Below, in pieces: positions 1-33,687 of a DNA stretch of 33,687 nt. Position 1 is the first letter of the stretch; each line of letters opens with the position of its first letter. Below the pieces are notes generated by a model. That model did no database searches. It was not told the DNA's origin and was given only the letters and a program-made list of their open reading frames with translations. This DNA comes from a virus, in the IMG/VR virus record IMGVR_UViG_3300008120_000165, positions 1-33,687 of that record; one strand, given 5' to 3'. A program made the translations under genes and the position numbers.

Positions 1-105
1 AAAATGATTAACACCCATTTAACAGATTTTCAGTTTACCTCTTTAGAGGAAGGATTAAGAAAAACAATTGAATATTATGTCAGTAGGAGCAGTAGTAGTA
101 AATAG
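1..105 (+). CDS. C-terminal end of a probable NAD-dependent sugar epimerase/dehydratase (partial)
   Basis: The frame is open from base 1 to a TAG at 103-105 and encodes 34 residues. The stretch FTSLEEGLRKTIEYY (residues 12-26) resembles the last helix of extended short-chain dehydrogenases such as nucleotide-sugar epimerases, where a 'PLEEGLxxTxxW/Y' pattern is common. The neighbouring glycosyltransferase and nucleotidyltransferase fit a nucleotide-sugar role. The next gene starts 29 bp inside this one. Only the tail is visible, so the family call is tentative and the substrate unknown. Confidence 0.5.
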   Translation, partial: KMINTHLTDFQFTSLEEGLRKTIEYYVSRSSSSK

Positions 106-964
106 AAATGATGGTTATAAAGATTTTGAACGTGGTATAATTCACTTTCGTTCAATGATAGATACATTTGACGAAGTATTTTACATCGATTGGAACTCAC
201 CATCAGGTTCATTTTTATGGGAAATAAAAGATGAATTACCTAAAACAGGTAAATTAAAACACATTATAATCCAACCTCATATTGCTAATATTTTAACTCA
301 AGGAGACCCTAGAGCACAACAATGTAACGAAGCAATAAGTAGAAATATTGGTATCAGACGTTTATCAACTGATTTTATAGTGTCAACTAATATTGATATA
401 ATTGCTCCTAAACGAGAAGATTTAGATAGATTAATTCAATCAATGGGTAGTGAATCATTTGTTACTGTTTCAAGACGTGAAGCACCTAAAGATTTAGTTT
501 ATAAGTATGGTAAAGATAATTGGCGTGAATTAAGAGAAGAATTATGTAATACAATTCCAGAACGTCATTTCCCAGCTCAAGTAACACCTAACGACGTTTA
601 TTCAATGATTAATTGCTGTGGTGACTTTCAAATAGCACATTCTAAAGTATGGCATTGGATTAGAGGATTCGAAGAATCAATGTTATATCAATGTTTTTGT
701 GATACTAATGTTCAAAAGAAAGCATCAATAAATAACTTTACATTAGCTACTGCTTATGAACCTGCTTTATTTCATATGGAACACGGAGCATATTTTACTA
801 AGGAAGATGGAACACGTGTTGCTGATCCTGAAAATAAAGGTGCATTTAAGGGTGAAACCAAAGCATATAATGATGCTTGGAAGTATGTAGAATTTTTTAA
901 CGAAACTGATAACACCGAATATTGGGGTTTAGGTGCAACTGAAATTGAATATGAAATCTACTAG
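77..964 (+). CDS. Probable GT-A type glycosyltransferase
   Basis: The product has 295 residues from the ATG at 77. The N-terminus (GAVVVNRNDGYKDFERGI) has the look of a GT2-like fold: a beta strand, then a conserved N-D pair. FIVSTNIDIIAP near residues 110-121 could supply the acidic metal site, although it reads NID rather than the classic DxD. It lies between an epimerase end and a cytidylyltransferase, so transfer of a sugar to a surface or virion glycan is the likely role. A TTG nine bases upstream is also in frame, but the ATG is the better start. The donor and acceptor are not identifiable, and the exact family is uncertain. Confidence 0.6.
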   Translation: MSVGAVVVNRNDGYKDFERGIIHFRSMIDTFDEVFYIDWNSPSGSFLWEIKDELPKTGKLKHIIIQPHIANILTQGDPRAQQCNEAISRNIGIRRLSTDFIVSTNIDIIAPKREDLDRLIQSMGSESFVTVSRREAPKDLVYKYGKDNWRELREELCNTIPERHFPAQVTPNDVYSMINCCGDFQIAHSKVWHWIRGFEESMLYQCFCDTNVQKKASINNFTLATAYEPALFHMEHGAYFTKEDGTRVADPENKGAFKGETKAYNDAWKYVEFFNETDNTEYWGLGATEIEYEIY

Positions 965-1361
965 AGTATTTGTTAATGGAACATTTGATGTTCTACATTA
1001 TGGGCATTTTAGATTACTAGAAGCAGCTGCTGAATTAGGTAATAAATTATATGTTGCTATTGATACCGATGAGCGTATTAAAGAAAAGAAAGGTGAACAC
1101 AGACCATTTCATAACATAATGGAGCGTAAAGAAATGCTTGAATCAATCAAATGGGTTGACAATGTATTTGCTTTTGGTTCAGATAATGAATTAATAACAT
1201 TAATCAGAGCAATTGACCCAGACATTTATGTTATTGGAAGCGATTATAAAAATAAACCAATAGTAGGAAGTGAATATCTTAGAAATATAGTATTCATCCC
1301 CCGTATAGAAAAATTTAGTACAACAAAAATAATGAATTATGAAGCAACCACTAGTATTTAA
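951..1361 (+). CDS. Cytidylyltransferase-like nucleotidyltransferase (TagD/HldE-C type)
   Basis: The product has 136 residues. The ATG at 951 is preferred over an upstream in-frame start because the conserved strand VFVNGTFDVLHYGH begins right after it. That segment holds the HxGH (HYGH) nucleotide-binding motif. VIGSDYKNKPIVG and FSTTKI match the GSDY and STTKI motifs of glycerol-3-phosphate cytidylyltransferase and of the ADP-heptose synthase nucleotidyltransferase domain. The enzyme would join an NMP to a phosphorylated sugar or polyol. It overlaps the glycosyltransferase by 14 bp and the cupin by 23 bp, so the genes are probably co-translated. CTP versus ATP use cannot be settled by eye. 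Confidence 0.8.
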   Translation: MKSTRVFVNGTFDVLHYGHFRLLEAAAELGNKLYVAIDTDERIKEKKGEHRPFHNIMERKEMLESIKWVDNVFAFGSDNELITLIRAIDPDIYVIGSDYKNKPIVGSEYLRNIVFIPRIEKFSTTKIMNYEATTSI

Positions 1362-1728
1362 TGCTAAAGAATGTAAAGAATGTAATGTACCCAAAGGATG
1401 GGGACACGAAATCGTATTTGAAAATAATGAATTGTACTGCGGTAAATTACTTTGCTTTAAAGCAGGGGCTAAATTCAGTATGCATTACCATATGATTAAA
1501 GATGAAACGTGGTATGTTAAAGAAGGTGAATTTATATACAGATATATTAACACCGAAACCGCTGAAGTAGTTGAAAAACATTTACGTGAAGGTGATAGTG
1601 TAAGACAATTACCTGGCCAACCACATCAATTAGAAGCACTTACTGATGGTATAGTATTTGAAGTATCAACTGAACATTTCGATAGCGATTCATACCGCGT
1701 ATGGAAAGGCGATTCTCAAGTATCTTAA
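1339..1728 (+). CDS. Cupin-fold sugar-associated protein
   Basis: The product has 129 residues and is a single-domain cupin. FSMHYHMIKDETWYVKEGEF (about residues 47-66) carries the HxH...E metal-binding pattern of cupin motif 1, and LPGQPHQLEAL supplies the motif 2 His. The tail VSTEHFDSDSYRVW resembles small cupins associated with sugar isomerases and sialic/legionaminic acid synthases. It starts inside the cytidylyltransferase gene, in keeping with a sugar-nucleotide operon. It could be an isomerase, an epimerase or a binding protein. Confidence 0.72.
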   Translation: MKQPLVFNAKECKECNVPKGWGHEIVFENNELYCGKLLCFKAGAKFSMHYHMIKDETWYVKEGEFIYRYINTETAEVVEKHLREGDSVRQLPGQPHQLEALTDGIVFEVSTEHFDSDSYRVWKGDSQVS

Positions 1729-1737
1729 ATATTTATT
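1729..1737 (+). promoter_or_regulatory. ATATTTAT box upstream of 1754
   Basis: ATATTTATT lies between the cupin stop and the next ATG (17 nt). It is one of seven such boxes found only between genes in this window. It may be a -10/-7 element of a second promoter class; no TTGG element sits 23 bp upstream. Confidence 0.35.
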
Positions 1738-1753
1738 ACAAATAATAATATCA

Positions 1754-2152
1754 ATGGGAAAATATAGTTTAAAAGAATTTTTTGTAAATGAGGATGAAAC
1801 AGATGCTAATGATGAAGCTATGTATGACCCTATTCAAGAAGATCTTCAATACAACGCTAAATTAGGTGATCAACAATTTAAGGTAACTTTTGATGTTAAT
1901 AGAAATGAAACTAAGAAAGGTATCAAAATTAAATTTTTCCCATTAGAAAATGGTAAACCTAGAGAGTTTATTACTCCTGAGGAGTTAGATAAAATTTCAA
2001 ATGATTTAGCAGTTAAATTAACTCCTAAATTTGTTAAATACAAACTTGAGTTAGATAGAGATGAAGATGCTCCTGAAAAAAATGCAGCTGCATTTATGAT
2101 ACCTCTAGATTCATTTGTAGCATTCCTACAAGAATTTGTATTAAAAGCATGA
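1754..2152 (+). CDS. Hypothetical acidic phage protein
   Basis: The product has 132 residues from the ATG at 1754, which follows an A/T-rich leader; a longer in-frame version would run through the cupin gene and is unlikely. The N-terminal 30 residues are acidic and probably flexible (EDETDANDEAMYD). The rest alternates strands and helices and ends in an amphipathic helix (FVAFLQEFVLKA). I do not recognise the family. Its stop overlaps the start of the next gene by 4 bp (ATGA), suggesting coupled translation. Confidence 0.72.
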   Translation: MGKYSLKEFFVNEDETDANDEAMYDPIQEDLQYNAKLGDQQFKVTFDVNRNETKKGIKIKFFPLENGKPREFITPEELDKISNDLAVKLTPKFVKYKLELDRDEDAPEKNAAAFMIPLDSFVAFLQEFVLKA

Positions 2153-2502
2153 TAACAAAAAAACAAAATAGATCAGTACCTAAAATGATGGTTGATATGA
2201 GTCAAATATCATCAACCGACTTAGTTGAATCACTTCAATTTCAGGAATCTGTATTTATTGAAACATATAATAGTATTAAAAGTGCTATAGATAATAAAAA
2301 AGCAGAAGCTCACATTTGCGAAATTAATACATCTGGCACTTTAATCACTATTGAAAAATCTAATTGGGGTCCTGCCCTACAATCAGTAATAGATTACTAT
2401 GCTGATAAAGATGATTTTGAAAAATGTATTGAAGTAAAAGAGTTACAAAATAAGTTATATGAGTCAACCAGACAGAAACGAAGAATTAAAGCGAGCGTTT
2501 GA
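2149..2502 (+). CDS. Hypothetical protein, paralogue of the 6004-6351 product
   Basis: The product has 117 residues and no recognised family. From residue 33 on, its order of features matches the product at 6004: an A/IY..I segment, a two-strand segment, a conserved Trp (SNWGPALQSVIDYYA against EQWPLALNTCLEIYA), then an E-KCIEVK/E-ECIKIK helix. I read them as diverged copies of one family. It overlaps both neighbours (4 and 44 bp). Confidence 0.7.
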   Translation: MITKKQNRSVPKMMVDMSQISSTDLVESLQFQESVFIETYNSIKSAIDNKKAEAHICEINTSGTLITIEKSNWGPALQSVIDYYADKDDFEKCIEVKELQNKLYESTRQKRRIKASV

Positions 2503-2872
2503 TGCGTTGCTCAACACCTCAACTTCTTTAAAACGCAAAAAGAAAAATACAGCTGATAGAAAACGTGAAATGTTTCTACAGATAGTTACTTTATGTGAAG
2601 CAGTAATTACACGTGAGGTATTATTAGCTGCTGATTTTAAATTACAATTAGATAATTACAACGAGGATTTTTATCAAATTATAGATTCATTATTATTGCT
2701 TTATTTAGGTAAAAATGGATTTGAATTAGTATCATTTTATCTATATGATAGAATCAATCCAGATGGTACTATTAATTATCTATTAGATGAGAACCAAAAT
2801 GAAGTTAAATTGGAAACAGCAGAAGATTTATTTAACTTACTTTGTAAAATAAACCCATTGTTGTTTGATTAA
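2459..2872 (+). CDS. Hypothetical protein
   Basis: The product has 137 residues. The N-terminus is basic (LKRKKKNTADRKREM, about residues 24-38) and is followed by long helices (MFLQIVTLCEAVITREVLLAA; FYQIIDSLLLLYLG). The C-terminus is acidic. No family is recognised. The start lies 44 bp inside the preceding gene, and its stop TAATG shares bases with the next ATG at 2872, so it sits in a tightly coupled group. Confidence 0.68.
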   Translation: MSQPDRNEELKRAFDALLNTSTSLKRKKKNTADRKREMFLQIVTLCEAVITREVLLAADFKLQLDNYNEDFYQIIDSLLLLYLGKNGFELVSFYLYDRINPDGTINYLLDENQNEVKLETAEDLFNLLCKINPLLFD

Positions 2873-3504
2873 TGTTACCTAAACCACTCAGCAAAGAAGA
2901 TATATTACGAGCAATGCGCGTTACAAAAAGTAATCGCTCAGCGGCTCGTTATTTAAATTGCTCATATCAACACTATAAAAAGTTTGCTAAAATATTAGTT
3001 GATGAAGCAAGTGGTAAGTCGTTATTTGAATTACATAAAAACCAAGCAGGTAGAGGTATTAATAAATTTATGTCCAATAAGGGTAAAGAACCAGCATTGG
3101 AAAAAATACTATCAGGTGAGTTGTACATTGAATCTTATAGTGTAAATAAACTTAAGAGTCGATTAATACAAGAAGCTATACTACCCGAAGCATGTTGTAA
3201 ATGTGAATTTAACGAGCAACGTGTAACTGATTATAGAGTACCATTATTATTGAATTATAAAGATGGGAATAAGAAAAATTGGAAATTAGAAAACTTAGAA
3301 TTACTTTGTTATAATTGTTATTTTCTATTTATTGGAGATGTTTATAGCAATAAACAAATATTATCAATTGAAGACTATGTTGATCAACCCAAAACAGCTC
3401 AGGTTGATTGGGAGTTAGATGAATATACTAAAGAACATCTCAAACAACTAGGATTAATGGATGATGAAAAAACAAACGGAGAAGAATTTATAAATTACTT
3501 ATAG
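2872..3504 (+). CDS. HTH plus HNH-like zinc-binding protein, catalytic His apparently lost
   Basis: The product has 210 residues. Residues 7-40 (LSKEDILRAMRVTKSNRSAA onward) look like a helix-turn-helix. Residues 108-150 carry an HNH-style zinc frame: CCKC, then VPLLLNYKDGN, then LENLELLCYNCY. In active HNH nucleases the segment before DG usually reads as His-rich (HHxDG); here it reads NYKDG, so the expected histidine is absent. It may therefore be a DNA-binding or regulatory derivative rather than a nuclease. The acidic C-terminal tail (residues 165-210) is extra. It starts at the stop of the preceding gene. Confidence 0.65.
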   Translation: MLPKPLSKEDILRAMRVTKSNRSAARYLNCSYQHYKKFAKILVDEASGKSLFELHKNQAGRGINKFMSNKGKEPALEKILSGELYIESYSVNKLKSRLIQEAILPEACCKCEFNEQRVTDYRVPLLLNYKDGNKKNWKLENLELLCYNCYFLFIGDVYSNKQILSIEDYVDQPKTAQVDWELDEYTKEHLKQLGLMDDEKTNGEEFINYL

Positions 3505-3505
3505 T

Positions 3506-4510
3506 ATGATATTACCACAGCTTAAAATAATGTTTGTAGATATACCTAAAACGGGTTCTAGTTCTATTAAACAATTTTTGTTTGAAAGTCTCGGGAAAAA
3601 TTTTACAATTACAGGAGCTTCTAGTCCTTTATGGTTAAATAAATTTTGCCCCGAGTATGTTACTCCTATTTCTAAATTAAATGAAAAAGGAATTACAGTT
3701 CCAGCAAATAGACATGAACCTCTATCTTCACGATATAATAATATACATTATATTAATGACTACTTTATATTTTCAATTGTTAGAGATCCTTTTACTCGCT
3801 TTAAATCAGCGTTTATGGAATTTATGGTTAATATATACTATGATTTAAAAGGAAATTCAATGGATCATGGAAATGTATTAACAAATAAATTTCATTTTCC
3901 TGATACTTGGATAACACTTCGTGATGGGGATAATGATGTTTTAGATTTTCTTTATAAAAAACAATCATCATTAATTTTTAACAAATTAAGAATAATACAT
4001 GCTAAGGGGGGATTTGAACTAAATAATGCTTGTACTGTTCCTTTACATTTATGGCCTCAATATTATTTTACTAATTTAGTAATTCCAAATCCAGTTAATA
4101 TTTTGCTTTTATCTTTTGAAAATTTAAATAATGATTTTTCTAACTTAAAATCAGAAATATCTCGTTTTTCAGGAATAGATGTTGAAAAATATGAATTACC
4201 TAATGTTAATCCTTTATCAACCCAAGTATTCTCTTGCTTAAATCCTTCAGCCTTTAATACTATAGCTCCTGGAATGCCTATGGAATCTATAGAATTTGGT
4301 CCACAACCTAAAGCAAACGAAAAGTTTATTAAAGCATATCCTACATATCAAGATTTTCTTCCTGATTTTAACAAACAAGTAAAAGAATTAGAAAATCAAT
4401 TTCTACCAGTAATTGAAGAACATCGTTGGTTAATAGAACAATTGTACGCTGAGGATTATAGGAGATTTGGTTATGCACAACAGAATATAAAAGATTTACC
4501 TATTTTATAA
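3506..4510 (+). CDS. PAPS-dependent sulfotransferase family protein (first copy)
   Basis: The product has 334 residues. FVDIPKTGSSSIKQFL (about residues 10-25) is the 5'-phosphosulfate-binding loop, and FSIVRDPFTRFKSAF (about residues 90-104) is the 3'-phosphate-binding motif of membrane-associated carbohydrate sulfotransferases (the Sulfotransfer_2 group). No signal peptide or membrane segment is visible, so it should act in the cytoplasm. It would move sulfate from PAPS to a hydroxyl of a glycan or other acceptor. The APS kinase at 7891 could supply PAPS, and a second sulfotransferase lies at 8945. It begins 1 base after the previous stop and is followed by a hairpin and a promoter. Confidence 0.8.
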   Translation: MILPQLKIMFVDIPKTGSSSIKQFLFESLGKNFTITGASSPLWLNKFCPEYVTPISKLNEKGITVPANRHEPLSSRYNNIHYINDYFIFSIVRDPFTRFKSAFMEFMVNIYYDLKGNSMDHGNVLTNKFHFPDTWITLRDGDNDVLDFLYKKQSSLIFNKLRIIHAKGGFELNNACTVPLHLWPQYYFTNLVIPNPVNILLLSFENLNNDFSNLKSEISRFSGIDVEKYELPNVNPLSTQVFSCLNPSAFNTIAPGMPMESIEFGPQPKANEKFIKAYPTYQDFLPDFNKQVKELENQFLPVIEEHRWLIEQLYAEDYRRFGYAQQNIKDLPIL

Positions 4511-4512
4511 TG

Positions 4513-4541
4513 TATAGCGCGTTAATTACTAACGCTCTATA
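4513..4541. repeat. 29-nt palindrome, copy 1
   Basis: Imperfect inverted repeat: arms TATAGCGCGTTA and TAACGCTCTATA around a 5-nt centre, with one mismatched position. It is the same length (29 nt) as copies at 11959, 11984, 12009, 12057 and 23506. It ends 28 nt before the TTGG of the next promoter. It may be an operator or activator site, or a terminator without a U-run. Confidence 0.75.
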
Positions 4542-4569
4542 AAAGTCTTAGAAAGCGCTCGAGGGAAGC

Positions 4570-4600
4570 TTGGCTACCTCAGAGTGCTGTCGTAGTTTTA
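4570..4600 (+). promoter_or_regulatory. Bacteroidetes-type promoter for 4638
   Basis: TTGGCTACC, then TAGTTTTA 23 bp after the first T. It fits the thirteen-member set. The leader after it is A-rich and ends GTTATG at the DUF932 start. Confidence 0.8.
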
Positions 4601-4637
4601 CGCCTGTTAAAAAATTAATAATTAAAAATTAAATGTT

Positions 4638-5450
4638 ATGAACAACAGAAATCAAACAGCGAAGATGAATCTTCAAGGAATGACACGTGATGAAATTAAA
4701 CATTACTGTCCAGTAGCGTTTCAGACCAAAGCGTCAAACGCAGTATCAGAAAATTACACGTTTATCCCTACGTCCAATATCATTGATGATATGGATAAGT
4801 TAGGTTGGAAAGTGGGTCAAGCGACCTCCGTGCGTAGCCGTAAAAATGCTGGTTACCAAAAACACCTTATCAAGTTTTTTAATCCAAGTATCGAAATTAA
4901 TGGTGATGATGGATTAATGTATCCTCAAATATTGCTTACAAATAGCCACGATGGTAAATCATCGTTTAAGTTTGAAGCTGGTATTTTCCGTTTAGTATGT
5001 TCTAATGGTTTAGTAATCAAATCTCATGACTTTGGTTCGTTTAACATTCGTCATATGGGATATTCATTTAATGAATTACAAACTAACATTAAAGAGTTTG
5101 TTGATGGTTTGCCTGCCATTGTTGCTCGTATGAATTTGTTCATTACTAAAGTAATGAGTGAAAACGAAATGAAAGCATTTGCTCAACAAGCAATTGATGC
5201 TCGTTTCGGTGGTGCTCAAGTTACAGGTATTGAACTTGAAGCGTTACTTGCTATTGAGCGTAACGAAGATGATGGTAATACGTTATGGAAAGTATTTAAC
5301 CGCGTTCAAGAAAAACTTGTACAAGGTTCATTTACATATGTTAATGCTGATGGTAGATTGCGTAAAGCAAGACCAATCAAGAATTTCCAACAAGATATGG
5401 CCCTGAATGGTCAATTGTGGGAAATAGCTGAGCAGTTCGTAGCGGCTTAA
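4638..5450 (+). CDS. DUF932 phage/plasmid-like protein
   Basis: The product has 270 residues. It fits the DUF932 (TIGR03299, phage/plasmid-like) family by length and by the central run FEAGIFRLVCSNGLVI (about residues 112-127), HMGYSF, and the C-terminal helical portion. The family is widespread on phages and plasmids and its biochemical role is unsettled. It has its own promoter at 4570, a non-SD A-rich leader, and a strong hairpin after the stop, so it is a single-gene unit, probably well expressed early. Confidence 0.82.
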   Translation: MNNRNQTAKMNLQGMTRDEIKHYCPVAFQTKASNAVSENYTFIPTSNIIDDMDKLGWKVGQATSVRSRKNAGYQKHLIKFFNPSIEINGDDGLMYPQILLTNSHDGKSSFKFEAGIFRLVCSNGLVIKSHDFGSFNIRHMGYSFNELQTNIKEFVDGLPAIVARMNLFITKVMSENEMKAFAQQAIDARFGGAQVTGIELEALLAIERNEDDGNTLWKVFNRVQEKLVQGSFTYVNADGRLRKARPIKNFQQDMALNGQLWEIAEQFVAA

Positions 5451-5463
5451 TTCAACATAAATT

Positions 5464-5496
5464 GAAAGAAGGGGTTGGTTATCCAACCCCACTTTC
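5464..5496 (+). terminator. Hairpin terminator after DUF932
   Basis: GGGGTTGG-TTAT-CCAACCCC forms a perfect 8-bp stem (5471-5490), extended by GAAAG/CTTTC outside it (5464-5468 with 5492-5496). There is no long T run. The next promoter's TTGG lies inside the stem. Confidence 0.65.
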
Positions 5497-5505
5497 ATAT
5501 CTTCA
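5475..5505 (+). promoter_or_regulatory. Promoter embedded in the preceding terminator hairpin
   Basis: TTGGTTATCC at 5475 forms part of the hairpin stem and loop, and TATCTTCA follows at 5498, exactly 23 bp on. The extended left element matches the promoter at 24511. It should drive the SWIM gene at 5527. Confidence 0.7.
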
Positions 5506-5526
5506 TATAAATTAAAACTAAAGGTT

Positions 5527-5988
5527 ATGATAATTGCACACAGCTTCCAAGTACCCGTTTTGTTCGATTCAGTAGTAGAACCAGATAAAAGATATCTGAT
5601 ATGTGATGGACAATGGAGAGAAGTACCTAAAGACACTAAGTATTCAGATGTTAAATGGTTTAAAAAATTTGATAGGCAAACACCTAATCCTGCTTTTGAA
5701 CGTCATTTAGAATGGGAAGTAGATGGTAGTAAGGGTAAAAAATATCTTGTTGAACTAAAAGGCAAACAATGGTCTTGTCAATGCCATGCTTTTGGTTGGT
5801 CAGGTGGTAAACGCACTTGTAAACACGTTGAAGCTAAAAAGGCTGAACTTCAAGCACAAACTGATTACAATAACAACTTGCTTAAAAAAGATATTAGTGA
5901 TGAAAAATTGAAGCAAGCGTTAAAAAATAATTGGCAAAAGAAACAACGTATATACAAAAGTTTGATACACGTAAATCCTTTTGAGTAA
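5527..5988 (+). CDS. SWIM zinc-finger protein
   Basis: The product has 153 residues. Residues 79-100 carry WSCQCHAFGWSGGKRTCKHV, a CxC...CxH arrangement typical of SWIM zinc fingers, which bind DNA or proteins. No nuclease or ATPase domain accompanies it, so it is a stand-alone SWIM protein. The C-terminal third is lysine-rich and helical. The start follows the recurrent AAAGGTTATG context. A DNA-binding or regulatory role is inferred. Confidence 0.75.
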   Translation: MIIAHSFQVPVLFDSVVEPDKRYLICDGQWREVPKDTKYSDVKWFKKFDRQTPNPAFERHLEWEVDGSKGKKYLVELKGKQWSCQCHAFGWSGGKRTCKHVEAKKAELQAQTDYNNNLLKKDISDEKLKQALKNNWQKKQRIYKSLIHVNPFE

Positions 5989-5996
5989 TATTTATA
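5988..5996 (+). promoter_or_regulatory. ATATTTAT box upstream of 6004
   Basis: ATATTTATA starts at the last base of the SWIM stop and ends 7 nt before the next ATG. It is one of seven intergenic copies. Confidence 0.35.
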
Positions 5997-6003
5997 CCAA
6001 ACT

Positions 6004-6351
6004 ATGGATATGAAGATATTTGAAGGTCATAGTTTTAGTGAATTTCGTGAGCGAGTCGAAGGTAAAGATTTTGAAGTAGCATCAGCTATTTATGAGGCAA
6101 TAGCCAAAGGTTATAATCGTAAGGTAAAACAGGTTACAGCGTTTAATTTTAAGCAAAAGGGAAGTGATGATATATACGGATTCTCATTGAGTCGTGAGCA
6201 ATGGCCCTTAGCACTAAATACTTGTTTAGAAATATATGCTGAACAAGAGTTATATGAGGAATGTATTAAAATTAAAAATATCATAAATGAGTTGAGTTAT
6301 GAAGATGGGAAAACAGGATATAACAAGAAAAAACGCACTAAAAATATTTGA
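6004..6351 (+). CDS. Hypothetical protein, paralogue of the 2149-2502 product
   Basis: The product has 115 residues with no recognised family. It shares with the 2149 product the pattern SAIYEAI, a two-strand segment, a Trp-containing turn (SREQWPLALNTCLEIYA) and the helix EECIKIKNIINEL. A second ATG at 6010 is an alternative start. Its end overlaps the peptidase-like gene by 53 bp, just as the other paralogue overlaps its downstream partner by 44 bp. Confidence 0.68.
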   Translation: MDMKIFEGHSFSEFRERVEGKDFEVASAIYEAIAKGYNRKVKQVTAFNFKQKGSDDIYGFSLSREQWPLALNTCLEIYAEQELYEECIKIKNIINELSYEDGKTGYNKKKRTKNI

Positions 6352-6697
6352 GTGGTGTAAAAAAACATTTGGAGTTAGTCCAATAAATGGTCCTTACCCT
6401 AAATTAGTGTTTCATGAAAAAGCTCAATATGCTGGATTGTATGATCCTTGGAAAAATGAAATACATGTTTGTAAAAAATACCACAGAACAATTTTAGGTT
6501 TTATATCAACTATTATTCATGAATTTGTTCATTATAGATATCATAGTATTAAAAAGCAATATCAAAAATTAGATAAAATATATACTTACAAATCACACCC
6601 AATGGAACGTGAAGCAAGTAAGTTAGAAAGAAAATATAAATGGGTTTGTTACTACGATTGTTTCTCACCCAATGAGTTGTTTCAAGACAACAAATAA
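6299..6697 (+). CDS. Small zincin-type metallopeptidase-like protein
   Basis: The product has 132 residues. IIHEFVHYRYHS (about residues 74-85) contains HEFVH, the HExxH zinc motif, in a helix after a hydrophobic strand. MEREASKLERKYKW (about residues 102-115) offers a candidate third ligand, as in the ImmA/M78 and SprT-like groups. The protein consists of this domain only. Its substrate might be a host regulator or phage repressor, but nothing here shows which. A hairpin follows the gene. Confidence 0.7.
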   Translation: MKMGKQDITRKNALKIFEWCKKTFGVSPINGPYPKLVFHEKAQYAGLYDPWKNEIHVCKKYHRTILGFISTIIHEFVHYRYHSIKKQYQKLDKIYTYKSHPMEREASKLERKYKWVCYYDCFSPNELFQDNK

Positions 6698-6723
6698 AGA
6701 TTGTTCATACCTTTAATTTTTAA

Positions 6724-6749
6724 ATGCCTGGTGTTTCTACACTGGGCAT
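6724..6749 (+). terminator. Hairpin after the peptidase-like gene
   Basis: ATGCCTGGTGT-TTCT-ACACTGGGCAT pairs over 11-12 bp with two G-T pairs. Its 3' end runs into the ATATTTATT box. It is terminator-like but without a clean T run. Confidence 0.5.
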
Positions 6750-6756
6750 ATTTATT
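6748..6756 (+). promoter_or_regulatory. ATATTTAT box upstream of 6762
   Basis: ATATTTATT ends 5 nt before the ATG at 6762, so a transcript starting here would be nearly leaderless. It overlaps the 3' arm of the hairpin. Confidence 0.33.
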
Positions 6757-6761
6757 TGTAT

Positions 6762-6986
6762 ATGACAATCACACCCGAAATAGAAGAAGTAATATATCAA
6801 ATGGTAGATAGATGGGTTCCTGATACTCAGGATAAATTTCTTCATATTAACCCTAATTCATATATGAAAGAAGTTGTAGTTAAGTTGATTGAAAATAATA
6901 CTTTACCACCTAAACTATTTACTGTCCAAGCAGTAATTAAAAATTGGAGATTTTTTCTATATAAAAGATTTGGTACTTTAAATTAG
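6762..6986 (+). CDS. Hypothetical protein
   Basis: The product has 74 residues from the ATG at 6762; a TTG two codons earlier is in frame but weaker. It is mostly helical with a conserved-looking W (DRWVPD) and an aromatic tail (NWRFFLYKRFG). No family is recognised. The next gene's promoter begins inside its last codons. Confidence 0.6.
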   Translation: MTITPEIEEVIYQMVDRWVPDTQDKFLHINPNSYMKEVVVKLIENNTLPPKLFTVQAVIKNWRFFLYKRFGTLN

Positions 6987-7000
6987 TGTTAGTATCTTCA
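6970..7000 (+). promoter_or_regulatory. Promoter overlapping the end of 6762-6986
   Basis: TTGGTACTT and TATCTTCA are separated by the standard 23 bp. The left half lies inside the end of the preceding gene and the right half is 4 nt from the next ATG, so the transcript would be leaderless or nearly so. Confidence 0.5.
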
Positions 7001-7004
7001 GGCC

Positions 7005-7187
7005 ATGAGAAGAAGCGCTTATGGCTATGTTGAATTAAAGCCTAAACCAAAACCAAAACGACTTACAAGACGAAGTCGTGTTGATGAATTTGAAGATATT
7101 CGTGAAATAAAAGAAGCATATGGTCCAAAGTTTTTTAGTCCTGCTATGCAGCGTTTAATTGATTTAAGATCTTATAAGAAAACATAG
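7005..7187 (+). CDS. Small basic hypothetical protein
   Basis: The product has 60 residues. Residues 11-25 are strongly basic (LKPKPKPKRLTRRSR), suggesting nucleic-acid contact. The rest is mixed and shows no known motif. The start is just downstream of a promoter. Confidence 0.6.
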   Translation: MRRSAYGYVELKPKPKPKRLTRRSRVDEFEDIREIKEAYGPKFFSPAMQRLIDLRSYKKT

Positions 7188-7195
7188 TTATATAC

Positions 7196-7204
7196 ATATT
7201 TATT
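7196..7204 (+). promoter_or_regulatory. ATATTTAT box upstream of 7225
   Basis: ATATTTATT in the 37-bp gap before the ATG at 7225, followed by an A-rich leader. It is one of seven intergenic copies. Confidence 0.35.
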
Positions 7205-7224
7205 ACCACAAAAATTAAACATTT

Positions 7225-7500
7225 ATGTTACTTACAATTTTATTCGTTATTGCTCTTGCTGCTGGTATCTTTGTTATAGTTAATGGTGTTCAAAAAGCTA
7301 AAGCAGAAAAAAGAGGTATTTATGCTGATGAAGCTAAATGTCCTTATCATGACATTAAAGATGAAGAATCAGTAGTTGGTTATGAAACAGCTGCTCCTTC
7401 TCCTGCTATTGTAGAAAAACCTAAGAAAAAAGCAGCTAAAAAAGCACCTGCTAAGAAAACGGCTACTAAAAAAGCTAATTCTTCACAAAAGAAAAAATAA
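7225..7500 (+). CDS. Membrane-anchored protein with histone H1-like Lys/Ala tail
   Basis: The product has 91 residues. Residues 1-20 are a hydrophobic segment (LLTILFVIALAAGIFVIV). The C-terminal 27 residues are a Lys/Ala/Pro-rich tail (KKKAAKKAPAKKTATKKA) like bacterial histone H1-type tails. A membrane anchor with a basic cytoplasmic tail could hold DNA or an acidic partner near the membrane; that is inference. The next ATG directly follows its stop. Confidence 0.65.
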   Translation: MLLTILFVIALAAGIFVIVNGVQKAKAEKRGIYADEAKCPYHDIKDEESVVGYETAAPSPAIVEKPKKKAAKKAPAKKTATKKANSSQKKK

Positions 7501-7551
7501 ATGAGTTGGGGTATTGAACCACATAAACGATATAACAAAGAAAATCTTTGA
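7501..7551 (+). other. 16-codon ORF ending at CTT-TGA, possible +1 frameshift entry to the next gene
   Basis: An ATG immediately after the previous stop opens 16 codons (MSWGIEPHKRYNKENL) that end at CTT TGA TAA. CTT TGA is the shift site of the release factor 2 gene. A +1 slip at CTT would enter exactly the frame of 7514-7882. No SD-like stimulator is visible. The alternative is that the downstream protein begins at the TTG at 7514. Confidence 0.3.
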
Positions 7552-7882
7552 TAAGCTTGACAAGTCAGACAAGCTGAAGGGGAAAAACTTTGATGTATCT
7601 TATTTAGATGCTGTTTTTGGGAAGGATTTAGACATAAAAGAATTACGTAAGAAAGAAATAACAGATTTATTAGAATCTCTCCAACCATGTTTGTTGGAAG
7701 AATATAAGTTCAATATTCAGAGTAATCGCCCCCGCCAAGTATTAGACCAAATGGATAATCACATTCGTTACATTAAGCAATGTATGAAATGGATGGAAGA
7801 TGGAGGTACCAATTATAAAAAAGTAGATATTTCTTATCTTAAAGAGGTAAGTAAAAGATTTAATTGTAAACGACTTAAATAA
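7514..7882 (+). CDS. Hypothetical charged protein
   Basis: The product has 122 residues if it starts at the TTG at 7514; no in-frame ATG lies near. It is rich in Lys/Asp, helical, with IRYIKQCMKWMEDGG in the middle, and no family is recognised. The coding frame is clear from 7550 onward. The true N-terminus could come from the short ATG ORF at 7501 through a +1 shift. Codons around 7540-7590 are richer in G/C at third positions than the surroundings. Confidence 0.55.
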   Translation: MNHINDITKKIFDKLDKSDKLKGKNFDVSYLDAVFGKDLDIKELRKKEITDLLESLQPCLLEEYKFNIQSNRPRQVLDQMDNHIRYIKQCMKWMEDGGTNYKKVDISYLKEVSKRFNCKRLK

Positions 7883-7890
7883 TTAAGTTT

Positions 7891-8370
7891 ATGATATATT
7901 GGTTCACAGGACAACCAGGACATGGTAAAACAACATTAGGTAAAGAATTATATGATTACCTAAAAACTCATGGTGAAAAAACCATAATTATAGATGGTGA
8001 CCAATTAAGAGATATTTTCAAAAATGTTAATTACGGAAAGGAAGGTAGAATTGAAAATATTAAGCGTGCTCAAACTATAGCTAAATTCCTCCACTATCAG
8101 GGTTATTACGTGATAGTTGCTCTTGTAGCTCCGTATAAAGATGTTAGAGATGAATTTAAAGTTGAAATGCAAAACAACCTGGTTGAAGTATATGTTCACA
8201 CTAGTGTGGAACGAGGACGTGAAAGTTACTTTGTATCTGATTACGAACCTCCTGTTTCTAATTACATTGATGTGGATACTACTGAATCATTAACTGATTG
8301 TTTTTATAAATTAGTAAACCAATTAACAAGTTATGGCAATTTTCCACGCTACAGCAGATCCAAAGCTTAA
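7891..8370 (+). CDS. cysC: Adenylylsulfate (APS) kinase
   Basis: The product has 159 residues, close to a minimal CysC domain. It phosphorylates APS with ATP to give PAPS, the universal sulfate donor. FTGQPGHGKTTLGKEL (residues 5-20) is the P-loop GxxGxGKT, and IIDGDQLRDIF (about residues 33-43) matches the family's DGD.xR motif. ALVAPYKDVRDE matches the 'SP/AP...R' segment after the core strand, and VYVHTSVERGRE the lid region. It is followed by a nucleotidyltransferase, DUF2061 and a sulfotransferase, and another sulfotransferase lies at 3506. A PAPS-supplying role is the simplest reading. Confidence 0.85.
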   Translation: MIYWFTGQPGHGKTTLGKELYDYLKTHGEKTIIIDGDQLRDIFKNVNYGKEGRIENIKRAQTIAKFLHYQGYYVIVALVAPYKDVRDEFKVEMQNNLVEVYVHTSVERGRESYFVSDYEPPVSNYIDVDTTESLTDCFYKLVNQLTSYGNFPRYSRSKA

Positions 8371-8731
8371 GATAGAAGGTAAGCAGTATTCAATGTTTAT
8401 TGGTCGTTGGCAACCATGGCATGCAGGTCATCGTTGGCTAATAGATCAAAGACTAAACGAAGATAAAAACGTATTAATTTGTATCCGTGATATCAAACCG
8501 GATGAAAAGAACCCGTTTACTGCTCAAGAAGTAGAAGCAAATATTAAGAAAGAATTATGGGAATTAGTAGGCAAAGAACGAGTTAAAGTATTAGTTATTC
8601 CTGATATTGAATCAGTTAATTTTGGACGTGGAGTGGGTTATGACATTATTGAACATGAACCACCTACTGAAGTAAAAGAAATCTCAGCTACCAAAATTAG
8701 AGAACAAATGAGATTAGAAGGTAAGTTATAA
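8333..8731 (+). CDS. NadM-like nucleotidyltransferase (HxGH family)
   Basis: The product has 132 residues. FIGRWQPWHAGHRWLID (about residues 22-38) matches the GRFQPxHxGH motif of archaeal-type NMN adenylyltransferases; EKNPFTAQEVE resembles that family's NPFTAxER segment, and ISATKIR the ISxTxIR signature. The natural reaction would be transfer of AMP to a small phosphorylated acceptor such as NMN. Because it sits between APS kinase and DUF2061, a role in sulfate activation is conceivable but not shown by motifs. It starts 38 bp inside cysC; an internal ATG just before FIGRW is an alternative start. Confidence 0.72.
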   Translation: MAIFHATADPKLKIEGKQYSMFIGRWQPWHAGHRWLIDQRLNEDKNVLICIRDIKPDEKNPFTAQEVEANIKKELWELVGKERVKVLVIPDIESVNFGRGVGYDIIEHEPPTEVKEISATKIREQMRLEGKL

Positions 8732-8732
8732 T

Positions 8733-8948
8733 ATGCATGTAGAAAAAAAACGACATATAGCCAAAACTATTAGTTATAGAGTAGTTAGTACATTAATTGG
8801 TTTTGGAATAATGTGGGCCGTAAGTGGTTCAGTTAAAGTAGGAGCAGCATTTGGTATTGCTGAATTAGTTTATAAGCCACTCCAGTATTATGTACATGAA
8901 CGTATTTGGTACCGTTATATTAAATACGGTTTAAAAAAAGATAAATGA
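8733..8948 (+). CDS. DUF2061 small membrane protein
   Basis: The product has 71 residues. KRHIAKTISYRVVSTLIGF followed by a hydrophobic segment and ending in YYVHERIWYRY matches DUF2061 (predicted membrane protein) in length and in the terminal H-E-R-x-W. As I recall, these proteins often lie next to APS kinase or sulfate genes, so its position here is suggestive; the function is unknown. It starts one base after the previous stop and overlaps the sulfotransferase start by 4 bp. Confidence 0.8.
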   Translation: MHVEKKRHIAKTISYRVVSTLIGFGIMWAVSGSVKVGAAFGIAELVYKPLQYYVHERIWYRYIKYGLKKDK

Positions 8949-9646
8949 GATTCAAACACTGTTATGTAATTGCAATCGCAATCCCCAAAAATGCCTCTGA
9001 ATCAATTCATGAGGCATTAGCTTTTGTTTATCCAAATGGTGAACAAAATAGAATACATGAACATTATCCTTTATTTCAAGTATTAGCAGATGGAAGAGAA
9101 AATGTATCTAAATACTTTTGTTTTGCCACTGTTAGGGATCCAGTAGAACGTTTTGTTTCAGCATGGTGGTTTTTACAATGGAATACAGGAGTATTTGAGC
9201 GCCAAGCTTGGAATCCAGAAGAAAAAAGACCAGGCACACATCAATTTTTAAGCGATATAGAAACAACTATTCAGTTGTTAGAAAAACAAATTCAACCAAA
9301 TGCTGATTCTGATTATGGAACGTATTGGTGTCAAGTAAGTCAAATAGATTATGTACTACATCCTCAATGGATATATTGTGTTGATGTAGATGGACTTATT
9401 CCTGAATGGATGAATATTTTTAGTTTAGATGAATTAATAAAACAATGGCCTGAACTAACTGAAAAATATTTTACATGGGGCAATTGGAAAGCACTTCCCT
9501 TACCTAAAATAAATTCAACACCACCCGATTTAAAAAAATCAGTGGAAGAAACACTTACACATGACCAAATTCAACGTGTCAGGGCGGTATATGAAAAAGA
9601 TTATAGACTTTTTTCAAAGTATTTTGAGAAAAATTTGGTTACCTAA
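8945..9646 (+). CDS. Sulfotransferase family protein (second copy)
   Basis: The product has 233 residues. YVIAIAIPKNASESIHEAL (residues 7-25) is a phosphosulfate-loop variant in which the usual KTGSTS reads KNASES. FATVRDPVERFVSAWWFL (about residues 59-76) is the 3'-phosphate-binding motif. It is shorter than and clearly diverged from the 3506 protein, so the two probably have different acceptors. The ATGA overlap with DUF2061 ties it to the cysC operon. No membrane segment is seen. The acceptor is unknown. Confidence 0.78.
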   Translation: MRFKHCYVIAIAIPKNASESIHEALAFVYPNGEQNRIHEHYPLFQVLADGRENVSKYFCFATVRDPVERFVSAWWFLQWNTGVFERQAWNPEEKRPGTHQFLSDIETTIQLLEKQIQPNADSDYGTYWCQVSQIDYVLHPQWIYCVDVDGLIPEWMNIFSLDELIKQWPELTEKYFTWGNWKALPLPKINSTPPDLKKSVEETLTHDQIQRVRAVYEKDYRLFSKYFEKNLVT

Positions 9647-9665
9647 AAATGCTAGCGTAGATTTA
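9635..9665 (+). promoter_or_regulatory. Promoter for 9701
   Basis: TTGGTTACC at 9635, within the last codons of the sulfotransferase, and TAGATTTA 23 bp on. An A-rich leader follows, ending AGTTATG. Confidence 0.82.
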
Positions 9666-9700
9666 CTCTTGTTAAAAAATTAAATAACAAAAAATTAGTT

Positions 9701-9946
9701 ATGAGTTATCAAACAAAGGTTCGCGCGAATTACCTTAATCGCACTGCAAAATTGTCATTCTTCAAAAATCGTCAGCGCAATGGTGACGTAGCAAGAATTG
9801 CTGAAACGACTGGTTACAGTGAGCGTATGATTTATTACGTTCTAGCTGGTGAGCGTCGTGTTAACCAAATCATTGCTAATGCAATGTATAACCTTACAAG
9901 ACGTCGTTTGAAAAACACCGTTTTTCTAGGTTTTGAAGCAGCTTAA
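9701..9946 (+). CDS. Small HTH DNA-binding protein
   Basis: The product has 81 residues. NGDVARIAETTGYSERMIYYVLAGERRVN (27-55) has the spacing of a helix-turn-helix with a recognition helix around SERMIYYVL. The rest is basic (pairs of Arg/Lys). It is flanked by its own promoter and a strong intrinsic terminator, making it a single-gene unit, so it is a candidate early regulator or small nucleoid-like protein. Confidence 0.72.
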   Translation: MSYQTKVRANYLNRTAKLSFFKNRQRNGDVARIAETTGYSERMIYYVLAGERRVNQIIANAMYNLTRRRLKNTVFLGFEAA

Positions 9947-9969
9947 TTAGTTGCATTTTACTCTGCCAT

Positions 9970-9998
9970 GGGTCCTGCATAAGCAGGACCCTTTTTTT
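9970..9998 (+). terminator. Intrinsic terminator after the HTH gene
   Basis: GGGTCCTGC-ATAA-GCAGGACCC gives a perfect 9-bp stem followed by seven T. The next promoter's first two T are the last two of this run. Confidence 0.9.
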
Positions 9999-10027
9999 GG
10001 TTGGGTGAAAATAAGGTTGTAGATTTA
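9997..10027 (+). promoter_or_regulatory. Promoter starting in a terminator T run
   Basis: TTGGTTGGG and TAGATTTA have the standard 23-bp offset. It ends 5 nt before the ATG at 10033, so the leader is very short. Confidence 0.72.
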
Positions 10028-10032
10028 TTTCA

Positions 10033-10527
10033 ATGTATAAGATAAAGCAATTCTTTAAACGTATTAAAAATCTAATTCGCTGGTTTCCTATTATATGGAA
10101 GGACCAAGATTGGGATCATTCTTTCATTTACGAAATACTTAAATTTAAATTAAAGAACCAAGCTGAATATATTGGTTATCATGACAGACATATGTCTGCT
10201 AAACGTGATGCTGAAGTGATGATGTTATGCGTTCGTTTAATTGAAAAGGTACAAGATGAATGGTATGGACATGAATACTTTGATTACCACAAATCAGAAC
10301 TTAAATTTATAGATAGTATAAGCCATCCAGGTTCATATGAAATGGAAATAGAACATATTTCAGATAATTATGAAGATTACTTTAAAAAATATTCTCGCAT
10401 TTATAAACAAGTGAAGTGTGATGATAAACATAAAACAGCATTTAACATAGCCAAGACAAACGAAGAACGAGCACATAAATTGTTATTCAAAATACTAGAA
10501 CAAAACATTAGAAGATGGTGGGACTAA
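10033..10527 (+). CDS. Hypothetical protein
   Basis: The product has 164 residues. The N-terminus is basic and aromatic (FFKRIKNLIRWFPIIWKDQDWD) and could sit on a membrane surface. The rest is helical and rich in His, Tyr and charged residues (RHMSAKRDAEVMMLCVRLIE), ending IRRWWD. No family is recognised. Its end overlaps a small membrane protein gene at 10515. Confidence 0.68.
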   Translation: MYKIKQFFKRIKNLIRWFPIIWKDQDWDHSFIYEILKFKLKNQAEYIGYHDRHMSAKRDAEVMMLCVRLIEKVQDEWYGHEYFDYHKSELKFIDSISHPGSYEMEIEHISDNYEDYFKKYSRIYKQVKCDDKHKTAFNIAKTNEERAHKLLFKILEQNIRRWWD

Positions 10528-10664
10528 TTATTACATTGATTATAGTAATCCCTATAGCTATCCTTTGGGTAAGGGGAATTGATAATATGAAAAAAAACCA
10601 TCCTGATTATAAGGGAGATGATTTCCTTAGTTGGGATGAAAAAGACCATAATGATATTTTTTAA
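10515..10664 (+). CDS. Small single-pass membrane protein
   Basis: The product has 49 residues. Residues 3-18 are a hydrophobic segment (GLIITLIIVIPIAILW), followed by a charged tail with DDFLSWDEKDHND. It overlaps the preceding gene by 13 bp, and the gap to the SPFH gene is 24 bp. No family is recognised; translation is supported by position and overlap only. Confidence 0.55.
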   Translation: MVGLIITLIIVIPIAILWVRGIDNMKKNHPDYKGDDFLSWDEKDHNDIF

Positions 10665-10688
10665 TTTAAAACAATAAAACAAACAATT

Positions 10689-11633
10689 ATGATTGGAATT
10701 ATTACATTTATTATTTCCGCTTTAGTGTTGGGAGTAGTATTCGGTGTATTTAAAAAAGATACTTACGCCAGTGAACCTGATAAGTATGGTGATGTTCGCC
10801 TTAAGACATTCGGTATTGTTAAATTAGTATTAACTTTATTGATTGCCCTTATTATTGGAGCATTTATTCCTTATGGAGTAGAAAGAGTTGATTCAGGTAA
10901 AGTAGCTATCTTAGTAGACAACGTTGGTGATAGCAGAGGTATGGCTAAGGTAGAATATAAACGTGGTTGGGTTCTCTACAACACATTCTCTCAGCAATAC
11001 TATGAGTTTCCAGTTTACCAACAACACATTGATTATGAAGAAAACACTATTATTACTAAGGGTGGTTTCCAAGTAACAATCAAACCTAGTTTTAACTATT
11101 CACTTAACCCAACCGCTGTAGATCAGATGTTCCAAAATCTACGTGTTGATATTAAATCAGTAGAACAAGGTTGGTTACGAAATGCTATTGTATCATCAGT
11201 TAATGACGTAGCAAACTTATTCACTGTAGATAGTATTTTCAATCACAGAGCTGAATTTGAAGCAAGTATCATTGCTGAATGTAATAAGAGAGTAGGCAAA
11301 TGGTTTACAGTTAGTCAGTTAAGAACTAATATTGCTCCACCACCTGCTATTACTAAAGCAATTGAAGAAAAAACTAAAGCAGTTCAGGAAGCACAAGCTG
11401 CGATGCAACGTAAAGCAGTAGCTGAAGCAGAAGCATTTGAAAAAATTGCTCGTGCTAAAGGTGATAGTGCTCAGGCTGTAATTGCCGCTTCAGGTAGAGC
11501 AGAAGCAGTTAAAAAAGAACAACAATTCTTAACTCCACTTTATATTGAATATTTGAAAGTACAAAAATGGAAAGGTGAAGTACCAAGTACAGTACTAGGT
11601 TCAAATGGAAGTGTACTTTTAAATTTAAAATAA
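10689..11633 (+). CDS. SPFH/prohibitin-family membrane protein
   Basis: The product has 314 residues. Two hydrophobic segments lie at about residues 2-20 and 45-62; the second is followed by GVERVDSGKVAIL, the start of the SPFH domain. The domain includes YYEFPVYQQHIDYE, then a long Ala/Glu/Lys coiled coil (about residues 225-275). Such proteins form membrane rings or microdomains and modulate proteases such as FtsH. In a phage it could protect or reorganise the host inner membrane. It is followed 7 bp later by a single-pass membrane protein that may be its partner. Confidence 0.85.
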   Translation: MIGIITFIISALVLGVVFGVFKKDTYASEPDKYGDVRLKTFGIVKLVLTLLIALIIGAFIPYGVERVDSGKVAILVDNVGDSRGMAKVEYKRGWVLYNTFSQQYYEFPVYQQHIDYEENTIITKGGFQVTIKPSFNYSLNPTAVDQMFQNLRVDIKSVEQGWLRNAIVSSVNDVANLFTVDSIFNHRAEFEASIIAECNKRVGKWFTVSQLRTNIAPPPAITKAIEEKTKAVQEAQAAMQRKAVAEAEAFEKIARAKGDSAQAVIAASGRAEAVKKEQQFLTPLYIEYLKVQKWKGEVPSTVLGSNGSVLLNLK

Positions 11634-11640
11634 TATCAAG

Positions 11641-11958
11641 ATGATTAAATGGCTTATATCTAATCAAAAATATTTAATAAACGGGGCTGCCTTATCTTTA
11701 CTTATAGTTTGTTATTTTCAACAAAGACAATTAGCTAAATTGAGACAAGAACCCAAAATTGAAGTATATACTGGAGGTGACATTGCTAAAGGACATAACA
11801 TTGATTCACTTCAGAATTTAGTTGATTCATTACACGCAGAAAATTTTCCGTGTCAAGTAGAATTAGGTCGTTATCAAGTTGCATACGAAATTTTTATGGA
11901 ACGTAATCCTAAAGCGGCGCAACAATACGGCACAATAATATCGGAAGAAACCGAATAA
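11641..11958 (+). CDS. Single-pass membrane protein with soluble tail
   Basis: The product has 105 residues. Residues 10-26 are hydrophobic (YLINGAALSLLIVCYF), followed by RQLAKLRQEPK and a mostly helical tail with one Cys. The N-in topology and length recall inner-membrane spanins, but no diagnostic motif is present and its place after SPFH suggests other roles. The palindrome array begins right after the stop. Confidence 0.6.
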   Translation: MIKWLISNQKYLINGAALSLLIVCYFQQRQLAKLRQEPKIEVYTGGDIAKGHNIDSLQNLVDSLHAENFPCQVELGRYQVAYEIFMERNPKAAQQYGTIISEETE

Positions 11959-12085
11959 TATAGCGCGTTAGTTACTAATGTACTATAACGCGTTAATTTC
12001 GCGCGCTCTATAGCGCGTTGATTATTAACGCTCTATATATATGCGCACTTTTAATGTATAGCTCGTTGATTTTCAACGGGCTATA
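11959..12085. repeat. Array of four 29-nt palindromes
   Basis: Copies lie at 11959-11987, 11984-12012, 12009-12037 and 12057-12085. The first three repeat every 25 bp and share their TATA ends; the fourth lies 48 bp on, with a decayed stretch between. All carry TATAG...CTATA ends with GCGTT/AACGC-type arms. Arms vary while pairing is partly kept. The fourth copy is followed by a T run and could act as a terminator. The region is 213 bp without a gene. Confidence 0.8.
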
Positions 12086-12124
12086 TGTTTTTTCGCATAT
12101 TTTACAAGATTTCTGCACAATTAT

Positions 12125-12155
12125 GTGGTTACCTGAAGGGCGCGTCGTAGATTTA
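12125..12155 (+). promoter_or_regulatory. Promoter for 12171
   Basis: GTGGTTACC (first base G rather than T) and TAGATTTA 23 bp on. It lies 39 nt after the palindrome array. Confidence 0.8.
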
Positions 12156-12170
12156 CGGAAATTAAAAATT

Positions 12171-12611
12171 ATGAATATGAAAAGTATGATTACAGTAAAT
12201 GACAAGAAAAGTATTTGTGGTGGTGATGTGTTTTATGGTAACATCAGGATTAATGGTAAAGATGTAAGTGTTAGTAACCACTTAAAATCAACAACTAAAA
12301 AGTATGATTTCCGCTACATTACGAAATGTAGAGCTGGTTTTCAGATTATTGTTGATGCGAATTGTACAGTTGAAGCATTAGTACATAACTTAGGTAAGCA
12401 TTGCGCTGGTGTTGAAGTAAAAATTGGTAACCATTGGTTCCACGTAATGTCTTTTAAAGGTGGTAAATGGGTTAATATTGATAAAGGTATTTTGGAAGTA
12501 TTAACTGTAGGAGATATGCATCAAGCATTTACTAAGATGGTTGACTGGAATATGTGGAAACAACTTAATACTAAAACTTGGGCTTGTAAGGCGTTTGTTT
12601 ATAACGCCTAA
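12171..12611 (+). CDS. Hypothetical protein
   Basis: The product has 146 residues from the ATG at 12171, chosen because it directly follows the promoter and leader; the frame stays open upstream through the palindrome array but that is not coding-like. It appears to be strand-rich, with several Cys and His (SICGGD, KHCAGVEV, NHWFHVM). No family is recognised. The next promoter begins 8 nt after the stop. Confidence 0.68.
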   Translation: MNMKSMITVNDKKSICGGDVFYGNIRINGKDVSVSNHLKSTTKKYDFRYITKCRAGFQIIVDANCTVEALVHNLGKHCAGVEVKIGNHWFHVMSFKGGKWVNIDKGILEVLTVGDMHQAFTKMVDWNMWKQLNTKTWACKAFVYNA

Positions 12612-12619
12612 AAGCAAGT

Positions 12620-12650
12620 TTGGTTACCCAAAGTATTGTTCGTAGATTTA
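12620..12650 (+). promoter_or_regulatory. Promoter for the 12678 gene run
   Basis: TTGGTTACC and TAGATTTA with the 23-bp offset. The leader ends AAAGGTTATG. It is the last promoter of this class before 22077, so it may drive up to 9 kb of small genes. Confidence 0.82.
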
Positions 12651-12677
12651 TATAAATCAAAATAAAAATTAAAGGTT

Positions 12678-12938
12678 ATGATTACAAAAACACAATTAAG
12701 AAAATTAGACATGGCTGAGTTAAGATCAATGAGAGATTTAATTCAAGCAGAAATTGAAGATAGGGCGCTAGATGTAAAATATGAGTTGCGCATAGGTACT
12801 AAAGTAAAAATCAATCACAAGAAAACAATTGGTCGTATCTTTACAGTTGTAGATGTTAAGCGTAAAAAAGCTGTAGTTACAGATGTTAATGGAGCGCGTT
12901 ACAATGTTGCTATGCCATTGATTGAAATTGTAAAATAA
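12678..12938 (+). CDS. Small protein with KOW/SH3-like barrel
   Basis: The product has 86 residues. The first 30 residues are helical (LDMAELRSMRDLIQAEIEDR). The rest (IGTKVKINHKKTIGRIFTVV...KKAVVTDVNGARYNV) reads as a small strand-rich barrel of the KOW/SH3 kind, often RNA- or protein-binding. It starts after the strong AAAGGTTATG context. The family call is from pattern only. Confidence 0.65.
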   Translation: MITKTQLRKLDMAELRSMRDLIQAEIEDRALDVKYELRIGTKVKINHKKTIGRIFTVVDVKRKKAVVTDVNGARYNVAMPLIEIVK

Positions 12939-12952
12939 TTAAAATAAAGGTT

Positions 12953-13198
12953 ATGAGATTAAGTATTGAAACATTAAAGAAAATTGAGAGTGAATTTGGT
13001 GAGTTTGATATCTCACAAGTGTTAGGAGGTGATAATGGTATATACCTCAGGTTTGGTTACTGGGACCAAGTTGCTATAGGTGCACTACAAGAAATTATTG
13101 GTACAAGTATTGTAGTAGAAGAAGATAATGACTATGATGATGATTGTGGTAACAAGTATATGTACCGATTGTTTGATAGTATGTTTTATAGAAAATAA
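12953..13198 (+). CDS. Hypothetical acidic protein
   Basis: The product has 81 residues, with an acidic centre (VVEEDNDYDDDCGN) and an aromatic C-terminus. It has the AAAGGTTATG start context, 14 bp after the previous stop. No family is recognised. Confidence 0.6.
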   Translation: MRLSIETLKKIESEFGEFDISQVLGGDNGIYLRFGYWDQVAIGALQEIIGTSIVVEEDNDYDDDCGNKYMYRLFDSMFYRK

Positions 13199-13209
13199 AA
13201 ATTAAAGAT

Positions 13210-13449
13210 ATGAGATTTACTAAAGATGATTTTGAATGTTATGACGATCAGTATTTTGTTGGACACGTCATTGATGTGGATGGTAATCCTTGGGTTGATG
13301 AAGAAACCCTTGAATTGATCCTTGAAGAATTAAATAACGGAGTAACAGATGAAGATGAACCATTAACATTTGCGGTTCCCGAAAGAAAAGATGTTATCTT
13401 TATAACGTTAATGCCTGAACAAGATTTAAATTATATTCACCTAAATTAA
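13210..13449 (+). CDS. Hypothetical very acidic protein
   Basis: The product has 79 residues with about a quarter Asp/Glu and alternating strands and one helix (DEETLELILEELNNG). The charge is reminiscent of small phage inhibitors or DNA mimics, but nothing specific is seen. It lies 11 bp after the previous gene. Confidence 0.6.
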   Translation: MRFTKDDFECYDDQYFVGHVIDVDGNPWVDEETLELILEELNNGVTDEDEPLTFAVPERKDVIFITLMPEQDLNYIHLN

Positions 13450-13455
13450 TAAGTT

Positions 13456-13683
13456 ATGTCTAAAAAATTCGTAGTAGAAAAGCAAGTAGAGTACAAACAT
13501 GGTCAAGTTGATGTTTGGTACCTGATTAAGTTAGAACAACAAGATGAAACTGGTTATACTTCATCTCAAATTGTTGATTTAGTTAAAGACGATGAAACTA
13601 AAGCATATGAAATGCTTGATAAAGCAGTTAATGCTTGGGTTCCAGCAAGTAAAACAATTATTAAAGAAGTAATTGTTGCCTAA
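13456..13683 (+). CDS. Hypothetical protein
   Basis: The product has 75 residues, starting with a strand pair (KFVVEKQVEYKHGQVDVWYL) and ending with a helix and strand. Its final A is the first base of the next ATG (TAATG). No family is recognised. Confidence 0.6.
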   Translation: MSKKFVVEKQVEYKHGQVDVWYLIKLEQQDETGYTSSQIVDLVKDDETKAYEMLDKAVNAWVPASKTIIKEVIVA

Positions 13684-14288
13684 TGAATCTAGATAGATTT
13701 ATTTACTACAGACATAACGTGTTCACAGATAATTTCTGTGACACGTTAGTTAATCTGTTTGAAACTGAAGCCCAAAACAATAGGGTGTTTATAGGACAAA
13801 GCGGAGCAGGAGTTAATCATGATATAAAACAAACATCAGAAATTGATTTAATACCTCGTTCTGAAGCAAATTGGGATAATTTTTACAGTATTATTAACGA
13901 CCACTTATCTAATCACTATTTGGCTTCAATGCCTATGTTAGATAAATTTAATCCCGAAATGAGGATTTTATTTAACGAAACATATTATGAAGTATGCCAA
14001 ATACAAAAATATGATAAAGGAAGAGGTCATTACAATGCTTGGCACGTTGAAGTAGATGGTCCTGATAGTTGTATTAGACCATTTTCAATGATTGTTTATT
14101 TAAATGATGTTGAGATAGGTGGTGAAACATCGTTTCTATATACAGGAACAAAAGTAAAACCACGTAAGGGAAGTTTATTAATTTTCCCAAGCGCATTTCC
14201 ATTTGTTCATAGAGGGGAAACTCCTATTTCACATGACAAGTATATTATAGCAACTTGGTTAGCATATAGACCTGTCGTAAATTCATAA
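13683..14288 (+). CDS. 2-oxoglutarate/Fe(II)-dependent oxygenase
   Basis: The product has 201 residues and fits the prolyl-4-hydroxylase-like 2OG oxygenase fold. HYNAWHVEVD (about residues 115-124) gives the HxD/E iron pair, here HVE; IVYLNDVEIGGETSFL is the family's YLN...GGET.F segment; FVHRGETPISHDKYIIATWL supplies the distal His and a basic residue for 2-oxoglutarate. It would hydroxylate a protein, nucleotide or small molecule. T4-like marine phages often carry such genes. The target is unknown. Confidence 0.82.
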   Translation: MNLDRFIYYRHNVFTDNFCDTLVNLFETEAQNNRVFIGQSGAGVNHDIKQTSEIDLIPRSEANWDNFYSIINDHLSNHYLASMPMLDKFNPEMRILFNETYYEVCQIQKYDKGRGHYNAWHVEVDGPDSCIRPFSMIVYLNDVEIGGETSFLYTGTKVKPRKGSLLIFPSAFPFVHRGETPISHDKYIIATWLAYRPVVNS

Positions 14289-14289
14289 T

Positions 14290-14505
14290 ATGAGTTTGTT
14301 AGGATTAAAAGATAAACATATTAAAAAACAAGAATTCATAGTAATGAATTCAAACTTAGAGGTATTTACAGGACTAGCATTTGGTGGCGTTCCAATGTTT
14401 AGTAAGTTCTTTGAAAACGCAAAACCTTTGGATGATGAAGCTAAGTTTCATACATTGAAACGATTATGCTATGATGATCAATTAATGATGGAATACATAA
14501 ACTAA
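14290..14505 (+). CDS. Hypothetical protein
   Basis: The product has 71 residues, beginning one base after the oxygenase stop. It has a hydrophobic middle with Phe and Gly (VFTGLAFGGVPMFSKFF) and a charged end. No family is recognised. Confidence 0.58.
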   Translation: MSLLGLKDKHIKKQEFIVMNSNLEVFTGLAFGGVPMFSKFFENAKPLDDEAKFHTLKRLCYDDQLMMEYIN

Positions 14506-14520
14506 AAAAATAAAAACAAA

Positions 14521-14715
14521 ATGGGAAGACACGTTAATTTTCAGGACGAACAAGATAGGTGGTTAAATAAAGCCGATAAGTTGAATCGTAATAAGAAAAA
14601 AACAAAACAAGTCTCTCTATTAGAAAAACAATTTAGTGAAATGGTGACGCTTGCAGATCAACTTGAGTGGATTAGGTTAAAAAAGAAACAAAAGGAAAAT
14701 GAAAGAAACAAGTGA
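14521..14715 (+). CDS. Hypothetical basic helical protein
   Basis: The product has 64 residues and is almost entirely charged helix (KADKLNRNKKKTKQVSLLEK; LEWIRLKKKQKENE). It is probably a nucleic-acid or protein adaptor. It overlaps the next gene by 17 bp. Confidence 0.57.
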   Translation: MGRHVNFQDEQDRWLNKADKLNRNKKKTKQVSLLEKQFSEMVTLADQLEWIRLKKKQKENERNK

Positions 14716-14971
14716 TAAAGTAGAAATTAATGATGGGCATTATCTTGAGATAATGGATCGTTTACACGTTCAGATGTGTGTGTTGGAATCGCATTTAGTA
14801 GAACATCCCATTGCTAATGAAAATAAAGAAGTAAAACGATTAATTATAAAAGCAATAGTAACATTAGTTCAAGCATATCAAATAGTAGGAGGATTAGCAC
14901 ATGACACAACCAAGAAAACCAAGAAAAAAGAGACCAACAAGCGAGGAAATAGTAAGAACAATAATAAATAA
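14699..14971 (+). CDS. Hypothetical helical protein
   Basis: The product has 90 residues: helices at 10-30 and 45-68 and a Lys/Asn tail. The tail is encoded where the next gene has already begun (71 bp overlap), and both frames are Lys-rich there. No family is recognised. Confidence 0.55.
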   Translation: MKETSDKVEINDGHYLEIMDRLHVQMCVLESHLVEHPIANENKEVKRLIIKAIVTLVQAYQIVGGLAHDTTKKTKKKETNKRGNSKNNNK

Positions 14972-15197
14972 AATGTTCGAAATAGCAGGCCATAATGTTA
15001 CTTATGATGATGTTGTAGGTAGAAAGGATGCTTGGTATCAGGAATGGACAATGACTGTAGCACAAAACGATGAATGGAAGGAATGGATGAAAGATTATTT
15101 TAAAAAAGAATGTAAATACTTTCCTAAAATAGCATCACGCGAAGCAGAAATGTGTGCGTTGATGTGGGGATTAAAATTTAGCGACTATGGAGCATGA
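14901..15197 (+). CDS. Hypothetical protein
   Basis: The product has 98 residues. The basic N-terminus (RKPRKKRPTSEE) is followed by a Trp-rich helical body (DAWYQEW, NDEWKEWMKDYF). Similar Trp-rich small proteins occur in other large phages as far as I recall. It overlaps both neighbours (71 and 11 bp). Confidence 0.62.
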   Translation: MTQPRKPRKKRPTSEEIVRTIINKMFEIAGHNVTYDDVVGRKDAWYQEWTMTVAQNDEWKEWMKDYFKKECKYFPKIASREAEMCALMWGLKFSDYGA

Positions 15198-15597
15198 ATT
15201 TAGAGATGCTGAGCATTATGCCTCAACAATCAGAGATATTATTTTAACTACAGAGCCAGAGAATGGGGAAGAACCACTACCTGAAAACTTAGTTAAATAT
15301 TGGGCTGATAATTTATACAATGCTTGTTTAAAAGCATATCATGATTACCTTATAGGTAAACGTGATGATTTTAGATTAACAGATGAAGAATCATATGCTG
15401 AATATGATAAAGCAGGTATTCAATTCACTCAGGAATTAGTTGATAGTATGGTTGATAAAGATTTACTTCAAGTAAGCATATCTCCTGAAGGTGAATTTTT
15501 ATATAGCACAACTGCTAAAGGACAAAAAGCAGCTAAAAAATATGAATTAGATAACAATTTAAATATTAAACGCCGTGGCAGACCAAGAAAAAAATAA
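15187..15597 (+). CDS. Winged-helix-like protein with C-terminal AT-hook
   Basis: The product has 136 residues. Two helical stretches are followed by LVDSMVDKDLLQVSISPEGEFLYSTT, which resembles the wing and recognition part of a winged helix (about residues 79-110). It ends KRRGRPRKK, an AT-hook (GRP core) that binds the minor groove of AT-rich DNA. It could act in regulation or DNA packing. Confidence 0.65.
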   Translation: MEHEFRDAEHYASTIRDIILTTEPENGEEPLPENLVKYWADNLYNACLKAYHDYLIGKRDDFRLTDEESYAEYDKAGIQFTQELVDSMVDKDLLQVSISPEGEFLYSTTAKGQKAAKKYELDNNLNIKRRGRPRKK

Positions 15598-16042
15598 TGT
15601 AGCCGTTTATAGTAATCGTTACAATGATGAAATTACATTCACTCATGTTGGAGATGAAGTAGCAATGGAAGGGGGTAGTTGGTTTAGATGGGGTTTATCA
15701 AACGACTATAGTAAAGCATATGAAGCATATGTTGCTGATGGTGGTACTGAACCTATAAATGTATTTGAAAACTTAGTACATCAATACGATGAAGAAGCAA
15801 AATCATATACTGAATTAGCTAAAAAGTATCAATTGCTAGTGTTTTCATCAGATACAATTAGTATGGTTGATCCATCAGGTGGTCCTTACATTTCATTAGG
15901 TATGAATTTAAAACAATTTTGGCCTAAAGGTAAATACCAAGATTTGATTGTTGAATCAATTAAATTTGCTCCTCAACCTGAAAATGTGGATAAAGAGGAT
16001 TATAAATCAATAGTAATATTCAAAATAAAACAAAATGACTAA
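15575..16042 (+). CDS. Hypothetical protein with GTG start
   Basis: The product has 155 residues if it starts at the GTG at 15575, which overlaps the AT-hook codons of the previous gene by 23 bp. The body looks strand-rich with aromatic residues (SWFRWGLSNDYSKAYEAYV). An ATG at 15665 is a shorter alternative. No family is recognised. It overlaps the RyR gene by 8 bp. Confidence 0.6.
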   Translation: MADQEKNNVAVYSNRYNDEITFTHVGDEVAMEGGSWFRWGLSNDYSKAYEAYVADGGTEPINVFENLVHQYDEEAKSYTELAKKYQLLVFSSDTISMVDPSGGPYISLGMNLKQFWPKGKYQDLIVESIKFAPQPENVDKEDYKSIVIFKIKQND

Positions 16043-16382
16043 AGAACAAATTGCTCAAGTAGCACACGAAGTAAATAAAGCATATTGCCAAGCAATTGGT
16101 GATTATTCTCAAGTAAGTTGGGCTGATGCTCCTCAATGGCAGAAAGATTCTGCTATTAGTGGAGTTAATTTCCACTTAGAAAATCCCGATAAAGGACCTG
16201 AAGATGCTCATGCTGAATGGGCTAGACATAAAATAGCTGAAGGGTGGAGTTATGGACCTGAGAAAGATGTATTTAAAAAACAACATCCAGCATTAACTGA
16301 ATATAGTAAATTACCTACTGAAATTAAAGCAAAAGATTATTTCTTTAGACAAATAGTTCATAGTTTGAAAAAATTCCTATAA
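16035..16382 (+). CDS. RyR-domain protein
   Basis: The product has 115 residues. IAQVAHEVNKAYCQAIGD, NPDKGPEDAHAEWARHK, and EGWSYGPEKD...HPALTEYSKLP match the RyR domain (ryanodine-receptor repeat) that occurs as a stand-alone protein in many bacteria and phages. The domain is thought to bind a ligand; its job in phages is not settled. The last base of its stop is the first base of the next ATG. Confidence 0.8.
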   Translation: MTKEQIAQVAHEVNKAYCQAIGDYSQVSWADAPQWQKDSAISGVNFHLENPDKGPEDAHAEWARHKIAEGWSYGPEKDVFKKQHPALTEYSKLPTEIKAKDYFFRQIVHSLKKFL

Positions 16383-16792
16383 TGGCAAAACGAGGCAGAC
16401 CAAGTAAGTATCAAAAACCAATCCATAAATTTAATGGAGGGAGAGGTGCTACGTTATGCCATGAGTGTAGAGTAATTATTAGTGAAGGTTTTACTGATGA
16501 TTTGTATTGCGAAGACCATGGTGGTAAACCAAAATGGACCTATAAATTAGTTAGGGAAAGAGATGGCTTAACTAAACATGCCAAGGTGATTAAGTGGGTA
16601 GAATGGAATGATGCATATGGAACAGCAGCTGCTTCTCATGATGAACCTAAAGTTGGTTATAGTTTAATTACTGATCCAGGTTACTTAACATTCGGTTGGT
16701 TAACAACATCAATAACAGAGATTTTGGAGGACCAAGGATCCTATATTAAATTTAGGACGAAAAATAGTATTTACGAATTATATAAGCGATGA
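16382..16792 (+). CDS. Zinc-finger protein with N-terminal AT-hook
   Basis: The product has 136 residues. It opens with MAKRGRPSKYQK, an AT-hook-like GRP motif, followed by CHECRVIISE...YCEDHG (about residues 26-46), a CxxC...CxxH zinc site. The C-terminal half is strand-rich with several Trp. It is probably DNA-bound. It overlaps the next small gene by 4 bp. Confidence 0.65.
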   Translation: MAKRGRPSKYQKPIHKFNGGRGATLCHECRVIISEGFTDDLYCEDHGGKPKWTYKLVRERDGLTKHAKVIKWVEWNDAYGTAAASHDEPKVGYSLITDPGYLTFGWLTTSITEILEDQGSYIKFRTKNSIYELYKR

Positions 16793-16926
16793 TACATTTA
16801 ATAGAACATGTTTTAGGATTGTGTGGAGAAAAACATCCAAGCGTAATTGCTTTCATACTAGAATATCATAGCATTAACTTAACATATTTAATTAACTACA
16901 TAAAAGTAATGTATGGCAGAATTTAG
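16789..16926 (+). CDS. Small hypothetical protein
   Basis: The product has 45 residues, hydrophobic with two short amphipathic helices (IHLIEHVLGLCGE; INLTYLINYIKVMYG). It starts as ATGA on the preceding stop and overlaps the next start by 14 bp, the local pattern of real genes. Confidence 0.5.
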   Translation: MIHLIEHVLGLCGEKHPSVIAFILEYHSINLTYLINYIKVMYGRI

Positions 16927-17146
16927 TAAACAATATTGTGAAATACATGATCCTGAAATGCCTTGGGATTTTGATATCCTAGAGGAAGCAGCTAAATGTA
17001 AACCCAACTATTCAATCCCTTATATTTGTGAAGGATTTGGCTTTATAGCAGTTGGTAGAGATAATGAAGGTGAAATAGTATTAGCGATTCCTAATTATGA
17101 TGATAATACTATGACTTGGAAATCATATGATGAAATAGTAAAATGA
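16913..17146 (+). CDS. Hypothetical acidic protein
   Basis: The product has 77 residues, with aromatic and acidic residues at the front (DPEMPWDFDILEEAAK) and a likely strand-rich end. It overlaps the next start by ATGA. No family is recognised. Confidence 0.6.
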   Translation: MAEFSKQYCEIHDPEMPWDFDILEEAAKCKPNYSIPYICEGFGFIAVGRDNEGEIVLAIPNYDDNTMTWKSYDEIVK

Positions 17147-17373
17147 TAGTTAAAGAATTAATAGAGCAACTTCAACAACTAGATCCCGACCTACATGTAT
17201 TCGTACAAGGTTACGAAGGTGGTTATGACGATGTTGGACCAATTAGTAATGTTATGGATATAGCATTAGACGTACATACTGAATGGTACTATGGTAAGCA
17301 TGAAGATGCTGATACTGCATATTACGTACCAGATAAAGACAAATATACAATAGTAAAAGGAATAGTATTATAA
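17143..17373 (+). CDS. Small phage protein with MTVxELIxxLQxLDPD pattern
   Basis: The product has 76 residues. VKELIEQLQQLDPDLHVFVQ followed by an acidic, Gly-rich stretch (GYEGGYDDV) is a pattern I associate with small conserved phage proteins of unknown role. The product at 20165 carries a similar segment (TVGKLKEYLADYPDDALVV). ATGA overlap upstream. Confidence 0.65.
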   Translation: MIVKELIEQLQQLDPDLHVFVQGYEGGYDDVGPISNVMDIALDVHTEWYYGKHEDADTAYYVPDKDKYTIVKGIVL

Positions 17374-17468
17374 TGACACCAGAACAAAAAGACAATATAG
17401 CAGCACTAATTATAGTAACAATAATGATTGGATTCTTTTTAGTAATGGCATCAATTGAATCAAAATGA
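17373..17468 (+). CDS. Tiny single-pass membrane protein
   Basis: The product has 31 residues, nearly all one membrane segment (IAALIIVTIMIGFFLVMA). The start shares a base with the preceding stop (TAATG) and the stop overlaps the next start (ATGA), which supports translation. The role is unknown. Confidence 0.5.
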   Translation: MTPEQKDNIAALIIVTIMIGFFLVMASIESK

Positions 17469-17695
17469 TTATTTGTCAACAATGTGGAATTAAGTATCCA
17501 AATGTAATGTACAAAAAGGATAGACGTAAATTCCAATTACCAATAGCTAAAGGTAGAGTGAGAGTGTGTAGAATATGTACTTGGAAAAACACAGCAAACG
17601 GTAATAGAGTAGTTAGATATAATTTCACAACAAATAAATTTGATATAGTAGTACTTACATTCAAACAACGATTAAAAGAATTATTCAGCAAATAA
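17465..17695 (+). CDS. Zinc-ribbon-like small protein
   Basis: The product has 76 residues. ICQQCG (residues 3-8) and VCRIC (residues 34-38) form two CxxC knuckles as in zinc ribbons. The rest is basic (KKDRRK; KQRLKELFSK). It is probably nucleic-acid-binding. Confidence 0.65.
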   Translation: MIICQQCGIKYPNVMYKKDRRKFQLPIAKGRVRVCRICTWKNTANGNRVVRYNFTTNKFDIVVLTFKQRLKELFSK

Positions 17696-17705
17696 AATAA
17701 AAGTT

Positions 17706-17990
17706 ATGAGATCAATTAGTATTGATGTAGACATTGATGATATTATCTGGGGAATGGGAACCTATGATAGAAAAGAATTCTTTAAATCAATGCAAGATGA
17801 AGGTTATATCTCTAAATCATGTGTAGTCACAAAGGATGGAGAAGTCAAAGCCCCAGGTCATATAGAGCGAAATGCATTAGCTGAAAGTAAGGATGAATTT
17901 AATCAAGCACTCCAAAAATTATTTAGCAATGGGTGGAAATTAACTTTAGAACAAGAACAATATATAATTAATTTATCAAAACGTTTCTAA
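17706..17990 (+). CDS. Hypothetical protein
   Basis: The product has 94 residues. It starts with an acidic segment (ISIDVDIDDIIWGMG) and ends with a helix. The start follows AAAAGTTATG. TAATG joins it to the next gene. No family is recognised. Confidence 0.62.
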   Translation: MRSISIDVDIDDIIWGMGTYDRKEFFKSMQDEGYISKSCVVTKDGEVKAPGHIERNALAESKDEFNQALQKLFSNGWKLTLEQEQYIINLSKRF

Positions 17991-18631
17991 TGAGAAAATT
18001 AAAATACATAATTCAAGATTTCAGATGGATTAAAGCATTGTTTAGCCCATTCACTCCATTTACAGTTAAATGGTATGTTGGTAAAACAACAGTGGGTACT
18101 CCATACTTTCTACCTAGAAAATTAGTTAAAGCAACACCTGCGTTAGCAACTAAAGCAGCATTACAAGATATTAAGCGAGCAACAGATTGGAATAAAGCAA
18201 ATCCAACCTCAACGTTTCAACATACTGTAAAATCATTTGACGAGGCATATGCTGAGCAAATGAAAAATAGACATTACGTACCACTTAAAGTTGGATTTAG
18301 TTATAACGGATTAGGATGGAAAACAAAATGGACATCTACTGATTTTAGACATGAGTGGAATCCAACATTTTCATTTGTATTTTTTGGTTACCAAATAGCA
18401 GCAATTGTATGTCACAAATATAATAGTCATTATTGGGAATCATGGTTGTGTTATGAATATGCTAGTGATAAAAAACGATCAATTAAATCACGATTAGCAT
18501 TTTGTAGACGTAAATGTCCCCAAACATGGAGACAATTAGGTAAAGACGGTAAGGATGATATAGTAACAAACTATTGGGATCTAATTTTAAAACCTAAATA
18601 CTTAAAGAAAAAACAACATGACCATAAATAA
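17990..18631 (+). CDS. Hypothetical basic aromatic protein
   Basis: The product has 213 residues, rich in Lys, Trp and Tyr. It has a helical stretch ATPALATKAALQDIKRATDW (about residues 44-63) and Trp-rich strands (LGWKTKWTSTDFRHEWNP). No family is recognised. It overlaps a small gene by 14 bp. Confidence 0.62.
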   Translation: MRKLKYIIQDFRWIKALFSPFTPFTVKWYVGKTTVGTPYFLPRKLVKATPALATKAALQDIKRATDWNKANPTSTFQHTVKSFDEAYAEQMKNRHYVPLKVGFSYNGLGWKTKWTSTDFRHEWNPTFSFVFFGYQIAAIVCHKYNSHYWESWLCYEYASDKKRSIKSRLAFCRRKCPQTWRQLGKDGKDDIVTNYWDLILKPKYLKKKQHDHK

Positions 18632-18776
18632 AGATGAATTATTCGAGTTGTATATGAAATGGGTAAATGATGTAGTCGAAGAGTGTGATTGGAAAACAAG
18701 TTTTGGACCCAAAGAAATAGTACACGCAATAGCAAACATATTAGAAACAAACCCACAATTAATAAACAATGAATAA
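18618..18776 (+). CDS. Small acidic hypothetical protein
   Basis: The product has 52 residues of two helices (DELFELYMKWVNDVVEE; KEIVHAIANILETN). It overlaps the previous gene (14 bp) and the next (8 bp), as is usual in this run. No family is recognised. Confidence 0.52.
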   Translation: MTINKDELFELYMKWVNDVVEECDWKTSFGPKEIVHAIANILETNPQLINNE

Positions 18777-18978
18777 TAGTATGTGGCAAAAATGTCCCGT
18801 ATGTGATGGACGAGGAATAGTACCCGACACAATTAGTTTTGGAAGCAAAGCATGTCATGTTTGTAACGGACATGGAATTATTAGTATGATAAGTGGTATG
18901 CCGCCTGTTCATGAAAAATTTAATACAACAAACACAACAACAAACAGTGGGGTAAACGAACTTATAAACAATAAATAA
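18769..18978 (+). CDS. DnaJ-type zinc-finger protein (single pair)
   Basis: The product has 69 residues. CPVCDGRGIV (residues 9-18) and CHVCNGHGII (about residues 30-39) are two CxxCxGxG repeats like half of the DnaJ cysteine-rich domain. No J domain or chaperone body is present. The tail is Asn/Thr-rich. The 19086 gene encodes a sister protein. Confidence 0.75.
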   Translation: MNNSMWQKCPVCDGRGIVPDTISFGSKACHVCNGHGIISMISGMPPVHEKFNTTNTTTNSGVNELINNK

Positions 18979-19016
18979 ACAAAAAGTAAAAATAGCTTTT
19001 TGCGGTGCGCCCGCCA

Positions 19017-19070
19017 ATATTTATACGTATATACGAACAATTGAAGCAATTAAATTAATAAATTTACTTT
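19017..19070 (+). promoter_or_regulatory. Regulatory gap: ATATTTAT box, palindrome and shared leader motif
   Basis: ATATTTATA at 19017-19025 is followed by the palindrome TATACGTATA (19022-19031, also at 25761). Then comes a 19-nt element at 19052-19070 that recurs with one change directly before the ATG at 21583. Within it TAAATTTA resembles a -7 box. It probably drives 19086. Confidence 0.45.
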
Positions 19071-19085
19071 TAAAATAAAAATAAC

Positions 19086-19394
19086 ATGAAACAAAAATGT
19101 ATACATTGTGATGGATTAGGATACTTCTATAACCAAGCAACATTTCAAAGCGAGTATTGCCCACATTGTGAAGGTAAGGGTTATATTGAAACAAGTCATG
19201 ATTTAGGTGGACCAATTGAAACACCAGAGGTACCAGTTGTTGAAGCCCCTGTTGAAACCCCTGTTGAAACCCCTGTTAAACCAACTAAGAAATCAACTAA
19301 AACAACTGTTGAAGTACCAGTTGAACCAACTGTTGAAGCCTCTGTTGAAGCCCCTGTTGAGCCACAGGCAGATGTGGATGGGTCAAAAAATTAA
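19086..19394 (+). CDS. DnaJ-type zinc-finger protein with PVE-repeat tail
   Basis: The product has 102 residues. CIHCDGLGYF (residues 4-13) and CPHCEGKGYI (residues 25-34) form a CxxCxGxG pair, sister to the 18769 product. From residue 46 the protein is a low-complexity Pro-Val-Glu repeat (APVETPVETPVKPTKK and variants), probably extended and flexible. The ATG follows an ATAACATG leader. Confidence 0.72.
   Translation: MKQKCIHCDGLGYFYNQATFQSEYCPHCEGKGYIETSHDLGGPIETPEVPVVEAPVETPVETPVKPTKKSTKTTVEVPVEPTVEASVEAPVEPQADVDGSKN
19235..19365 (+). repeat. Short tandem repeats encoding PVE units
   Basis: Twelve-base units close to CCCCTGTTGAAA recur in tandem around 19246-19275 and, interrupted, to 19365. 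They give the Pro-Val-Glu repeats in frame and could expand or contract by slippage. Confidence 0.7.
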
Positions 19395-19419
19395 TTTAAC
19401 TTTAAATAAATAAATGGTT

Positions 19420-19611
19420 ATGCATAATAAAATTAAGGCGCTATTACTAACAATATTAATTATTGGAAGTTTTATAGCAATAGTATCAGCATGTATTTGG
19501 TATCCAATGTTTATATTGAGGGCAATTGGATTGTCAGCAATAATATGGGGGTGTTATATAGTATATACAACATTAGTGGGATATTTTAACCACCAGGATA
19601 AAAACAAATAA
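19420..19611 (+). CDS. Small two-helix membrane protein
   Basis: The product has 63 residues from the ATG at 19420 in the GGTTATG context; an ATG 6 bases earlier is in frame. Two hydrophobic segments (ALLLTILIIGSFIAIVSAC and AIGLSAIIWGCYIVYTTLV) make a hairpin across the membrane. A holin-like role is possible but there is no specific sign. It ends with TAATG into the next gene. Confidence 0.62.
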   Translation: MHNKIKALLLTILIIGSFIAIVSACIWYPMFILRAIGLSAIIWGCYIVYTTLVGYFNHQDKNK

Positions 19612-19922
19612 TGGAACGTATATATAGTGCAGCAATATGGTATAAAGACTTACCAACAGCAAAATATATGCCTATAAACATAGATAAAGGTATAGTTGTT
19701 GAGGGACATAGGCATGCGGATATTATTAGAACAATGGTTAACTTACTTGGAAAGAGAACATGTCAATTTGGTGAAGATTGTGTAGGTGAATCAGAGCAGG
19801 GATTTGTAACAAATAAAAATAGATTTGTTAATAGATCAGAGGCAATGGATATTGCTCGAGCAGCAAATCAGGTAATATCAGATACAACATTTAGAGAACT
19901 ATATTCAGAAGACTTATATTAG
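19611..19922 (+). CDS. Hypothetical protein
   Basis: The product has 103 residues; it includes GHRHADIIRTMVNLLGKRTC and an Ala-rich helix (EAMDIARAANQVISD). The pattern of a residue-change request (HADI, then GFVTNKNRFVNRSEAM) resembles small conserved phage proteins, but I cannot name it. Confidence 0.62.
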   Translation: MERIYSAAIWYKDLPTAKYMPINIDKGIVVEGHRHADIIRTMVNLLGKRTCQFGEDCVGESEQGFVTNKNRFVNRSEAMDIARAANQVISDTTFRELYSEDLY

Positions 19923-19932
19923 AACAAATAAT

Positions 19933-20157
19933 ATGGAACTAATCGATGCACTATGTGTGCTTAAAATGGGATGGTCAACAGAAGATGAACGTAAAGTATT
20001 TAACCAAGCACGAGAGGTAGTTGGTGATCGAGTAGATTACTTGCGCACTAAAATACAACACGAGGAATTAGCGGAAAAATTAGCTAAATGGGAAAAACCA
20101 AACAGCAATACACGTGTAGTTAAGTGTGAGGAGGTATTTGGACCGATTAATAAATAA
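19933..20157 (+). CDS. Hypothetical protein
   Basis: The product has 74 residues, mainly helical (EDERKVFNQAREVVGDRVDY), then a charged helix. No family is recognised. It follows the 19611 gene after 10 bp. Confidence 0.58.
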   Translation: MELIDALCVLKMGWSTEDERKVFNQAREVVGDRVDYLRTKIQHEELAEKLAKWEKPNSNTRVVKCEEVFGPINK

Positions 20158-20164
20158 AAATAAC

Positions 20165-20431
20165 ATGACACCCAAAGAATTTAAGGAAAAATACGTTAAG
20201 CATCATTATTTGACAGTAGGTAAGCTAAAGGAATACTTAGCGGATTACCCAGATGATGCATTAGTGGTGTCACAACGGGTGGAGGATTCATATTATGAGA
20301 ACCATGGATGGGAAACATTAAAACGACCAGATCCATTATATTCCGAATTTGAAACCGAATATTCACCAGTGTGGAGTCCGGTATTATATAAAGATGATAA
20401 GGACGTATTTTATTTAGATTTACATTATTAA
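20165..20431 (+). CDS. Small phage protein, related in pattern to 17143
   Basis: The product has 88 residues from the ATG at 20165. TVGKLKEYLADYPDDALVV (about residues 17-35) resembles the start of the 17143 product. The rest is aromatic and acidic. Function unknown. Confidence 0.62.
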   Translation: MTPKEFKEKYVKHHYLTVGKLKEYLADYPDDALVVSQRVEDSYYENHGWETLKRPDPLYSEFETEYSPVWSPVLYKDDKDVFYLDLHY

Positions 20432-20435
20432 TAGT

Positions 20436-20669
20436 ATGTACACAGACACATTAAAGATAAAAATAAGAACAGCAGTATGGTTTGCCATAAATGATGTTAT
20501 ACACGATGTAGGTGCTCGCGAGGAAAAAATGTGGGATGAAAGTAATGAGCGTGATGTTGAATTGATGAAGATATTAGATGGTAAAACGGTCGGATTAAGT
20601 AATAGGATAATGGCTATAATAGACGAACAACTTAATAAACCAATTGAAAAAGGATATAAAGAATATTAA
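20436..20669 (+). CDS. Hypothetical protein
   Basis: The product has 77 residues, mostly helical and charged (DVGAREEKMWDESNERDVEL). It follows the preceding stop by 4 bp and precedes the next ATG by 1 bp. No family is recognised. Confidence 0.58.
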   Translation: MYTDTLKIKIRTAVWFAINDVIHDVGAREEKMWDESNERDVELMKILDGKTVGLSNRIMAIIDEQLNKPIEKGYKEY

Positions 20670-20670
20670 T

Positions 20671-20847
20671 ATGGCACTTAAAGTATCGAGTAAATTAGGG
20701 CGACGTGAAAGACGTTACATGTTTGGTAAACGTGTAAACAAAATGATATCTAGTGAGTTGGCTAAACAGATACAGATTGAAATTGACAATCAGATAGTTA
20801 GGATATTACAAAGTATAGCCGCCATTCAACCCGTAAGCACTAAATAA
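20671..20847 (+). CDS. Hypothetical basic protein
   Basis: The product has 58 residues from the ATG at 20671; an upstream in-frame ATG would overlap the previous gene needlessly. The N-terminal half is basic (KLGRRERRYMFGKRVNKM) and the rest helical. Confidence 0.57.
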   Translation: MALKVSSKLGRRERRYMFGKRVNKMISSELAKQIQIEIDNQIVRILQSIAAIQPVSTK

Positions 20848-20848
20848 T

Positions 20849-21001
20849 ATGTTAGCAATAATAACAGTAACCATAGTAGCAATAACAATAGGAATTATAG
20901 CTAATATAAGAATGAATAGAGAGATGGATAGAATAAAAGAACTAGAAGATAGACTAGATGAATTCTATAAACAAAGAGAGCAAAGATTAAACAATAAATA
21001 A
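20849..21001 (+). CDS. Small membrane protein with coiled-coil tail
   Basis: The product has 50 residues. Residues 2-19 are a membrane segment (LAIITVTIVAITIGIIA), followed by a charged coiled coil (MDRIKELEDRLDEFYKQRE). It starts one base after the preceding stop. A scaffold or spanin-like role cannot be told apart. Confidence 0.55.
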   Translation: MLAIITVTIVAITIGIIANIRMNREMDRIKELEDRLDEFYKQREQRLNNK

Positions 21002-21047
21002 TATGGAAGCTGAATGGGGTAACAATAAATCAGAACAATAAAACGAC

Positions 21048-21365
21048 ATGGATAAAGATGTAGAACGCGTATTACTCAGTCAACTGGAGATACAGAAACA
21101 AAAATTACAGGACGACATAGCGGAATTAAAACAACAAATAAACGATAATAATAGTATGGAAAACAATGAAACGGTGTTTATACAACAGGGACCTAAAATC
21201 GAGTATAAAACATTATTTAATAAGCACGTGGGGCAATTGGATGATGAGGTAGTAGGGTATTTAAATAGTGGGTGGATGCCTCATGGTCCACAATATTATG
21301 CTGATGGACAATTTTATCAAGCGGTACTTAGGGTACCACAACAAATGATGATGCAACCTAGATAA
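21048..21365 (+). CDS. Coiled-coil plus DUF1737-like protein
   Basis: The product has 105 residues. Residues 1-35 are coiled coil (ERVLLSQLEIQKQKLQDDIA). Then LDDEVVGYLNSGWMPHGPQYYADGQFYQAV (about residues 67-96) follows the GW.p.G...Q pattern of the small DUF1737 domain. The role is unknown. Confidence 0.65.
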   Translation: MDKDVERVLLSQLEIQKQKLQDDIAELKQQINDNNSMENNETVFIQQGPKIEYKTLFNKHVGQLDDEVVGYLNSGWMPHGPQYYADGQFYQAVLRVPQQMMMQPR

Positions 21366-21370
21366 TTATA

Positions 21371-21547
21371 ATGACTAAAATCAATAAGTGGATAATAGGT
21401 GTTGAATGGGCAATAATAATAGGTATATTTGTATATGTTATATTGCCTGATTGGAATAAAATGCCAACGACAAAGGACTATTTTGCGTTATTGATTATTG
21501 GTGAATTGATAATTGAGAGTTGGAGTCGATTAAAATATAAAATATAA
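21371..21547 (+). CDS. Small two-segment membrane protein
   Basis: The product has 58 residues. IIGVEWAIIIGIFVYVILP and FALLIIGELIIESW are two probable membrane segments. It starts 5 bp after the preceding stop. It is another holin-sized protein with no diagnostic motif. Confidence 0.55.
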   Translation: MTKINKWIIGVEWAIIIGIFVYVILPDWNKMPTTKDYFALLIIGELIIESWSRLKYKI

Positions 21548-21563
21548 TATGTTATAATCAATC

Positions 21564-21582
21564 AAATTAATAAATTTGCTTT
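21564..21582 (+). promoter_or_regulatory. 19-nt leader element before 21583
   Basis: AAATTAATAAATTTGCTTT abuts the ATG at 21583 and matches 19052-19070 in 18 of 19 positions. It contains TAAATTTG, a perfect Bacteroidetes -7 form, but a TTGG 23 bp upstream is missing. Confidence 0.4.
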
Positions 21583-21846
21583 ATGGAAATATTAAGCATC
21601 AAAACAATGAATAGTACGGTGACCGAGATTATTGAAACAACGGATCATCAAAAGTTTATATTGGTTCAATCGTATAATAATGATGGTAGCGAGTTAAATT
21701 ATAGCGTATATGACTTTAAAGGCGTTGAGGTAACTAATGAACCCGAAATCGATGAGATGATGGGCCGTTATTTTAGTGTTAAGAGTGAATTGGAATCGGG
21801 GCTTTACAGCGATGAGGATATTGATGATCTCGACCCATTTAAGTAA
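21583..21846 (+). CDS. Hypothetical acidic protein
   Basis: The product has 87 residues. It is strand-rich at first (STVTEIIETTDHQKFILVQ) and ends in a very acidic tail (SDEDIDDLDPF). Last gene before the regulatory zone. No family is recognised. Confidence 0.6.
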   Translation: MEILSIKTMNSTVTEIIETTDHQKFILVQSYNNDGSELNYSVYDFKGVEVTNEPEIDEMMGRYFSVKSELESGLYSDEDIDDLDPFK

Positions 21847-22076
21847 TAACGTGTGTGACAAGCAATAAAGCGGGGGACCGCGGATACGTAGTTATGTATA
21901 GTAGTAGCTACGCATATCAATATTGTATGTGACAAATGATAAGCGAATGGGGACTGTCGGATTGTTGTGTCGTGTGCCCCTTTCGCCATGCCCAACCAAC
22001 CCTTTCGTATGACGCCTTATATAATTATATACGCACAGTTGGTTGTGGGTACGTAAGAAATGTTGGGAAACCAAAT
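21847..22076. other. Non-coding, GC-richer stretch with a diverged direct repeat
   Basis: No gene is supported here. Two similar units, near 21853-21886 and 21928-21962, share TGTGACAA, then a purine-rich stretch with GGGGAC and a GCGGAT/TCGGAT end. Between them is a TACGTAG/GTAGCTACG palindromic stretch. The base composition departs from the AT-rich surroundings. An RNA element or replication/regulatory region is possible. Confidence 0.4.
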
Positions 22077-22107
22077 TTGGTTTTGTGAATAAGGTGTCGT
22101 ACCTTCA
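22077..22107 (+). promoter_or_regulatory. Promoter with no clear gene behind it
   Basis: TTGGTTTTG and TACCTTCA keep the 23-bp offset. An ATG at its end opens only 16 codons. The transcript would begin with a G-rich stretch, run into the next promoter at 22175 and the gene at 22228. Confidence 0.6.
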
Positions 22108-22108
22108 T

Positions 22109-22136
22109 GGGGGTGGTGTGTGTGGGGGGGTGGGGG
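22109..22136 (+). other. G-rich tract, possible G-quadruplex
   Basis: Runs of five, seven and five G lie in 28 bases. This is striking in an AT-rich genome, and it lies at the expected transcription start of the promoter at 22077. Confidence 0.5.
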
Positions 22137-22174
22137 ATGATGAAAAAACATATATAAATCAATTAAAAGTAAAT

Positions 22175-22205
22175 GTGGTTACCTGAAAATCAGGTCGTAG
22201 ATTTA
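22175..22205 (+). promoter_or_regulatory. Promoter for 22228 with internal palindrome
   Basis: GTGGTTACC and TAGATTTA 23 bp on. Between the two boxes ACCTGA-AAA-TCAGGT is a perfect inverted repeat that might be an operator. Confidence 0.8.
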
Positions 22206-22227
22206 CGGTACACAAATAATAAAAAAT

Positions 22228-22446
22228 ATGAAACAAAAGTTAGTTAAAGTATACAAAGCGGATTTAGACGGTTTCTATAGTAATATAGTAATTGTAGAGG
22301 TGGATAAATCATTCGTAGATAATCAGCATACGTACTTCAAGTCGTTCAACGCATGTAAAAAGCATGTGGTTAGTACCCTTAAGGATATGGTTGATCAATA
22401 TAAGAAGAATTTAACGGAAATGAAAGCGTTAAAGAAATTCGATTAA
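22228..22446 (+). CDS. Hypothetical protein
   Basis: The product has 72 residues, with a strand-rich front (LVKVYKADLDGFYSNIVIVE) and a charged helix at the end. It has its own promoter, and the next promoter begins 3 nt after its stop. No family is recognised. Confidence 0.6.
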   Translation: MKQKLVKVYKADLDGFYSNIVIVEVDKSFVDNQHTYFKSFNACKKHVVSTLKDMVDQYKKNLTEMKALKKFD

Positions 22447-22449
22447 GAT

Positions 22450-22480
22450 TTGGTTACCCGAAACAGTGGTCGTATCTTTA
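22450..22480 (+). promoter_or_regulatory. Promoter for the AT-hook gene 22527
   Basis: TTGGTTACC and TATCTTTA with the standard offset. The leader ends AAAGGTTATG. Confidence 0.82.
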
Positions 22481-22526
22481 CGTCACGCAAGTAAGTAAAC
22501 AATAAACAATAAATAAAACAAAGGTT

Positions 22527-22733
22527 ATGTCAAGTAAAAAAACACAAACAACAGAAGCAACAGCAACACCAACAGTAAAACGTGGTCGTCCTGTAATTGA
22601 AGGATCAGCTCGTCAAGCTCGTTTGGCACGTTGGGAATCACTTAAAGCACAAGGTTTTACCGTACGTGCTGGTCGTCCTAAAGGTAGCACTAAGAAAGCT
22701 ACAGCTGATACTACTGCTACTACAAGTAAGTAA
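22527..22733 (+). CDS. Small AT-hook protein
   Basis: The product has 68 residues. VKRGRPVIEG (about residues 17-26) and RAGRPKGSTKK (about residues 48-58) are two AT-hook-like GRP motifs around a basic helix (RQARLARWESLKAQGF). It should bind AT-rich DNA in the minor groove. It has a strong promoter and a strong terminator, so it is a single-gene, probably abundant product. Confidence 0.72.
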   Translation: MSSKKTQTTEATATPTVKRGRPVIEGSARQARLARWESLKAQGFTVRAGRPKGSTKKATADTTATTSK

Positions 22734-22749
22734 TCAGTATACCTCATCC

Positions 22750-22800
22750 GTCACCATTTACCCTACCCCCTAACACCGGTTGTTGGGGGTAGGGGGTGAC
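22750..22800 (+). terminator. Large GC-rich hairpin after the AT-hook gene
   Basis: CCTACCCCC pairs with GGGGGTAGG around an A/C/G/T-rich loop, closed outside by GTCACC/GGTGAC. It is a very stable hairpin, although no T run follows directly. Confidence 0.7.
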
Positions 22801-22831
22801 AATATTTAAATTAAAATTAAATTAACGGTAT

Positions 22832-23089
22832 ATGAGTAACAACAAAGCATTGCTAGCGTATTTGAATGAGTTCAAGGCTGAGCTACAAGAAATGTATGAG
22901 GACTTCGATAGTGAATTGTCCCACAATGAAAATGACGGTATATATCAAGATGCCTACGAGTTAGTCGGTAAGCAAGTTGATGATGCGATTGCTGGCGTGG
23001 AAACACTAATCAGCGACATTGAAGACGGTAAGTACGATGAGTACACCGGCGACGATGAAGACTACCAAGAATACGGTGGCAACGAATAA
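22832..23089 (+). CDS. Very acidic hypothetical protein
   Basis: The product has 85 residues with many Asp/Glu (EMYEDFDSELSHNEND; DEYTGDDEDYQEYGG) and few basic residues. Such charge suits a DNA mimic or protein inhibitor, but that is speculation. It follows the hairpin at 22750; no promoter of the main class is seen before it. Confidence 0.6.
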   Translation: MSNNKALLAYLNEFKAELQEMYEDFDSELSHNENDGIYQDAYELVGKQVDDAIAGVETLISDIEDGKYDEYTGDDEDYQEYGGNE

Positions 23090-23272
23090 GCTTGTCTAAG
23101 CTTGTCCTTTTTCGTTCGTAAGCGTCCTTTATCGGGGCGCGCGCGGACGCGCTTGACCTCCCCCGCCCATTGACGTCCATATACGTGGCGGTGTCGGGAG
23201 AAGGACTTATGATATAAAAACAGATAAAGTACGGTACCCGATGCCGACAATATATCCTTATATACAACCAAT
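23090..23272. other. GC-rich non-coding stretch with hairpins before the tRNA-like gene
   Basis: No gene is supported. AAGCTTGTC is repeated in tandem at the start. AAGCGTCC (about 23119) can pair with GGACGCGCTT, and CTCCC-CCGCC (about 23158) with GGCGG-GGGAG (ending 23201). The composition is far more GC-rich than the rest of the window. It may be a structured RNA or a terminator region. Confidence 0.4.
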
Positions 23273-23344
23273 AGTTAGGTAGTGTAATGGTGAACACATC
23301 CGAAGGAAACGGAGGAGTTGCAGGTTCGAATCCTGTCCTAACTA
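23273..23344 (+). tRNA. tRNA-like gene with abnormal anticodon loop
   Basis: The cloverleaf is clear at three arms: acceptor AGTTAGG/CCTAACT, D arm GTGT/ACAC with GG in the loop, and T arm GCAGG-TTCGAAT-CCTGT. The anticodon arm is poor: TCCG/CGGA with loop AAGGAAA lacks the U normally at position 33, and the fifth pair (A with G) fails. Read as is, the anticodon would be GGA (Ser), but the long variable arm of tRNA-Ser is missing. No CCA is encoded. It may be a real tRNA with odd decoding, a decayed tRNA, or a tRNA mimic. Confidence 0.65.
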
Positions 23345-23348
23345 CTAC

Positions 23349-23412
23349 AGTAAAATGTGTCTGTTAGCAGTAAAACATATCTATTACGCGCTCCCCTTAG
23401 TAAAACATGTCT
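23349..23412 (+). repeat. Three phased AGTAAAACATGTCT repeats
   Basis: 14-nt units start at 23349, 23369 and 23399, that is 20 and 30 bp apart, whole helical turns. The third is AGTAAAACATGTCT; the others differ at one to three positions. They lie directly after the tRNA-like gene. Protein binding on one face of DNA is a likely meaning. Confidence 0.65.
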
Positions 23413-23505
23413 CCGGTTATACCCTTTTGGGTACGACCTTTTATTCACGTAACCAAAGAAGCTTACGGATTTTTTGCGTCGATGCATATATCCGTATATC
23501 ATATG

Positions 23506-23534
23506 TATAGAGCGTTAGAAACGCGCGCTCTATA
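23506..23534. repeat. 29-nt palindrome, isolated copy
   Basis: TATAGAGCG and CGCTCTATA pair perfectly over 9 bp around an 11-nt centre. It is the same 29-nt family as at 4513 and 11959-12085 and ends 29 nt before a promoter. Confidence 0.78.
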
Positions 23535-23563
23535 AACTTCGCAAAAGAAATGTTACGAAACGC

Positions 23564-23594
23564 TTGGTTACCCAAGAGATGCAGCGTACCTTTA
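23564..23594 (+). promoter_or_regulatory. Promoter downstream of the isolated palindrome
   Basis: TTGGTTACC and TACCTTTA with the standard offset. The leader ends AAAGTTATG at the 17-codon ORF at 23627. Confidence 0.8.
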
Positions 23595-23626
23595 TGGATG
23601 CCGATAAGGCAGTAAAGATAAAAGTT

Positions 23627-23680
23627 ATGAATAAAAGAACAGTGAAAAGCAGATTTGGTTATGTTAGAAATTGTTCGTAA
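23627..23680 (+). CDS. 17-residue basic minigene (doubtful)
   Basis: ATG in the usual AAAGTTATG context opens MNKRTVKSRFGYVRNCS and stops inside the next promoter. The position after promoter and leader is like a real gene, but the length is tiny. It could be a leader peptide or a remnant. Confidence 0.3.
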   Translation: MNKRTVKSRFGYVRNCS

Positions 23681-23685
23681 CTTTA
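23655..23685 (+). promoter_or_regulatory. Promoter for 23719
   Basis: TTGGTTATG and TAACTTTA with the standard offset, overlapping the end of the minigene. It lies 91 bp after the previous promoter. Confidence 0.78.
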
Positions 23686-23718
23686 CGGCACACGATTAAG
23701 AAATTAAAAATTAAAAAT

Positions 23719-23967
23719 ATGAAAGTAGAATTGAGTTTGAGTGAGTTGAATGAGTTGATTTATGGATTAGGCATTGCTCAGTTTAGTGGTAAGATGGTTA
23801 ACAAAGAAGTTGCCAGTAAGTTAGAGATGAAATTGCGTGATGAATTAGATAAGGAAATTAAGCGCAAAGATGAATGGGATGCTTATGTAAATCAGAAATG
23901 CGAAGAAGATGCTATTCGCCACGAATTAAATTTTAAAAGAAATTATGCGTACAAAGGTGACTATTAA
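23719..23967 (+). CDS. Hypothetical charged helical protein
   Basis: The product has 82 residues from the ATG at 23719. It is helical, with LSLSELNELIYGLGIAQFSG, then a Lys/Glu coiled stretch (KLRDELDKEIKRKDEWDAYV). It overlaps the next small gene by 23 bp. No family is recognised. Confidence 0.63.
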   Translation: MKVELSLSELNELIYGLGIAQFSGKMVNKEVASKLEMKLRDELDKEIKRKDEWDAYVNQKCEEDAIRHELNFKRNYAYKGDY

Positions 23968-24091
23968 TCACGGCTCAGGTAAACGCAAAGAGCAAGTTGC
24001 TCAAGGTGCGTACGATGGTAGATTTCGCCCTCGTGTGATAAAAGATAAAAAGAAACATGCCGCAAAAAATTGGGCACGTAAATCAAAATAA
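23945..24091 (+). CDS. Small basic protein (GSGKRKEQVAQGAYDG type)
   Basis: The product has 48 residues, very basic. INHGSGKRKEQVAQGAYDGRF and FRPRVIKDKKKHAAKN look like a conserved short phage protein pattern I have seen in other phage genomes, without a known role. It starts inside the 23719 gene. Confidence 0.55.
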   Translation: MRTKVTINHGSGKRKEQVAQGAYDGRFRPRVIKDKKKHAAKNWARKSK

Positions 24092-24108
24092 AAATTAAAA
24101 TAAAGGTT

Positions 24109-24342
24109 ATGAACAACGGAATTAAAAGTTTTAGAATTGAAGAAAATAATTTAATGGCAACCAAAGATTTAGGTGATTTTGGTGGACCCAACCAATGGCA
24201 TCTTTGGGTTAAAACAAAGGATGGTCATTGGGATGATATACAGTGGATGAATGTGAATAAAATCCAACAGTTTTTCACCACGAAATTACCCGTATATAAG
24301 GAGTATTTACCTAAAAACAAACCACAATATCAATTAGCTTAA
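24109..24342 (+). CDS. Hypothetical protein
   Basis: The product has 77 residues, starting in the AAAGGTTATG context. DLGDFGGPNQWHLWVKTKDG has several Trp. One base separates its stop from the next ATG. No family is recognised. Confidence 0.6.
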   Translation: MNNGIKSFRIEENNLMATKDLGDFGGPNQWHLWVKTKDGHWDDIQWMNVNKIQQFFTTKLPVYKEYLPKNKPQYQLA

Positions 24343-24343
24343 T

Positions 24344-24508
24344 ATGAAAAAAGAATTTAAAATGTTAGTCGACACGGCTAAACAAGCCGAAGACGTTATG
24401 TTACGTTTCGTTGATGCCGGATTAAGTAAATCATCCACGATTAGTTGTTGGGCTAAAGAAACTCCAAACGGCAAACACCTCGTTACGTTTATTGTGACAA
24501 CAAAGTAA
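24344..24508 (+). CDS. Small hypothetical protein
   Basis: The product has 54 residues: a helix (FKMLVDTAKQAEDVMLRFVD) followed by two strands (TISCWAKET; HLVTFIVTTK), as in small alpha-beta domains. The next promoter follows 2 nt after its stop. Confidence 0.57.
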   Translation: MKKEFKMLVDTAKQAEDVMLRFVDAGLSKSSTISCWAKETPNGKHLVTFIVTTK

Positions 24509-24510
24509 AT

Positions 24511-24541
24511 TTGGTTATCCAAAATATTAGTCGTATCTTTA
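24511..24541 (+). promoter_or_regulatory. Promoter for 24565
   Basis: TTGGTTATCC and TATCTTTA with the standard offset. The leader ends AGGTTATG. Confidence 0.82.
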
Positions 24542-24564
24542 CGCAAATTAAAATTAAATAGGTT

Positions 24565-25056
24565 ATGAAAGTTATTGAAATCCCCGCTGCTATTGTTCCA
24601 CGTAAAGCATTTCAGCTTAACGATGATGAACAGCATTTAACTGAGTTTAAACCTGGTATTGAAGTGCTTCCTGCACAATATGCTGATAGCGATACCAATA
24701 ATACCCCCGTTTTCTATTTTGTTCAGCGCCACGAACCTAATACTCCGTATTGGAAGGAAGGTGGTTACGAATGTAATGATTCTAATGGTGCCCGTCGCGC
24801 ATTTTACCTTGATTCACTTATTGTACACCCAAAATATTTTAAGCGTAAAGCCAAAGCAAAAGCTATTTTAGAGCGTAAGGGTACAGGTAAGCGAGGTCGT
24901 CCACGTAAAGATCCATCTCAGTTGCAACAACCAAAAGTGTATGTACCAACAGGAGGTAAACGAGGACGTCCCCGTAAAGACCCTAATACATTACAAGCAC
25001 CTAAAGTTTATATCCCAACAGGTGGTAAGCGTGGTCGCCCAAGAAAACAATCGTAA
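24565..25056 (+). CDS. Triple AT-hook protein
   Basis: The product has 163 residues. The first 100 form an unrecognised strand-rich domain (PVFYFVQRHEPNTPYWKEGG). The tail has three AT-hooks, KRGRPRK, at about 109, 134 and 156, spaced by 22-25 residues with near-identical linkers (PTGGKRGRPRK). It should bind several AT tracts at once and could bridge or coat the genome. The linkers show recent internal duplication. Confidence 0.72.
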   Translation: MKVIEIPAAIVPRKAFQLNDDEQHLTEFKPGIEVLPAQYADSDTNNTPVFYFVQRHEPNTPYWKEGGYECNDSNGARRAFYLDSLIVHPKYFKRKAKAKAILERKGTGKRGRPRKDPSQLQQPKVYVPTGGKRGRPRKDPNTLQAPKVYIPTGGKRGRPRKQS

Positions 25057-25086
25057 ATTTAATAAATAAAATAAAATAAAGGTTAT

Positions 25087-25758
25087 ATGAAACAATTTAA
25101 ACAATCAAACAAATCTCCCGTTGGTACATCATTTCATGATGATGTTATAAACACTACTGTAAACAAACTTATTAAAGTATTAGGTAAACCTCAATACGAT
25201 TCTAATGACGGCCGTGACAAAATTAACTTTGAGTGGAATATGGAATTAGCTGATGGTAATGTGTTTACTGTTTATGATTATAAAGAGTATCGAAAATTGG
25301 ATTTAGACGAAATTGTTGAATGGCATATTGGTGGTAAGCATCCTGATGTTACTGGTAGAGCTAAAATTTGTATTAAGCAAGATCTTGAGCAAGTTAAGGA
25401 TGAATGGGATATGGTTATAGATAACTACAAGAAAACTATGTTGGATCACTATCATCGCTTCACTGAATGGGATCAAGATCACCAACCGCTACTTAATTTT
25501 CTAAAAGCATACTACGAAGCACCTGTTGCTTTGCCTGTAGTAGAATATCCTGAAGTTGAAGATCATACTACATATACAACTAATATTTTTACTTTAAGTT
25601 ATAAAGGTAAAGATTATATTGTTCGTTGGAATGAATCATTTGATGATTACTTTACTAATGAATTTGAAATTGAATGTACTAGCGGAGGTGAAATTGATGA
25701 TGATACTGAAGAAATGTTAATCAATATCTGTACACCATTAGTTAAAACAGTTAAGTAA
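25087..25758 (+). CDS. Hypothetical acidic protein
   Basis: The product has 223 residues. It has alternating helices and strands with Trp- and Asp-rich stretches (FEWNMELADGNVFTVYDYKE; EWDQDHQPLLNFLKAYY). A second half (YKGKDYIVRWNESFDDYF) resembles small strand domains. No family is recognised. It is the largest unknown of this part. Confidence 0.65.
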   Translation: MKQFKQSNKSPVGTSFHDDVINTTVNKLIKVLGKPQYDSNDGRDKINFEWNMELADGNVFTVYDYKEYRKLDLDEIVEWHIGGKHPDVTGRAKICIKQDLEQVKDEWDMVIDNYKKTMLDHYHRFTEWDQDHQPLLNFLKAYYEAPVALPVVEYPEVEDHTTYTTNIFTLSYKGKDYIVRWNESFDDYFTNEFEIECTSGGEIDDDTEEMLINICTPLVKTVK

Positions 25759-25800
25759 TATATACGTATAAAAACATTGTTAAAAGTCAAAGCAAAGGTT

Positions 25801-25992
25801 ATGTTCAACGAAGTTATATTTTGGAAAGAAAATTTTACTGATGGTGAAGCTAAAGGTGGTTTCTTTGTTAGAGCAGTAGAACTTAAAAAATTCCTAGAAA
25901 TAGTTGAACAAGCAGAACATGGAGGTGAAGTAGTTGGCCTCCGATTTAGTGATAATAATTTAGAAATAATTGTAAACCCTAAAAATGGATAA
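25801..25992 (+). CDS. Hypothetical protein
   Basis: The product has 63 residues from the ATG at 25801, chosen for its AAAGGTTATG context over a TTG 24 bases upstream. It appears strand-rich with a helix (AVELKKFLEIVEQAEHG). The next gene overlaps it by 8 bp. Confidence 0.6.
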   Translation: MFNEVIFWKENFTDGEAKGGFFVRAVELKKFLEIVEQAEHGGEVVGLRFSDNNLEIIVNPKNG

Positions 25993-26197
25993 GCATATGT
26001 TAAACAACATTACACTTGAACGTTTTGAGCAAATTGAAAATGAACGTGCTAAAACATTTAATGACCCTGCGTTTATTAAATGGATGAGAAAATTAAAAGT
26101 ATCTCGTTTGGCAACTAATCCTAATGCTATGGAACAAACACGCCGTGCAATGGAGGATTATAATTTTTCAAACTATAAATTTCCTAAAGTTAAATGA
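25985..26197 (+). CDS. Hypothetical basic protein
   Basis: The product has 70 residues, helical and basic (ERFEQIENERAKTFNDP; KWMRKLKVSRLATNP). It overlaps the next gene by ATGA. No family is recognised. Confidence 0.58.
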   Translation: MDKHMLNNITLERFEQIENERAKTFNDPAFIKWMRKLKVSRLATNPNAMEQTRRAMEDYNFSNYKFPKVK

Positions 26198-26697
26198 ACA
26201 AATTCGAACGCATAACGCCTGAACAAGCACACTACTATAAAGTGTTAGATCCTGATAAGTTATCTTCAGAAGAGATATGCCGTAAAGCTACTGCGTTTAC
26301 CCTTACTCCAAGTACTGAACCAGGATGGGATAATTGGGAAGATGTTACTTATTATCAAGAGTCACCTGTTGATGCTGATGGTAACTTAAAACCAACTGAA
26401 TTTGTTTATGTATTAGTAAATAAATCTATTCCTGGGATGGTTAAAATAGGAATGACAGTACGTGATGTAGATGAACGTGCTAAAGAAATATCTGGTGCTA
26501 CTGGTGTACCAACACCTTGGGTTCCTGTTTATTCATTTCAATGTTTTAATTCATATAAATTAGAACAGGAAATACATTCTTATCTTGATGCTATTCGTGT
26601 TAATGCAAATAGAGAAATGTTTGCTATGTCATCTATAGATGCAATCAAAATTGTTAAACAATTAGGAGAAAAATATACTCAATATGAACCCAGCTAA
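26194..26697 (+). CDS. T5orf172/Mug113-type GIY-YIG nuclease
   Basis: The product has 167 residues. FVYVLVNKSIPGMVKIGMT (about residues 68-86) is the GIY-YIG strand pair in its T5orf172 form (YVL...KIG.T). ERAKEISGATGVPTPWVPV supplies the following Arg-containing helix, and LEQEIHSYLDAIRVNANREMF the conserved Glu-His and later strand. The first 65 residues are a separate, acidic, unrecognised part. It may be a mobile-type or phage-defence nuclease. Confidence 0.8.
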   Translation: MNKFERITPEQAHYYKVLDPDKLSSEEICRKATAFTLTPSTEPGWDNWEDVTYYQESPVDADGNLKPTEFVYVLVNKSIPGMVKIGMTVRDVDERAKEISGATGVPTPWVPVYSFQCFNSYKLEQEIHSYLDAIRVNANREMFAMSSIDAIKIVKQLGEKYTQYEPS

Positions 26698-26923
26698 TCT
26701 AAGACGTTACGCATTTCGTAAACACGATATTAAGTTAAAGCAAGAATCCGCTTCAGATGAAAACTTTGTTATTAATAAAATAACAGATATTCTTGAAGCA
26801 AATGGTGTTGATGAACAAACAATCAACAACTACATTAATGATATATTTAGCTTCGATAGTTATGAGCCGTACGCTGAAATGAGTGAACAAAACATACTAC
26901 AAGATTTTTATGGATGGAGATGA
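26684..26923 (+). CDS. Hypothetical protein
   Basis: The product has 79 residues, overlapping the nuclease by 14 bp. The N-terminus is basic and the rest acidic (FVINKITDILEANGVDEQ). No family is recognised. Confidence 0.58.
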   Translation: MNPANLRRYAFRKHDIKLKQESASDENFVINKITDILEANGVDEQTINNYINDIFSFDSYEPYAEMSEQNILQDFYGWR

Positions 26924-26924
26924 T

Positions 26925-27083
26925 ATGATAATTATTTTTTTCGCATATATGATGATTGGGTGTTTAGTAATTTGTGTTGAATTAGAAAATGCTCCCACAT
27001 ATGATGAAGTAAATGATAAATTCATTTATAAAGAGTGGTACACCATATTTGGAATTAAGATAAAAAGAAATAAGAAAAAATAG
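26925..27083 (+). CDS. Small single-pass membrane protein
   Basis: The product has 52 residues from the ATG at 26925. Residues 2-18 are hydrophobic (IIIFFAYMMIGCLVICV), followed by a charged tail ending KIKRNKKK. A longer in-frame start overlaps the previous gene and is less likely. It is the last gene before the ncRNA region. Confidence 0.52.
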   Translation: MIIIFFAYMMIGCLVICVELENAPTYDEVNDKFIYKEWYTIFGIKIKRNKKK

Positions 27084-27102
27084 CGTTTTTGGATATTTTT
27101 AT

Positions 27103-27111
27103 ATATTTATA
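27103..27111 (+). promoter_or_regulatory. ATATTTAT box before the ncRNA
   Basis: ATATTTATA within TATATATTTATAG. It is the best candidate promoter box for the RNA at about 27112-27450. Read on the other strand it equals TATAAATAT, the T4 late promoter form, but no genes lie on that side. Confidence 0.4.
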
Positions 27112-27450
27112 GACGTATTAAAAGATCTTTGTGGCCGAACAAGCGGTTGAGAGCTGCTAAGGCACTGGCAAGGTAGTTGAAAAGCTACTGAGTTGGGTTT
27201 CACAGACGAGTGAGTTAAAACCACCATCATCAAGGGTAGAATGCGCAACCCGAAGGTGCTCTGGATACGCTGAAGTACATTAGTCATGATCTCCGCAGGC
27301 GTTGTTGGTAGTCAAACCAACCTGTTATTAACACTAGAACTGATCATTTTAGTGGGCAGTGGGTGAAAAGGGGCTCGTCCAGGGATTGTAGGTAGTCAGG
27401 ATTCCTACCAAGATTTTAGGGGTGGTTCGCTTAGCGAACCGCCCCTTTTT
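27112..27450 (+). ncRNA. Putative structured non-coding RNA, unknown class
   Basis: A stretch of about 330 nt has no plausible ORF, is richer in G/C than its surroundings, and ends in an intrinsic terminator. It holds several local hairpins: GTAGTT-GAAA-AGCTAC (a GNRA tetraloop, about 27173-27188), TCAC/GTGA, GGGT/ACCC, GTTGGT/ACCAAC (about 27305-27323), CACTA/TAGTG and GTAGG/CCTAC (about 27389-27408). ATGATC and GATCAT could pair at longer range. GGTAGTCA occurs in two hairpins. It does not match what I know of tmRNA, RNase P RNA, 6S RNA, SRP RNA or group I/II introns. The exact 5' end is unknown. Confidence 0.65.
27419..27450 (+). terminator. Strong intrinsic terminator of the ncRNA
   Basis: GGGGTGGTTCGC-TTA-GCGAACCGCCCC forms a 12-bp stem with one G-T pair, followed by TTTTT. 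It is the strongest terminator in the window. Confidence 0.92.
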
Positions 27451-27459
27451 ATATTTATC
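27451..27459 (+). promoter_or_regulatory. ATATTTAT box before 27467
   Basis: ATATTTATC follows the terminator directly and ends 7 nt before the ATG. It may start the exported-protein operon. Confidence 0.38.
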
Positions 27460-27466
27460 CACGACT

Positions 27467-27943
27467 ATGAAAACCATTTTTACCATTATACTGATATCAG
27501 TATGTAGCTTGCTATATGCTCAACCTACTTCGGTGTATGTTGGTACTGTTACTAATAAGGTAAAGATTGGTCCTTTAACTGGTAATAAAAATCTAGCATT
27601 TGGTATTAAAAATATTGCTGAGGAAGCAATTTTAGATAAAGGATATGATTTGAATAATGATAGTTCATCCTTTAGATTAGATTTAGAAATTATATATTTT
27701 GATATACAACAAACAGCTACTGGTGTAAGTGTATTTCATAAAACAGAAAACGAAACAATAATTCGTATAAAAGGTATTTTTTACTCTAATGACAAGAAGC
27801 CAAAAGAATACGTTGCGACAGGTAAGAGTTCTGAAATATCTACCTCAACTATGATAGTCGATGAAGGTGGTGGTTTTAATCAAGCGTCAGCCCGTTCTGC
27901 TCTTAAAAAAACCATTATTAACCTAATCGAAAAACTACTATGA
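27467..27943 (+). CDS. Exported YajG/CsgG-like small protein
   Basis: The product has 158 residues from the ATG at 27467, which gives a clear signal peptide (residues 1-19, IFTIILISVCSLLYAQ). The mature part is strand-rich: LEIIYFDIQQTATGVSVFHK, then IIRIKGIFYSN, then a C-terminal helix (SALKKTIINLIEKLL). This order resembles the YajG-type periplasmic lipoprotein fold, but no lipobox Cys is present after the signal. A link to the CsgG-like protein at 30512 is possible. ATGA overlap with the next gene. Confidence 0.6.
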   Translation: MKTIFTIILISVCSLLYAQPTSVYVGTVTNKVKIGPLTGNKNLAFGIKNIAEEAILDKGYDLNNDSSSFRLDLEIIYFDIQQTATGVSVFHKTENETIIRIKGIFYSNDKKPKEYVATGKSSEISTSTMIVDEGGGFNQASARSALKKTIINLIEKLL

Positions 27944-29832
27944 AAAAACTATTATTAGCATTTGTGCTTTTAATCAGTTATGTAACTACATTTTCTCAAA
28001 CCCCCCAAATTGGACATTTCCAGACTCTAGCTACTGTTAGAAGAGGAGATACATTAGATGTAACTTGGTACTATAGACCAGGTACCCCTGATATTCGTAC
28101 ATTCCAAGTTGATTGGCAATATAAGAAAACATTATTAACTTATATCTCAACTACAGTTGATGCTTCAGTAAACGGAATGACTCCCGCTGTAAGCTATAAA
28201 ACTTGGGATAACTACAAGTATAATAATTATTCAAATGGTACTTATACCTATTCAGCCAATACTGATTGGACTGTAGGTCGTAACTACTTAGTATTATCAA
28301 GTGGATCAACTATTGGCTCTAACGGCTATATTATCCACAACAAATATAAAATCAATGCTGTAGCCCCAAACTACGTATCAGATACAATTACTGTGAACTG
28401 GGCTCGTATGTTTGATGTTAATGGTATTACCATTGGCGATAACGTAGCCCAATTAACTAACCAAAAATTAGCTATCAAGTTATTAGGTAACTTAACTTTA
28501 TCAGGTAAAGTATGGTTAGGCCCTCAAATGGCTTTAAAACCAGTAGTATGGTGTTATCAAGCAAATAACAACGCATTTATTGATTCAGTAACTGTAAATA
28601 CAGATGGTACTTATACTTTAGATAACATTGATGAAAATACAAGATACAAACTTGATGTTAAATTCCCCTCACCTCTTGCTACTATTAGAGATAATGCTGT
28701 AACAATAGCTGATGCCGTTAAAACGTATGATGAATATACTATTACAGATGTTAACCAAACATTTAGTAGAAACTATTTAAGAAATGGATTAGCATATTTA
28801 ATTGCTGATGTTAACAAAACAGGTGCTTTAGATGGTGGTGATGCATATTCAATTTACGCCTCAGTATCAGGTTTGAAACCAATTGATACAACTAAATTAA
28901 TTAATGTATTTAAAAAGAATACTTTTGATTCATTAGCATTAGGTGCTAGTCAATGGACTGATTGGCCTAGTTATATTAACGGTGTAACTCATATCTTTGA
29001 TAGTGTTGGTACAGTTAACTTAACAGGTGTAGATATTAAATACTTTATTTTAGGTGATGTTGATAGAACACATTCATCTCCAGTTTATAATGCAAACGGA
29101 GATTTAGTAGCTAGAGCAAATTATATTGGTAATTTAGATATTAATATTCCAAATGTAACTGCTCCTACTGGTCAAGCCATGTATGCTAATTTTAATATGA
29201 ATACTAATGGCTTAAAAAATGATGGTCTTCAATTTGAGATGAAATATGATCCTACTAAAGTTAAATTTGAGGAAATTATCTCTAATATCCAAGGGCCATG
29301 GTTACAATACTTAACCCACGATGATGCTAATGGTATTATTCGCTTTGGTGGAATGAATAACCAAATAAAAGGTTCGTTAGTTGGTAATGTAACACCTTTT
29401 AAATTAAAGTTTTCTCCAATTGGAAATAATGAAATAATGACTAACGTATATGTTAGACGTTTAATGGATGCCAGTGATAGAAATGGAGATCATTTTAATA
29501 TTAATTTACAATCTGATTATGTAGTATTAGCTACAAGACAAGCAACCTTACCAACATCTGAAGGTGAAATTACAGCTACAATTCGTCCAAACCCAACAAG
29601 TGGATTTTTTGAATTAGTAGTAGTATTTCCTAAAGCAAATATGACTTCATTAGCTACAGTTTATGATGTTACAGGACGTAAAATAAAAGAAATAGGTAAA
29701 ATACAAAACGATGATTATGTAACAACAGTAGTTAGACAAGTTGATTTAACATCAGCTGCTAATGGACGTTACTTATTAGTATTAGATAATGAAAATCAAA
29801 AACGTTTAGCAAAACAATTTATTAAAATTTAA
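27940..29832 (+). CDS. Large secreted protein with cohesin/dockerin-like parts and T9SS-type sorting tail
   Basis: The product has 630 residues. A signal peptide (1-19, LLLAFVLLISYVTTFS) is followed by a cohesin-like strand region. Two calcium-loop-like segments follow, LIADVNKTGALDGGDAYSIY (about 285-304) and FILGDVDRTHSSPVYNANGD (about 367-386), similar to dockerin loops. Another cohesin-like region covers about 410-530 (LQFEMKYDPTKVKFEEI). The last 80 residues, IRPNPTSGFFELVVVF, VYDVTGRKIKEIG and GRYLLVLDNENQ...KQFIKI, match the type A sorting domain recognised by the Bacteroidetes type IX secretion system. It should reach the host surface. Confidence 0.75.
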   Translation: MKKLLLAFVLLISYVTTFSQTPQIGHFQTLATVRRGDTLDVTWYYRPGTPDIRTFQVDWQYKKTLLTYISTTVDASVNGMTPAVSYKTWDNYKYNNYSNGTYTYSANTDWTVGRNYLVLSSGSTIGSNGYIIHNKYKINAVAPNYVSDTITVNWARMFDVNGITIGDNVAQLTNQKLAIKLLGNLTLSGKVWLGPQMALKPVVWCYQANNNAFIDSVTVNTDGTYTLDNIDENTRYKLDVKFPSPLATIRDNAVTIADAVKTYDEYTITDVNQTFSRNYLRNGLAYLIADVNKTGALDGGDAYSIYASVSGLKPIDTTKLINVFKKNTFDSLALGASQWTDWPSYINGVTHIFDSVGTVNLTGVDIKYFILGDVDRTHSSPVYNANGDLVARANYIGNLDINIPNVTAPTGQAMYANFNMNTNGLKNDGLQFEMKYDPTKVKFEEIISNIQGPWLQYLTHDDANGIIRFGGMNNQIKGSLVGNVTPFKLKFSPIGNNEIMTNVYVRRLMDASDRNGDHFNINLQSDYVVLATRQATLPTSEGEITATIRPNPTSGFFELVVVFPKANMTSLATVYDVTGRKIKEIGKIQNDDYVTTVVRQVDLTSAANGRYLLVLDNENQKRLAKQFIKI

Positions 29833-29843
29833 AATTAAATAAC

Positions 29844-30170
29844 ATGTCAGAAGAAACAAATGTACAAGATCATAATGACGGAACATGGTCAGGTCTTAAG
29901 AAAACAATTATTGGAACTTTAAGTACAGCTATATTAGGTGCTGGTACTTGGTTTACTACTACTTTTTTTAATGGACATAGTGATGATAAAGGAGAAACTA
30001 AAACCGAACAAGTTGTTCCTGCCCAACCAACTATTGTAATTAATAATACCCAGCAACAACAAGCTTCTGGTGGTGGAACTAAAGTAATTGAGCGTGTAGT
30101 TGAAAAACCAGCTGCTCAACCTGCTCCAGCTCCAAAGAAAAAAGAATTTACAGAAGAACCAAAATGGTAA
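29844..30170 (+). CDS. Single-pass membrane protein with Pro/Ala-rich tail
   Basis: The product has 108 residues. Residues 19-42 form a membrane segment (TIIGTLSTAILGAGTWFTTTFF). The rest is flexible, with a Gln run and Pro/Ala/Lys tail (PAAQPAPAPKKKEF). The layout recalls phage proteins that line or span the inner membrane. No family is recognised. Confidence 0.6.
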   Translation: MSEETNVQDHNDGTWSGLKKTIIGTLSTAILGAGTWFTTTFFNGHSDDKGETKTEQVVPAQPTIVINNTQQQQASGGGTKVIERVVEKPAAQPAPAPKKKEFTEEPKW

Positions 30171-30196
30171 CCCCTTAACAATTAAAAATAAATACT

Positions 30197-30460
30197 ATGG
30201 GATGGTTTAAACAGTTGTTTGATGACAACAACACAATCAATGAAAAATCAGTTGTAGGATTTATCGCTTTCTTAATGATGGTAATCGCCTTAGGCGTTGA
30301 TATCGTTACAGGATTTGCTGGTAAAGAATTTGTTATTAACGAGTTTATATTTGATGGTTTTATGGTAATTGTATTAGGTTCATTTGGTATTGGATCTATT
30401 GACAAATTTATCAACGCCAAAAAAGGTAATAAACCCGAAGAAACACCAACTGAAGAGTAA
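30197..30460 (+). CDS. Two-segment membrane protein, holin-like
   Basis: The product has 87 residues. VVGFIAFLMMVIALGVDIV (about 19-37) and FDGFMVIVLGSFGIGSIDKF (about 51-70) are membrane segments, with short charged ends. Size, topology and position beside exported envelope proteins fit a holin, which forms holes in the inner membrane at lysis, but no specific holin motif can be named. A terminator follows. Confidence 0.58.
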   Translation: MGWFKQLFDDNNTINEKSVVGFIAFLMMVIALGVDIVTGFAGKEFVINEFIFDGFMVIVLGSFGIGSIDKFINAKKGNKPEETPTEE

Positions 30461-30471
30461 TTAATTAAAAG

Positions 30472-30500
30472 CGCTTAGGATAAAACCTAAGCGTTTTTTT
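30472..30500 (+). terminator. Intrinsic terminator after the holin-like gene
   Basis: CGCTTAGG-ATAAAA-CCTAAGCG forms an 8-bp stem followed by seven T. An A run on the 5' side could extend pairing with the T run, so it may work in both directions. Confidence 0.88.
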
Positions 30501-30511
30501 AAAACAAATTT

Positions 30512-31261
30512 ATGAAAAAAACAGAATGGAAATATTTGGTTGCTGTTATTATATGGTTTAGCCTTATGTTTTTAATTGCCCTCAATTTACCTGCTCAAAC
30601 CATAGGTACAACTAAAACTGAGGATTATAAGGCATCGTTTGAAAAAAAATCAAATATTGATAGCTTACTTGATTATGATGGTCCTAAAATCCCAATCCAA
30701 ATACTTAGCTTAGGTATTAGTGAAGAGGTATATGCTATGTATCCTGAATTAAAGGATAAGCGTGTTGGATTAGGTGTAACTAATATAGTAGTTGAATTCT
30801 TAGAAGAAACTAACCACTTCACCTTTACTGAAGACAAAACCGAGATTAAAAATAGAATGGTAAAGCAATTCCAAGCATCACAGTCTGGAATTACTCAAGA
30901 TAAATTAGATGGTAGAGGCAAAATCAGATTAGCTCATTACTTTGTTTATATTGAATGCTATGATTTTTCAGTTTCAGAAGATGAAACTGTGAATATGAAA
31001 GATGGTGTTAAAAACACAGTTGTAACACGCTTAGGTTTACAAGTTAAATTCGTTAATGCTGAAACAGGAGAATATTTTACTGGTTCAGGTTTAGGTGATG
31101 CTAAAACAGTAAGAGAATTGACATTAATAAATGATGATAATTTTAGTGAAGTTAAATTTAATCAATCAACAATAGGTACTTCAACTAAAAAAGCACTTGA
31201 AATAGCAGCAGGAAAAATATTGTTACGTATGCATAAAAAAGGTATTTTTAAACTTCAATAG
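30512..31261 (+). CDS. CsgG-like outer-membrane pore protein
   Basis: The product has 249 residues. The N-terminal 30 residues are an export signal (YLVAVIIWFSLMFLIALNL, then PAQ). The mature part follows the CsgG fold: LGVTNIVVEFLEETNHFTF (the 'TxxLVxALxxxxxF' segment), AHYFVYIECYDFSVS, LQVKFVNAETGEYF (the 'V.VRVVxxxTGEI' segment), and the C-terminal helix STKKALEIAAGKILLR. Real CsgG is a lipoprotein forming a nonameric curli export pore; here no lipobox Cys is seen. Phage CsgG-like genes have been annotated in some marine T4-like phages. It may make a pore in the host outer membrane for lysis or secretion. Confidence 0.68.
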   Translation: MKKTEWKYLVAVIIWFSLMFLIALNLPAQTIGTTKTEDYKASFEKKSNIDSLLDYDGPKIPIQILSLGISEEVYAMYPELKDKRVGLGVTNIVVEFLEETNHFTFTEDKTEIKNRMVKQFQASQSGITQDKLDGRGKIRLAHYFVYIECYDFSVSEDETVNMKDGVKNTVVTRLGLQVKFVNAETGEYFTGSGLGDAKTVRELTLINDDNFSEVKFNQSTIGTSTKKALEIAAGKILLRMHKKGIFKLQ

Positions 31262-31267
31262 TAGTGA

Positions 31268-32698
31268 TTGGGAAGATTAAAAACATACTTAAGTATATTA
31301 CTTATTATATGTCTCAGTTGGAAAGCTGAGGCACAGACACTTACTCATCAATTTATTGATCCTTGCACTGGTCAAGTAACCTACTTTTCAGTACCAGCTA
31401 CAGGTACTGTAGTATTTTTTCTAGGACAATCAAGACAATTTACATCAGCAGATGTTGCTAATGGAATATTTTCTGCTTGGATAAATCAAGTTTACGCTGA
31501 TTATCGTAAGATATCTCCTTGTGGGGTTCAATCAGGACAAGTAAATCAAAATTTAATAACATCTCAGATTATAGGAAGTACTGTTCAAAGTGTAGTTGGT
31601 AGTATTATGGCTTCAGCTACTTCATCCGCTGGTGGTACTACTGGAGGAGATTTAAATGCTTCTAAAGGTAAATCTGAGAATGAAAAAAAGAAAAGCAATG
31701 GAAATAAAAATAATAATTCTAATAGCAATAATAATAATACCTCTAATACTAACAATAATAATGGGGGTAATACCGTTTCTTCAAGCAATAATCAAAATAA
31801 CACAAGCTCTTCTCAAGGCGGTACAAATACTAGTAATGGGAATGGGGGTAACAATAGTACTGGGGGCGTCAGCAGTAATAGCAGTGGGAATAGTAGTAAC
31901 AATTCCTCTTCAGAATCTAAGGAGAAAACTTCAGAAAAAGGAGAAGAAGTTGCAGCGACAACAACGATGAATGTTGATGCAAGACAAGATAGAGGGAGTG
32001 ATGGTGGTAGCGGGGGTGGAAAAGGTAAAGGTGGGAATAATAATTCAAGAAGTAATCCTATAATAGTACAATCCGATTTAACTACAGCTCAAAATCTAGA
32101 TAAGTCCTTTACTCCAATACTTAATTTAGGTATGTCTCAATCCTCAATGACAGGAATGAGTAGTTGGGGACTAACAAGTATGACATGGTTGAATTTTAAG
32201 CAATTTGCTTTATCAGGTCGTTATACAAAAATACATTTTAGTAATAACGGAAAATTAAAATTTGTTCATAATCTTAATTTAACAGGAGTTTATACTTATG
32301 GTAATATACTTGCCTTTTTAGGTTATAGTGGTATTTTAAATGCTGGTAAATGGGGAATAACTGGATTCAATATTAGCGCTGCTGGAACAATTGTAGCTGA
32401 AGAAGACAATACTTATTTTTCTCCTTCAATAACTGCTTTTTATACTAGACCATTTACAGCAAGTAAGCGTCTAACTATATCTCCTGAACTATATATCATT
32501 TCAACACCCCTAATATATTCATCTAAAGAAAAAGTAACAACAACAGACAGAACATTTAGTGGATTTTTAGGTAGTGGATTTGATTATCAAATAACTAAAC
32601 GCTTCAAATTTAATATAAATTATAAAGCAAATTTGTCTACCAACCCTGATTTTCCTATCTTGTCATTTTTCTTAATTGGAAGCAAAATTAATCTGTGA
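31268..32698 (+). CDS. Exported Asn/Ser-rich protein with outer-membrane barrel-like end
   Basis: The product has 476 residues. It starts at a TTG at 31268 (7 nt after the CsgG-like stop; no better start is in frame) with a signal peptide (LSILLIICLSWKAEAQ). Residues 24-120 are an unknown domain with two Cys (FIDPCTGQ, KISPCGVQ). Residues 121-270 are low-complexity Asn/Ser/Gly. The last 200 residues alternate aromatic strands (LNFKQFALSGRYTKIHF; FKFNINYKANL), ending in a strand typical of beta-barrels (FFLIGSKINL). It may be the partner or gating factor of the CsgG-like pore. Confidence 0.6.
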   Translation: MGRLKTYLSILLIICLSWKAEAQTLTHQFIDPCTGQVTYFSVPATGTVVFFLGQSRQFTSADVANGIFSAWINQVYADYRKISPCGVQSGQVNQNLITSQIIGSTVQSVVGSIMASATSSAGGTTGGDLNASKGKSENEKKKSNGNKNNNSNSNNNNTSNTNNNNGGNTVSSSNNQNNTSSSQGGTNTSNGNGGNNSTGGVSSNSSGNSSNNSSSESKEKTSEKGEEVAATTTMNVDARQDRGSDGGSGGGKGKGGNNNSRSNPIIVQSDLTTAQNLDKSFTPILNLGMSQSSMTGMSSWGLTSMTWLNFKQFALSGRYTKIHFSNNGKLKFVHNLNLTGVYTYGNILAFLGYSGILNAGKWGITGFNISAAGTIVAEEDNTYFSPSITAFYTRPFTASKRLTISPELYIISTPLIYSSKEKVTTTDRTFSGFLGSGFDYQITKRFKFNINYKANLSTNPDFPILSFFLIGSKINL

Positions 32699-33687
32699 GA
32701 AAATTATTAACCATATTATTGATTTTATTTTCACTTACATCATTTGCTCAAATAACAAATGGTGGATTTGAAGTTAATATGAATGGATGGACTACAGTAG
32801 CAGGTAATGTTACTAGATCAGGACAAGCAACAATTGGAGCTTGGAATATATTACCAGCAGGAACAGGTATGGCTAGAATAGAACCTAATGGAGCAAACAA
32901 TGCTGCTACAGTTCAAACAACATTAGGATTGACAGGTAATCAATTATCATCAGTTCCAAGTATTACTAACGTTGGGGCAATGTATCAAGATATTGTTTTA
33001 ACAGCAGGACAAAGTTTTACTGTATATTGGAACTATGTTTCTCAAGACTATGCTCCTTATGATGATGGTACCTTCATGTCAGTAACAGGACCATCAACTC
33101 AACAACTCACAATGCTTGCTCGTACCCAATCTAATGCTCAAGTACCAGCAGTACAAAGCTATGGTAGTACAGGATGGAAAAGTATTACTTATACAGCTAC
33201 AACATCGGGTACATTTAGATTAGGATTTGGTTCATTTAACTGGGGTGATGGTAGTGTACATCCTATTTTATTTGTAGATAATGCTATGGGTGGTACAGCA
33301 GCACCAGGTATGGCTATTGTAACTGCTACAACTGCTGCCTCAAACATTACAGGTAACTCTGCTACAACAGGAGGTACTATTACAGGAGATGGTGGTAGTG
33401 CAATTACTGAAAGAGGAGTAGTATATAATACATCAGCTACACCAATTACAGCAAATGGTAAAGTAACATCAGCTGGTACTACAGGTACATTTAGTGTTAA
33501 TTTAACTGGTTTAAATGCAGGAACAACTTACTATGTTAGAGCATATGCTATAAACGCTGCGGGCACAGTTTATGGCCCTGAAATAACATTTACTACAACT
33601 CAAAACTCAGTTACACTAACAGGCACAGTTTCTAAACCAGCAGGAATAACACCAAGTCTATCATTGTATAAAGTAGTTAGTAATGTA
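32695..33687 (+). CDS. Secreted adhesin-like protein, partial
   Basis: The frame starts with the GTG at 32695 (the G is the base before the previous stop) and runs off the window after 331 codons. It opens with a signal peptide (LLTILLILFSLTSFAQ). Residues 20-200 form a carbohydrate-binding-like strand domain (GGFEVNMNGW; FVDNAMGG). From about 220 a fibronectin III-like unit follows (GERGVVYNTS-type pattern ITERGVVYNTSATPI, then GTTYYVRAYAINAAG). A cell-surface or glycan-binding role is likely. Its end is not seen. Confidence 0.62.
   Translation, partial: MRKLLTILLILFSLTSFAQITNGGFEVNMNGWTTVAGNVTRSGQATIGAWNILPAGTGMARIEPNGANNAATVQTTLGLTGNQLSSVPSITNVGAMYQDIVLTAGQSFTVYWNYVSQDYAPYDDGTFMSVTGPSTQQLTMLARTQSNAQVPAVQSYGSTGWKSITYTATTSGTFRLGFGSFNWGDGSVHPILFVDNAMGGTAAPGMAIVTATTAASNITGNSATTGGTITGDGGSAITERGVVYNTSATPITANGKVTSAGTTGTFSVNLTGLNAGTTYYVRAYAINAAGTVYGPEITFTTTQNSVTLTGTVSKPAGITPSLSLYKVVSNV

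Follow-up and report, generated by a model that had tools for sequence, protein, structure and literature searches.

The stretch analyzed here (the window) is a 33,687-base IMG/VR virus record, in which the gap between an open reading frame (ORF) ending at 27083 and another starting near 27467 raises the question of what it encodes. The initial annotation had proposed an unknown structured RNA without a coding frame. No plausible coding frame was found in the gap, and the 62-aa minus-strand ORF located there was regarded as mechanical; relatives of the RNA differ by indels and paired changes. The gap encodes an RNA with the following features, all on the plus strand.

27102–27111 (+): box TATATTTATA, a possible promoter element directly upstream of the RNA
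27120–27417 (+): structured RNA core from the P1 5′ strand to the P1 3′ strand, about 300 nt
27122–27129 (+): P1 outer helix, AAGAUCUU pairing with AAGAUUUU at 27410–27417 (flank-pair shuffle test)
27131–27163 (+): element GUGGCCGAACAA with P2 and UAAGGC, common to manA (alignment of relatives, pair count, manA alignment)
27134–27136/27161–27163 and 27142–27148/27152–27158 (+): strands of P2
27166–27195 (+): P3 hairpin with a GAAA tetraloop at 27179–27182 (pair-count helices 3 and 4, fold)
27205–27211 (+): P4 long-range helix, GACGAGU pairing with GCUCGUC at 27373–27379 (pair-count helix 5)
27234–27251 (+): P5 hairpin GGGU/ACCC, with the loop palindrome UGCGCA at 27242–27247 (loop 1, putatively self-kissing)
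27267–27302 (+): P6 helix (27267–27271/27298–27302) with a variable loop and conserved GAUCUYYGCA (pair-count helix 11)
27304–27321 (+): P7 hairpin GUUGG-UAGUCAAA-CCAAC, an internal echo of the 3′ hairpin (pair-count helix 12, 100% paired)
27322–27359 (+): P8 helix (27322–27326/27355–27359 and 27332–27338/27348–27354)
27341–27346 (+): P8 loop palindrome UGAUCA (loop 2, putatively self-kissing)
27359–27373 (+): GUGGGUGAAAAGGGG, where the divergent subtype carries GUGRNYGAAUAA a second time (alignments)
27388–27408 (+): P9 3′ hairpin GUAGG-UAGUCAGGAUU-CCUAC, common to manA (pair-count helix 16)
27418–27451 (+): intrinsic terminator of the RNA gene (fold)

For positions 27110–27455, a span that includes the terminator hairpin, the minimum free energy was −108.3 kcal/mol (z = −2.0), and thermodynamics alone was weak evidence for a structured RNA. 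The decisive evidence was comparative. For an explicit pair count, 21 distinct window-type sequences were aligned, and six loop pairs were added to the helix pairs. In this alignment, 97.4% of the cells were paired, and both-sided (compensatory) changes were observed in 46 of the 71 pairs. The covariation score was 0.566 compared with 0.240 for shuffled data, a value reached by none of the 500 shuffles, and pairing fell to 32–44% when the partners were slid by 1–3 columns. RNAalifold on 21 window-type sequences returned 65 pairs, 43 of them with compensatory changes. P1 was tested apart because the alignment could not register the outer helix; 36 distinct flank pairs gave a mean helix score of 14.67 compared with 10.07 for shuffled partners (0 of 2000 shuffles). 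As many members are related, the independent evidence is smaller than these sequence counts. A real, conserved folded RNA in the gap was thereby confirmed, and covariation showed a compact fold with P1, a manA-like core, and the long-range P4. The possible long-range pairing of the initial annotation is P4, which covaried strongly among the 21 relatives (both-sided changes in six of seven pairs), and its GAAA-loop hairpin is P3. Its intrinsic terminator was also recovered (27418–27446, z = −7.4), with 13 bp rather than 12 and a U-tail.

The relatives span two subtypes. A search pattern for the 3′ hairpin, derived from the manA alignment, retrieved 18 viral loci, comprising canonical manA, window-type RNAs, and a second divergent type; further sequence patterns enlarged the set, and more than 40 distinct relatives were obtained from viral metagenomes. 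Four pattern loci (L007, L012, L014, and L017) were canonical manA, as confirmed by the Rfam search, and four others lacking the 5′ element (L005, L010, L020, and L021) were taken as chance matches. A window-type profile matched the second type from end to end (L051, 7e-19; L092, 1e-16; L015, 2e-15). The covariance model R1, built from 21 close (window-type) relatives with the second-type members excluded, matched the window RNA at 27114–27422 with 320 bits and every second-type member tested over its full length with 58–131 bits. In 24 phage records of 18–735 kb, R1 detected a single copy per record. When the window RNA and those of L041, L028, and L016 were used as queries against 50,697 phage records, no convincing match was obtained, so that the close subtype was not detected in that collection; the divergent subtype was found there, in Lak phages. 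The second subtype is present in Prevotella Lak megaphages and in a 735-kb phage. Two members with enlarged loops were noted: L059 (1802–2144), which has extra sequence inserted ahead of loop 1 and the palindrome UGAUCA in both of its loops, and L075 (1311–1661), which has a GCGC-containing insertion at loop 2.

The covariance-model search that had been proposed for this RNA returned no Rfam 15 family at the gathering threshold. In the E-value mode, suhB, L20_leader, sbrA, sraA, mir-128, and others were rejected, as their matches covered little beyond the terminator hairpin. The covariance models of GOLLD and ROOL had no match in the window or the relatives, and neither ARAGORN nor Rfam detected a tRNA-like domain at 27.1–27.45 kb. 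No earlier description of the RNA was found in the open-licence literature searched. Because 98% of the Breaker/Weinberg alignments are already in Rfam (PMC7779021), the absence of this RNA from Rfam 15 makes an earlier description unlikely, though possible. The best reading is that the RNA was previously uncatalogued and represents a new phage RNA family.

The lack of a recognizable class had been stated beforehand and holds at the family threshold; what was missed is that the core resembles a distant form of manA. The manA model (RF01745) aligned end to end in the window in the Rfam E-value mode with 23.6 bits, against a gathering threshold of 55.2. It gave in-register matches in five of 10 further loci (24–31 bits) and in seven of 21 whole phage records (E of 9e-9 to 5e-4). 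No match in the 21 records exceeded 55.2, and in the matched records manA appeared nowhere else at E ≤ 0.001; its scores at the RNA were 19–33 bits, all below the cut-off. The conserved manA core is present as P1, the P2 element GUGACUGAAUAA...UAAGG, and the 3′ hairpin GUGGG-UAnnCAGnAWU-CCCAC. Both RNAs have P1, the GUGRCYGAAYAA element with P2 (with an internal loop) and UAAGG, and a 3′ hairpin with the 11-nt loop UANNCAGNAWU, whereas this RNA is about 120 nt longer, with P4–P8 and two palindromic loops. In the reverse direction, R1 did not match canonical manA (L007, L012, L014, and L017) up to E = 1. The manA motif is carried by T4-like cyanophages (PMC2864571). In contrast to the 5′ UTR position of manA, a terminator follows the window RNA and relatives lie in tRNA arrays, making it a tRNA-array gene or a gene with its own terminator. 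These sub-threshold but reproducible matches suggest distant kinship of the core with manA, not membership.

Repeats were also observed within the RNA. The repeated motifs are that of the 5′ element (GUGGCYGAAYAA) and that of the 3′ hairpin (GGUANNCAGNAWUCC); in the divergent subtype, a GUGRNYGAAUAA-like sequence occurs again after P8 (GAAUGA in one member), and the hairpin GGUANNCANNCC precedes P8 in most members of both subtypes. Read from the junction, the order of hairpin, helix, and GUG element is identical around P1 and around P8, from which we infer an approximate two-module design.

The upstream box reported in the initial annotation is TATATTTATA, of which no other exact copy exists in the window. 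In L031, L041, L047, L048, and L027, the same or a nearly identical box precedes the RNA by 4–57 nt. A general promoter role of TATATTTATA is unproven, as copies with one mismatch were not enriched in the window. The sequence TATATTTATC recurs at 27450–27459, ahead of the next operon. The TATATTTATA and TATATTTATC boxes are possibly a phage-specific promoter element.

The source phage was characterized from its other genes. A 630-aa exported protein (27940–29832) ends in a Por_Secre tail (type IX secretion) and has homologues in Flavobacterium phages, with distant similarity to a cohesin-domain protein of the Flavobacterium phage immuto; the tail and these homologues point to a probable Bacteroidota host. 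The exported protein is shared with phage immuto, in which R1 found no match. A T5orf172 (GIY-YIG-like) gene is located at 26194–26697, and its relatives occur within a few kb of the RNA in L003, L026, L039, and L040. A 163-aa ORF (24565–25056) contains three GKRGRPRK repeats (AT-hook like), and similar GRP motifs are found in the ORFs at 15187–15597, 16382–16792, and 22527–22733, which suggests that this one phage may encode several small DNA-binding proteins.

Many large Bacteroidota phages carry a single copy of the RNA, in most cases within a tRNA array. Among 46 members, a tRNA or tmRNA was predicted within 100 nt of the RNA in 28, and in a 29th (L031) Rfam matched a tmRNA at a distance of 11 nt; all tRNAs and tmRNAs within 1.5 kb were on the same strand as the RNA. 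In six members (L003, L004, L022, L025, L028, and L032), the RNA has a tRNA on each flank, both less than 15 nt away. It directly follows a phage tmRNA in L042, L046, L068, L072, and L031, and precedes one in L016. Members without a tRNA behind the RNA often have a terminator there; terminators right after the RNA were detected in 11 of the 46 members, the window included. Some members are kilobases from any tRNA, including the window, the sole tRNA of which (tRNA-Ser) is 3.8 kb from the RNA. The same-strand position in tRNA arrays and the terminators indicate the behavior of a stable RNA gene rather than an operon leader. In L002 and L132, ARAGORN predicted tRNA-Pyl genes approximately 0.9–1.1 kb downstream of the second-subtype RNA. 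A tRNA-Pyl normally has a CUA anticodon; these genes would fit a recoded TAG in such phages. The tRNA/tmRNA association was missed by the initial annotation, as were two palindromic loops that switch sequence.

Loop 1 occurs as UGCGCA, UGUACA, UGGCCA, or UGAUCA, with the central tetramers GCGC, GUAC, GGCC, and GAUC and the wobble forms GCGU, GGUC, and GGCU. Loop 2 occurs as UGAUCA, UAGCUA, UAAUUA, or UCAUGA, with GAUC, AGCU, AAUU, CAUG, or GGCU as the central tetramer. The central tetramer of loop 1 was self-complementary in all 42 members when wobble pairs were allowed (the GCGU subgroup depends on G–U pairs), and loop 2 was self-complementary in 40 of 42, the exceptions being L015, which is not self-complementary, and L075, in which the insertion disrupts the loop. 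Lak-A1 and Lak-B1, additional to the 40 of 42, have CAUG in loop 2. On a tree from which the loop positions had been excluded, approximately 14 changes were counted for loop 1 and about seven for loop 2. The two central bases are adjacent and cannot pair within one chain; thus, the loop covariation suggests pairing between two copies, and symmetric kissing between RNA copies is the best reading of what would maintain the palindromes. The same argument was applied to OLE L9.3 and GOLLD L21a, for which cryo-EM visualized the contacts (PMC12286853). Cross-pairing between the two loops was rejected, as the two palindromes differ and are not mutually complementary; thus, each loop should form its own twofold interface. 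The palindromes could instead pair with another palindromic partner rather than with themselves.

We consider it probable (about 0.62) that the locus is an independent phage gene for a stable, trans-acting RNA of approximately 300 nt, the copies of which join via the two self-complementary loops. In the window phage, the gene ends in a dedicated terminator and probably starts from a promoter of its own; in relatives, the RNA would be transcribed and processed within tRNA/tmRNA precursors, with P1 as its closing helix. It folds compactly through P1, the manA-like core, and P4, and the switching palindromes suggest that loop 1 in P5 and loop 2 in P8 would each act as a twofold-symmetric kissing interface. 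Two distinct symmetric interfaces per molecule could yield rings, chains, or cages like those formed by GOLLD and ROOL. The regular proximity to tRNAs and tmRNA suggests that such a particle may act on the translation side of infection, and, speculatively, it could hold or protect tRNAs or ribosomes.

GOLLD and ROOL are, like this RNA, phage-encoded near tRNA arrays, and they form homo-oligomers via kissing loops; the two loops with switching palindromes are candidates for such contacts here. GOLLD L21a switches palindromes as the present loops do (PMC12286853), and the sizes differ (300 nt compared with approximately 660 and more than 800 nt for GOLLD/ROOL). OLE has a symmetric dimer loop switching among GGCC, GAUC, and AGCU (PMC12286853), tetramers that are also found here, whereas OLE is bacterial and has protein partners, and an Rfam match to OLE is absent here. 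The stable RNAs C and D of T4 are uncharacterized RNAs of a phage tRNA array, a setting similar to the present one, but they are 139 and 119 nt long; identity with T4 rnaC/rnaD was rejected, as no motif is held in common and R1 had no match in the T4 tRNA region.

Four other explanations were weighed against an independent trans-acting gene. A manA-like cis-regulatory leader (a riboswitch candidate) controlling the downstream exported-protein operon would account for the in-register manA matches in the window and several relatives and for the common P1, P2, and 3′ hairpin; the operon begins at 27467 in the window, and the operon after the RNA in L041 encodes 85–92% identical proteins. However, a strong terminator stands between the RNA and the operon, most relatives are in tRNA arrays without a downstream coding start, and the next gene changes while the RNA is conserved, which makes a leader improbable. 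The position ahead of this operon, which the initial annotation had emphasized, is correct for the window but not general among relatives. The roles it had proposed (a switch between gene sets, packaging, or a decoy) found no support here. For packaging, a phi29-like RNA would agree with phage encoding, an approximately suitable size range, and the possible kissing loops. The phi29 pRNA uses two different loops that are complementary to each other, whereas each loop here is self-complementary and does not match its counterpart, and we give this explanation very little credence.

A regulatory or sponge RNA, in which the palindromic loops serve as seeds for host or phage RNAs or for another palindrome-sharing RNA, is compatible with exposed conserved loops and a single copy per phage. 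Its partner would have to switch in step, and a hetero-partner does not require the self-complementarity kept through the loop switches, so we judge it unlikely. No better placed is a monomer or dimer that binds a phage or host translation or ribosome-rescue protein as a tmRNA/tRNA companion, or that acts as a decoy for defence nucleases directed at tRNA, with kissing as a packing detail; the co-location with tRNAs and tmRNA speaks for it, and the members far from any tRNA and the lack of a tRNA-like domain in the ARAGORN prediction speak against it.

RNA-only homo-oligomers have been reported for only three large natural RNAs in the cryo-EM study (PMC12286853). Taking the trans-acting, self-joining RNA one step further, it is conceivable, at somewhat below even odds in our estimate, that it defines a new natural class of RNA-only particles, in which a 300-nt phage RNA (at most half the size of ROOL) would use two different self-complementary loops to assemble into a closed cage or ring in phages whose sizes range from approximately 120 kb up to those of the Lak megaphages and the 735-kb megaphage. 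Cyanophage manA would then be a shorter version of this RNA that has been misclassified as a riboswitch candidate. The finding would add a compact RNA, akin in kind to GOLLD and ROOL, to Bacteroidota phages and megaphages, where it is single-copy and under strong structural selection. At 300 nt, it would be a tractable model for studying the function of such RNAs next to tRNA arrays. In addition, manA, an orphan motif in Rfam, would become part of a wider superfamily of phage RNAs, and its cis-regulatory label would be called into question.
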